Shown: one piece after another, positions 1-64,000 of the stretch
Layout: each line of letters opens with the position of its first letter
How positions within the stretch are numbered: position 1 is the stretch's first letter
Assembly: GCA_018524725.1 (NCBI GenBank)
Contig: JAEUWP010000097.1
Location: forward strand, 62,001-126,000
Direction of reading: 5' to 3'
DNA from: Podaxis mareebaensis
Lineage: Eukaryota; Basidiomycota; Agaricomycetes; Agaricales; Agaricaceae
Length of the DNA stretch: 64,000 nt
The notes under the pieces: generated by a model
What the model was told of the DNA's origin: nothing
The model's database searches: none
Seen by the model: only the letters and a program-made list of their open reading frames with translations
Position numbers and translations under genes: made by a program

Positions 1-545
1 TGTACATATCCGCAGAAATTCAACAGAAATGAGCGACAGTATAAGGTACTTTGACTACATAAATTTTCAACGCCAGCGGTCAACAGAAATGGACACCGAG
101 AAAAGACAAAAGGGATAAAACATAATGAGGGTTTTGGGTTCTTTGGGCTTTGAGGAAGAAAGGAGTGTCGGGAATGCGTTCGCGAGAGCAAACACAGAGA
201 GGAGGGAAATAGCAAATCAAGGCGCTGGAAAGTGTCCTTGCTTCGTCCATTCTGAAGACCGAATGATCCAATCCACATCCAACACCCATCCTACCCGGCG
301 TCAACCCAATCAAGACAACAACCACCCACCACCTCGAGATTAATGCCATAATCTTCCTCATTCCTTCAAACACCTAACACTGATCCACCGGTAAACCCAA
401 GTCTTCCATAGTTTTCTTCACCATCTCCGATCAAAAACGATTCAAGCAAGGAACAAAGGGAAGGGGGGATTGATGCCCGCATCCAGTCAGGCGGCGTTTA
501 ATGCTGTGCTGCACTACCTCTCTTTCATGCGGGGGTAAGTAGAGG

Positions 546-1060
546 CTAGTTTTCGGGTGCAAAATCGCGCTTCCAGCCAGGAGGGGGGCCCCGTTGAGCC
601 TCAGCTTCACGTTTCCAACTAGGTGTTCGTTGAGCCTCGGCTTCACGCTTCCAGCTAGGCGTTCGTTGAGGTTCGGCCTCACGTCTCCAACCAGGTGGAG
701 GTGGGACGGGTGCAGCCTCGGCCGCGGCTTCTCTTCGCCAGCCGGGTGGCGTTCCTCCGGGCTCAGCAGTCCGCTTCCAGCCAGGAGAAGGAGGTCCCCT
801 CTGAAAAGGCACCGAGATAAGTTTAAGATGTAAATTAGATTCATCCGATAAACTTACAGCAACAGCTGCCGCTCCACCGTCAACCTAAATAGCGCAAGTA
901 GAAAAGGTGCATTGATCAGCCAAAGTGCTTTTTTCGATATAAAGAAGGAATAGAAGGGAAAAAAAAAAGGGGGGGGCAGTGTCGGGGAGAGACTTACAGG
1001 GACGGGAGCAGCTAGAGCAGCACCAATAACAGATACGAAGAAAAGGAGTTGGATTCGCAT
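546..1060 (-). CDS. secreted Kex2-processed repeat peptide precursor (alpha-factor-like layout)
   Basis: Three exons are read on the minus strand: 1060-998, 884-858 and 800-546, all in phase 0, with GTAAGT donors and introns of 113 and 57 nt. They give a 114-residue protein. Residues 1-18 (MRIQLLFFVSVIGAALAA) form a clear signal peptide. The rest is six short cores that each end in Trp followed by a dibasic KR or RR. The cores are GPPSPGW, GGTPPGW, VPPPPGW, RTPSW twice and RGPPPGW. Most dibasic sites are followed by X-Ala or X-Pro dipeptides (TAEP, EAAAEAAP, EAEP, EAEA, EAEA), the kind trimmed by Ste13-type dipeptidyl aminopeptidase. This is the layout of ascomycete alpha-factor precursors and of KEP proteins (Kex2-processed repeat proteins). 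No membrane segment follows the signal peptide and the C-terminus (DFAPEN) has no CaaX box. Inference: it releases about six small Trp-ended peptides to the cell exterior. Their role (signal, defence or precursor of a cyclic peptide) cannot be read from the sequence. Confidence 0.85.
601..672 (-). repeat. 36-bp tandem repeat coding for peptide units
   Basis: Two adjacent 36-bp units, 601-636 and 637-672, differ at only a few bases. Each codes on the minus strand for one QRTPSW core plus its KR and EAEA spacer. Neighbouring units upstream and downstream are diverged copies of the same design. Repeats of this kind change copy number by slippage or unequal exchange. Confidence 0.8.
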
Positions 1061-1183
1061 TGCCAATCAGATTTACAAGTGGGACAGAATGGCACAAGGG
1101 CGGGGTGGGAGAGGGGACTGCAGGGGATGGAAAGAGAAGCGGGGGCTTTTTGTATGAAGTTCCAAGACAAATGGCCGTAAGCC

Positions 1184-1191
1184 CTTTTATA
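1184..1191 (-). promoter_or_regulatory. TATA box of the peptide precursor gene
   Basis: The minus strand reads TATAAAAG about 125 nt upstream of the ATG at 1060, a normal place for a fungal TATA element of a strongly regulated gene. Confidence 0.5.
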
Positions 1192-3208
1192 TGGGTGCCC
1201 CAGGACTACCGAGGCATGCCTACCTTCCATTCGCGGAATAGGCCCTGTCTAATTTCCTCACTGAAAGGTAGGTGCCTTGCCGGTGCCTGGCGTTACACAC
1301 GCCCTGTTACGCACCTCACAAGGTACAGCCTTTCACATTTTGGGGTCTTCATTCAGCCCCTACCTTCTTAGTATCGTGACATAAGATACTTCTCGCAGTC
1401 AGAGACCTATCCTCTGGATGGCACAAGAGACGGGATGAAGCCTGGCCGTTGCCTTTCGGATAGGGACGAACCTTCTCGTGATGACAAGCAAATCATAAGT
1501 GGTTCATTAACAAATGGGCGATGCCCCTGTAGGACAAATTGTCAGGACCAGTAAATGACCCTGCCAAGGGGTCACCATCTTCTCCCAAATCAACAGAACA
1601 AGTCCTTGGTTGCCTTGGTCAGAGGCCACCGTCGATAGCCACGAAAAGAAGCCCCCGGATTCCTGGTCTTGGTTCTGAACAAAGTATTGGGTCGCGCGAT
1701 CTCCATAGAAATCCAGAAATGCACCAAGAAGCGTCCATTCAATCGTTGGACGGAATAATGCCTTGCGGCCTGGTGGGAGGTGTTTCTGGTATGCAGGTTT
1801 GTTTCAAGATGCGAGAGTCGGACCGCTTACGTGACATAAATATTCTCACCGCCGAGCTCATGCACCGTCCACGGGTTACGGATAAGTCAGGCAACGCACT
1901 GGAAACACACTGTCAATTGCTCGCTACATTCCATATGCGATTGTGGCCTACTTCATTCATGCATCGGAAATGTACATCGAAAAGTCCTGGGCTCTTACTA
2001 ACTATTCCCAGCAGCTGTATGACCTGATTAATGTCTTAGGGCATGACTACATAGAGCCCTCACAAAATATTTATGCACGGTGCTCATATAGCAGGAGACC
2101 AGGTGAGGGGCTAACAAGATGTTGCTATGTCAACTTACTTCTTCCGACAGCTCGATCCGCAAAACACTTGGAAACGATTGATCACAACCCAGAGAACTGG
2201 GTAAGAAGGCTGATGAAATTGCGTGGAAAGCTTTCAGGGGGACTGGATGACCTCATTGACTGGATCTTAACATAGGTCCGGTGACGGATTGGTAGTTGTA
2301 TCACCACCACAAGGCCACGATAACCAAAGTCACCAGTTCAGGCCACATGATGACCCACCGCTTCCATGTACAACGGATAGCCAGCTCTGGGGTAATGGTT
2401 CCGACATCTGAAGATACTATTCAGTCAGCCAGGCACCTGCCTATAACCTGTCTGACCATCGACAGCGGCAGCCGTCCAGCCGAGCAATAGTGAGCAAACC
2501 CAGAGCACGAGTAAGACGCCGCACAAGACTATGAATTAAATGCTTACCGTTCTGTCAAACTATATTTCTCCATTTCCAAAACTTGATGCTTGAAACTATC
2601 CAATCGCGTTGGGCCTCGGTCAAGTAGGCTTCCAAAAAGAAGGAAACGAGGGTAGGGGCGTTGATGCTCAGTTTCTAAACCTCAGTCTGATGCATATAAA
2701 GATAACTCTCAGGTACGGACATTTTCAGTCCAAGACGGTTGTACTCCTTCGGGGCTTCAAGGCTTCGTGAGTATGGCTTGTAGGTCATGCATGGTCCCGG
2801 TTCAAGACTAGTCCCACTCAACAACACTTAGAGCTACTAAATGCTAGGCCTAACGGCTGAGCGGGGTATTCATGCTGCATAACACAACGGCGAGCGAATA
2901 GCACGATAGCCCATTCCTGTGTGTGCGTGTGGCCAATATGCGGCCGATCTATACACTGGGACCTCTGGTGGGCGCCAAGATATCTTTTGACGCCCAATTT
3001 AATACTAAGCGCCGGTAGCGCCTATGAAACCTTCCTATCACGTGTTGGAACTAACCCACCAACGCCACCAGAAATACGACGTGGGACCAGAACGGAATTC
3101 ATCATTCTAATACCCACGAGCAGACTCATATCCCTGTTGCTACTAACCCTCATTAGCACCCCACTTTCTTCCACATTTTACTCATCGCGCGACATCTCTC
3201 AATCCAAC
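1192..3208. other. 2 kb without a recognised gene
   Basis: Open frames occur at 1539-2027 and 1943-2275 on the plus strand, but neither shows a known domain and they overlap in different frames. The stretch 1943-2275 (with YIEKSWALTNYSQQLYDL) looks protein-like in composition and could be a decayed exon. I cannot assign it. Confidence 0.3.
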
Positions 3209-4243
3209 ATGGCGGTAAAAACACATTGGTGGATATCAGCCTGGTTCCTCATCACAGTTCCCATCATCATGTGGGATGCCACCTACTGCTTCATGCGGTA
3301 TGTCGTTTACCTTCCGTCCAGGTAACCAAAGAGCTAGAACTCACCCAACATCGCGTGTATCGACAGCCCGCGATCAATGAAGGTTCGTATACGTTCGTAC
3401 CCCATCCCCGCCACCTAGTCCAGGTTTAGCGCTCCTATATACATAACCGACAACTCACCATCACCGCTCGTTTTAATGGTCTAACCTAACTCTTTTTAAA
3501 AATTTCCAGGGCGGTGACCTTCACTGGATCTGGCGCCCATACGCACTATACCAAGAGGTACGCAATTCTATTCAATGCTCCACTTCTTATTCTTTCACGG
3601 TTCGCCATGACACCAAAAAACACCTGACTGACATGCTGTCTCTTGGCAACCACAGGTTGACTACGTACGTCGAACCACGCGATTCATTTGATTCGTATAT
3701 CGTACGACGGAATTTTTCAGGTCTATGGCATCCGGGCTCTGGAGAACAATGATGGCTTTACCAATGCTCAATGTGCGCCCATCATCTGCCCCTACCTCTA
3801 ATTCTCCTTCGCTAATGTCCCTTTAATCAGCGTCCTTGAACGTAATCGAAACACTTTTGAACATCACCTACCTCTACCTCGCACACACCGCCCAATGGCC
3901 CGGCGCTCCTTTGATCGGCTTTGGCGCTGCACTCATGACGGTGTCCAAGACGGTCCTTTACTGGGCACAGGAGTATTTCTGTGGCTTTTGCCAAATTGGG
4001 CATAATGACATTCAGACCCTGTTGGTCTATTGGGTGTTGCCTAATGGGTGAGGAGGAGTTGATGTTAGGATTATACTTCAAGACTTTGATATTGATTGGG
4101 TTGTTCGTTTGTATAGGTTGTGGATCATTGTGCCAAGTGCCATTGCTTGGACTCTGGGGAAGGACATCGTGGGTTCGTTGACGAAGGCATCTATCGTATC
4201 GGCATCAAGTTCTAGCAAGGCCCGCGCCAAGAAGACCAATTAA
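3209..4243 (+). CDS. EXPERA-domain (emopamil-binding-protein-like) ER membrane protein
   Basis: Seven exons are inferred: 3209-3297, 3367-3382, 3510-3557, 3656-3664, 3721-3772, 3831-4047 and 4117-4243. They total 558 nt, or 185 residues, with every junction in frame. The protein begins MAVKTHWWISAWFLITVPII and has about four hydrophobic segments. It carries the hallmarks of the EXPERA/EBP fold: WDATYCFMRPRSM at the end of helix 1, GGDLHWIWRPYALYQEVDY, and the late segment WAQEYFCGF. The family includes sterol delta8-delta7 isomerase and its relatives; fungi also have members that are not proven isomerases, so the substrate is left open. The C-terminus is KKTN, which fits a KKXX ER-retrieval signal. 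Two exons are only 16 and 9 nt long, so automatic gene finders may miss them. The next gene downstream (SET methyltransferase) is convergent, with 150 bp between. Confidence 0.85.
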
Positions 4244-4393
4244 GCCCCTTCATATTCTCCTTCTTCTGTACATATACCACGCTTTGTCCACAGGAACGAA
4301 GGAATTTTATCCACGTTGGGTTAGATATATCCAATTATACCATTTCATTTATCATCCGAGCAACAATGCGACGAGTATATGCAAAATCGAACA

Positions 4394-6869
4394 TCAAAAC
4401 ATTCGGACGTAATCCCTACACCTTTTACTCCCACAAAAACATTTCTTCATTCCTTCCGCGTCCTCAGCCATTAGGTGGTCCGTGCTCCGCGCAGAGGCGG
4501 GGTCGTAATCTACTGTGAGCTCTGTCCCTGCTCCAATGAATTCACGCGCAACGAAAATGATGTATGGTCGGTTTGTCTGATGGCATTCCCATGAGTCAAG
4601 ATGTTGGGTTCCAGGGTATGCACAGAAACGCACGGCGGGTATAGTGTCATATACCGCTAGGTATATAGTCATATTCGGGCTACAAGAATGACTATAGCAC
4701 ATATCAGCTCCCGTTGCAACGCGAGAAAAGCGAGGAAAAGGCGTACTTGACAAAATGTGTCCAATTTCCTGATTAAACCATCTAGGATAAGCGATATTCC
4801 GGGAGATCAATAGGAAACAACACACCGCAAGTCCTCGAGTCGACGCTAAACTTTCCCTCAATTCCATCTCCGCCCTCCTCATTCTCGTCTAGATCTTCCT
4901 GCCCATCCAGGTCGAAACAGTACCCTCCCAAGGTGTCGCCCATGTTCAGAGCTTCTTCACGCGTGCTACGACTTCACGTCAACATCCGGTTATTCTTCAA
5001 CACGGTCAAACATATGCGCACATTAACCGCCTGTTGAGGGATTCGTGTGAGGTTCATCTGAATTGGAGCGTAGAGTGAGAGATACGAACCCAGAATACAT
5101 CCCCAGCACCTTTCCACGCACAACGTCAACCGACGCACGGACGCCCCAGCCTTTACCTTCAGTCTTGAATATTTCAAGCGGGACGTCCCTTGGTCGCTGA
5201 GCGATACGGTTGTTGCAGTTCGGACCACAGCGGCAGACCTGATTATCACTGTGGATGAGGACTATAGTAAGAGGAATGCGGATAGGTTGGACCTCACTTC
5301 GTTGCATTCTATCACTTCAACGCCGGATGGAACATTGAACGAGAATAGGCCCTGGCAAGTGCAAGTGTTAGCCGTTGTAAAAGTAAGGATGATGGGTGCC
5401 AACGTACGGTTTTAGTATATGCGAACGCCTTGTGTCCTTTCTTGTTTACCACCTCGGAGACACTTTGACAATCACACGCGGAGGGAGAATCACATCGTGT
5501 GCAGTCGCAACCAATCTGGAATTCTGCGTTCGGTTTCTCGATACCATCCGAACTACATCCCAGTTAGCTAAGTAACAACAGATAGGACGAGAGAGAGGAC
5601 TTACTAGATGTATCCTTTCTCGAGGTACTGGAAATCAGATATCAGTGGGGGTATCTCTTCGTTGTCCACGTCGTTTACGAAGGAGATTGGTGCGGCACCA
5701 ACTTCGTTAGCGATCTTTGTCCATTGCATAGACAACTGCAACCGCTGTCGCAGGCTGTTATCTGTGTCAGCATGCGATGATGCACAGCCAGAGAAGTAAA
5801 ATTCACCTGTGCATCGGAGTCTTACCCTTTACAACTCCTATTACATCCTCAGCATCTTCCCTGTATCGAACAACATGACTGGGAAGAAGCTCAGGAATGT
5901 TCAGTCATGGATACCTCGATAGCCCCGGTTCGCCCCCAACCTCAGATAACTTGCGCTTGCGCACACGTTCACTGTCGCCTGGAGACGGGGAATGTCCGAA
6001 AGACAGTGATCGTTCCGGTTGGCGAGTTGGCAGCGAAGGTTGTGGCTTTGAGCCCGAAGTTGATGTTGAAGGGACTGGTCCGGAAACAGATGGAGGCTTA
6101 GGTGTATCCTTGCGACTCGATCCTGAACGTTGTTGGGGTTGTGTTAGTGTATGTTGCTGCTGCCGTCGTACAGTCGAAAGCCGCAGCCCCCGTCCCGCAT
6201 GTGCAGGGGTCAATGGCGTAGCAGACCCAGACAGAAATTGAGCTTCCTCTTCCCTCCATCCTGAGCCCAGTTTCTGCGCTAAGAGTTTTTCCATCTGTTC
6301 TTCGAGCTCCGGACTGAATTTGCGTCGTGCTGCCAGTTTTTCTCCGTAAGCCTGGGCGCGGAGGCGTGTCTCATGGTTGTGTATGTCGGTGCGAGCGAGC
6401 GGCTCAAGTTCGACATCGAGCGATTCTTTAGCAATTTTCGCTCTTTCACGTCTTTGTGCCTTGCACCAGTCGCGTAAGTGGGCGGGTGGCATTCGATGCC
6501 AGGTCTGAGAGGTTCCATCGGCGCGTTGCCAGTTGTCCCATTCGATCTTAAGAGACCACGTCAGCGTGCGTTGATATCCGAAATCGACTGAGGGGTACCT
6601 CATATCTGCGAGTACGCATATGGATGAGCGGCTGCGATAGCTAGGGTTAACTCAGATTTAATCAGGACGTACCGAACTTCTCCTTTACCATCGACTTCCT
6701 CTCCTACTACTTCGAAGCCCCATTCTTCACCTTCTTCGCCATCCTCAGGTTCTGGTGATGGTGAGTTCTTCCAGAAACTCTCGTCAACGGTTATGACTTC
6801 TTTTGGCCTACAAATAGGTGCATTCACGACGCAGATAGAATGCAAAGTGATGGATACTCACATTGACAT
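4394..6869 (-). CDS. chromodomain SET histone H3K9 methyltransferase (Clr4/SUV39 type)
   Basis: Thirteen exons summing to exactly 1812 nt (603 residues) can be chained on the minus strand. The order is: a short N-terminus; a chromodomain (WGFEVVGEEVDGKGEVRYE joined to IEWDNWQRADGTSQTW); a long polar linker rich in Gln, Ser and Arg; the pre-SET region (PISFVNDVDNEEIPP, then GCDCTRCDSPSACDC and VCRCGPNCNNRI); the SET domain (GWGVRASVDVVRGKVLGMYSG, FSVDSRTCGNWTHFVNHSCSPN, ELTVDYD); and a post-SET CFCGSKRC zinc site. All catalytic landmarks are present: NHSCSPN, the ELTVDY tyrosine and the clustered cysteines. Such enzymes methylate lysine 9 of histone H3 and bind the mark with the chromodomain to form heterochromatin. 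Several exons are tiny: 8 nt (start), 7 nt (6605-6599), 9 nt and 22 nt. The start codon is the least certain part because exon 1 is only 8 nt and the upstream frame stays open for some codons. Confidence 0.9.
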
Positions 6870-7112
6870 TAGTCCAGACAATCTGTGCAAGAGATTTAAC
6901 GCGTCAGCTCATGAAAGAATGCGCTGCGAACAAACCATTTACCTTGAGAACAGAGTTGGATGTTGAACGTGATGATGTCCGTGTACAGTATCTGGGGTTC
7001 AAGCGATCAGTGTCAATGACGTTAACATTACATAAGCTAGTTTGTAAGCTTTTGCCGTGGTGCCGGGACCTCATCACAGGCGCTGGCAGTCTTGCCTTGA
7101 CTTTTGTCAATA
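6870..7112. promoter_or_regulatory. shared divergent promoter region of the SET gene and ISD11
   Basis: These 243 bp separate two start codons pointing away from each other. No clear TATA box is visible on either side. Confidence 0.4.
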
Positions 7113-7481
7113 ATGTCTCCAACAGCAGTCGCAGCCCCTACACGGGGTGCAATCCTCCACCTTTATGCTGCTATGCTTCGCACCTCTCGTTCTTTCAGCT
7201 CGTACAACTTCCGTCAATATTTCGTTCGAAAAACTAAGGATACATTCCGGGCCATGCAGGTGAGCGTTATGCGTTCCAAACAAGCTAACCTTTGACTTAC
7301 GGGTGTACGGGTCCAGTCGGAGGAGAACCCAGAGAAACTGCGCACAATGTATACTGACGCTGTCAAGGATTTGACCGTCCTTCGGCGAAGTGCCATCGTG
7401 AACCAGTTGTACGGAGGATGGCGGTTAGCAGTCGAAGTTGAGAAGATGCCCGCAGAGCTCAACGATCGAGGGGATAATTAA
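7113..7481 (+). CDS. ISD11: ISD11/LYRM4-like LYR-family protein, mitochondrial Fe-S cluster biogenesis
   Basis: Two exons, 7113-7259 and 7317-7481, give 103 residues. The sequence has the full LYR-family three-helix pattern: RGAILHLYAAMLRTSRSF, YNFRQYFVRKTKDTFR, and ELRRSA-like VLRRSAIVNQLYGG near the end. Length (about 90-105 residues) and the RxxFR region match ISD11, the obligate partner that stabilises the cysteine desulfurase NFS1 in the mitochondrial matrix. The signature tripeptide reads LYA, not LYR, which is within the variation of the family. The start at 7113 gives a short N-terminus with no obvious cleavable presequence, as usual for ISD11. It lies head to head with the histone methyltransferase gene. 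Confidence 0.88.
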
Positions 7482-10359
7482 GCCCAACTCGACTCCATCA
7501 CTGGAGAGTATAAATGAAACACTTAGGTCAAGACGACAATCAAGAGAAGCACAATGGGGGGACGGGGCCTTTCGATTTATCAACGTGTACACAGGAACTT
7601 GGGTTTCCTTTTACGCTCTGTCTGTTTCGTGCTTCATCCTCAATGCCTTTTGTGGTCTTTAGATATTTTCAATTCTATGGATGATCGATGGAGGCTCACT
7701 ACGCAACTGAGTGTACTGCTTAACGGACTTGCATGATCAGCTGGCTATGCGCGCATCTTCCCTTGTGCTTGAATGAGACCGCCGGAGAGCCCTGCCATAT
7801 GTACTGTTCCGCTCGGATTCCTTCGCTCCCACCTCCACTTCCGTCAGGGTATAATACGCCTCAATTCCGAAGTAGAAGTTTCGTGGTTTGGTGTCAAGAA
7901 TCCGAAGATGCACCTCCAGCTTTCCTCTTCCCGCATCCATTCGCCTCGTACGATCGACATTCGCAGTCAACAGTGCTGACTTTGTAAAGAAAGTGCCCCG
8001 CTTTGTTATGACTCCGAAGGAACCAAGCCGCTCGTTCCAAAAGGTCGAGCGGAGTCTATTTGACAACAAGCGACCCGTACCGCGGACGTCATTGAGTCTA
8101 TCGGAGTATCCTCTGTTCCAACCACTCACGCCGCTAGTCTGCTCCAGAGTCGAGCAAAGAGAGAACATTGATGGCATAACATGCAATTCTGATCCCACAT
8201 AAAGGTAAGCTCTACACCGCTTTAAGTCAGCATGCAGAACACTGAGTTTGTTTGCCCCTTGTAGGACGGAAAGGATACCTGGACCTGGAATACCCCAAAC
8301 CCTCGCCCGGACATGACTTGCAACTGGACCATTGTGTCCGTGAACACTCTTTGACACCAGCTCCAACTAGTCAACATCATTAGCAGATGTCAAAAACACA
8401 CCGTTGATTTCAGTGACCTCCACATGATGTGCGAACCGATGAAGTTCGATTCTTCGTCTATTCAGTATGGCGGTGACATGTCCTACCCCACACCATCGCA
8501 ACGCTTCCGCAATTCAAACACAGAACTGAAAGCTACGATACGGCTGCCTCGAACGGGCATCTCGCGGTGGACTCTACCTCCGGCGAGTCGGAAGTATAAA
8601 CTGAAGATCGTCCTTCATATTTCGCGCGCGCCTGTAATTTGCACGAAACGGTGGCGATGAATTGTCGCTCTGTTCCTGCAAAAATCAGAACTGCGAGGCT
8701 TTTCGGCAATCCGGACCAGACTTCGCCGGGCTTTGATGCTAAAGAAGGAAGTGAACATAACCCAGGCTTCGTATGTTGGCAAGGCCTCTCCTTCCTTGAT
8801 TTTGTGGTTGTGCTTGCCCTGACGTACGTTATCTACGTTATAGAACGAGCGTATGGCAAGTTCAACAACCAAAGTTCCGGAATATCACAGGCTGCAACCA
8901 GGAACTCTCAAAGCCCTGAGTCTGCTGGGCAAAAGTTCTTGTTACACGTTTCAACTTAACATTTAAGGAGTTGTCATGCAGCTGTTGCGCAACCCTACAG
9001 TCCCTAACGGCCGAGTGCTCAGTGGCGGAGTTTGAGAAAACAAAGGACGGAAAGGGATGCGATAGGATCACCAAAACCTTTGACTGAATGACTCCTGAAT
9101 GACACCGTTCCGGAAGGTACTGAATGACCTAGACTGGAATACAACCGTTTATCCCTATGGCGGAAATTCGTGTCCCTGCTATTTGGCATTGTAAGGTATG
9201 AGAGAATAGCTGCCCATCTCCTTTAGCTTTGACTTTGTGAGGTGGCAGAAATTCTGTCGGTAGTACCGGTGTCCGAAGACTTCGTAATTGGTCCCTTGAC
9301 TCGCCCACAGACTAGAGATTCGCAAGTTTTCTCCAGCTCGTTGAGCACCCCGAATCACAAGTGTTATGATTCGCACCCGCTACAGAGACGCTTGTAATTG
9401 TCAATGAGAAATTTCTTCCATCTTCCTCTTCGTGACACTTGAACTAATTCTAGAGCAATCCTCTAAGAAATATGATATCGTAGGGAACGAGAATGGGCTA
9501 CCACGGGAAATCGAATGAAGTTCAGGTTTACTACTTAGTTGTGCGTAGCTACGTTTTGTCTCAGCTGCCACCACAACGGATGTTTCTCGGCATGCCGGTT
9601 GACGACGGCTTAGAGTCCCTCGTTCACTACCGAACTTACTGGCACTATAATATCAACGGGCTGACTTAGCAACAACAGGGCTCAAGCGGCGCACATAGGC
9701 TTTCTGCTGTAGCAGAAGATGCGGGCTGCGAGTGTTTCTTGGAACAACTCGGACTTGGCCATGAGGATTAGGCCCGGTCAACGTCATTCTTTGGCCGAGG
9801 GAATAAACTCGACCACGAATGCTGTCGGAGGCGGCAAGCATCACTCAGCTCGAACTTGATCAAGGGAATTTCGTCTAAAAATGTGAATATGACAATTCCC
9901 GCCTTGCGGCATGCTTATCGGACTACGTGCATTGCTGTATGTATGGTTTGTCTTTTCATTAGACTAGGACTCATTCGGTGCTGTGCATACAAACCTGTTT
10001 GGCTGTGGGGATCGCAGCGTACTCTCTTTCTGGGCGCTCGGTTCATACGGCATTTCGAGGTAATTCCGGCACAAGAGTCGTAGTTCGAGACAACTCCAGC
10101 GCCGACTTGTTATGTAACTTGCTACCAGCGGTTTCCGGGGTGCCCGAAATCGGGGTCGTGAGTGACGCATGTGATCTTTCCTTCAAGATTGTGCGTGGTA
10201 CCTCGATCTAGAGCAGTACAAACTCCTTGATTTACCCATGACCAGCAACCAGCCAATGAGAGGCCACTGAAGGAACTCTGCATCAGCCTGTCTTCTGGAT
10301 CACCTGTCGCTCGATTCTGGGAATTGTCAAGGGGCAAAACCCGGACCCACTTGACGGCC
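7482..10359. other. 2.9 kb without a recognised gene
   Basis: The longest open frame is 7737-8366 on the minus strand (209 codons). It has no recognisable domain, and plus-strand frames over the same bases are equally unconvincing. Around 8600-8960 the plus strand has protein-like stretches in changing frames, including a hydrophobic run (LDFVVVLALTYVIYVIERAY). These may be remains of a decayed gene. No RNA gene or repeat was recognised. Confidence 0.3.
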
Positions 10360-10368
10360 TTATATATA
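10360..10368 (+). promoter_or_regulatory. TATA box of the first P450 gene
   Basis: TTATATATA lies about 60 bp upstream of the ATG at 10424, on the coding strand. The second P450 gene has a weaker AT-rich stretch at the matching place. Confidence 0.5.
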
Positions 10369-10423
10369 CCCATGATATGATACTCATGATTACGTGGGTG
10401 TGCTTTTCACCGCGTCGGTCAAG

Positions 10424-12758
10424 ATGTGGTTGCTGGCTTTGACTGCCATTGCTATTATATACGCGCTCAGGAGGACGATAGCCTTTCGGCAGGCTGCTAG
10501 AAGCGTCGGGTGTGTCACATCTCTTCTTTTAGACCTCATAGTGCTTACGAAGAATCGGAAACAAAGCAACTTGCCGGGTTATCGAACACTAATAAGTTCG
10601 AATACTGCGCTTGGCCACCTCATTCCGAAGATCGGGATTCCTGGCTTCATCCAGGGCAGAAATTATGCGTTCAATGACAAGTACAGCTGTCAGTTCGACC
10701 AACTCATCACACAAGCACGACCATTGACCTTCCCACTCTCAGTGTATGCTTGGGCTGGTTGTGACATCGTATCCCATGTAGCCGTATTCCCATGCAAGGC
10801 AGACATCGTGATTGCGGACGCTGCGGCAATAAAGGTATGTTTTGTGTACAGCCTGGGCCTCTGTCTTGTTGACACTCTATTCAGGAAGTGGGGGCCTCCC
10901 GTGCGAGGTTTCCCAAGCCTGTTGAAGTTTATGGGTCATTGTCGTTCTTTGGCTATAATATCGTGGCTTCTGAGGGCGAAGCTTGGAAGAAGTACCGCAA
11001 GATTTCCGCACCTGCCTTCTCCGACGTATGTGATCGACTCCTATTGTCACTCCCTTCAGTATTGAGCTGATCATTTCTCACAGAGGAATAACAAACTTGT
11101 CTGGGATGAAACCGTGGCCATCATGAATGACCTGTTTGACAACGTATGGAATGACAAGCAAGCTATCACGGTGGATCATTGTCTGGATCTCACACTTCCT
11201 GTACGCACACCGTTCCCGCTCCTGGTGTGGAACACGAAATATTCATCCTTCTTTTTCTGTAGATCACATTCTTCGTTATTGGAATAGCCGGCTTTGGTCG
11301 CAGAATGACCTGGAAAGAAGATTCCGTTGTCCCCAAAGGGCACAAGATGACGTTTAAACAATCGCTATACACTGTTACGACGTATATGATCCCTAGGCTC
11401 TTACTTCCAGACTGGGTCATGCCGCTTACTAAGAAGACGAGGGAGATTGCTACGGGTTTTGAAGAGCTCAAGGTGAGCCTTGATCGACTCTTTGTAAGAG
11501 GGACCGCTGAGGGATGTGGTAAACAGTCTTATATGGTGGAAATGATCGAAAACAGGATTAGATCGGAAAAAGTGGAAAGAGATGATTTGTTCAGTAACCT
11601 GTTGGATGCCAACGATGATGAAACCACAGGGTTGACTACCGACGAATTGATTGGTGTGTTCATTTGCACGGATCTTTCAGCTTAGAAAGGCCAACGTCAC
11701 GTCCAGGCAATATCTTTATCTTCTTCCTTGCTGGCCATGAGGTATATTCTACCCCACCATTCTTGCTCATGCGCTGAATTTCTCCTCAAAACAGACAACG
11801 GCGCACACGCTCTGTTTCACACTAGGTCTCTTGGCTCTTTACCCGGATGAACAAGAGAAGTTGTATCAGCACACCAAATCTGTTCTTCCCAATGCTTTCG
11901 CACCGGTTCGTCTTATTCTTATAGCTAGCATTTTCCTGCACCCCTCAATTCCCATCACAGAAATATGAAGAAATGCCGCTGTTGACTAGGACTATGGCGT
12001 ACGCTTCCTCCCCCTGAATAAGTAAATCAACCACTGACTTGTGTTATAGTGTATTCTATGAAACTTTGCGGATGTTCCCATCTGTGCGTATTGCCACTTC
12101 CCCTAGGAAAAGACTTGACGGGTGTGATATCACCACAGGTCACTCTGATACCCAAGCGGAGCGCTGAGGACACAACGCTCACCACCACAAATTCCCAAAA
12201 CGAAACGGTTGTTGTGCCGATACCAAAAGACATTGGTATCCTCATCGATGTTCCTGGCCTGCACCACAATCGTACGTTGTTATGACACACTTTGATGTCC
12301 CCTGTGTACAGAAATCCAATTGTAACGCGTTTTACAGCGAAATACTGGGAAGACCCGGAGACCTTCAAACCCGATAGGTTCTTGAGACCCGACTGGAACC
12401 GAGATGCTTTCATACCTTTCAGCGTCGGCGCTAGGGCTTGTTTAGGGAGGAGGTACGTACATAAAACCCTTCACTCAATTCAGACTGTTCCTCTAACCTC
12501 GCCCACCCGACTAGGTTTGCCGAAATGGAAGCTGTAGCGGCTCTCACGATGCTCATATCACGGTACAAGATCACCGTGAAGGAGGAGCCACAGTTTGCAA
12601 ATGAGACGTTCCAGCAGAGGAAAGATAGAATTCTGAAGACGATTCCTTTGTTAAGCTTGACGTGCGTTCCGAACCCACATTGATTTCTCGTTTATAACAG
12701 GTGCTGACCAGCTTTCTGCAGGCCAGTAAGGGTCCCGTTGGTATTCACTCGCAGGTGA
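10424..12758 (+). CDS. cytochrome P450 monooxygenase, copy 1
   Basis: A many-exon gene starting MWLLALTAIAIIYAL, an N-terminal membrane anchor, followed by a Pro/Gly hinge (GNLPGYRT). Conserved P450 parts appear in order: [14 protein letters not shown] (C helix), FFLAGHETTAHT (I helix, AGxET), FYETLRMFP (K helix, ExxR), [18 protein letters not shown] (PERF-like), and the heme-binding loop [15 protein letters not shown] with the axial Cys. The last exon ends [12 protein letters not shown]. All these pieces join in frame across short GT-AG introns, so the gene appears functional. It is an ER-anchored class II monooxygenase needing an NADPH-P450 reductase encoded elsewhere. The substrate cannot be inferred. 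Copy 2 lies about 1 kb downstream in the same direction, with the same exon layout and similar flanks. Confidence 0.92.
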
Positions 12759-13721
12759 TAAGTAGAATATACCGGTTTCGCGACTGTCTACCTCTATCTG
12801 CCCAAGCTTGTTTATGGGCGTTCTCCGGTAACATTCTCAATACACTCTTGCCTTGTCTTAAGTGCTTCGCGAGTCTTTGCGCGCCCGTTTAAGCGATCTT
12901 GATCACACATGAGCAGCAAAACATTGATCACGTCAATTCCAGAAACAATTAGGGGGACTCTTTCTTGTCTTTCGGCCAAACAATCCAACGCGTTCCCATC
13001 GAAGAAATGACGCGATTTGTCGATGAGCCCCAATTTACTCGTTATCAGCGCGACATATATGTAACATGGCTCCATAGGCGGGGGGGTGGACTTTGGATTT
13101 AATTGCGTTACAGGATGCGCCTGGTGTGTTGGCTACGAGATTTTGATGATAAGGGGAAGAGACCAACGCCGACTATATTTCATGACATCATGTTGTTCAT
13201 GTCATAGCTCGGGTTTTTCTCCCCGTCTATCTCCTTACGAAATGCGAGGAGTCTATCTTGAGAATAAACTTCCTATGTATGTAATCTGAAAGCTCCGGGG
13301 TGGTGCAAGTCGGTGACAAGGCGGTAGGGCTTGACGCTTATGGCTTGCTATTGCAGTAAAAGATCCTGAGCATCGGTATATTTGGACTAGTCGTGGATGT
13401 GGACGTCGAACGAGAAGGGATCATAGTAGGAGCATTCGAAGTAGCAAGGGACACCCGGCGCACTAGCTGGTCAACAAGCCTGTCTAAACAATGTGAACAT
13501 CATTACTCAAGTACTGCCCTCGTTCGCATGTTGAACTGAGGTTGAAACGCTGATCTAACCCCTAACCCCTCTGTCTAACTTTCTAGACCACCTGTCGCTC
13601 GAACGTTCGATCTTGGAGTGTTGCGAGGCAAGATTCGCACCGCCTTGATGACCTTATTAATAGCCATGGTACCCATAGGTGCATGCATAGGTCTCACTAC
13701 GTCGATCAACTTGTGTTAAAG
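12759..13721. other. spacer between the P450 copies
   Basis: No gene seen. The first about 200 bp resemble the bases after copy 2 (16052-16250), and the last about 130 bp resemble those before copy 1. The duplicated unit therefore reached beyond the coding part on both sides. Confidence 0.55.
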
Positions 13722-16051
13722 ATGTGGTTGTTGGTTTTGACCGCCCTTGCCGTTGTCTTTGCGCTCAAGAGGGCGGTAGCCTTTTGGCAGGCTGCTAGAA
13801 GGCTTGGGTGCGTAACGGTTCCTACTCCTGGACTAGGTGCTCACGGAAGAATGGGGAACACAGCAACTTGCCGGGTTACCGAACGCTCTTGAATGCACAA
13901 ACTGCGCTTGGCTTCTTCATTCCTAGGCCTTGGTTTCCTGGCTTGACCCAGGGTAAAAATTATGCTTTCAACGACAAACACACTGGTAAGTTTAAGCCGT
14001 TCTTCACACGCCCATGAAGCTCGAACATCCCCTTCTCAGTGTATGCTTGGGCTGGTTGTGACATCGTCGTCAATGTCTCCGCATTTCCGTGTAGGGCGAC
14101 TATCGTGATGGCGGATGCTGCTGCGATCAAGGTGTGTTTCATCTACAGCCTAGGCTCTGCCTTACTGAGAGTTTGTCTCCAGGAAGTCACGTCCTCCCGT
14201 GCGAGGTTCCCCAAGCCCGTTGATGCCTATAGATCTTTGTCGTTCTTTGGATATAATGTTGTTGCCTCTGAGGGCGAGGATTGGAAGAAGTACCGCAAGA
14301 TTTCCGCGCCTGCCTTCTCCGACGTATGTGATCCTTACCAATGCAACTCCCTTCAGCATCGAGTTGATGGTTCTCGCAGAAGAACAACAGGCTCGTCTGG
14401 AATGAAACAGCGGCTATCATGAATGACCTATTCGACAATGTTTGGGGCGACAAAGAGGTTGTCACGGTGGATCATTGTCTGGATCTTACACTTTCCGTAC
14501 GTCCGCCTTCCCGTCCCTTGCTGTGCAACGCAGAGATTCATTCTTTTTCTACAGATCGCGTTCTTCGTCATTGGCGTAGCTGGCTTTGGTCGCAGGATGA
14601 CCTGGAAAGAAGATTTGATTGTCCCCAAGGGGCACAAGATGACATTCAAGCAATCGTTATACATCGTTGCGACGTATATGATCCCTAAGCTTCTGCTTCC
14701 AGACTGGGTCATGCCGCTTACTAAGAAAACGAGGGAAATTGCCGCAGGTTTTGAAGAGTTCAAGGTGAGCTCTTGTCCAGTCTTTGGAAGAAGTGCTGCT
14801 GAGGATGAAGTTAACAGTCTTATATGGTCGAAATGGTCGAAAACAGAATAAAATCGGAGAAAGTGGAAAGAGATGATTTGTTTAATAACCTTTTGAACGC
14901 CAACGACGATGAAACTGGGGGGTTGACTACAGATGAGTTGATTGGTACGCTCCTTATGCTCGAAGTTTTGCATTAGAGAAGCCAATACCCCATCTAGGCA
15001 ATATCTTCATCTTCTTCCTTGCTGGCCACGAGGTATGTTCTACCTCACACTTTCTCGCTCCTACCCTGACTTTTCCTTGCACACAGACAACAGCACACAC
15101 GCTCTGCTTCACGCTGGCCCTCTTGGCCCTTTACTCGGACGAACAGGAGAAATTGTATCAACACACCAAATCCGTTCTTTCCAACCCCCTTGCACCGGTT
15201 CGTCTTATTCACGCAACTAGCATTGCTACGTTCACTTCACGCCTATCTCACAGACATATGAAGAGATGCCGCTGTTGACCAGGACCATGGCGTACGTTTT
15301 CTCTTCCCGAACGAGTAAATAAATGCTGACTTCTTTTACATAGTGTATTCTATGAAACTTTGCGGATGTTCCCATCTGTACGTATAGCCATTTCTGCTTG
15401 GGAAAGATTAGACAAACGTAATCCCGATCTAGGTCACTATAATCCCCAAGCGGAGCGCCGAGGATACAACGCTTAGCACCACAAACGCCCAAAACGAAAC
15501 CGTCGTCGTGCCAGTACCGAAAGGCACTGGCATCGCCATCAATGTTCCTGGCCTGCACTACAATCGTACGTCGTCATTGTGTATCTTGTGGCTTGCTGCA
15601 GAAACCTCACTATAACGGTCTTATAGCAAAATATTGGGAGGACCCGGAGACCTTCAACCCGGATAGGTTCTTGAAACCAGACTGGAACAAGGACGCCTTC
15701 GTACCTTTCAGCGTTGGTGCTAGAGCCTGTCTGGGACGGAGGTACGTGCCTCAACGCCTTTCTTCAATTCATCCTTTTCCTCTGACAATCTTGTCCGCCT
15801 GATTAGGTTTTCTGAGATGGAAGCTGTGGCGGCCCTTACGATGCTCATATCCCGGTACAAGATCACTGTGAAGGAGGAGCCACAGTTTGCACATGAGACA
15901 TTTGAACAAAAGAAAGAAAGAATATTGAGGACGATCCCCTTGTTAACCTTGACGTACGTCGAGATTTCACACTGTTCCCATTCCTTTCTCGTGTTGATTG
16001 GCTTTCCCAAGGCCTGTAAGGGTTCCGTTGGTGTTTACTCGCAGGCGATGA
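13722..16051 (+). CDS. cytochrome P450 monooxygenase, copy 2
   Basis: Paralogue of the gene at 10424-12758 with the same exon structure. It starts [21 protein letters not shown]. It carries [53 protein letters not shown] and [17 protein letters not shown], so every catalytic motif is intact. The protein ends [13 protein letters not shown]. Long blocks are identical to copy 1 (for example [13 protein letters not shown] and KVERDDLF). Differences are concentrated early in the protein ([15 protein letters not shown] against KIGIPGFIQGRNYAF), a region that in P450s helps form the substrate channel. Inference: a tandem duplicate that is retained and may be shifting substrate range. Confidence 0.92.
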
Positions 16052-16578
16052 AGTGGAATATGCCGACTCTCTACTTCGATATCTGTTCCAGGCTGGTTCT
16101 CTGGTAATATTTGGAATACACGTCTGCTTTGTCCCAAGCGTTTCTGCGAGTCTTTACACATGATCGACTTCAGCAGCCCTAATCGGCCCTGATTACCATG
16201 TGAGCAGCAAACTTCGGATCGCGGGTTATCTCCAGACACCATTCACGTTCCCGGCAATTATGCTACGCCGGTGTAGCGGTTTCATGCGTCCTACGCAGCA
16301 CCTCGCGGCGCTTGCTGAATAACTTGTACTCCTAGGGTGTGCCTTGTGTAAGCCGCAACAACCCTAGCGGAGAAGCGGCAATCGGATTACGGCGGTGATG
16401 TTGCTTCCAACTCTCAGGCTGGTCAAGTCAGGCGAAACTGTGTTTTCCACTTCCTGGCTTGTTTTGACGGGCACCGCTGGCGGCGCTCACCAGCTCGGAA
16501 CAGGGCTCCAAAACAAACGGGAGGAACAAGCTCCAACTTAAGCAAAATATGACATGATATGGTGAGCGCTCAATGTCA
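16052..16578. other. P450 3' flank and intergenic region
   Basis: The first about 200 bp match the downstream flank of the first P450 copy. The rest shows no gene. Confidence 0.5.
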
Positions 16579-16586
16579 TATAAATA
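16579..16586 (+). promoter_or_regulatory. TATA box of the FMN split-barrel gene
   Basis: TATAAATA on the coding strand, about 117 bp upstream of the ATG at 16703. Confidence 0.45.
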
Positions 16587-16620
16587 CCTCTTCCATTTCA
16601 GAAATGCATGCCTTTCATTT

Positions 16621-16647
16621 CCCTTCCCTTCCCTTCCCTTCCCTTCC
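16621..16647 (+). repeat. (CCCTT)5 pyrimidine microsatellite
   Basis: Five perfect CCCTT units lie between the TATA box and the start codon at 16703. Pyrimidine-rich tracts near the transcription start are common in fungal promoters. Confidence 0.85.
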
Positions 16648-16702
16648 GCCCTTCAATCCGCTTCTGGACCTTTAACCGTTGATTCCTCGTAACTAACTAA
16701 CG

Positions 16703-17768
16703 ATGGGTAAACTTCACCCAACTCTCCCGGCATACACGATCCCATGGCTCAAATCACAACGCATGTTCTGGGTCGCCACCGCCCCCCTCTCATCTTCCGG
16801 GCACGTCAACGTTTCGCCGAAATGTACAGAGGGGACTTTTCATATTGTCCATGAGGGACGGGTGTGGTATGAGGATTTGACTGGGTCCGGTATCTCTGTT
16901 ACTGCTTGAACGTATAACCCAGAGCTGATGGGAGGGTGGGGTCGCAGGTGTGGAGACTATTGCCCATCTGAGGGAACCCGGGAATGGGAGGATATCCGTC
17001 CTGTTTCATGCGTTTGAGGGACCACCGCAGATTGTTAGAATTTATGGGAAAGGTGTGTCCGCTTTTCCACTTTACTTCATTCCGTGATCTGACCGATGAT
17101 TGACAGGGACGGTATATGAATACGGAACACCTGAATACGATACCCTTCTCTCCAGTGTCCAAGACACTGCGCCCCGACGGGATGAAGTCATCCGTCGACC
17201 AGGTTCACGAGCTGTCATTATAGTAGATATACTCCAAGTCATGACCGTACGTCCACTCCCAACTTCCCCCCACTCACTCACTCACGCTAAACCGCGAATC
17301 ACGAACTTACAGACATGCGGGTTCTCCGTACCCCTATACGAATTCAAATCATACCGCACAAAACTACACGACTGGGCAGACCGACTCGAAGCTCACGATT
17401 CCCGAGCCGCGTCCGATTCCGAGCCACCTCAAACGCAACTCACACACTTCAAAACCGAAGGAGACTCCGAAGCCGTAGCACCGCCAACAATAAACAAGGA
17501 CGGAATGAAATCATGGTGGTCCACCCGAAATTCAAAGTCCATCGACGGGTTACCAGGTCTGAAAGCCGCGTTTGATGTTCGAGGTGCGTTGGTGTCTACG
17601 AGGACGTACCCTGGCTGCGACCAGGTGCAGTCGGATTGGCGTTCCAGTTCAGGATCGGTTGTACGGTCTCAATGGTGGGATGGTAAGAATGCTTTTGTAG
17701 TCGGTGTTGGACTCGGTATCGGTATCGGCGTGACACTAGCGAGTCTGTCATTCCACTTTCACCGTTGA
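16703..17768 (+). CDS. pyridoxamine-5'-phosphate-oxidase-like FMN split-barrel protein with C-terminal membrane anchor
   Basis: Three or four exons. It opens MGKLHPTLPAYTIPWLKSQR, followed by FWVATAPLSSSGHVNVSPK and, after an intron at about 16890, GVETIAHLREPGNGRISVLF and PPQIVRIYGKGTVYEYG. These are the strands and the Gly-rich turns of the FMN-binding split barrel (PPOX-type family, Pfam Putative_PNPOx). A conserved IDI-like strand (AVIIVDILQVMT) precedes another intron, then TCGFSVPLYEF. The tail is a long polar region ending in a single hydrophobic segment (FVVGVGLGIGIGVTLASLSF) about five residues from the C-terminus, so the protein is probably tail-anchored. Related fungal proteins are annotated only by fold. 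The substrate is unknown. It is convergent with the zinc-finger gene downstream. Confidence 0.8.
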
Positions 17769-18367
17769 TAAACTGGCATAAATCAGGAAACTTGTATTAA
17801 TTCCACAAAAAGGAAGAAATCTTGGAAAAACCAGTGCATATATAACAAAACGCAGTTGGAGGGAAACACGATTGATCAAGAACATAGGAAAAAAACATAC
17901 AGAAAGACGGGAGGAGAGTGGATCATAACTCTGTTTACACATTCCCAAAACACAAACTTGTACAGATAAATGAACGATGAAACACAGACAGGGAAAGAAA
18001 ACGTGATATGTGTACTGATACTGATACTGTATACCTATATACCATCGAGGAACAGTCGGGAAGGAGGAAAAGGAGCGAAAGAATGAGTTGTCCATAGGCC
18101 GCGGACCTTGTATTGCATAATATGCTGAAACATGAAAAAAACCAGAATGGGTGGATTGGGGAGGTTGGTTGTGTCGTCCGTTGAGGGACGACTCCTCCAA
18201 GCTCGAGATGAGGGAGAACAGAGAAAGACTAGTACAAATATGTAAGAAGTGAAACAAGGATGAGAGGAAGAAAAGGCAGATATAATACACACAACAACAA
18301 AGAAACATAAGGAAAAGATAGCAACTTTGTCCGTGATTCAAAGAACGAGGAAAACCAACCTCGCCAA
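17769..18367. other. convergent intergenic region
   Basis: AT-rich 3' flanks of two convergent genes. The minus-strand hydrophobic frame at 17748-18404 has no coding character I can support. Confidence 0.4.
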
Positions 18368-20373
18368 TCAATCCATATCCATCTCCATTTCCATGCCATC
18401 CCACTCCTCCTTCTCTCCCTTGACACCAACCTTCCTCTCTGCCTTCTCATACTCATCCTCCTCCCTCAAACTCCATCCCGTCCCAACCATATCGTCATCC
18501 TCCTTCTTCCACGCCTTCTGCTGAGTCCTATGATGACTATACCCCGCATACCCATACCCGGGAACCCTCCCACGTCCATACCTCCTCCCAAACCCAAACT
18601 CCTCCCCATCCACACTCTCACTCTCATCATTCTCATTCGAATTGTCAAGGTCATCGTCCGAAGCCGAGCCAGACCTCGACCTAGAAGAGCCCGATATAGA
18701 CCGGACAGACGATCTCGGCAGAGACCAACCACCTGTACCAGACGCAGATCCGGTAACCACACTCTCGCTTACACTGATACCGACTGAAGACCAAGATTGT
18801 GAAACGCCAGAGGTGGTAGTGGTTGCAGGATTCGTAATTGGTACCGACATCGGCTGCGCATTTCCATTACTGTGGCCATTAGTGTACGAGCCGGAATGAG
18901 AATTAGTCGTAGTGGTAGTGCCGTTGGTGAATGGACTAGAACTAGTAGGAACGCCGAGAAGTCCAGGACGGAGCTGTGTGACACTACCAGTGGTAGTAGC
19001 ACCAACGGGGATAGGATAGTCGTGCATCCGTGGACCAGTGGATCCGGCCCTGGTATATCCCGTATTGGCAGGCACAGAGCTCGAAACAGCAGTTGACCCT
19101 GCTCCAGTGACAGAAGTAGAGGTAGAAGTGGATCTCTTGGATTCGGATGTGGACATCAGGGTGCTCGGGTCAGGAGGTGGTAAGGATCCACCGGAGAGAA
19201 AAGAAGGCCATAGCGAGCGATCTTCAGGAAGTGACGAGGACGTAGGAGACAAATGGGAAAGAATCGCTGCGGCTTCGAGTAACTGGACCTGTTGGTGTTT
19301 ACTTAGGACGAATTTGGATGCTTCGCGCCAGTGAGGGGTGTGTTCCCAGCGGTGTTTGATTAGGCAGGAAGGGTGGCGGTAGATCTGAATCAGCACCGAA
19401 ATGGGGTGTTATAATAAATTTGATAAATGAAATTAACTCGGGGATTTTAAGTTTTGGAATGGAGCGAGAAAACGGACCTTGGAACAGCTTTCACATTTGT
19501 GCTCGACACCGCGTTTCTTGCCGGATCCGTTGCCGATGGGAATAGGCTTTGCGTTTGCGTTGGATGTCTCGGTGGGAGTGGAAGAGGCATGGGGAATGTT
19601 GCTGCCGTCGTTGAGCGGTACAGCCTGTGCCTGTGCCTGTGCGCCGGGATTGAGGGCCTTGGAGGCGCCAGTGAGGGACGTAGACACTGGCTGTTGCTGT
19701 TGTTGCTGCTGGGCATTTGATGGCGGAGAGGTTGACAAGGACAATGATGCTAATGAGAGCGCCGGAGGACTGGCATGGAGCATGGCAGGACTGAGGAAGA
19801 CATCAGGGCGTCAGTACGGCGCAGTCGGAATGATAAACGGAATAGGCCAAATATGAAGAGTGTGAAGTGTGAGAGTGTGGAAATGGAAAAAGATATCAAA
19901 GTGAGCGATCAAGAAATGGGAAGCCTACGGCGTTTATGGCTTCCCACCGCCAGATTTGGGAGAATCGGGTCGGGAGATGGATTGCGGCTTGGAGCGCAGT
20001 AGACAAGCAATGGAAATTTACGGAAAGCTGGGCAATGGGGGGAGACGACGTGGAAGGAGGGGACTTACGAAGGTCGAGAGGCGGCTTCGCGAGCGTCGCT
20101 AAGTCTTCTCCTGGCCTTGCCTGTGGAGGCGAGTCTGCGGTGGGTCTTGTGCGTGCTGTGTGTGCTGTGTGTGCTGCCAATGCTGGAGCTGACCTGGAGC
20201 GGGGGAGCATTGGAAAGGCTGGGCGAGAGGGAGTCTGGGAGCGAGGGAGGGCGAGGGTCCGAGTTGTTGCTGTGAATGGGAATGGGTGCAGCGCTGGCGG
20301 CAGCGATGGAGAGGGAGAGGAGACTTGTTGCAGCGTCTGAGTGAGAGCCCATGTTGTCTGTCGGAAGGTCCAT
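18368..20373 (-). CDS. C2H2 zinc-finger protein with low-complexity flanks
   Basis: Three exons on the minus strand: 20373-20069, about 19789-19468, and about 19387-18368. The N-terminal part (MDLPTDNMGSHSDAATSLLS) and the middle are Ser/Pro/Gln-rich. A single C2H2 finger is split by the second intron: HKCESCSK joined to IYRHPSCLIKHRWEH, giving C-x2-C-x12-H-x3-H. It is followed by the well-ordered block TPHWREASKFVLSKHQQVQLLEA and then AILSHLSP plus SLPEDRSLWPSFLSGG. The C-terminus is Ser/Thr-rich, then acidic (DDDLDNSNENDESES), and ends EEWDGMEMEMDMD. One finger plus an extended conserved helix suggests a DNA-binding or regulatory nuclear protein. The 5' end faces the GT90 gene at 20583, leaving a 209-bp divergent promoter. 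Confidence 0.8.
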
Positions 20374-20582
20374 GGGTATGTTGAGGAGGAAACAGAGTTC
20401 ATGGTGGAAAGAATTATTCTATTTATTATTATTTCCTTATATGGCATCCTCACTATCGTGGCTTGACTAAACTCTGTCTCACCAACTTGCCATCTCTTGT
20501 CTGTACGTACACCCCCATTTTTAATTCAAACAAATGATTTCTCAAACAGCGCCCCCTCCCCTTCTCTCCTCCTGACCGGTCC

Positions 20583-22610
20583 ATGCTCTCTCTATTCCCC
20601 CGCAGGACCGCCCGCCGCCCGGTCCTCCTCGTCTTTGCCCTCTCCTCCATCGCCTTCATCGCCGGCGTCCTCCGTGACGCTTCCTCCGACGGCGGCCCTC
20701 CTCGCACCCGAGTTAGAACCGCCTTGAACGCGACCACAACCGTCACACTCACTCACACCGTCTATGCAGAGACAACACACACAGTCACGGTTGCCACACA
20801 GCCCCCGTCCACCAGTGCCACCGTCCCCAAAGTGCCTGTGTCAAACGAAAACCACCTCTTCCGCCCTGATGGCCTGCTCGAAGTAAACCCAAACGCGCCA
20901 CACCCCATCTATCGCCTCATCGCAAATGCCGAACAGCAATGGACACGCAAACTCCAAAAGGCGAGCAAGACCCTCAAGGAGGCCGTAGCCGAGTACGAGC
21001 GGCGGTATCACCGGAAACCCCCAATAGGGTTTGACGCGTGGTGGACGTATGTCAAACAGCACGACGTCCAACTCCCAGACGAGTACGACCAGATTCACCA
21101 TGACCTCGAGCCCTTCTGGGGTATGGATCCTCGAGACCTGCAGGCTATTCAGGCCGAATGGGAGTCCCATGAAGACTCATATACCATTGGCAAGGACACT
21201 CCAAACGCACCAATTGACGTGCTCAATTTCGCCCTTGGAAGCGACAGGCCAGACGAAAGGATCCATTTGATAAATCCTGCATTCGAGATTATCGAACTGC
21301 TGGAAGACGTGCAGGATCACATTCCGCCGTTTAGAGCTGTATTCTCACCACACGATAACCCGAATTTATTCACCGATTGGGAATTGAGAGAGATGGCAGT
21401 CAAAGCCGCCGCCGAAGGCAAATGTACGTCCATCCCTCCTGCTTTACAAGCCCACCTCATTAACGATACACCAGTCATCGACATCAACAACCCACCAGAA
21501 GTAAAACTACACGGCTGGCCCTCTGCCTGTCCACCCACTTCCAAAGCCTGGACCGACCCTCCCCCTTCTCCCTTCTCACCCGACACGGCCTCCTCACCTC
21601 CACCGAAGAAACCCCCCAAAACCTTCATTCATGACCACAAACTCGCCATGAACCCCTGCCTCCATCCACACCTCCTAACCTCGCACGGTCAATTCCTTTC
21701 ACACAAAAAAGGCCCCATCCCACATCGCAAACTCATACCCCAATTCTCCTACAGCCCAACAATGCTCCATCATGACATCACACCCGCCATGCCTATCAAC
21801 TGGGTCTCTGAAACCCCACGCAAATTCGACCCCGAATGGAAAGACAAAGTCGATGAACGACTTTTATGGAGAGGGCGGAATACCGGGATATGGCACGATG
21901 GAAAGGGAACTGGAAAAGAAGGTGATGGGAATGGTGTTCCCTGGCCCCTTGCACAACGAGACCGACTAGTCACTTTTGCCAATACCGACTTTCACGAATT
22001 CATAGACGTACTAAGTCCTACATCCCCACACGAATCAGAACCACCACAACTGAAAACCTACAAAAAATCCCACCTGTTCCCTTCCCTCTTCGACATCGCA
22101 TTCACAGACAAATCCATCAACTGTCCACCACCCACCTGCGACTTCCTCAGCGCAAAATACGAATTCAGACCTCTACAAGACTTCCAATCCGCCGGGAAAT
22201 ATAAATACGTTATGGATGTAGACGGGAATGGTTGGTCTTCGAGGTTCAAAAGGCTCATAACGAGCAACTCGTTGGTGTTCAAGGCTACGGTGTATCCGGA
22301 ATGGTGGTTGGATCGTATACAGCCATGGGTGCATTACGTGCCTGTGCAGAATGATTATTCGGATTTGGTGGATGCTGTTGTGTTTTTTACTGGTGAGCCT
22401 GGGAGGCCGGCGAGTGAGCCTGGACTTGGTACGGAGAGTGAAAATGAAGAGTTGGCGAGGAAGATTGCGCAGGCGGGGAGGGAATGGAGTTTGAGGTATT
22501 GGAGGAAGGAGGATTTGACTGCTTATTTTTTTAGGTTGTTTTTGGAGTATGCGAGGGTTATGAGTTTGGAGAGGGATGAGATGGGGTTTGTGTATAGTGG
22601 GGAGGTGTGA
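20583..22610 (+). CDS. CAP10/GT90 glycosyltransferase, copy 1
   Basis: Reads as one open frame of 675 codons. A hydrophobic segment near residues 10-30 (RPVLLVFALSSIAFIAGVL) marks a type II Golgi membrane protein, followed by a Thr-rich stem. The catalytic part has the CAP10 (GT90) landmarks: FIHDHKLAMNPCLHPHL, DERLLWRGRNTGIWH, YKYVMDVDGNGWSSRFKRL, SLVFKATVYPEWW, and WVHYVPVQNDYSDL, ending with EWSLRYWRKEDLTAYFFRL. Characterised relatives include the Cryptococcus xylosyltransferases acting on capsule and glycolipids. The acceptor here is unknown. Within the frame, 21425-21475 has the form of a 51-nt intron (GTACGT donor, TTAAC branch-like site, CAG acceptor) and matches the position of an intron in copy 2. 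If removed, the protein has 658 residues. Confidence 0.88.
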   Translation: MLSLFPRRTARRPVLLVFALSSIAFIAGVLRDASSDGGPPRTRVRTALNATTTVTLTHTVYAETTHTVTVATQPPSTSATVPKVPVSNENHLFRPDGLLEVNPNAPHPIYRLIANAEQQWTRKLQKASKTLKEAVAEYERRYHRKPPIGFDAWWTYVKQHDVQLPDEYDQIHHDLEPFWGMDPRDLQAIQAEWESHEDSYTIGKDTPNAPIDVLNFALGSDRPDERIHLINPAFEIIELLEDVQDHIPPFRAVFSPHDNPNLFTDWELREMAVKAAAEGKCTSIPPALQAHLINDTPVIDINNPPEVKLHGWPSACPPTSKAWTDPPPSPFSPDTASSPPPKKPPKTFIHDHKLAMNPCLHPHLLTSHGQFLSHKKGPIPHRKLIPQFSYSPTMLHHDITPAMPINWVSETPRKFDPEWKDKVDERLLWRGRNTGIWHDGKGTGKEGDGNGVPWPLAQRDRLVTFANTDFHEFIDVLSPTSPHESEPPQLKTYKKSHLFPSLFDIAFTDKSINCPPPTCDFLSAKYEFRPLQDFQSAGKYKYVMDVDGNGWSSRFKRLITSNSLVFKATVYPEWWLDRIQPWVHYVPVQNDYSDLVDAVVFFTGEPGRPASEPGLGTESENEELARKIAQAGREWSLRYWRKEDLTAYFFRLFLEYARVMSLERDEMGFVYSGEV

Positions 22611-22785
22611 GGTGGGTTTTGGGTTTTGTGGGTGCTGTCATGCTTTGGGATATTTGCATTTTTTTAGTGTAGACGTATCTAACGCATTATTGGATTAGTA
22701 CCAATAGAAGGTTTTGCGGGTATAATGCTTCTCGGTATGCCACAACGAAGACACCACTTGAAAACAATTCTCACAATTTTCACAC
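22611..22785. other. 3' flank of GT90 copy 1
   Basis: No gene seen. Confidence 0.4.
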
Positions 22786-22884
22786 TAGAGCATATTCGCA
22801 GCCCCGCTTTTGGCGAGTTTTCAGCGAAAACTGAATGGCTCCATACTCAGAATCTCGCTGAAAGCGGTTTGCAAATATGCTCTA
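22786..22884. mobile_element. 99-bp MITE with TA target-site duplication
   Basis: An imperfect terminal inverted repeat of about 30 bp frames the element. The left end reads TAGAGCATATTCGCA and the right end, reversed, TAGAGCATATTTGCA. Both continue into matching CCGCTTT and GCGAG blocks. The outermost TA on both sides fits the duplication made by Tc1/mariner transposases. There is no coding capacity, so it would be a non-autonomous miniature element. Confidence 0.7.
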
Positions 22885-24341
22885 CGCAGCTAATGCCATA
22901 TCGCAAGTCTCGGGTATATAAGCGACGCCTAGCGGTCACCGATCCGCCTAACTTGGCGGTCCCAAGCCTCAACCTGGGCAAGTCTAAACTACTCAGCCGA
23001 ACCTGAAATTTATTTTTTGTTCCGGGAATACATCAAAGTATCGGCATACAGCATGTAGAGAAAGTGGGTTACCTTTGTTGATTGTCGAGTGTCCCTAGGG
23101 CTACGCTTTGAATGTGGCTTGGATCATGGACGACTTGTAAAATGGCACCGCAGCTCCATCCGAGTTCATCGCTAATGAAAAAAAGCCAAATTAAATTTGG
23201 ATTCTCATAGACTGGCCCCGGATAATCAATAACTACGCCTCGAGTGCTTCTCTAAAACTTCAAAAGAATCCGAGAAGTTTCGGTTGTGTGACCTATTCCA
23301 AGTTGGTGAAACTCGGGGTTGCGGTGGCTGTTGTCCATGATTGGTCTTGACATTGTAGACAGCCTTGCGCCTTGAGGATAAAACGAAGGCTCTATACAAG
23401 TGGTCTCGTTCCCTGTAAAACATAACGCATATTGCGTTCTTCTCAGGAAGGGTTGGTTTGATAGCTGGTATGTATGTAAGATCTCTGTTGGTAGCCAAAT
23501 GCTCAAATTTTTGGGCTGTTTAGGTCTGGGCAAACCATAGTTTTTTTCCACGACTGTCAGCGGTCACTAAGCAGCTTCATTAGGGTTCAGACGTCGGCCA
23601 TGGAAGATGGAATATCATCAGTTGAGGCTGCCCGGCAACAAAGTCTCCCCCGTCAAAAAATCAAGTGGACAGAAATTTGATGGCATCAAAGCACCTATGT
23701 AACAGGTCCAACAAAACTTCTGGGGTCCAAACTTTCCACGCTGATCTTGTATCAAGCCTTTTTTGGGGGTTTTCAAAATTCTGACGCTTTGCTCTCTTGT
23801 CTTGATTTCGCCTTGGCTGTGATGGACTATCTTCTGCCAAGAAAATATGCTTTTGCTACCATCGGTTGCTGGGCGGCTTCGACAGCACTTACTGCACTCG
23901 CAATCATTAACATCCAACTCGATAGTCAGCAGGTGATTGACTTCGGAGACTCCGAATTCCTATACGATGGCCCCAGTCGCTCAATGAAAAGATACTCTGA
24001 TTTCACCGGGGCCTCAGTCAACCTTTCCGCAGACTCGAGAAAGGAATCCTATGCTGTCAATCCATCTTGCTAAAGCTCCTGGCTAGCTGCAACCTGTCCA
24101 TCTGTGTTTGATCTGTTCTTCTGGGGATTCTGCCGTCTTTTTTCCTCACGGCCACCAGATCATATGGATCCAGAAGCCTCATTCTAATAGTCCCAATCGA
24201 CTGCTTGCACTAGACTCCCCTGTCGATTATAGACTCGAGTGTCGGATCGAACGTTAACGCTTTAAGTCATAATTATTTTCAACGACGTGGCATAAAGCCA
24301 ATGTCCCCGCAGCTCTGGAGAACCAACCGCTTTTCTCATCC
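22885..24341. other. 1.46 kb without a recognised gene
   Basis: Short frames on both strands at 23226-23551, 23618-23917 and 23747-24073 show no domain. A TATA-like GCATAAAG near 24289 may serve the halogenase gene that starts at 24342. Confidence 0.35.
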
Positions 24342-26417
<2,076 letters not shown>

Positions 26418-27293
26418 TCACTGCCATCTGGTTCCGATGCATTATTTATCTTTATACCCATGTTATTCCGATGCTCGAAGCTGCATATACCATTGTTTTT
26501 GTTCAGTTTTCTTTCCTGTCCTAGTGTCCGCCAAACAGTTGTCAGTACATGTAAGCCACTGTCGGTGCCAACGCGATGGCCCAATGAGGAAGGAGAAATG
26601 CTATATTCGACAGACTGCTAGAGACGTGCTTATTGACTGACAACCGGGTCGAAGAACTCGGACATTGGTCATTTGAGGAACACAGCCCACCCTGCACGGA
26701 CTGCACAATTCGGCTAACCATCCGCCCGCTTAGCTTATTCCCGATCATACATTAACTGGCACTCCGTGTCGCTTACCAGTTCCGTTATTGAAGCGTTCAG
26801 TTTCTTCCAAGCGGACAATCCGTCGATCGCGGATAGGACAAACAGAGCTATTTGAATAGGCTTCGCGTGTCACTCGGTAGGTCAGCAAGCGAGCATAGGA
26901 TCTTGCCAATATCAGGAGCAGCGGCGATGATTATGAGATCGCCATCAATGGACTCCATCCGCAGCAGCTAGGGCATTGACTTGGCTATGTGGAAGTAGTT
27001 TCTCACTTCAGTACCCTAAAACGAAGCTACCCGTCACTTTACAGACCTCGGAAACGGTCCAGAGGCGAAAGAGAATACAGCACTGCGAGTGCTGTGCCTC
27101 AGACACAAGGCCCAGGGACCTGGCTGTGCCAAAATGGCGGTAAGCGAAATTGAGAGATGGTCAACGATCAAAAACACGTGTTGCATACATGCACAACAAA
27201 TGGCTTTTGGCTAATGAATACAAACAAGCTTCCTAGCAATGGTAAAATACGAAGTCACACGTATAATTGGCATCGAATAGACTACCTATTCCA
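26418..27293. other. convergent intergenic region
   Basis: No gene seen between the 3' ends of the halogenase and the TauD-like gene. Confidence 0.4.
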
Positions 27294-28746
27294 TCAGTCT
27301 GATTTTGCGGGTATAGGAACCTCGGCCTGGGGTGTGAGGCGCACAGCGTGGCGGCGGAAATTGGGATCGAAATCGCGAGTCGCAGAGTGGCAAGTAACTC
27401 GGTTATCCTAGAAATGGCAAACCAACGATCAACACCGCAGGACTGGAGGCTATCAACAAACGAGAGAACGTACCCAGATGACGACAGTTCCTGGCTCATA
27501 ACTCGCACGAATTTGGATATCAGCGCTCTTGGAGAGATGGTCAAAGAGGAAGTTGAGGAGGTAATCGGATTCCTCTTTCTTGAAACCGACAATACGGCGC
27601 GTAAAGCCTTCGTTCACGTAAAGAGCCTTCTCGCCTGTGACTGGATGCACGCGAACCAGAGGATGCTACAACACATATTTACATCAGCTCGTGTTTCCTG
27701 CAGTGGATCGAAAGAACCAACCTCAGACTCAACGGGTTCCCTCCTAACGGGTCCCCCAATCTTTCTCGAATATTCTGCCTGATCAACAGCAGAATGCACT
27801 GCTGTCAGCCCCTCCAACCTCTTACGGAACTCGGGTGAGAGCCTGTTATAAGCCTCGACTTGCGACAAGAACAACGTGTCGCCACCAACTTGGGGTTGGT
27901 CGAGAATCCAGAACCAGGTAGTGCCAGGGGGCTGCTTCTCATACGAAACGTCGGAGTGCCAGGAAACGAGATTATTCTTCAGGTCGATCTCGCGATATCC
28001 TTTGTTACGATCCTCGGCATTGTCGCGGTAGACTATTGAGATCATAGACATAAACTGGAGAACTTGGGTAATGAAGGGATGAAGCACGTACCGACGTGGT
28101 ATTCAGGATAGTCCTTCACGTTACCTGACGTAGGGTGCCTGTGGATGGGACCAAAGTGTCTAACAATCCGCAGTCACGAATCAACAATCCGCTCTTCCAA
28201 CTTGAAATTGAGAGCAACACGTCATGCTAAACTCACCGAGCAATCTGAAGTTGCCTATCTGGATCCAAGTCCTTGAAATCCTGGTTACGGAAGATCAACA
28301 CCTTGCGCTCAGCAGTAAGCAGCGCAAGCTCGTCCAGTCCCTCTTTAGAGAGCTGAGAAAGCTGGACGCCGTGAATCTCAGTGCCAAGGTAAGGGCTGAG
28401 GTCGCGCGTCTGCACGTTGGGTGTAAGGAGGTTGGGCTTGGTTGGGTTTGCGCGGAGGCCAGGATCGTTATGCTCTAAAGGGTTGTATGATGGGTTGGTG
28501 TGTGAGAACAGGGTGATGGGCGGACGTACCGAAGATTTCGAGCGCGGGCCATTTTTCTGTTAGGTCATAGTAAGGGTAGTAGAATGGGTACGATAGGCCC
28601 TGTAGATTGGTTCGTCTACTCAACGTGAGACAGTCAATTGGAAAGGCGAGACTTACCTCAGGAACGACATTCCTCTTCAGCTCGGCGACCTTATCAACAG
28701 GTGCCTGGGTAGGAGTGGCTTCGAGTTGAGCAACAGAGGGAGCCAT
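27294..28746 (-). CDS. TauD/TfdA-like Fe(II)/2-oxoglutarate dioxygenase
   Basis: About six exons on the minus strand, from MAPSVAQLEATPTQAPVDKV to the terminal IPAKSD. Key parts: GLSYPFYYPYYDLTEKW; LSPYLGTEIHGVQLSQLS; LALLTAERKVLIFRNQDF; HFGPIHRHP; NNLVSWHSDVSYEKQPPG with the metal-binding HxD; GGDTLFLSQVEAYNRLS; the second metal His in WDNRVTCHSATRDF; and the 2-oxoglutarate-binding Arg in RRHAVRLT. The facial triad and cosubstrate site are therefore complete. Fungal members of this family cleave sulfonates, such as taurine, or other small acids. The exact substrate cannot be told. No organelle signal is evident, so it is probably cytosolic. A TATA box sits just upstream. Confidence 0.88.
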
Positions 28747-29484
28747 TGATATGAAGTAAAGAACTGGTTCCTCTCCGGCTGTCAATTCCTAGGTTATATA
28801 CCACCTTCTAACCCAAGAGTCAAGGTTCAACATACACGCGCTACCATGCAACTCACATCATTTCTAGTCCAAGATTCGTCATTTCGAATACCTGTTCGCA
28901 ATACCCACCATCACACATCTCCAACCCAGTCACTCTTCGAATTTCCTATTTGTCTCTTATCACTCCACGACGCGTGTATGTAAATTTCTGTATCAGCGTC
29001 AGATGACGTCTACACGTAGTGGGCGTGAAATACTTATCAACGAGAGTTTGGTGTAGTATGGCGCGCTTTCCCATCAAAATCGCGCAACGCCCGGCTGTAC
29101 ATCCGAATTTCTGTAAAAAGCAATTCCACAGAGATATAACTGGATGTTGGCCATAGTCGCACCACCGCGTAGCCAAAGTCGTGATTTCGAATTTAATCGA
29201 GACCGGGTTACTCGAGGTTTGAGCGTGTAGTTATGATGTAGCTGAGCGGATGTGGTTCCGTAGATGGCTTGGCTTCCTAACCAAGTATTTTGTCCGTGAC
29301 CACTTGGTCTTGCTTGGGTTGTCATCGCTTGACTGCTGATTTTAGTCGTCACATAAAGGCAAACGCACGCAGAAAGGGGGAACGAAAAGAGTGGCAAGGT
29401 ATGGTATATTCGTGAGTGAATAAACACTACGTCAGGTTTGCCATTTCATTAGGAAACATTGATTTTGAAATTTGGGACGTCGCA
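28747..29484. other. intergenic region
   Basis: No gene supported. The minus-strand frame 29074-29427 has no recognisable domain. Confidence 0.35.
28794..28801 (-). promoter_or_regulatory. TATA box of the TauD-like gene
   Basis: The minus strand reads TATATAAC about 50 nt upstream of the ATG at 28746. Confidence 0.5.
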
Positions 29485-31029
29485 TCACAAGCCAATCACG
29501 GCTTCGACTAGGCCGGGAACTGCATCATAAAAGTCCAACACTAGCGCCGGAGAGTCAGACAGATTATAGAGCTTCAAAGCAGAACAACTCACTGATGATA
29601 CCAAAACGTTTGCCCTTGCGCTCCTTCAACCAGGGAACCAAACGCTGGTTCATGCCCTGGACCTGATCACCGTCACCCACAGCATAAATCTGTGCAACCG
29701 ACATCAACAAACCGTCTACATCCTGCAAGAAAGAAACTCACAAGAGGATTCATGGTTGAGACCGCCGCGGCACTTGCAAAACTAATATATAGCTGATCTG
29801 GGTGCAAATTCGATAAAGTGGCATTAGTCAGATGCTGGGTCGTGATATCGAATTTGGCTTGAATGTAGTCCGCGGGAGCAGATCCAGTGGGAAGTTGAAT
29901 GTTATAGAAATCCTCAATATATGCGATTTGATTCTTGTCTTTGTTGTAAACGAGTTCGATATTCTGGCCATTGTCAGTCCAACGGTCGGGACCGAGGTCG
30001 ATACCAAGACGATTAGGGTTCTTTATTGGGTCAAGGAGAGGATAGTTGTGACGTTGGAGGAGGACGAGTTTTCCGCGGGCTTCGCCGAGAGTGCCAAGCT
30101 GTAGGAAGTATCAGAAAATGAAATGAAGTGAGGTAGTGGGCTAATACGTACTGTGCTGTTACGTTGTACCCAATAGCGATTGGCTAAGTCGGTGGTGAAG
30201 AAGTCGTAAACGTGTTGCTGGAACTTGGCGTCGTTGGGAGTTCCGGTACCGCCTTCATAATTCATGGAGATGAGTACGGCCTCGCTAGGATGTTGCTCGA
30301 GCCAGTTGTAGAAACCGAAGAACACGTCTTCAAGGCTTGTAGTAGGTGCAAGGAGAGCTTGTGCTATGCCACGGAAATGTTGGGATACTGGAAGTTATCG
30401 GTGCTAAACAGGACGTACAGTGGTGAAAGCCGATAGTGTCGTTCCCGGGATTGTACGCAATGCGCATATCGAAAACCCGGATGCCATCGTTGAGCATCTC
30501 GAAGAACGAACGTTCTTGGCAACGGAAGATGCTTGCGGCAGGAATACTGCAGGGCTTTGTTAACACGACATAAAGATCGCGCCGCAGGCTGCATGTGGAC
30601 TCACGGCCCAGTGTATCTCAAGAGTTCAGCCTGCCTGACATCGGAATAGTTGCCTGTCAGTTGGTCAGCTCACGGGTCGTCCCAGTTGGAGTAGAACATG
30701 CCTGTAGCTGCGTCATGGACACCAGGCAAGTTCATGTGGATTAGTTTAGTGCTATCGGGTATCTTTGCCATCCAATCGCATGTCTTGGAGCGGGACGAAC
30801 ATCCTTCATCGGTACCTAGGAAAGTGGTTTGACCATGGTTAACATATTTGAGGAAACAAATATATGCAGTGGACCACCTACCAAGAAGAGGACGGCCACG
30901 CTCCAAGATATCCTGCAACGCGCTGTTCGCGAGGAACTTCTGCTGTCCCCTCGTAACAGGGGTAGCGGCGACATGGAGAGCACAAAAGAGAAGGATGGGG
31001 AGCTGGGTGGACCAGAAACGCGACAGCAT
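29485..31029 (-). CDS. secreted PI-PLC-like protein (X domain)
   Basis: Many short exons on the minus strand. A signal peptide opens it (MLSRFWSTQLPILLFCALHV). The X-domain pattern follows: DWMAKIPDSTKLIHMNLPGVHDAATG with the first catalytic His, FRCQERSFFEMLNDGIRVFDMRIAYNP, IGFHHS with the second His, FFGFYNWLEQHPSEAVLISM, GEARGKLVLLQRYNYP and a C-terminal LVPWLKERKG. The final exon is short and ends EAVIGL. This is the bacterial-type single-domain PI-PLC arrangement, without the EF-hand, Y or C2 domains of eukaryotic PLCs. Such enzymes cut phosphatidylinositol or GPI anchors, and some fungal members may act otherwise. It faces the acid phosphatase gene across about 520 bp. Confidence 0.85.
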
Positions 31030-31546
31030 AGTGCAGGACGAGGCACACAGGGTTCAACTAACGCCCAGGAACCTGCTTTTAACTTGAATGTACCCGGCTT
31101 TGCTTGTCCACGAAGACGGGCCATGTGGTACATAATCGCTGCATTCAGGGACAACGATCACACAGATATTTATCGTAGAAGAGAGAAGAGAAGAATGTCC
31201 AGAAAGTATATTAGCGCCATTGTCGTCGTGGCTGGTTGGGAGAGTGGGTCCGGGCGCCGGATGCCATGTTCGGCCCTCCGCCGCCGACTGTGAACCAGGT
31301 ACCGACCGACTCCGCCAGGGACTCTGGGGCCTTGTTCACCCATGAACACTGTGATTCAAATCTGTTATTTCCAGCATCCGCTCCCTCGTCGGTCATATGA
31401 TCAACGTCTCGACTTGGGCACACGTTCATCGTAGAGAACACTTAACTTGCATGCACGTTTATGTGCGTCCCTGGGAACCTGGGAAGTCTGGGATTTAAGC
31501 TAGAATGTGGTCATTGGGATATCTGGAAGAAGCTGTCTCTTCTGTC
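31030..31546. promoter_or_regulatory. divergent promoter region of PI-PLC-like and acid phosphatase genes
   Basis: Two CACGTT hexamers lie at 31421-31426 and 31454-31459. CACGTT and CACGTG are the binding sites of the Pho4-type bHLH activator of phosphate starvation in yeast. Their presence between two genes for phosphoester-cleaving secreted enzymes is suggestive but may be chance. Confidence 0.3.
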
Positions 31547-33526
31547 ATGTCGTTATTCCAAGTGCTCTTTCTGGGCGTCACCAGCGCGGCTGCTGCTGTG
31601 GTCCATTATCCACCAAGTTTCACCAACATCAACAACTTGACCTTTGCCTTGCATGGGACAGGTCGACCTGGTATCTTCGACTCGTCTGTGACCCCGGACA
31701 AGGAGTATGGCGTTTACAACTGGTGTAACATGCCCCACGTGCGCGTGAGGGAATACAAGTAAATGCATGCCTGCGTCTGAGCGCGGAATAAACACTGATC
31801 GTGATGTTTTAGGACACCTTCCAAGGATTTTGAGCTGGAGTTTGTTGAGGTTATTCAACGCCACCATAAACGTACCCCATACGGGTCCAACACTTTCTTC
31901 AAGGAAGCCGTCAGCTGGGACTGTAATGGCTCCGGTCCCGTCGCCGGCCTCGCTAGGTAAGTATACATGGCCCTTATCTCTTTGTTCAGCTTCTGACGAG
32001 GAAAATGGTTACACAGCTGGAACATTGACATTACGCAGGTCGAGGTATGCCCACAATCTAATGGGCATAAGGCTCCAGCTCACACTCCGTTTAACTCTAG
32101 TGGCAGGCCTCTATGCCGCCAGCAAATCCATTCACAACCCTCGTTGGCCCTGGCTTTGCGAATAGCACGTGTGTCTTTAAGGTTCTTCTCATTCTCGTTC
32201 CTCATCGCTGACTTTCCGTCAGGTGCCAATTTCCATCAATCACAGCGGAAGGTCTTGCTGATTCCTTCACACATGGCGCCGTAGGTACCTCCGAAAGTCC
32301 GCTCCCGATATGGTTTCCGAGTTCACACTCTGTTGATATTGATAGGACTTGCGCAACGTCTACAGCAAGCGCCTCAACCTCAACGACAAATTTGATCCTT
32401 CCGAAGCTCGCATCCGTACGTCCCTTCTCAATTTGTCCTATTTTAAGTGATCAATCCGTCCATTCAGGTGTAACCAACAACGTGATCACCTCCCAAGTCG
32501 CCTCTGGCCTTCTCCGCGGCCTCTTCCCCAAGAGCGATCACATTCAAGTCCAGATCCAAGCTACCTCCTTCGACTCTCTCGAGCCTGCCTACTCCTGTCC
32601 CAAAGCCAATAGCATCCGAAATGATTATACCACTGGCAGCAAAGGCCAAGTGTGGCAACAACATCTGACAGATGCTGCTGTGCTATATGACAAACTCGAC
32701 AGCGTTTCGGGTATCGCGAAGGATGATGGAGGGTGGCATATGAGTTTCGATCAGTATGTTCATACTACTCTTTCCAGGGCTTTGTGGAGCTGATTGGCAA
32801 CATGGATTTCAGCTATTACGATAATATGAGCGCGAAACAATGTCACGGCAAGCCACTTCCTTGCAGTGTTAACAGCACCTCCCTCTGCGTTACACAAGAT
32901 GAGGTGCGCCACTTCATTACATTACGTTTATAGGCTACTCTGATACGTTGCATATAGGCTGATACGGTTTACCGCCTTGGCAATTGGGAGTACTCCTACC
33001 TCTTCCGTGATGCCCCCGACTCCGCAGCGTACTCCGCCCTACGCTACGGTGCCTTCGTCCTCGAGCTTAAATCCCACCTCCAAGAAGTTATGCAAGGCAA
33101 ATCAAACTTGAAATATGTCCACAATGTACGTATGGATCAACTGCAACCCCTTTCTTTCGCAAAACTCATTATTTTTGTCTTACGTTAGGTCGCTCACGAC
33201 GGATCGGTGTCTCCCCTCCTCGGACTACTCCAGATAGACGTCATGGTCTGGCCCGGAATGGGATCTGAGGTCGTATTTGAGCTGTATCGCAATAAGCGCA
33301 GCAGACAACACTTTATCCGCGTTTTGTGGTCCGGACAACCTATGAAGACTTCAACACCTTTGGGAACCCTTGACATGGTCAAGATTGAAGACTTCTTCGC
33401 TTGTACGCTCCCTCTCCTTCGTTTCCTGAATGTTTGTATCTGTGAAGTGTTGACATGAATTCGCTCTTAGACCTTGACTCGATGGTTGGCTCCGGCACCG
33501 ACCTCGTGAAAGCCTGCAGTTCCTAA
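31547..33526 (+). CDS. secreted histidine acid phosphatase
   Basis: About nine exons. I prefer the ATG at 31547, since it puts a normal signal peptide (MSLFQVLFLGVTSAAAAV) first; an in-frame ATG also exists at 31505. The histidine phosphatase motif is in FVEVIQRHHKRTPYGSN, a fungal variant of RHGxRxP. The distant catalytic pair is NVAHDGSVSPLL (HD). Also visible are QVEWQASMPP, ITAEGLADSFTHGA, RVTNNVITSQVASGLLRGLF, YSYLFRDAPDSAAYSALRYG and WPGMGSEVVFELYR. The protein ends VKACSS. Branch 2 histidine phosphatases release phosphate from phosphomonoesters or phytate outside the cell. The context (PI-PLC-like gene divergent) fits phosphate scavenging. Confidence 0.87.
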
Positions 33527-33954
33527 TCAGTTTGACGACCAACAAGAAAATGTCCAGTTGGGGAGAACACCTTACCTGAAAACTCATGCAGTTGTACTCT
33601 TCACTCCTCTCTATGTTGTTCGAATACCCAACGAAACCATCTTTGTTGATAATGTTATAATACAAGGGTAAGGGGTTATACATATGATACTCCAATGCTA
33701 TCACACACAATACACAATATACAATAACGGCGACTTTCCACTTTCCATCACCACTCCCACGTCCGCGGCACGACGTCCCCGAGCCGACTCAGAGTCTCCA
33801 TGAATGCTCCAAAGCGCGAAGAATGAACACCCTTCGGCATCGAGCGCATCCTCCAAGAAGACCTATATGGCTCTCGTCCCTGCCGCTCCAAACCAAACCC
33901 AAGTATAAGTAAACCAACATAGTACAACTACCGTTCCAAAAGTCTGGGTTACGG
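33527..33954. other. convergent intergenic region
   Basis: No gene seen; AT-rich 3' flank of the phosphatase and of membrane-protein paralogue A. Confidence 0.4.
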
Positions 33955-35547
33955 CTAATCCCCAACCCTCGTATCGTCACTCGAAGGGCTCGCAGGGTAC
34001 CCCACCCTATACCTCTCTACAGAATCTACACGGTACGGCGGGGCAGGTATCGCAATGGGCGAAGTTGGCACTGGCACTGCACCTCTGTGACTCTGATATC
34101 TCTGAGACTCAGGGTCATACGTGCACTCTGAGATCGGTCGGGAGTCCAAGTTGTTTATACTTGCGAAGGTATCGTCTTTGTGTGTTGTCAGGTTGTTGGT
34201 CGTCGTAATGGTGCTTGTGTGTGTACGCGACATGCCGATTTGGACTATCATGAGCGTAGGGACTAGGCCCACCATTTGGACGAGGCCTGCGTCTAGGAGC
34301 AGCTAGTGTTTGTTTTTGTGAGTTTACGTGTGGTTGGATGAGAAAATACATGGGGTGAGAGGAGGGGAAAGAAGATGACAGGGAAGTAAGGAAGATAAGA
34401 GGGAGTAGGTGGAATACTTACAACGTGTAGGACCACGTCCAGGATGACGTATATCGAATATATGAGTCCGGATTCGATACTGCCGACGGAGTAACTACTG
34501 GGAATTCCTACCAGTGCAACGGATAACTTACAAGATAGCGATAGCAGTTCTGTATTTCTTCGTCAAGCTCGGACCGAGCATACTCCGCGTTTGTCTTGCA
34601 ATCCACCATATACGGCCCGCTATAACAACGTTCCTGATTTACCAGAGTTGCGGGTCCGGGTGGGAAAGAGATTAGACGCACCCATTAAACTGGTCACGAC
34701 CGAGTTGAGGGCAAGTGTCGAGAAGAGGAAGATGGAGAGGAGAAAGCGAAAGGGATAGTCGTCATCTGACAAACCGACAAAGAGGTAGCCACAAACTATT
34801 TGACATGTCAATGGTGAGGCATGGGAGAGGAGTGTGAGGAACGTACTCGTGCTACCCAGCAAAATGAGGCAAGGCGGAATGACTATCCGTATACTATTAT
34901 TCCATAGGGTATAGCAGCGATAGATCTACCAGCCATAATAAACACCAGCCCATACGGTCTGAGGCCAAGCATGCACTTACGAGTAGGGTATCCGCAATGA
35001 TACTACAAGGTTAACATCAACAAAGGCTCCAACAAGGGCTCAACGGCATATACTCACTTGCTCGTAATGTATAACAGGAACTTGTACTGCAGCACCTTTA
35101 TCGGTATCTCCGGCTGCTCGTCATCATCGTCTTGATCCGCATCATCGTCAGAGTCTGGCGCCTTGTGCAAGATATATAAATGCATATTGATTATTCCCCA
35201 TACAATGTCAGCCACGGCTAGCAAAAACATGGCGACGATGGCGGCTAGGATGACTTTCTGGAGTGATCGCCTGTTGCGTAGCATGATGTGGAGACATGAG
35301 CCGAAGAGCGCCACGTAGAGGCCTAACATAGGAGAGAAGAGGTGGCATTAGAGAAGTCACTCCAGTGTGTTTGATAATGAAACGCGCACCAAAGAGAAAC
35401 ATCTCGAACTGGACAAAGCTTCTGGTCATTATACTGCAAAGCATATCAGTGTGTTCCACTCACTAGCATAGCAGAGGTGTAGACACCCGTGGAATAGTAC
35501 GCCTCGGAAGTCGAGAAGGAAAGCAAGGTATGAAATCCGTGACTCAT
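33955..35547 (-). CDS. multi-span membrane protein, array paralogue A
   Basis: Start MSHGFHTLLSFSTSEAYYST, then the family pattern (G)VYTSAMLFEMFLFG split by introns. The transmembrane segments follow: LYVALFGSCLHIML, VILAAIVAMFLLAVADIVWGI, LLYITSK, IIADTLL with YRCYTLWNNSIRIVIPPCLILLG, FLLSIFLFSTLALNSVVTSLMG, and ESGLIYSIYVILDVVLHV. The last span-like block is VGLVPTLMIVQIG, followed by a polar tail. About seven hydrophobic segments are expected, as in GPCR-like proteins, but no known receptor signature is visible. Paralogue A is the most diverged of the five: it has an acidic insert (PDSDDDADQDDDDEQPE) between two helices and the longest tail. Function unknown. Confidence 0.75.
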
Positions 35548-36636
35548 TGTCGTATGTCGATCTTGTCGGTTTGTTTCGCCTCGAAAGTTGTGCTCGTTTA
35601 CGCAATTGGCCTGAGGCACAACGCATTAAATGGATCAAGGGGGAGACCTCAAGAGAACACAGGACTGAGGGGGATCGTCTTGGCGAGAGCCAACGTACAT
35701 ATAGGTGACAGCAACTCGATATTCCGACGCTCTTGGTGTGGAAATCCTCTGAGAATTGAATTACTTTACACGCATGCCTCTCCATCTCAATGTTATTTTT
35801 GCAGCACTCCATAGGCTGTGGTTTTGCCGTGTATGAGAAAAATGCAAGGTTTGTGAGAGAACATCATGGTCAAGTGAGGCACGCTATAAATAGATTTGGC
35901 TCGGCCCTTTCAAGGACATCGGCAGGTCCCCTCCCCTCCAGCCTTAGCCCATCATGAGGATATCTTATCGGCGTATTACAGGTGCGAGATTGACCCGCTA
36001 GGCGACTAAAGATCTGATCTCCGTCGGATACAAAATTACGGAGACTAAGAGCCACGGAGAGCTAAACTCCTATATTCTCACTCCTTGGCGTGTGGCCTAT
36101 GAGGCGTCCCTAGACACTAGGAGCAACATCAGGCTTGGCAGAGACTCCATCAGAGAACCTCCTCAAGGGATTTGAAATCTATTCGAATTCCCCCCTTCGT
36201 TCTGACCATAGCAGGGACTTGCATAACTACCACTGTGGTCACGGGTGAGAAATGCCAAGGCGAGTGTTGAGTTACTTGGACCTCTCCAAAATCTGCTAGA
36301 GTAGTTATCAATCGTTCACATAACCTCGGCTTTTGACTATGAAAACGCCCGAGGAAGCATCGTCGGAGGCTACCCCAGTGGCACTGTTGTCTCATCCTCT
36401 GAAAGTCAGCGAGCGCCCAGGGGCGATCATCCAAGACAATCATCCACCTCATGTGACCATGGTCTGCTTGACGCCACTCCCGCTCATGTCCAAAGTTGAT
36501 AGTTGACGTTGATAGTCAGATATCCATTGGGAAAGAAAAACATGACACCGACGCCACGAGTATTAATTCCTCCATCGAAGTAGTATGAGACGGATTCCTA
36601 GCCGATCTCACCATCCTGGGAGGCTCTGTAGGTCGT
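35548..36636. other. 1.1 kb spacer between paralogues A and B
   Basis: No gene supported. A 100-codon minus frame at 36150-36452 lacks any domain. Confidence 0.35.
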
Positions 36637-37980
36637 TTACACGTGTGTGTCGGTCGAACGACGCCCAGGAGAGAAGCGTATCTCACTGCCGCAGCCCCTG
36701 GGCAGTTCTGATTGGAATCCTGAGCGGACCATCTGCACAGTGCCGTCAAGATCACGCGTCTCCCTCCCTAGACCAACCTGAACTATGATCAACGTGGGTA
36801 CAATCGTCTGAGGTACGTCAGAATGGTGCTAGTCGTTGTGGATGCATGTTACTTACAACAACCTGTATGAGGCCGACATTAAGTTGAGGCTGGAACGGGT
36901 TAGAGTTCAGGCCTTTGACCCTATACAATAGTGGGATTGCTCTCACCGTGGCAAGAGTCAGATCGAGTAGAAGGTACAAAGAGTATATCGCCCCCGATTC
37001 AATTCTATACCAAGTATGAGGACATCCTGGGATATGCGAGGCAGAACTTACATAATTGCTGTAGCATAGTGATATTTGCGAGCAAGGTCGGGACCCAGTA
37101 CCGCACGTATTTTGCGAGACATCCACCAGATGCGTCCCGCTGCCAACCATTACGACAAATAAGTGAGTGTGCTCTGGGCCGCACAATGAAGAAAACACAT
37201 ACCCGTTAGGCAAGTGACAATCAGATTGAGACCAAACGTCATGAAAATATATACGCCATATTGTCGTAATTGAGGCGAGGTTCCTGCCTGGAACACATAA
37301 CCACAAACTAAAAGCGCCTGAACGATGACGAGCCCATGCAAGCAAATACGAGGTACCTGAAGTTGCCAGAAGGGTAATCGCTGGTAACACTATCACACGC
37401 TTATCGCGATTCCAAATCATATAGCACCGGTGTATCTGTTGAATCTTAGTCTCGCATAATGAACGGGCTGGGATTCTCTATACTCACGACCAAACAGTCC
37501 GCGATAACACTACGGGAGAAGATTCAACCTGTTGGCTGGGAATAATGGGGATAACCTTACTTGTTGGTCACGTAGAAGAAGTACTTTGGGTAGATGAATC
37601 GGAACGGGATAACCAATTGGCCCTTTAAAACGCGAGAGAAAAGAATGTAATACCCCAAGACAATATCTGCCGTCGCCAGGGTCAGCATAATGGCGCCTGC
37701 AGACAGTAGCCATCGCCAGTGGTTGGAAGATTTGTTCTTGAATAACAGAAAACCGGCAACTAACGACAACACGAGGAGTATGCCTAAGGTTGTTTGAATT
37801 TCAATTTTGTTCAAGATAAAGACGATACATACCGTAGAGTAGGGACTCGAACTGGAGGGTCTCGTTAGCAGTGGTCAAGTCAGGAGAGGCTGTAGTGCGC
37901 ACCGTGTAAGCTGAGACATAATCGCTGAGAGAATGGGCGAGAGGGTCGTCTAGGAAGGTACTACGACTGGCGAAGATCAT
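36637..37980 (-). CDS. multi-span membrane protein, array paralogue B
   Basis: Start MIFASRSTFLDDPLAHSLSD, then YVSAYT followed by the ETLQFESLLYG block, interrupted by introns. The spans follow: TTLGILLVLSLVAGFLLF, LLSAGAIMLTLATADIVLGY, KYFFYVTNK, YMIWNRDKRVIVLPAITLLA, IFMTFGLNLIVTCLTG, and ESGAIYSLYLLLDLTLATV. The C-terminal signature is IVPTLIIVQVGLGRETRDL, then a polar tail. It belongs to the same family as A, C, D and E in this array. Predicted plasma or internal membrane location; function unknown. Confidence 0.8.
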
Positions 37981-38721
37981 CGCTGGCAATGTGAGGATGG
38001 GGGCCAGGCGGTCAACCTTTTGATTCCGTTGCCTTTATATATGCTATCCAGCTTTTGGGCCAGAGCTGCGGCGAAGTCATGAAATGACATCCTGACATCC
38101 TTCCCGACGACCCTTGGAGATCTTTAACATGTAAACATTGAGCATGCGGGCGCTGGTATTCACAATATATGGGACCGAAAACACGAGGCCGCCGCTATCA
38201 CCGGTTTAGAATACTGGAGGCTAGTTTATCGAATGAAGTGTATGTCTCTGAGGAACATAATTTTAAAGGGCGTCCAGTTTCGTTTGCAGATATAGAGAAA
38301 GGGATTCTCATCAGCGCAATTATTACATCGGAAATAATAACGGCGCCCAAGGGTTCATGGAGGGGAGTTTGAATCTTTATGGTGGAGCGATTCCAGAGTC
38401 ACGAAGTCATTACTAAAGCATTGATATGTATCGAAACTTTATTCTGCACGTTTTGCCAGTAGTTTGAAGACTGTGGCCTCAGGGTGAGAAAGTTGATTTA
38501 GGGGGACAGTTATCGGAGTGTGATCGTATTATTATCCTATTCATCCTTCTTGGCTTCATCACCCGCCAACCGATCAGCGGTAAAGGGGCTAGACTCTCGT
38601 AGCAAAAGTGTGACTGTCGAAACATGGGGAATGTTGTAAACGGGGTATAAACATTTTCATAACGAGTCCCAACCAACCAAAATAAATTACTACATAATCC
38701 CAGAGCAAAAGGCACGAACAG
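37981..38721. other. spacer between paralogues B and C
   Basis: No gene seen except the promoter of B: the minus strand reads TATATAAA at 38034-38041, about 55 nt upstream of its ATG. Confidence 0.4.
38034..38041 (-). promoter_or_regulatory. TATA box of paralogue B
   Basis: TATATAAA on the minus strand, about 55 nt before the start codon at 37980. Confidence 0.45.
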
Positions 38722-40076
38722 TCAATTTCTACCACTACTTTCTTCGGCTACAGCTGTTTCTGTTTGTTGCTGAGTGGCACTCGCCACACTTCCCATAGTT
38801 TTCTCCACAGAGCGGGTATGGCGTCCCAAACCTACTCGGACGATGATTATCGTTGGAACAATTCCCTGAGACCTGTTAAGCTCTTTGTTTATAAAGCGAA
38901 AGGTCGATCTGCCTACCACTATTTGCGTCAAACCGGTGTACAATACGACCTAAATCTCACACATGAGAATCAAAAGCAACGCTGGATAGTCCGGCCGGAC
39001 TCACGGATTTAACCAAGGCCGTAAGAAGGACATAGATCGAGTAGAGAACACCGGATTCAGTCCTATAAGCGAGAGTTGAATAGACGGCACCCTGCAAGAA
39101 GATAAAAAACACGGCGTACACGATTGCTGTGGCATAATGTGACTTGTTTTTGTGCTCCGGCCCAAGTACACGACTCAACTCCCGAGATATCGACCAAATC
39201 TGAAGAGCTGATGCCGGAAACAGGAGTCAGCGCAATTGTGAGATTAACAGGCAGGTGTATAGCTACCTATCAAAAATGTCACCGACGTGTTCATGGCGAA
39301 GACCAGCCAAAAATAAAATTTCCCATATTCTTCTATTTGAGACATGGCATTCTGAAAAGCATATCCGATTGCTAACGCCACGTTATGACTATCATAGAGA
39401 GCAAGGCGACAGGGAGAAGAGATACCTGTTGACGCGAGAAGTAAGGTGATGGCAGGCACCACTACGATAGGTTTTCGCTGTCCCCATATGCTGTAGCAAC
39501 GGTAAACCTATTCGAAGCAACAGATTAAGAAAGCACCTCTTAAACACTTGCAGGGCACATGTTTACCAAGAAAGTGTTTGCAATAGCACTATTCAGACGG
39601 TCAGTGTGACCACAAAAGGGGCGAAAAACTAGTCCTCTCACTTGCTTGTGACGTAGAGGAGGATCTTAGCATAAATATGCTTCAGCCGAAGAACCTGGTC
39701 ACGACCTTTGAGTTGTTCTCGGAATAGGTGGTAATGTGTGAGGGCAATGTCCCCAGTAGCGAGTGCGAACAATAGTATTGCGACGATGGGGAGAAGCCGG
39801 CAGGTAGTCGCTCTATTTTTGTACAGCAGGTAGACCGCCAATCCAAAGAGGACCGAATAGATGCCTTAGGTGGACTGTAGTTAGTTGTTGCTGGCCAGTG
39901 AAATCAAACATACCATAAAGCAGCGTTTGAAACTACGGGTGTGATCCATCGTCAGGCTTTGCACCGTCCCAAGCGCCCGAACCACAACTCACATAAACCG
40001 CGACTAAGTAGGCTGGTAACGATTCCTCCACCGGTGTCTCCCAGTTCGGCTGCGAACGACGTTCGTGGTAAAACAT
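38722..40076 (-). CDS. multi-span membrane protein, array paralogue C
   Basis: Start MFYHERRSQPNWETPVEES, then LPAYLVAVYFQTLLYG across the first intron. Helices include LLPIVAILLFALATGDIAL, ILLYVTSK, RKPIVVVPAITLLLASTG, FYFWLVFAMNTSVTFLIG and ESGVLYSIYVLLTALVKSV. The C-terminal signature is GIVPTIIIVRVGLGRHTRSVEK with a short polar tail ending SSGRN. Same family and direction as its neighbours. Some inner exon edges are uncertain. Confidence 0.75.
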
Positions 40077-40360
40077 CGAGAAAGGGGTAGATGGGTGGGA
40101 GGGATAGACGACTTCGCTCTGTGAAGGAAGTCGTCATCACAAGGTGTACGGGCGCTATCCAAGATGCTCCAAGCAGGCTGCTTAATCGGACCATGAAACC
40201 CACCAGGGACGATGGACCACAGCGGTGAATATGTGGCGCCGATGTTAGGACCCAAAGGCACCTCGAGGCGTTGTATAAAGTAGGGCAATGTCAAACTCTA
40301 AGTGAGCGATGTAACCAGTACGGAACCTTATTGTTGGAATGAGCCGAAAGCGGGCGGTGT

Positions 40361-41764
40361 CTACCCTGATATTGTTATACTAGGAGCATGATAATAACTT
40401 ATCCCGTCGGGCACTTCCGAATCAAATTGTACTGTAGAAAGAACCATAGAAGTCCCTCGGCCGAGTCGTATAGTAGTTTCTACGTCTCGGATACTGTGCC
40501 CTAACCCTACCCGCACAATGATCAGTGCCGGTGCAATAGCCTTCGACGCTTATCAGCCCGCGCCACTAAGGTTAATTTAAGAGACGTGTCACTAACCACA
40601 ATCTGAGCCAGGCCCGCATCAAAGATAAATGATTGACGTTTGAACTGTCCCAATGATAAGCACGTATCCAGAGTTCAAAAGCAGCAAACACCTACTAGAG
40701 GGAGCATCTGATCAACTAGCACATATGAAGAGTAGATGGCTCCCGATTCGATTCTGTCAAGTACCTCAGCAACGAGCCGCTTCTTGCCCCAAGTACATAC
40801 ATGATTGCCATTGCAGAATAGTATTTGCGGGTCAAGCCCGGTCCAAGTATTCTGCGTACCTTACGTGCCATCCACCAGACACGAGCAGCTAAAAGAAAGC
40901 TCAGCCATCCTCTGAGCTATTTGGACTATATGGAGGCTCACCAGTCAAAGCCGTAACACAAACATTGAAAGACAGGGTGAGCCACATGTAGATATATTTC
41001 TGCTGCCAGAGCCGTGAATTTGGACGGCACGTTGTGGAGATCCCGTAGACTAAGAGCGTTTCGTTCAGTGATCGGTCCAAGCAGTGTGTTGGGGAGCTAC
41101 TCACGACTCGACCCCAGTAAGAATAGTCCTGGAATGACGGCCACGTATGTTGAGCGGGACCATATAAGGTAGCACCGAGATATCTGAATCAAGAGATCAG
41201 AAATTTTGTATCAAGGAGTAAACCTTGTTTGGGCGCCCACAAGAAGGGTATCTGCGATAACACTGCTTTCATTAGAACGAGTACCAAAATGCGTTAAAAG
41301 ACCCCACTTATTAATGAGATAGAAAATGTGCTTTAACCTGATCGCCGGTGGAGGTGCTGGTATGCCGTGGATCAGGACGCTAAAAAACATGTACATGCTT
41401 AAGCACACGTTGGCGGTCGATATTGAGAACATTGCTACAGCAGAAGCAAGGAGGGGCCATCTCATGAATCCCTTACTTCTGCGTATTAGGACGAACGTGG
41501 CAGTGGAGAAGAGCATGATATTAATTCCTGTTTAATTGGATTGGCCTGAGTAGGGTATGACGTGAGATGGCACTTGAACACACCGTAGAGAAAGACCTCA
41601 GTCTTGGACGGGGCGCAATGAGCGATCAGTTCGTCGTAGCAAACCCACCAAACCCCACTCACCATGTATCCAGAAACGTATTCAGAAAATGACCTTCCAA
41701 GTTGTGGTCGTATCGCTGATGGGTCGTCAATGTGTAGTCGCGCACCGTGAGCAGAGGTCGACAT
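40361..41764 (-). CDS. multi-span membrane protein, array paralogue D
   Basis: Start MSTSAHGARLHIDDPSAIRP, then SFSEYVSGYM joined to TEVFLYG. Helices include INIMLFSTATFVLIR, LLASAVAMFSISTANVCLSM and HIFYLINK. The C-terminal signature is IAPALIIVRVGLGHSIRDVE with a tail that reads to a stop at 40361. The family pattern (block before xxFLYG, xxNK turn, ALIIVRVGLG) is complete. Function unknown; inner exon edges are approximate. Confidence 0.75.
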
Positions 41765-42120
41765 CTCTGAACATTCTCCAAGGATGAAATCGTACTGGAA
41801 GGCGGAGTGTTAAACAAAACGAAGGGCAAAACATATTCCCAATGATTCATGTCACAAGACAATGCCAAGAGTATATATTCAGGAATGATAACACCCGGGT
41901 ACCTTCGAAGTAGGAACCAAAGTGGGATTTGTTAAACTCCTGAGAATTGAGCGGCGTCAATACGTAACAATATAAAATCATGAAAGCATATGATCGTTGA
42001 GTGTGGGGATCAAATTGTGAAGTTGTCTACAGGGATACATACAGTACACCGGAGCGGGAAGACACTTAAATGGAGAGTGTAGACCCCTCGTGGGAAGAGA
42101 GTTTGTGTCCTGAATCATGT
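41765..42120. other. spacer between paralogues D and E
   Basis: No gene seen. An AT-rich, TATA-like stretch near 41870 may serve paralogue D. Confidence 0.35.
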
Positions 42121-43456
42121 TTATGGGTTTTCAGCGGTCTGGGCAGAACGCGCTTCTCCGTGCACAATTGAAACGGTGGTTTCCACGCTCCTCGTATGTC
42201 GGCCGAGTCCGACTTGAACGATGATGAGGGTCGGAACCATGCCCTTGAAAGAAATGCCAAGCTCGTCGGAACCGGTGCCCAAGAGTTGTAAATCATCTTA
42301 CCACGATTTGTGTCATTCCGGCATCAAGAATGAACTAGAATGAAACGGATAAGATGCCGATGGTCGTGCGAAGAGCTTGCAATTAGATCGTACTGTCCCA
42401 GCTACTTGATCCATCAAGACATATAGGGAATACAATGCTCCGGATTCTATGCTGCAGAATCGAGACGTTCAGTATTTCTGACGCAATTAATTACGCATAC
42501 GTACACGATAGCAACAGCGGAATAATACTTTCTGGCTATTGCGGGACCCAATATGTGCCTCGTCTGGCGGGCCATCCACCAAATCCTGACCGCTGCAAAA
42601 TCTGAGTTATTATGGGCACGATGAATGACTGACGGCCGAGAGCCCACCGGTGAGGAACGTTACGAGTAAATTGAGGGCTAAGGTCAACCACAGGTAGATG
42701 TATATCTTACTTCGTAAGTTCACATTCTCCGCTGGTGCACCTGTGAAAATAAGCCCGCAGACTGAATCCGTCATTAGGCCAGCTAGGAACATGAGATGTA
42801 TTCGGAAACTGACGGCTGGATGCCAATAGGAGTAAGCAAGGAATGGCAATAACACGCTTAGAGTTACACCAAGCTGCATAACATCGAGAAATCTGAAGGG
42901 AATTCGTAAGAAAAACGGGTACGCGTAAAGGACACCTCTGACCATGAGAGAATCCGCGATCATACTATCAAGTGTCAGCCAGAACTTCCATTTCATTACG
43001 GAGGGGCCCACCTGTTTATAGCATAGAAAAGATACTTAGGATGCGCGGCTTCAAGGGACATTGACTTTCCTGGAACCAAAACACCGAAAAGGATGTACAT
43101 GGTCATGACAGCACTAGCGGTTGATAGTGTGAACATTGCGATTGCGGATAGGAGAAGGGGCCATTTGAACGATGATTTGTTCTTGAAAAGCAGGGACACG
43201 CATGCAACGAACAAAATAATGTACATTCCTGTTTAACAGTGGTCATTTCATGCTACCGTTCGGTGACAAAACGATACATACCGTAAAGGAATACTTCAAA
43301 CTGGAGGAGCCCTTATCAGTTTCACGTTCTCGTGGGGGAGTGATAATGACCTACCATATACCCGGCAACATACACAGGAAAAGTCATATGTTTCTGGGAC
43401 AGTCCTGCCGTCACAAGGTTGTTGCTTCCGCCTGCGGCTGGCATGGAATCGCTCAT
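42121..43456 (-). CDS. multi-span membrane protein, array paralogue E
   Basis: Start MSDSMPAAGGSNNLVTAGL, then MTFPVYVAGYM followed by LQFEVFLYG. Helices include MYIILFVACVSLLFKN, LLLSAIAMFTLSTASAVMTM, KYLFYAIN, MIADSLMV, IYLWLTLALNLLVTFLTG, RIWWMARQTRHILGP and ESGALYSLYVLMD. The C-terminal signature is GMVPTLIIVQVGLGRHTRSVE and the protein ends TAENP. It is the first gene of the array in transcription order and the clearest example of the family. Confidence 0.8.
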
Positions 43457-46377
43457 CTTTTGGCCAGGGACGAGGAGTTGAGGGTGAGGGTATCTAGTAG
43501 GTTGTGCGGGTTGGAAGTAAACCAAGAGCGTCGTACTCAAGTAACACTCGGTGCCGTTGTCATATGGATGTGGCAAAGTTGGTGCCAAGTTAGACTAAGC
43601 TTCATCGAATGAGTGTCTAGTTAATCAAGGGCTGAGTGCGCCCATTTAAGGTACATTGATGTTTGTCAGTCGATGTTGAGCAGTCCCAGAAGGTTGGAGC
43701 GGGCCATCCCACTCGAGTGCGAGGTAGATCAAAGAACCGGATGGGTAATGTCAGTTGGGGCAGGATAGAGGGTTAAGCAACGTCTGAGCCTCCGAGGTCG
43801 CCTTCAAAGCGGCCAGGGCCATGATGATGGCGGATCAATGGTTATTATTTCACGTGTAATACGCATTATTTGGAGCGGATGACAATCCGTAGCGTTTGGG
43901 AACACAAATAATGCCTTCTGAGTCTCTCCAAAGGGGTCACATGATGATGGCGGATCAAAAGGTTGTTGTTTACACGTGTATACGCGTTATTTGGAGTATT
44001 TTAATTAACTCGCCGGCACGTTTTCCTGCAACCTTGTTCTACCTCCCCAACGGTCTTCCAGGTGAACCAGCGTCCGTCCCCGCCCCTCGCGCTCCAGGCC
44101 CCTCGCGCATCCTCCAGTGTCCCCCTTCACGGCTACTGAGGCGACTCCAGCCAGATTGATCGCCTCGAGGATTCTGTCCTCCAGGTGTCATCTAACCCTA
44201 AGGATTTTATGACCCCTATGCACTCGAAATCACGCTCAGAGATCAATTTGTTTTACTTGGCTATGGTGGTAGCTGGACGATACGTACCGGTTCTTGGATC
44301 TTCTGGGTTGAAGAAGCCGCGTTTTACTTGCTGTGATGATTCTGCATCCATGCCTTCATCGCTTCTCCGGAACGTACCCTTGGCACAGCTTATTTCTCGA
44401 TGCCGGGCAGACCTCCGCTAGTGATGCTTCGGGACTCCCGTGGCTTGCTCATAGTCCTCGTACAGGAAACCATACAGCGAGACAATGGGAGAAGCAACGC
44501 CAGAAAGCGCGAGGTCGTCATCGACGAAGTTTCTGATGCATACATCGGTACCAGAGAGGCGTCGCGGAACTTTGGGCTATGATGTTGGATGAACAGTCCA
44601 ATATAGACGCGCTTCTATGGGTCCCCGCACAGGTCTCTCTGGACCCAACTCTACCCATTCCACCATCCATGGGATTCTTGGCCGGGTTATACTGTATCTC
44701 CGTGTGCTGCGAGTTGATCTCAATGCAGGAGCGAACGCACAGTGTGCTAGGGCATGGGCTATTTGGCTCGTTCGCTGAGTGCTGTCAAGGCAACTCAAAT
44801 CCCGGTGACGTTTCCGCAAGGTTTCATGCGCCGACGGTCACAGTAGTTCTCTCGTGCGCGACCATTCGCGTGTGAATGAGCTCTGGAGAGGCCTAAATCA
44901 AAGGAAACTTGCATGGCTACATCGCTTTCCAACGGCCGTGGTTCAAGGGCAAGACTACCCAGGTTGCGGACATCTAGGACACATACAGGACGGAGCTGGC
45001 CCTGGATCAAGATCAACTGTAGGACGCCTTGGCACGGCACATATTTCGCATGCCCGAAGCAAAGACCTACTCAACGTAACAAGGGTGCTCCGCACGATGA
45101 AAGTTGACGATCATGTTACCCCAACCTCAGACGCTTTCAGCACAGAAAGCCTGACCGGTTTGTCGGACGCGCGCAAGTAGGAGTCCTCGTCCTTGGTTTG
45201 CCTTTCCTTAGGTTCACGGTGCAGAAGACGGTGTTGACCGGCTCGTGCCAACTCGCCCTCTAGTTAGGTGGAAACTCTGGTTATAGCTTCGTTCTCAGTT
45301 ATGCTTGCGAAGACCCAAACTCGTGGATGTTGTTCATGTGGCCTCTGACTTTCCCCGACTGGATCTGTCATCTTGTCGCCCATTTATTCATGTAGGGAGC
45401 TCCTCGGCCAAGGAATCTTAGGAAGGATCAAGTCTTGTGGCGTCTCGTTTTGTGACTGGGGGAGGTGCTCGCACGTTGGTCTCTTCGTTATGGTTGAAGT
45501 TGTGGCCATAGAAAAGGATGACATTCGTCGTCTGTCACAACAGAGCTTTGTGCTCGCGGTCAGCCATTTCGGATATAAGAACTAACTGCTGAGAGCTTCT
45601 TTCTGGTTGTGATCTGGGATGTTCATTTGTGACGCGAATCTCTTCTGATGAGGAGGCATGAGATTTCGCACTGAATCCGGGTTGACACGCAATCCTAGTC
45701 TCGAACAGGAAAGTCATGTCTCGTGTTCTGCAGTCTTCGATGAGGCGAGCGTGCAGTTGAGCGCTTTAGCGAGAAGTTATCGCTAGCGGTGATAAACCTC
45801 TCTATGCCGAGTGAGCTCGGTCTCCTGCCACGGATTGTGCACCTAGCATGAACTGCTTGAGGGGAAGTCGGCTTGGATGGATGAGAACGCCTGGGTTGTA
45901 ATGATCCGCTAGTATCAGTGGAGCAAGGACTTGCGAAAACGTGTGGCTGTAGAGCAGGCCGGCGGGGAAAGCCTTTGCGCTTCGAGAGTACATGCTCATG
46001 TCGGCTGATTCTCTATGTGGATACCACCCCTGATTGCGGGGTCTGCGCAGACTGCATGCGCAATAATTTTTTGATTCCTTTCGCCTTCGTGGTGAGACTG
46101 ATATCGCGACACTGATACTTCGCTTGGGGGGTGAGCTTTTCTTCAAAGCATTCTGACCTTGTGCTAACTCAAGCAAATTAGGCTGATGCCGGCTAGTGAT
46201 GCGCACTGCGTACGTAATGTAACTAGTAAATAGTTCACACGACCTGATACTGTATGTTGCAATGAAAGAATTAAATCTAAGGGAACAACCATTTTCCGCC
46301 TCTGACGCCTCTTGCCTCTTGCTCAGACTGGACTCGGAGGAACCAACCATATATGTAAGATACCACTGTGGGGAAAC
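43457..46377. other. 2.9 kb gene-poor stretch
   Basis: Contains the direct repeat pair at 43820-43996. Between 44000 and 46300 there are open frames of up to 193 codons on both strands in mixed frames, but I recognise no domain. The stretch may be decayed coding or transposon sequence; no terminal repeats, reverse-transcriptase or transposase motifs were found. Confidence 0.3.
43820..43996 (+). repeat. pair of ~56-bp direct repeats, each with a CACGTG palindrome
   Basis: Copy 1 is at 43820-43875 and copy 2 at 43940-43996. Both run from CATGATGATGGCGGATCAA through a CACGTGTA core to GCRTTATTTGGAG, with about ten differences. The CACGTG hexamers are at 43851-43856 and 43973-43978. CACGTG is the usual bHLH (E-box) site. 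Confidence 0.75.
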
Positions 46378-49300
46378 ATGCACCCGGCCCTGCCAACTTC
46401 AGAACGAGTTGTAAAAAAGGTTTCTCGAGGTCAGTCCGCTGGTCATGATCGTCGCTGATGGCGTCTAACTGGTGATCATCTTAGCATGCAACACATGTCG
46501 TCTCAAGAGAAAAAAGGTGCTTTCTGCCCTGTAATACTTCTGACGCCGCTTATTTATCTTTGATCCAGTGCGACGGTCTCGACCCATGCGCGTTCTGCGT
46601 CGATAACAAACTCGAGTGCCTTTACTCCAAGGAGCCACGACGACGCGGGCCTCCCTCTGGCTATCTACGCTACACCGAAACACGCGTTGCAATTCTAGAG
46701 ATTCTCCTCGGTTTATATCTATCGAAACTGCCAAAGAAGGAGGAAGAGGACGGGGAGCCATTCGACCCTTTTCTTGACATTGCCACAACTCTGCAAGCGG
46801 AGGCCAAGACGTGCACACAGGATGTATGGGACGCACATAAGGCGGTCTGGACGAGGTGTCCGTCCGCGAAAGTCGTGGAAGAGCTCGTGGTTTCGTTTGC
46901 TCCCTTTACACCTCGGTCCGCACAGGAGGCTCATGTGAAAACCCTCCTGCCCCCACCTGCCGCATCGGCCACAACCTCGTCGACCCATGATCGACATTCT
47001 ACGTCCACGTCGGTTTCTACGTCGGGCAAGGATGGGGCAAGGAAATCGGACGAAAGGCTGCGGAATCCGGCAAATCAAATCCCTTTCACTCAGACCCTCA
47101 GACCGGAGTCGTTTGAGCGGACAGGGAGTCATGATCGACTTACGGATACCGCATCACCGGTATCAGTGCGCACGCTGGGAGAGGCAGGGCCAGTCTCTGG
47201 GATTGAGGAGCAGCAGGACGAATGGCATGATGCCAGGGCCGCGGGGGAACATCAGGCGAGGTCCTATATGAGCATTCCGGAGCCAGCATCGGATTCCGTG
47301 CAACTGGCGTATCCTTCGCACCGATCGCAGCCTTTCGAGCAAGATATCGTGTCGTTGGACAACTCGAGTTCAGTCAAGTTGAGGGATACGCCAGACATTG
47401 AGATGGCGCTTGGATTGGGTGGTTCACAGGAGTATACAGGGAGCTATTGGTGAGTATAAGGTCCTCATCAAATGTCACATACATTCAACTCGATTCTTCC
47501 TGTCCAGGCGCACTGTTGACCTTTCCGCGCCAGAACCCGAGACATACGCATCGATACCCATAACGCAATCCAACTTCGTTCCACCACCGACAAACCAAAT
47601 CGACCTCCCACCATCCCACATTCTCTCCCGACTCCTGGATGTCTATTATCAGCACTCACATCCATCATACCCACTACTACCCAGCCGGAGCACTCTTGAT
47701 ACGATTCTCCTATCGCCATCCAGCAAATCCGAGTTACTGTCCACCCTCGTACTGTCGATATGTGCATACAGTGGCCGACTGTCTCCTTCAACACACCCCG
47801 CGTCAAATTCAATAGCCGGAACTGGGGGCCTCGCGGGAAAAATCGCTGCGGATCTTTGGTACGAACAGGCAAGGACGGCGTTGAGCGCGTTACTGAAGAA
47901 AGGAAGTTCGTTGGAGTTGGTCCAGGCTTCCTTGCTACTGGCTCTGAGAGATTATGGAAAGGGCAATGAGAACCAAGCCTGGGTTCTAGTTGGTATGTAC
48001 GATCTTTCGCCTTTTCTATTAGCGAAGCTGACTATGATCTCAGGTCTGGCCGTACGAATGGCCCAGGACTTACAGCTGCACGAGTATCCTTCAAGCAATG
48101 AAGCCTTACAAACCCCACCGGAAGAAGCTCAACTGCGTCGAAATGTTTGGGGTGTTTGCGTTATCCTCGACCTTCTGCTCTCCTTGCAAATGGGTCGGCC
48201 ACCTGCCAACTCCGACGCCCTTAAAGGTTCGCTCGCTGTTGCATCGCGCACACGCCCTCCAGATGTCGACGTGAACCCTTCACCTCCCTTTACCTATGCC
48301 GTTTCCCTATGTCGCGTCATCGCAATGATTAACTTCCACCTCTATCTTGGTTACCCATCACCGGCAGCCCAAACACCACCTGATAAAGTCTCACACCTAA
48401 GAACAGAACTGGACATGTGGCATCACTCCCTTCCCATGCAATACCGTATATCGATTGGACACCAACCACGACGCGATGTTTTGGAGATCAACATGCTCTA
48501 CCATGTGGCCATCATCCTTCTTTATCGACCTATGTAGGTTCCAATTCTCCCGCGTACTTTCCTATCCGTTATATTGGCCGACCTGACCTTGTGTGTGTTC
48601 TCCAAATAGATCCCGAGAGCAGCTGAACCAACAGACAACCGATATATTCCTGGAAGCTGCCTCTACATTTAACGTCCTCCTGGAGAAATATCGGCAATCG
48701 CAGGCGATGTCGTTATCGAACCCGGCGAGCAATGCTCCTGCACTCTCCCATACGAACCCCAACATGATCTATCTCATCTACACTGTCGCAATTGCCCATC
48801 TCTCCGGGTACAAGCTACGCCAGGTACAACAAGGGAACGGAAATGCTTCTACAACGGTATCCCCCACATCGGCATTGCAGACGCAGTTACACTTGCTCAA
48901 ATGCCTGGAAGCCCTGGCGTCAATAGGATATACTTGGGAACTGGCGCGGCGGTGTTGGAAAGCACTCGATACGTTTATGGAGATGGAGAGCCTGAAGCCG
49001 CGGGCCGGGGAAATAACCGATGAAAATAGTTCACTAACCCTGGGTAAACGGAAGAGGGAGATGGAGGAGAATCAGAACAGGTCGTGGCCTTTGACGAGTA
49101 GAATGGATACCCCTATTGTTGGATCTGGTACCCGTGGATCCCCTGCGAAACAGCAACATCAGCAGCGCGCTTCACACCCCTTCCCTGTTACTTTGTCCTC
49201 TCCCATCCCTGATCTTGGGACAATGATGACTTCGTCTCCGAATATCCCCAACCGATTTACTTCTGGTTATCAACAGACGCCACAGCATAATCCAGCTGCA

Positions 49301-49501
49301 ACTATTGGGACGTCAAATTGGGATGGCACCACTGCTGTTCCCTATACCTCGACCGAAGCGGGTCTTACTTCATTTGATCCATCGTTGTTCTCGACGAAGT
49401 GGATGCCAGATGCCTCTCAGGCGGTGAACGCTGAATGGGATAATTCATGGGACGAAAACGCCTGGTCTCAAAACTACATGGGCGGAATGGGTTTGTTTTG
49501 A
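46378..49501 (+). CDS. Zn2Cys6 transcription factor with fungal_trans domain
   Basis: Exon 1 is 46378-46429 (MHPALPTSERVVKKVSR). The next exon gives ACNTCRLKRKK and the third CDGLDPCAFCVDNKLEC. Together they form the binuclear zinc cluster C-x2-C-x6-C-x5-C-x2-C-x6-C, followed by the linker RRGPPSGYLRYTETRVAILE. The middle homology domain (Pfam Fungal_trans) runs from LPPSHILSRLLDVYYQHSHP through SLLLALRDYGKGNENQAW and LAVRMAQDLQLHEYPS to MLYHVAIILLYRPM. The C-terminal third is Gln/Ser/Thr-rich with an Asn/Trp-rich end, typical of activation regions. The protein acts in the nucleus as a pathway-specific regulator. Its 3' end is 190 bp from the convergent FAD oxidase gene, which is a candidate target by position only. 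Confidence 0.92.
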
Positions 49502-49691
49502 TCCTTTCAAGATTTTTATGATCTTGTTATCTTGTTATCTATCTGCCTTTCCCCCTCCCCGCTTCTCATACCATACGTCATTTTTGCTTTCTGATATTTG
49601 ATGGTTATTGGATGCTATTATGCACTCGCTATATATCCAAGAAGAATAAAATCCGGCTGATTGTATTTTTATAGTGTACAGGACAACATTG

Positions 49692-51759
49692 TTAAACCTT
49701 GCAGAGACCGTAGGAGTCCCATCGCTCAGAACCGACGCCGGCGCGGACAATGAACAAGTCCTTAGGGTCGTATTTCTTCTTTATAGAACTCAGGCGTGAG
49801 TAATTGGGCCCGTAGAACACGGTTTGCCAGTCCTCTTCGAAGGGGTCAGCTTCATTGCTGTATGCAGCAGCAACTGGTCCTTGAATGGTCTCAAAGATTG
49901 GGAGTTGGTCGTTTTTGAATTTGTTCTGCACTGCGCGCACTTTATCAAGGTCAAATTCCTCGGGTATGTGGTTGTTGACAATGAGCTAGAGAATAAGACC
50001 AATGTGAGTATAAGGGAAGTTGGGATGGTGGGGAGACCTACGTGAATCTTTGCCGTTCTCCAGGCTGGGTTGACTGCGTTGTTAATGTGGACATTTTCAG
50101 CGACCTTACCTCCAGCAACGAGATGCGACAAGATCCTAGAAGGGGTGGTCTTTTAGCACATGCCTTTCAGAACTGGAAAGTAAACGTGGACGTACCCAAT
50201 TGATCCCGTGTCAATGAGCTGCTTGTAAGCCTTACCAATCCTCTTGGGTGATCGATATGACAAGGCGGGAATAAGACGAGATCCTAACACAAGGTAATCT
50301 CCGGCTTGTTCGTCCGGTCGAGCCAGTAAACTGTTGATTGTCCCAGTGGTTGTTGTGTTCGATATTAAGCCAGCGCCCGCCTTAAGGAAGTCTGCAATCA
50401 AAGGTGCCATTGCAGTTGCGACCTGGTTAGCCGTGGCTCTGGGAAAATATGAGCTAACGATAGCTCTGTATGTGGTTCCGGAACCGGAAGATTGAATGTA
50501 GAAGTATTGACCGGCGTTCATGGAGTCCCAGTCGAAAACGTGTCTGGCATAGGCTTTGCCCATGGCGCCGATGATGGTGCTGTTCGCTGCGGCGAAGACA
50601 ATAGTAGATTGCGTGGCTTCAAAAGTAGCGAAAGTTTTGAAGGTTGCGTTGACGATAATACCCCAGGAGCCGGCTCCTCCGCCTCGCAATGCCCAGAAAA
50701 CTGGAGTAGTGGGTCAGGGAGATAATGGAGGTGGAAATGTGATATGAGAGACGTACGATCAGGGTTTTCGAGTTCGTTGGCTTTGCGAAGAACACCGTCT
50801 GCAGTCACGATGTTGAACTCTGTGCAATTGTTAACACCAAAGCAAGTATCATTCTCGGACGAGATCATACCAAATACATTATCGGCAGCTAGACCAAAGA
50901 GCGGCGACATTGATGAGTGTCCAGCGCCTTGTACATATCCACCTGCCCCAACGACAGTGGCAGCGGTTCCTCCCACGACAATTTTCCCCACTTCTTTTGT
51001 GGCGTTGTATAGGGTACTTAGCCCAACACCGCTGCCGACAGTTACAGCGGAGCCTTTATTCAGGTTACCGACACAAAAGTTGTCTGTGAATGCGATTGAT
51101 TGGAATTTGCGGGTATGGATGAGAAGCGAATGTTTAGCCGTGGAGCGGCCCAAGAAATCATGTCCAGATGCTTTGACCGACAAGCGAAGGTTGTGTTTGC
51201 GAGCGAAATTCACACCTGCCTATCAGCACAATCAACTCGGAACGGCTGAAGGGCGAGGTGAAAGCACACACTTGTATATCTTCCAGAGTCTCTGCAAGAA
51301 TGGCGTACAAGGGTACGTCGCCCTGTCCGCAGATTTCTGGAGTGGTACGCCCACAAAGGGAGGGAGGGCCAGAATTGTAGTCCTATGGCTTTCCTGTCAA
51401 CCAGGCGAATGAATCCACGTATTAAAATTCAACCTGTTCCCAATTAACCTAGGAACGCGGGACATGTCAATCTACAGGGCGACGGAGAAATACATCGCGC
51501 TGACCTGGTTCATTGCTCCTGGGACTGTCTTACGCCAATCTGCACTCGTCCATTCGGCGTCAGTACAGTTGACCTGACGGCAGTATTCGCCGGATGGTAA
51601 TACGTGGGCGAGCTGGCCAGACACTGAATCGTTCAGTGCTTGCCACTGAGCGTCCGTTGGAAATTCGGGGCTTCCGGGTACATTCCGACAGGTCCGGGTA
51701 TGCACCGCTCGTGCGGCAAGAGCGAGAACACACAAGTAGGACGAGGTGAGGGCAAGCAT
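49692..51759 (-). CDS. secreted FAD-linked oxidoreductase (berberine-bridge-enzyme type)
   Basis: Signal peptide MLALTSSYLCVLALAARA. About nine exons. The protein has the vanillyl-alcohol-oxidase fold: VNWEQDYNSGPPSLCGRT, LYAILAETLEDIQ, NLRLSVKASGHDFLGRS (His for covalent FAD attachment), AVTVGSGVGLSTLY, IVVGGTAATVVGAGGYVQGAG, FNIVTADGVLRKANE, and LFWALRGGGAGSWGII. The C-terminal BBE element is NYSRLSSIKKKYDPKDLF with VRAGVGSERWD. An Asn-rich region gives several N-glycosylation sites. Family members oxidise sugars, alcohols or alkaloid-like compounds, passing electrons to O2. The substrate is unknown. No motif is missing. Confidence 0.9.
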
Positions 51760-51985
51760 GACAACCAGTGGTCAAGATGCCTCGCACAATACCACCTATA
51801 ATAGGACGTCCTCCCCACGCTTCGAGACGAACTTTCCTGGGAGTGGCCTAGGAGGAGAAACAAGCCTATCGCCACTATATGAAGGCAATCTACGCCACCA
51901 AATCATTAGCGGAAGCTTCCACTGAACGGCAAGAAACAAACCCACCATAAGGGCTTGCACGGCTGCAATGCTCGACATAGACACC
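51760..51985. promoter_or_regulatory. promoter side of the FAD oxidoreductase gene
   Basis: A TATTATAG-like element on the minus strand near 51795 lies about 35-40 nt upstream of the ATG at 51759. Confidence 0.3.
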
Positions 51986-52256
51986 TCATAGATAATTCTC
52001 ATGCACTCGGTCTTCGATTCGCCACATGACTCCAATTATGATCAAAGGGAATCCGAGCATGAGGAAGATCGGTAGAAAAGGGAACATATTGAGACTAGAA
52101 GCAGAACGACATTAATATCTGTGGACGCCCATACATTTACCAATCCGCCACCAAGCCTGACTGATTCAGAAACGCTTCAGAGATTGTGCAGACGATTGGC
52201 TTACCAAAATTACACGGTACTAACTGCCCTACTTGCCACTTGTACTTCATGATCAT
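51986..52256 (-). CDS. possible small single-span membrane protein
   Basis: A model of three short exons gives about 58 residues: MIMKYKWQVGQLVPCNFGLV, then ADCLN joined to MFPFLPIFLMLGFPLIIIG, then VMWRIEDRVHENYL. Donors GTAAGC and GTAAATG and acceptors CAG and TAG lie at normal distances (introns of about 50 nt). One strong hydrophobic segment is predicted. No family is recognised. It could be chance; transcript data would decide. Confidence 0.3.
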
Positions 52257-52540
52257 GGTAGGTGGTTTGATGAATGACTTGGATGGATGTTACCTATTCT
52301 AATGATTTATCCGTCTTCATCCGCCGATTATATTCTCCTGCTGCCACCTCTGTCTCCCGTAGTCGCGTCCCCAAGCAATAGCAACTTCCCATCTGTTCTG
52401 CGCCCGTACGTCTTGCAAAAAGTCAAGGCCTGGTGATGGTAACGAGAATGGTGGGAATCCAAAACAGACGCCCAAGCCCCTTTCTTGTTGGCGTCGGCTC
52501 TATCGCCATAATAGGTTCAGTGTGAACCCGAACTCGCCTC

Positions 52541-54625
52541 ATGCCGACGTCCCGACGGTGGAAACGCTCGACCAGAGTAATCTTGGTTACCGCTGTGATA
52601 TCCCTTGCTACATTCTATGCCTTTCGTGAAGATGGGTCAGGGGCACCGAGATTGCGAACACCGTTCCGGACCGTGACGACCACGGTGACCCGCTATATCT
52701 CCATCACGAATGTTCTTACCGCTGCTCCAGCACCTTCAACAAAACCGAGGCTCGAGAAACACACATATCGCCCGGATGGTTTATTGGAAGTCAATCACAA
52801 CGGCCCGCATCCGATTTTTGAGTTGGTGCGGCGGGCAGAGAGGGAGTGGGAAGAGAAGTTGAAGCGCGCAAGCAAGACCCTGGTGGATGCGGTTAAGGAA
52901 TACCAGCGCCGCTACAAGCGCGATCCACCAAAAGGGTTCGATCTATGGTGTGTCATTAATTTCGGTGACATATCACATCTAATAGATATCGTCCAGGTGG
53001 GAATACGCGATGGAACACGGTGTTCAACTACCCGATGAATATGACCAGATATTCCATGACCTAGAACCTTTCTGGGGTCTGGAACCGTCAGATCTCCTCG
53101 AAATTCAAGCCGAGCTCGAAAAAAAGGTCGATTCGTATACCATAGGAAAGGCGAATGGCACCAGTGTCGACGTCCTCACTTACGCATTTACCGAAGGACG
53201 ATACAATCAGCTCATTGCCGGCTCAAAGAAGACTCTTGAGCTTCTAAGGGATATTCAACATCTTCTGCCCGATTTTCGTATGACGATATCTCCCCATGAT
53301 GGACCAAACCGTCTCTCCGACTGGGGAGTCAAGCAGGCGACGCTGGAAGCAGCAGCAGCAAAAACCTGTACGTCGTCTGTCCTTCACCTTGGCCACGGGC
53401 CTAACTCCGTTTGTTAAGATATCGAAAGAGAGGCATTACCCAAAGTGACCTCGCACGGTTGGGTTTCTGCATGCCCACCATCGAGCCTCGCCCGTCATAT
53501 ACCCATCAACCTCGATATACCACCTGCCCCTCCCACAAGGAAAACCTTTATCCACGATCACCGACAAACGATGGATCCCTGTATTCATCCCGATCATTTT
53601 CACCATCATGGTCAATTTCTTTCCCATAACGATGGGCCTAGTCCTCAGAAAGTCATGGTACCCGAATTCTCATACTGCTCAACCACTCTGCATCATAACA
53701 TTCGGATCCCAGTGCCGTATGGGTGGGTTGAGGACGTCATGCCACGGGACCAAGATCCCCACTTTGACGCTAAATTGGACGAGCGCCTGTTATGGCGCGG
53801 CAGCAATACGGGGATGTTTCACGCTAGCTCGACACGTTGGGAGAACTCGCACCGCGATTTCCTCGTGCGATACGCTAACGACCTTGATGGAACAATCGAC
53901 GTTCTCACACCTGTTGGTAGGGAAGATGAGAGGGTGGGAACGCCCAAGAAGTTGAAGAAATCAAAAATCAATCCTGCTTTCTTCGACATCGCTTTCTCTA
54001 ATAAACCAATTGCTTGTTCCACTAACATCTGTCCAATTCTGGAGGAACTTTATCCCTGGCGACCATACATGGGGCAAAAAGACGCAGGAACGTACCGGTA
54101 TGTTTTAGATGTGAGGAAAATTCGTCCGTCCTCGAATGTATCTGCTAACTTCTTTCATAGGTCGATGGTAATGGTTGGTCTGGCCGTTTTAAGCGTCTTA
54201 TTACTTCCAATTCTCTAATATTTAAATCAACGATATACCCCGAATGGTGTGTTATTCCACGCAAATGTCGGGGGCTTGTTGCTAAGGAAAATGATAGGTA
54301 TACGGATCGGATTCAGCCTTGGGTTCACTATATCCCGATACAAATTGACTTGTCAGATCTGCATGATACCCTTATCTTTTTCCGCGGCGATGGCAATGGC
54401 GAGGGATCTCACGAGGACCTGGGGCGGAAGATTGCTATGGCTGGACGTGAATGGAGTCTCAAATTTTGGAGAAAAGAAGATCTGAATGCCTATTTCTTCA
54501 GGTATGTTCCACATTTCGAAGTTGTTTCATGGCCCTTATTGACAACCATTCTCAGGCTGATACTGGAATATACTCGCCTTCTGAGTGTGGATAGAGCAGC
54601 GATGTCATATAACCCAAATATATGA
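52541..54625 (+). CDS. CAP10/GT90 glycosyltransferase, copy 2
   Basis: Paralogue of the gene at 20583-22610. A hydrophobic anchor (VILVTAVISLATFYAF) is followed by HTYRPDGLLEVNHNGPHPIF, WEYAMEHGVQLPDEYDQIFH, LEPFWGLEPSDL, and the catalytic part FIHDHRQTMDPCIHPDHF, DERLLWRGSNTGMFH, YRYVLD joined to VDGNGWSGRFKRL, SLIFKSTIYPEW, and WVHYIPIQIDLSDL. It ends MSYNPNI. It has about six introns, at W/W in FDLWWEY, after KT, after YVLD, in PEW/YTDR and near the end. Copy 1 shows at most one of these. Role as for copy 1: a Golgi glycosyltransferase with unknown acceptor. Confidence 0.87.
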
Positions 54626-55605
54626 TGATGTTTTGACATTTCCAAACTATGGAGCTGAAAACTCCTGAGGTCGCAAGTTGATCAGGACCCTCCGACTTTT
54701 GTGCATCACCCGGTATGTGGTATGATGAGTTTTTTGTTTGCTCGCTCCCGAACCCTATAACCTGTGGTGACGAAATTCAGTACGTTACACCACAATATTG
54801 TACTGGAGGATATGGCCGTCCCAATAATGCGACCTGCATTACAGCCCGGTTGATCTCTTATCAGCTTTCACCGACCGGACCGGTGTTCCCACTCACTCCA
54901 CCATGTCCACTTCCATGAAGGGGCGCTTTTTCTCAATGATTTGTCCGCTTGGTCTCACAATTACGAGAATTTTTCAGTGTCCCCGATGTAGGGAGGGCCG
55001 CGTGCTATCCATATCAACGTCTAGAAACGACAATTTGGTCAACTCGGGATTGACCTTATGCTTCTTTCATAGGTACACTTTTCCATAAGGCCATGTGTGT
55101 TGATGGGCTAATATGTTTTCACGGATAAGCATCAAGTCAAGGCAGCTAAGCGATCACAAACACACATTCGGCAGACTAACGGCTTCGCTTATATGTCGAA
55201 GCTTTCCCTTGAATATACATCTTTGGTATGTCCACCAGGTTCCTCTCCACGTTGTGGAGGATTTTCTCAACTTAAATAGGTCTCATCTATTTATCTCTCC
55301 TAGGAACAACATCAGATCAAGCTCCCCGTAAACGTGGCAAATGGCATTCCCGAGGCTGTGCAGGGCCATTTGTGTCGGGATATTGAAACTCATGAATATA
55401 GATGCCGGGTAGGCTCGATGTGGAAAATACACACGCTGGAGCGAGCGGTTTTACAGCTTAAAAGAGATGTGTGCTATAGGTTGTACCCAGCTTCAAGTGC
55501 GCCACCCCTAATCCGTTTGTGGTTCTATATCAAGGGGATTCCAGTATAAGTCGGTGCCACATCGCCTTTTTCATCGTCAGCAATCTCCTTTTGGTTTGGC
55601 CCGGA
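54626..55605. other. 980 bp without a recognised gene
   Basis: Short frames only; nothing with a domain. Probably the 3' flank of GT90 copy 2 plus the GMC promoter. Confidence 0.35.
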
Positions 55606-57920
<2,315 letters not shown>

Positions 57921-58580
57921 ATGTTGCAGAAGCTATTAGCTTGCACATTCGTTTCTGTGTAATGCTTTCCGATGTTGTGTGCCGAACATGTTTTACTGCT
58001 TTTTATGGCTTATGAGGGTCTTTTATGAAAATATTTATGAATCCTTTACGCGACTGCGTGTCCTGCCTTGCTGGGACTAAAACACGAGGGACGCTTGAGG
58101 AAACACTCTGCAAAGTGAAGTGCCCTGTGCCAAAACACGGCGCTAGTTGGCAAGTCCTCCAGTTTGAAAAACAAGTAGCATATCAAGCAGAGTGGTATCA
58201 GCAGAAACCTCAAGCCTCAGAGGGAAGTGACCAACCCAAAGGCAACAGACACGGTCAATGTAAACCTGGGATGCTTACGACGTCATTGTGAAATACTAAC
58301 ACTCAGACTCATATATATAGGTACCATGAGTAGATACGCCTCCTTTCCTTAGACTCTTAATGTCCTCCTTGACGCGCATATCCCCTAACTCGGGATAGAC
58401 AGTCGGGACCACTCAGTTATTGTGTGATATGTGCACATGAGTACTCGATCTCTACGTTTTATTATTCCCTTACACTCTTTTGAGCCATTTCGTTTCCGCC
58501 ATTTTTCCAAGTCTCTTCTAGAAGCAATCCAAAAAAGGATTACAACCCGTTTTTTCCCTTGAGCAATGAGCGTTACGCTT
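57921..58580. other. 660 bp without a recognised gene
   Basis: Contains one copy (58121-58160) of a 40-bp dispersed repeat that returns at 59109-59148. Confidence 0.4.
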
Positions 58581-58720
58581 GCGCAAAGACGCATATAATC
58601 ACATACACCTGCGTACAGACACATATATTCACATACACCTACGTACAGACGCACATACCTGTATACAGATACATATAGTCGCATACACTTGCGCACGGGC
58701 GCATATGATCACAACCCGCG
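58581..58720 (+). repeat. 30-bp tandem repeat (minisatellite)
   Basis: Units begin at 58581, 58611, 58641 (shortened), 58661 and 58691. The consensus is close to GCGTACAGACGCATATA, then TCACATACACCT. On the minus strand it gives a repeating Tyr/Val/Arg/Cys frame that has no start context or splice support, so I treat it as non-coding. Confidence 0.75.
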
Positions 58721-58934
58721 TACATACGCGTAGGTCTTGCTGACAGATGCATACATTTCATATAGATCCAACCTTCAACATACATCTTTTCGCAAGCATT
58801 TTAACGATTGCAAAGTGAGACCTTACAAAAGTACTTAGCACTAATCATTACATGATGCCAGTCGCACGCAAACAAAAGGCCGAACAACAAACCCCCTCAC
58901 TGTCCGAACCACAATCCCCCATCACCACTTACAT

Positions 58935-59095
58935 CTCTATCCTCCCATCAACCTCGTGTATACCCGGGAAGGAAAACCTTTACCCACGATCACCGACAAA
59001 CGATGTCGATGGATACCTGTGCTCGACCCGATCATTTTCACCACCACGGCCGATTTTTCTCATAACAATGGGAGTGGTCCTCGAGAAAACGCACG
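58935..59095 (+). pseudogene. fragment of the GT90 glycosyltransferase gene
   Basis: About 160 bp match 53500-53660 in GT90 copy 2, from the segment coding CCC ATC AAC CTC through the FIHDHRQTMDP and HFHHHGQF region. Small insertions and deletions break the frame, and nothing before or after belongs to the gene. A partial duplicate that has decayed. Confidence 0.75.
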
Positions 59096-59148
59096 TTGTG
59101 TAACAAAGCGCCCTGTGTCAAAACGCGGCGGCGATTGGCAAGTCCTCC

Positions 59149-59393
59149 CGGTGATAACCCTGCCAGAGCCCTTAATTCAAAATATTAGACCCCTAAGGGG
59201 ATGACTCTTGGACGTGTTGAGAGCTTCAAGTACTTAGCGCACGCTGAAGAATATACGTGGGAGCCCGTTTCTCTATTCGAGGTAGGTATCGATATACTGG
59301 ACGCTAGATACCAAATAAACAAAAGTCGTTACATAGTTTATTTGTATGGTCTTGTAACGTGTCACAGCACGCCTCACTTTCCCCTTGGAACGC
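59149..59393. other. 5' flank of the F-box-like gene
   Basis: No gene seen. Confidence 0.3.
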
Positions 59394-60518
59394 ATGCCGA
59401 ACTTGCCACTTGAACTTGTTGCTGAAATCGTCCACAAAACTCTAGAGTTTGGTCCAGTTGATCGCCCCGGAGCCAGAAACAAGCCTTCATGGGACTTGGT
59501 CTCCTCCCTTTCCTTGACTTGCAAGTCATATCGTGAACTGGTTTTGAAAGCGTGGTTTCGCCGCTTCTACACCGAAAACCATAGCGATACAATCCAGCTA
59601 ACAGAGCGTGTACCTCGAGCGGAAAAGAGCTGGGTAAAGTGCGGGTTATTTTTTGCGTTTCGGTATCACTTTCGCTAATAGAAGACTCCTTCCAGGCAGA
59701 TCCATTGTGTGCACCGGGCTTCTCTGGACCTCCGCTATGATTCATCTTGGGATCTCGAAGGATACAATCGGTTGGAGTTTCTTCGCCTGGACTGGCTAGT
59801 AGCACGAATTCCCCATACTGGCAACTCTTTTGAACACTCGGAGTATCTTCCGTTCATTAATGCCCCGCACACAATTGCTACTTTCGACTTCCGTGGGCTT
59901 TACTGGCCGCATCCTAATGCATATTTATTTATCCACCAATGCCTGCCGTCGATCAGGAACCTCGTCCTGCACCAGCAAGAGGTTTGGTGCAGTCTATGTT
60001 TCACGGTGAATGAAGTGAAATTCGCAGAGCCTGTTCCCCGTCGGCTCCTTTATAAAGATGGTTTTGGATTACCCGTAAGTTTGAAGTCTGAGCTACGTTT
60101 TCTTCGTACTAATCCTGCCTTGTAGATACATTATGCAAAGGCCCTAAGATCTTTACACCTCCTGGGACACGTAACGATCAATATTTCCGTCTCCAGCTCT
60201 GGTTCAACTTCGCTAAACCAAACAAATAACGAAAATATGTGGGTTGGGGAGTGTGATTCGTGTATGAAGCTTCTCTATACCAATTCCTCGTTTGTCACTG
60301 CATACGTTTCAAGAAAGAGAAAAGGCGTATTTCGATCAATCAATGAGACCGAATGCAAATGGCCGCGGCCTCCTGAACTGAAGTCCGTTGAATGGATCTT
60401 CCAAGCAACGGCCGATGACGAGCATGTTCTTTCGAGGCCGTGGGAGGAGTTGTCGGAAGCAGGGGATACAGGCTCTGATCCGGAGCTGGAGGAAGAAAAT
60501 CGAGAAGACGGAAAATGA
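59394..60518 (+). CDS. F-box-like protein of the basidiomycete type
   Basis: Three exons. It begins MPNLPLELVAEIVHKTLEF, the LPxEL start of an F-box helix, and continues SLSLTCKSYRELVLKAWFRR, the typical L(S)LTCKxx second half. A second exon starts QIHCVHRASLDLRYDSSW and holds LEFLRLDW and FDFRGLYWPHPNAY, leucine-rich but irregular. The third starts IHYAKALRSLHLLGHVTI and ends in an acidic tail (EELSEAGDTGSDPELEEENR). F-box proteins bring substrates to SCF ubiquitin ligases. Mushroom genomes carry many fast-evolving members. The target is unknown. Exon 1 joins exon 2 as SWVK-QIHC using a GTGCGG donor. Confidence 0.7.
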
Positions 60519-60966
60519 TGCTAGTTTTTCCTTCGTGAGTACCATCTGAAGTTGGACCGAAATACTTTCTGAAGCTGCTTCTGCCCTAGTGGAGCATTTG
60601 CAAGCTCGAGATTTGTCCGCTTGTCATATTCCTAGCTGGAATCACGCCATTGCGAGTCAGCTGCTCCCTTCACGATTCATGCAAGGGCTTCAAGAAGTCG
60701 AGAAGTGTTTCCCCGCGTAAGGATTCATGCGAATCCTGCTGAAAATTGTAATTTCCTATTGTTCCGCATGTTATCAATAACTCGGTTCAGCCTTTTCATC
60801 TGCTTCTGGAATTGTTGTTCGGAAACCCACGAGGGTTAAATTACCCACGGCCCTACCTACGCAACACCGTGATGAGCACAGAAGAGATATTTATAGGCGC
60901 ATCTATCAACTATATATGCCTACAAGCCTAAACTTCTTTGGCCCCTCTCCCACCAGTCTGTTCGGA
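60519..60966. other. intergenic region before the propeller gene
   Basis: A TATTTATA element at 60888-60895 lies 70-80 bp before the preferred start at 60967. A short plus frame around 60570-60720 (EHLQARDLSACHIPSWNHAI) could be a lost exon of the F-box gene. Confidence 0.35.
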
Positions 60967-62210
60967 ATGGTTCCCTTCAAAGTGCTTGCAGGTGGATATG
61001 ATGTTTTCGTCGCCACCTACTTGTTCAATCCCCAAACATCCTCTCTGTCTGTGGCGAGCCGCTCTCCAACAGGCCTTAATCCATCATGGATATCTCAACA
61101 CCCGACCAATGCTAGCATCCTCTAGTGAGTACCAACAATTCTTCGCACTCCGCACCTCCGCTAAAGTAATCCATCCCAGCGCCGTCAACGAGACCCCTAC
61201 TGGCGCTCTCCAGTCCTTCACCATAAACGCAGACGGAACACTGTCAACTCCTCAGGATACCGTTTCCACTGAGGGTGATTCTCCTGCATTTGCTGCAGCA
61301 CTCTCTACAGGCGAAGTCGGTGTAATGAACTATAACACTGGCAATGGACGCTTTATACCGACTACGGGCTCACCTTCAACCTTTGATAAGGATGCACCTA
61401 CCATATCCTTCCCGCGACCACCCGGTGCCGTATCCCATCCTCACATGGCATTGGAATATGGAGACGAAGTTTTCGTCCCGGATCTGGTGGGTCTCTTTCG
61501 CCTCTACACGACTTGAAGTCCGAATATAATGAATCCTGAATAGGGCCAAGACACTATTTGGCGATTGGTTCGGAATGCGACCAATCCGGCTTCGTTCGTG
61601 ATACAAGGCTCTATCCCTCAACCAACAGGCAGTGGTCCACGTCATATTGCAATCTTTGGTACCTACACCTCACCTCTCTCAGAACTAAAGGCTAACCAAG
61701 TGTTTAGAGGACAGATTGTTCACACTTCACGAACTCAGCTCGACTTTGACTGTGCAAGCCATCCCTCCAGCACCTAATGGAACGTCTCCTATACTCTCCA
61801 ACGTTTCAATCATTCCCCCTAATCCGCCCCAGGGGGCCTCTTTTGCTGCAGCAGAGATCCTCATTCCTAAACCAACCGGGCGCTTCCCAGTGCCCTATAT
61901 CTATGTCTCTAATAGAAACCTTGGTGCCCAAGATCCCCGAGGCGATGCTATTGCCATCTTCGAGTTAGTAAACAAGGGGACGAAGGATGAAAAGCTCCAA
62001 CTTGTCAACCATGTCTACACAGGTCTCGATCAGATCAGAGGGATGGAATTTGGACCATCGGAACAAGGGGGTGAAGAGTTCCTGATCGCTGCTGGTGTGG
62101 CGGGAAATGCGGGAACAGTCGTTTTGAGGAGGACTCAGAATGGCAGGAACATGGAAGTCGTTGCCAGAAACCTGGATATTCCTACTCGCACTAGCTTTGT
62201 CTGGCTCTAA
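60967..62210 (+). CDS. lactonase-fold beta-propeller protein (cis,cis-muconate-lactonizing-like family)
   Basis: About five exons. The start MVPFKVLAGGYDVFVATYLF matches the usual first blade of the 7-bladed lactonase family (Pfam PF10282). An in-frame ATG at 60916 would add 17 residues. Later blades: GLNPSWISQHPTNASILY; GALQSFTINADGTLSTPQ; DSPAFAAALSTGEVGVMNYN; PPGAVSHPHMALEYGDEVFV; GSGPRHIAIFG; LFTLHELSSTLTVQAI; YIYVSNRNLGAQDPRGDAIA; and LDQIRGMEFGPSEQGGEEFLI. The HPHM and GPRH motifs carry the conserved His of this fold. Relatives include 6-phosphogluconolactonase and carboxy-cis,cis-muconate cyclase; which reaction applies here cannot be decided. No signal peptide is evident. Confidence 0.82.
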
Positions 62211-63634
62211 CCAGGAGGATCATAACCAATATACGAAAAACTACCCTTGACACTACTGGGTTCCATTTTTAGTCATTTATTGAGCTGCCACTGCCTCCAG
62301 TGTACCGCCACCATCTAATGTTTATTGTACGTGCCCCTACTTAAACAAACCCTCATTTCCTCCATGATGTGCAAGCCATGAAACCTAGCTCTATTGTGGC
62401 GGCCCGATATCGCACCTCAGTTCTCCGGTCCAAACGGGTTGCTATTTAAGAGTTTAGCCTGCCTTGCAGTGCATAGTATGATCGAGGACACACTTCTTCA
62501 TTCTGCTTCCGTGGTATCAGAAGCCATGTCTACAGGTCCCGTGTCTATGTTCCGCACTGGGGCTAACCGCCTGTATGTGGTCACCCGCACTAATTCTCGA
62601 CAGCGCTTATGGGCACGAGCTCCCCCAGCCGCATGCCCGAAGATGTCCCGAAGCCAATATAATCAAGTTCCGAACCGTGTGAACAACATTTGCCAAGATG
62701 TCAGCGTTATTTCCTCACTTCCCCAAGTGCTTAGTAGCAGAACCAACGAAAATTACCTAGGAAAGAACCGAGTTTGCCTATCGCCAGTGGTCCCCCCTTC
62801 AACCAAACTACATATACACCCAGAGAACGGCACTCGGGCTTCTCCCGCTTCGCTAACCTCGACCTCATGCTGTGGCGCGGGGTATCCAGAAGATCTAGAC
62901 TCGTCCCACCCTACATGAACACAATGTTGGTCCGGCCCGCGGGCTGGTATTAGGCACTCAGCTCCGCTTTACCATAAGGGGAGATGTCTAGAACAAAATT
63001 ACTGCTATCTCTCGGTATTCAGCTTCCCCGACACCAAGCTATTGGTTCTTGTTTGACCGACAGTCCTTGCGTCTGGTATCTCAGCTCAATCTGCACATTG
63101 CTGATCACATCTCAGACTACTTCGTTTCAGATTTTCTTCTAGTTATTCCCAATAATCTCGGTGGTTAATTTTGGAATGGGGAGTCCGAAGTGGAAGAGGG
63201 CGTCAAGACTTCAACTTTCACGGATGTGAAAGAATTCCTCGAATGCTGAAGCGTCTTTGTCCTCCATCGGAGAGCCATGATCCATCTAGGCGTCATTGGT
63301 GTCATTTCTCTGCAGCATTTGCTACCGTCAGAGAATGTCTCGTTTTCTGGCTCTTATTATGTGTCTAGACCGCTGTTGCAGCTTCTTGTCCCAAAAAAAA
63401 CAAGCACAAGTGCCAATATGTCAACCCGATATCAGGTAAGAGTGGTCGACTTCTAGCCGTCTGACCAATCACCCCTTGACCATTGTGTTCTGCAGGGATG
63501 ATTTCTGTCAGTGATTGAACGACACCCTCCAAGCACTAATCAGCATGCCTTCCATCCCATATGTCTCCTCGTAAAGGCCGCCGCTACCAGAATTTGGGAT
63601 AACCCAACCCCTCCTGAACGATCTTTCGCTGAGG
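62211..63634. other. 1.4 kb without a recognised gene
   Basis: An open frame of 174 codons at 62394-62918 has low-complexity composition and no domain. I see nothing convincing. Confidence 0.35.
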
Positions 63635-63641
63635 TATAAAA
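63635..63641 (+). promoter_or_regulatory. TATA box of the small secreted protein gene
   Basis: TATAAAA, 54 bp upstream of the ATG at 63689. Confidence 0.55.
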
Positions 63642-63688
63642 CCCCATAAATTTTTGCCATATCACCAGTTCAAAGACTCAGATTCGAT

Positions 63689-64000
63689 ATGTTCTCTAAA
63701 GTCGTAAGACGTTCATCTTCTTCCCAACTTTCCTGGTGTTAACTTGTAATCTTCCTCATAGTTCACGCTGCTCGCTGTTGCTCTCGCCGTCGCGCCCGCT
63801 GCCTTAGCTCAAACTCCAAACTGTTATACTACAGGAAATGCTGACTCCAGGGCCTGCTCTGGCTTCGTTGACGAGTTCTGTATGACCATCAACGGCGTCT
63901 CCGTAAGCAACACGCCCGTCCTTCAGCCCGCTGGCAATCAATAATACGGGTATTCCACAGGTTCGCAAAAACGAGGGCGTTTCTCGTTGCTTCATGGTCA
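63689..64000 (+). CDS. small cysteine-containing secreted protein, 5' part only
   Basis: Exon 1 codes MFSKV. After an intron (donor GTAAGA, acceptor TAG) exon 2 continues FTLLAVALAVAPAALAQTP, completing a signal peptide that probably ends at ALA-Q. The mature part begins NCYTTGNADSRACSGFVDEF with three Cys so far, then CMTINGVS. A second intron (GTAAGC to CAG) leads to VRKNEGVSRCFMV, where the window ends. A small secreted cysteine-rich protein is likely. The family is not recognised; effector-like or surface-active roles are guesses. Confidence 0.65.

Follow-up and report, generated by a model that had tools for sequence, protein, structure and literature searches.

A basidiomycete precursor of the alpha-factor type, very probably processed to short Trp-ended peptides, with a likely role outside mating

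What does a precursor built like that of an alpha-factor do in a mushroom? Basidiomycete mating pheromones are lipidated a-type peptides (PMC9769878; PMC6339444), and the question is what purpose alpha-factor-like precursors serve in species that mate in this way. A gene of Podaxis mareebaensis bears on it. The gene lies in a stretch of 64,000 nucleotides (the window, on the contig labelled C190). It makes a clean case: the masses of its products can be predicted exactly, the genome carries two paralogues, and in a relative the N-terminal part has been conserved better than the cores. We regard it as highly likely that this gene encodes an alpha-factor-type Kex2-processed repeat protein (KEP) whose processing would deliver short, secreted, Trp-ended linear peptides that do not serve mating.

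The gene runs on the minus strand from an ATG at 1060 to a TAG that ends at 546. Its three exons, whose splice sites were picked by eye, encode 114 residues, and all exon junctions are in phase 0. Both GT-AG introns open with GTAAGT; intron 1 (885..997, 113 nt) closes with TAG and intron 2 (801..857, 57 nt) with CAG. Exon 1 (998..1060) carries a hydrophobic N-terminus, MRIQLLFFVSVIGAALAAPVP, where the nine-residue mean hydropathy reaches 2.77. This is probably a signal peptide, to judge from hydropathy and from relatives, among them the Macrolepiota protein P0014 discussed below, whose N-terminus is similar. Exon 2 (858..884) delivers a short pro-region, VDGGAAAVA, and exon 2 of a paralogue on contig C59 is likewise short. 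Exon 3 (546..800) holds six Trp-ended repeat units, the tail DFAPEN and the stop codon, and includes, at 592-697, a tandem repeat with period 36. Upstream, a TATA-like ATATAAAAGGG at 1182..1192 (minus strand) starts 132 nt before the ATG, as a sequence match only. The bounds of the gene agree to the nucleotide with the 546..1060 that a preliminary description of the locus had given.

Family databases add little here. The window protein matches no Pfam family at E<=0.1, MF_alpha included, and Pfam together with NCBIfam gave nothing useful for it or for proteins P0014, P0001 and P0006; a single DUF6344 match in P0001 (E 0.063) falls below the family cut-off. Rfam, applied to the whole window at the gathering threshold, gave zero matches. 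A scan for sigma-70 promoters and intrinsic terminators gave 0 and 0, this being a bacterial scan that is inapplicable to a fungus.

The argument for what the protein does starts with its layout, where a hydrophobic N-terminus and a short pro-region lead into six cores. Counted from the gene model on the minus strand, core 1 is GPPSPGW (777..797), preceded by a single Arg (AVAR) and followed by KR. Core 2, GGTPPGW (738..758), follows TAEP and core 3, VPPPPGW (687..707), follows EAAAEAAP; both are followed by RR. The last three cores, each followed by KR, are QRTPSW (651..668, after EAEP), QRTPSW again (615..632, after EAEA) and QRGPPPGW (573..596, after EAEA). Every Trp of the precursor (6/6) stands directly before KR or RR, and every KR or RR site (6/6) stands directly after a Trp. 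Five of these six sites are followed by an XA dipeptide (TA, EA, EA, EA, EA), in keeping with the EA/AP-type dipeptides that had been claimed after most sites; the sixth is followed by DF, which opens the tail after the last core.

Could such a pattern be an accident of an open frame, or the remains of a dead gene? We give this almost no credence. When the 84-residue repeat part was shuffled 200,000 times, the largest number of W-K/R-R motifs was four, reached in one shuffle. Elsewhere in the 64 kb window, read in all six frames, every stop-to-stop stretch holds fewer than two. The introns are in phase and have consensus ends, and relatives exist in several genera. Further, units 4 to 6 are near-identical, and they differ in an informative way. 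Units 4 and 5 show six nucleotide differences, of which five are synonymous, against the 22% expected if single changes were random (binomial p ~0.003). Units 5 and 6 show four differences over nine pairable codons, all four synonymous. The C59 paralogue behaves similarly: across the G/S-APGW-K/R-R part of 14 units (11 GAPGW, 3 SAPGW), 249 of 285 single-change codon comparisons are synonymous, these being pairs that are not independent. Substitutions between near-identical units are nearly all synonymous, which means that the repeats function as coding sequence and have been kept. The chance frame was rejected on the shuffle counts and on this synonymous excess.

Processing would then follow the logic of alpha-factor. 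If expressed, the precursor would enter the secretory pathway, where kexin would cleave after each KR or RR, a Kex1-type carboxypeptidase would expose the C-terminal Trp by trimming off the basic residues, and the EA, EP, TA and AP dipeptides would be stripped by a Ste13-type dipeptidyl peptidase. Given the specificity of such enzymes, dipeptidyl trimming would be expected to halt before the VPP of core 3. The cut that frees core 1, after a single Arg, is inferred by analogy with processing described in PMC9769878. The predicted outcome is the release of six short, Pro-rich, linear peptides having five sequences (GPPSPGW, GGTPPGW, VPPPPGW, QRTPSW twice, and QRGPPPGW), with the Gln-led peptides probably in pyroglutamate form. 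Their predicted [M+H]+ values are 697.330 (GPPSPGW), 671.315 (GGTPPGW), 749.398 (VPPPPGW), 774.389 or, as pyroglutamate, 757.363 (QRTPSW), and 894.458 or, as pyroglutamate, 877.4315 (QRGPPPGW).

The genome has candidates for this machinery. A six-frame search, whose counts for machinery genes are lower bounds, found a kexin P-domain (PF01483) as a single match on C109 (E 3.5e-15), and a dipeptidyl peptidase IV domain (PF00930) as three exon matches at one locus on C120 (E 1.6e-55), a match that does not distinguish Ste13 from its vacuolar relatives. The processing model is, by its analogy with characterized systems, well supported, and very probably the precursor yields a number of short, Trp-ended, secreted peptides. 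The proposal of an alpha-factor-like KEP in a basidiomycete stands, the layout suiting Kex2 and Ste13-type trimming in an Agaricales genome.

Is this a new kind of gene? Here, the literature is decisive. KEPs that combine Ste13 dipeptides with a C-terminal Trp are many in basidiomycetes (Vogt, 2022; PMC9769878). Le Marquer had reported KEPs from basidiomycetes in which the Ste13 signature is clear, and suggested that they serve as non-sexual signals (Le Marquer, 2019; PMC6339444), and Umemura counted about 5.3 KEPs per Basidiomycota strain (Umemura, 2020; PMC7329392). Trp-ended products have been found by mass spectrometry (PMC9769878). The gene is a clean yet unexceptional representative of a KEP class already described. 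Of the preliminary interpretation as a whole, the KEP design, the basidiomycete host and the relatives survive; the suggestions that the type may be undescribed and that its peptides may be cyclised find no support.

The closest published comparison is with KEP 490115 of Coprinopsis cinerea, which shares RR sites, XA or XP dipeptides, and Trp-ended cores led by Gln (seven residues long in 490115). Expressed in Pichia, it delivers QMRPPSW together with QYKAPSW, of which a pyroglutamate form was found too (PMC9769878). The window's core sequences differ from these, a comparison made with the published peptides and not with the precursor sequence of 490115. In the portions of that report considered, no 490115 peptide is reported from C. 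cinerea tissue, while another peptide, GPPAPSW, is present in C. cinerea culture fluid. Trp-ended peptides have also come from fruiting bodies, where they belong to Pleurotus KEPs 1091723 and 1439342 and Lentinula KEP 2599, and the two Pleurotus proteins share Ste13 dipeptides with the window precursor (PMC9769878). However, the peptides detected in shiitake and oyster mushrooms end in AADW, whereas the window cores end in PGW or PSW. Ascomycete alpha-factor precursors share the repeats and the KR-EA processing logic, and they have a signal peptide as the window protein probably does, but the window protein has neither an MF_alpha match nor any sign of a mating role.

Two protein searches delivered 18 distinct relatives. 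The first gave six at E<=1, two of them at only E 0.4 and 0.9; the second gave 15 at E<=0.01, with scoring confined to the 7,995 candidates with the most words in common. Genera represented include Termitomyces, Hebeloma, Lyophyllum, Pleurotus, Leucocoprinus, Mycena, Macrolepiota, Paxillus, Pholiota and Pluteus, which are all Agaricomycetes. In the 18 relatives and the three precursors of the Podaxis genome together, Trp precedes 134 of 146 KR/RR sites, and KR, RR or KK follows 135 of 158 Trp residues, counts that are partly circular because the queries were themselves rich in Trp. The Ste13 signature is another matter. XA or XP follows 55 of the 146 sites, with 0/17 in the C59 paralogue and 1/10 in a second paralogue on C150; thus, Ste13 trimming is not general in this set.

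One relative stands closer than a family resemblance. P691DRAFT_788375 of Macrolepiota fuliginosa (P0014) resembles the window protein in its N-terminus, in its pro-region, and in five W-K/R-R sites, each followed (5/5) by XA or XP. In one gapped pairwise alignment, which is no measure of positive selection, the N-terminal parts are identical at 21 of 31 positions and the W-K/R-R residues at 11 of 15, compared with 22 of 55 for cores and spacers. Unlike the window cores, four of the five in P0014 end in DW (SDW or ADW), and one in PPW. When P0014 was searched back against the Podaxis genome, only weak matches appeared; the C150 paralogue was best (E 0.09), followed by two exons of the window gene, exon 1 (E 0.12, 65% over 23 residues) and then exon 3 (E 0.25).

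Gene neighbourhood gives a hint here. The window contains a GT90 family gene (PF05686) at 20538-22607, and among the best 120 of its 310 relatives the most identical (69%) is P0021, again from M. fuliginosa, a result that sets the fungus close to Macrolepiota in the Agaricaceae. P0014 and P0021 lie on contigs of the same size, 137,133, and in Lyophyllum shimeji the KEP relative and the GT90 relative are likewise on contigs of equal size, 1,566,531. These equal sizes suggest that a neighbourhood of KEP and GT90 is common to the window and Macrolepiota. P0014 is probably the orthologue of the window precursor, an assignment that rests on the N-terminal part and the equal contig size, because the reverse search is weak.

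Within its own genome, the gene has company. A search with the repeat part found, beyond the gene itself, one locus, on C59 (E 0.2). This second Trp-core KEP (about 27659-28476, minus strand, a three-exon model drawn by eye) has 17 W-K/R-R motifs, which close 14 GAPGW or SAPGW units, one GPAPGW, one TPTW and one APPW; one PPPW has no dibasic pair after it. A third, on C150 (about 122254-122807, minus strand, a two-exon model by eye), was picked up by two DNA patterns and has ten GNSDW units. In all three models, drawn as they are by eye, intron 1 is in phase 0 and lies just past the hydrophobic N-terminus.

How many more might there be? Genome DNA matches W-K-R-E-A at nine places (a reversed-pattern control, at three), two of them within the window gene; eight of the nine were scanned (the ninth is on C365), and the six of these eight outside C190 have no frame with two W-K/R-R. 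A second pattern, requiring three W-K/R-R in which the first codon after TGG starts with A, matched 39 places (control 12): 13 on C59, three on C150, three on C190, ten in a group with a 39-nt period, and ten on other contigs. Among the latter, translation of C51, C78, C107, C143 and C200 gave no frame with three W-K/R-R, while C236, C248, C311 and C377 were assessed on the printed match only. A third pattern, with CGN as that first codon, matched 17 places (control 10), two on C150 and one on C190; the remaining 14 were assessed on the printed match only. Because the reversed controls themselves gave 12 and 10 places, most of the remaining matches are no more than chance or a repeated element would give. 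Other KEPs may, of course, escape, since these patterns demand at least three closely spaced W-K/R-R.

The ten places with 39-nt repeats are spread over C53, C178, C220, C364, C403 and C415. The three that were translated (C53, C178 and C220) contain frames of a WRRHF or WRRYF type, and the group is probably a repeated element rather than a set of KEPs.

What, then, might the peptides do? Their layout recalls alpha-factor, and a mating pheromone would be the obvious guess. We consider it highly improbable, given that the pheromones of basidiomycetes are of the lipidated type cited above, and that the genome fits this: STE3 receptors give at least 23 exon matches, with zero on C190, and STE2 gives none, although control genomes are equally silent. 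The guess was rejected on these grounds, together with the absence of MF_alpha. Eighteen of the STE3 exon matches, from several genes, lie on C188 at about 69.6-120.6 kb, a cluster that is perhaps the mating-type B locus.

A second guess makes the protein a RiPP precursor, with cores cyclised as in dikaritins or otherwise tailored. The KEP layout is compatible with this, and UstYa (DUF3328) genes lie within 15 genes of 6.1% of Basidiomycota KEPs, and beside 17 (22%) of the 76 KEPs that are kin to six putative alpha-type precursors of basidiomycetes (PMC7329392). Because of those 17, modification is not dismissible on class grounds alone. UstYa gives at least eight exon matches genome-wide, on C61, C58, C291 and C325 only. 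C190, where a look past the left edge had been proposed, has no UstYa match, and the precursor has no Tyr among its 114 residues; cyclisation was rejected on these two grounds. Moreover, the mushroom KEP peptides that Vogt detected are linear or minimally modified, in the portions of that report considered (PMC9769878). Surroundings were surveyed as the 57 longest non-overlapping frames of at least 130 residues in the window and in the 10 kb to its left, and 20 of the 57 were scanned with Pfam. In those 20, and for UstYa genome-wide, no recognised modifying gene adjoins the precursor. A P450 match at 14018-14419 and a tryptophan (flavin) halogenase match (PF04820, E 0.00076) at 25259-25993 are possible hints of tailoring, 13 and 24 kb from the gene, with both below cut-off. 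All told, a tailored product seems very unlikely.

There remain linear peptides that most likely act outside the cell and outside mating, where they would either carry a signal or affect other organisms. It is quite possible, if short of probable, that their targets are bacteria, other fungi or animals, and not the producer. None of six C. cinerea kep knockouts, which include that of the Trp-core KEP 490115, showed a phenotype in pure culture, and a biotic interaction is what the authors of that study prefer (PMC9769878). When P0014 is compared with the window protein, the cores are also seen to have diverged further than the N-terminal part, a contrast to be read with the caution already attached to that alignment. 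However, the synthetic KEP peptides tested in that study had no antibacterial activity against five bacterial strains (PMC9769878).

Alternatively, the producer itself may be listening. We hold it as a tentative possibility that the peptides are a hormone or a density signal, perceived through a GPCR or an oligopeptide transporter. A precedent is Qsp1, another short secreted basidiomycete peptide, which has a C-terminal Trp. In Cryptococcus neoformans it is imported via Opt1 (PMC7537855). The alpha-factor-like design is in keeping with a signal, and Le Marquer speculated about hormones that GPCRs would read (PMC6339444). The Podaxis genome has at least 33 OPT exon matches. Against a self signal stand the same silent knockouts, the absence of a STE2 match (in a test where the control is also silent), and the fact that Qsp1, unlike a KEP, is matured from its pro-peptide outside the cell by a different protease, Pqp1 (PMC7537855). 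The two kinds of target divide only the role of the peptides; therefore, neither is a rival to the processing model, which is the same for both. A search of the literature by title, with most subscription journals outside its scope, turned up no more recent work on what basidiomycete KEPs do.

The best OPT match in the genome (C150:134284-136263) lies about 11.5 kb from the GNSDW precursor. This may be chance, and it is not on the window's contig.

A bolder reading can be imagined, although we think it unlikely. Here, the Trp-ended KEPs of Agaricales would be a small multigene family with a stable secretion scaffold and stable W-K/R-R sites, and the turnover of cores from genus to genus would be that expected of a code for self-recognition. 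The Pro-rich or Trp-ended words would differ from species to species and be recognised by an OPT-type importer or another receptor, in a mushroom peptide language unrelated to mating.

Elsewhere in the neighbourhood, about 5 kb past the left edge is a class II tRNA synthetase frame (PF00587), which to us reads like a glycyl-tRNA synthetase, and a SET-domain frame lies at 4397-4888. Far to the right, a fungal-specific transcription factor domain (PF04082) lies at 46485-48534, and the preceding frame has a Zn2Cys6 match below cut-off.
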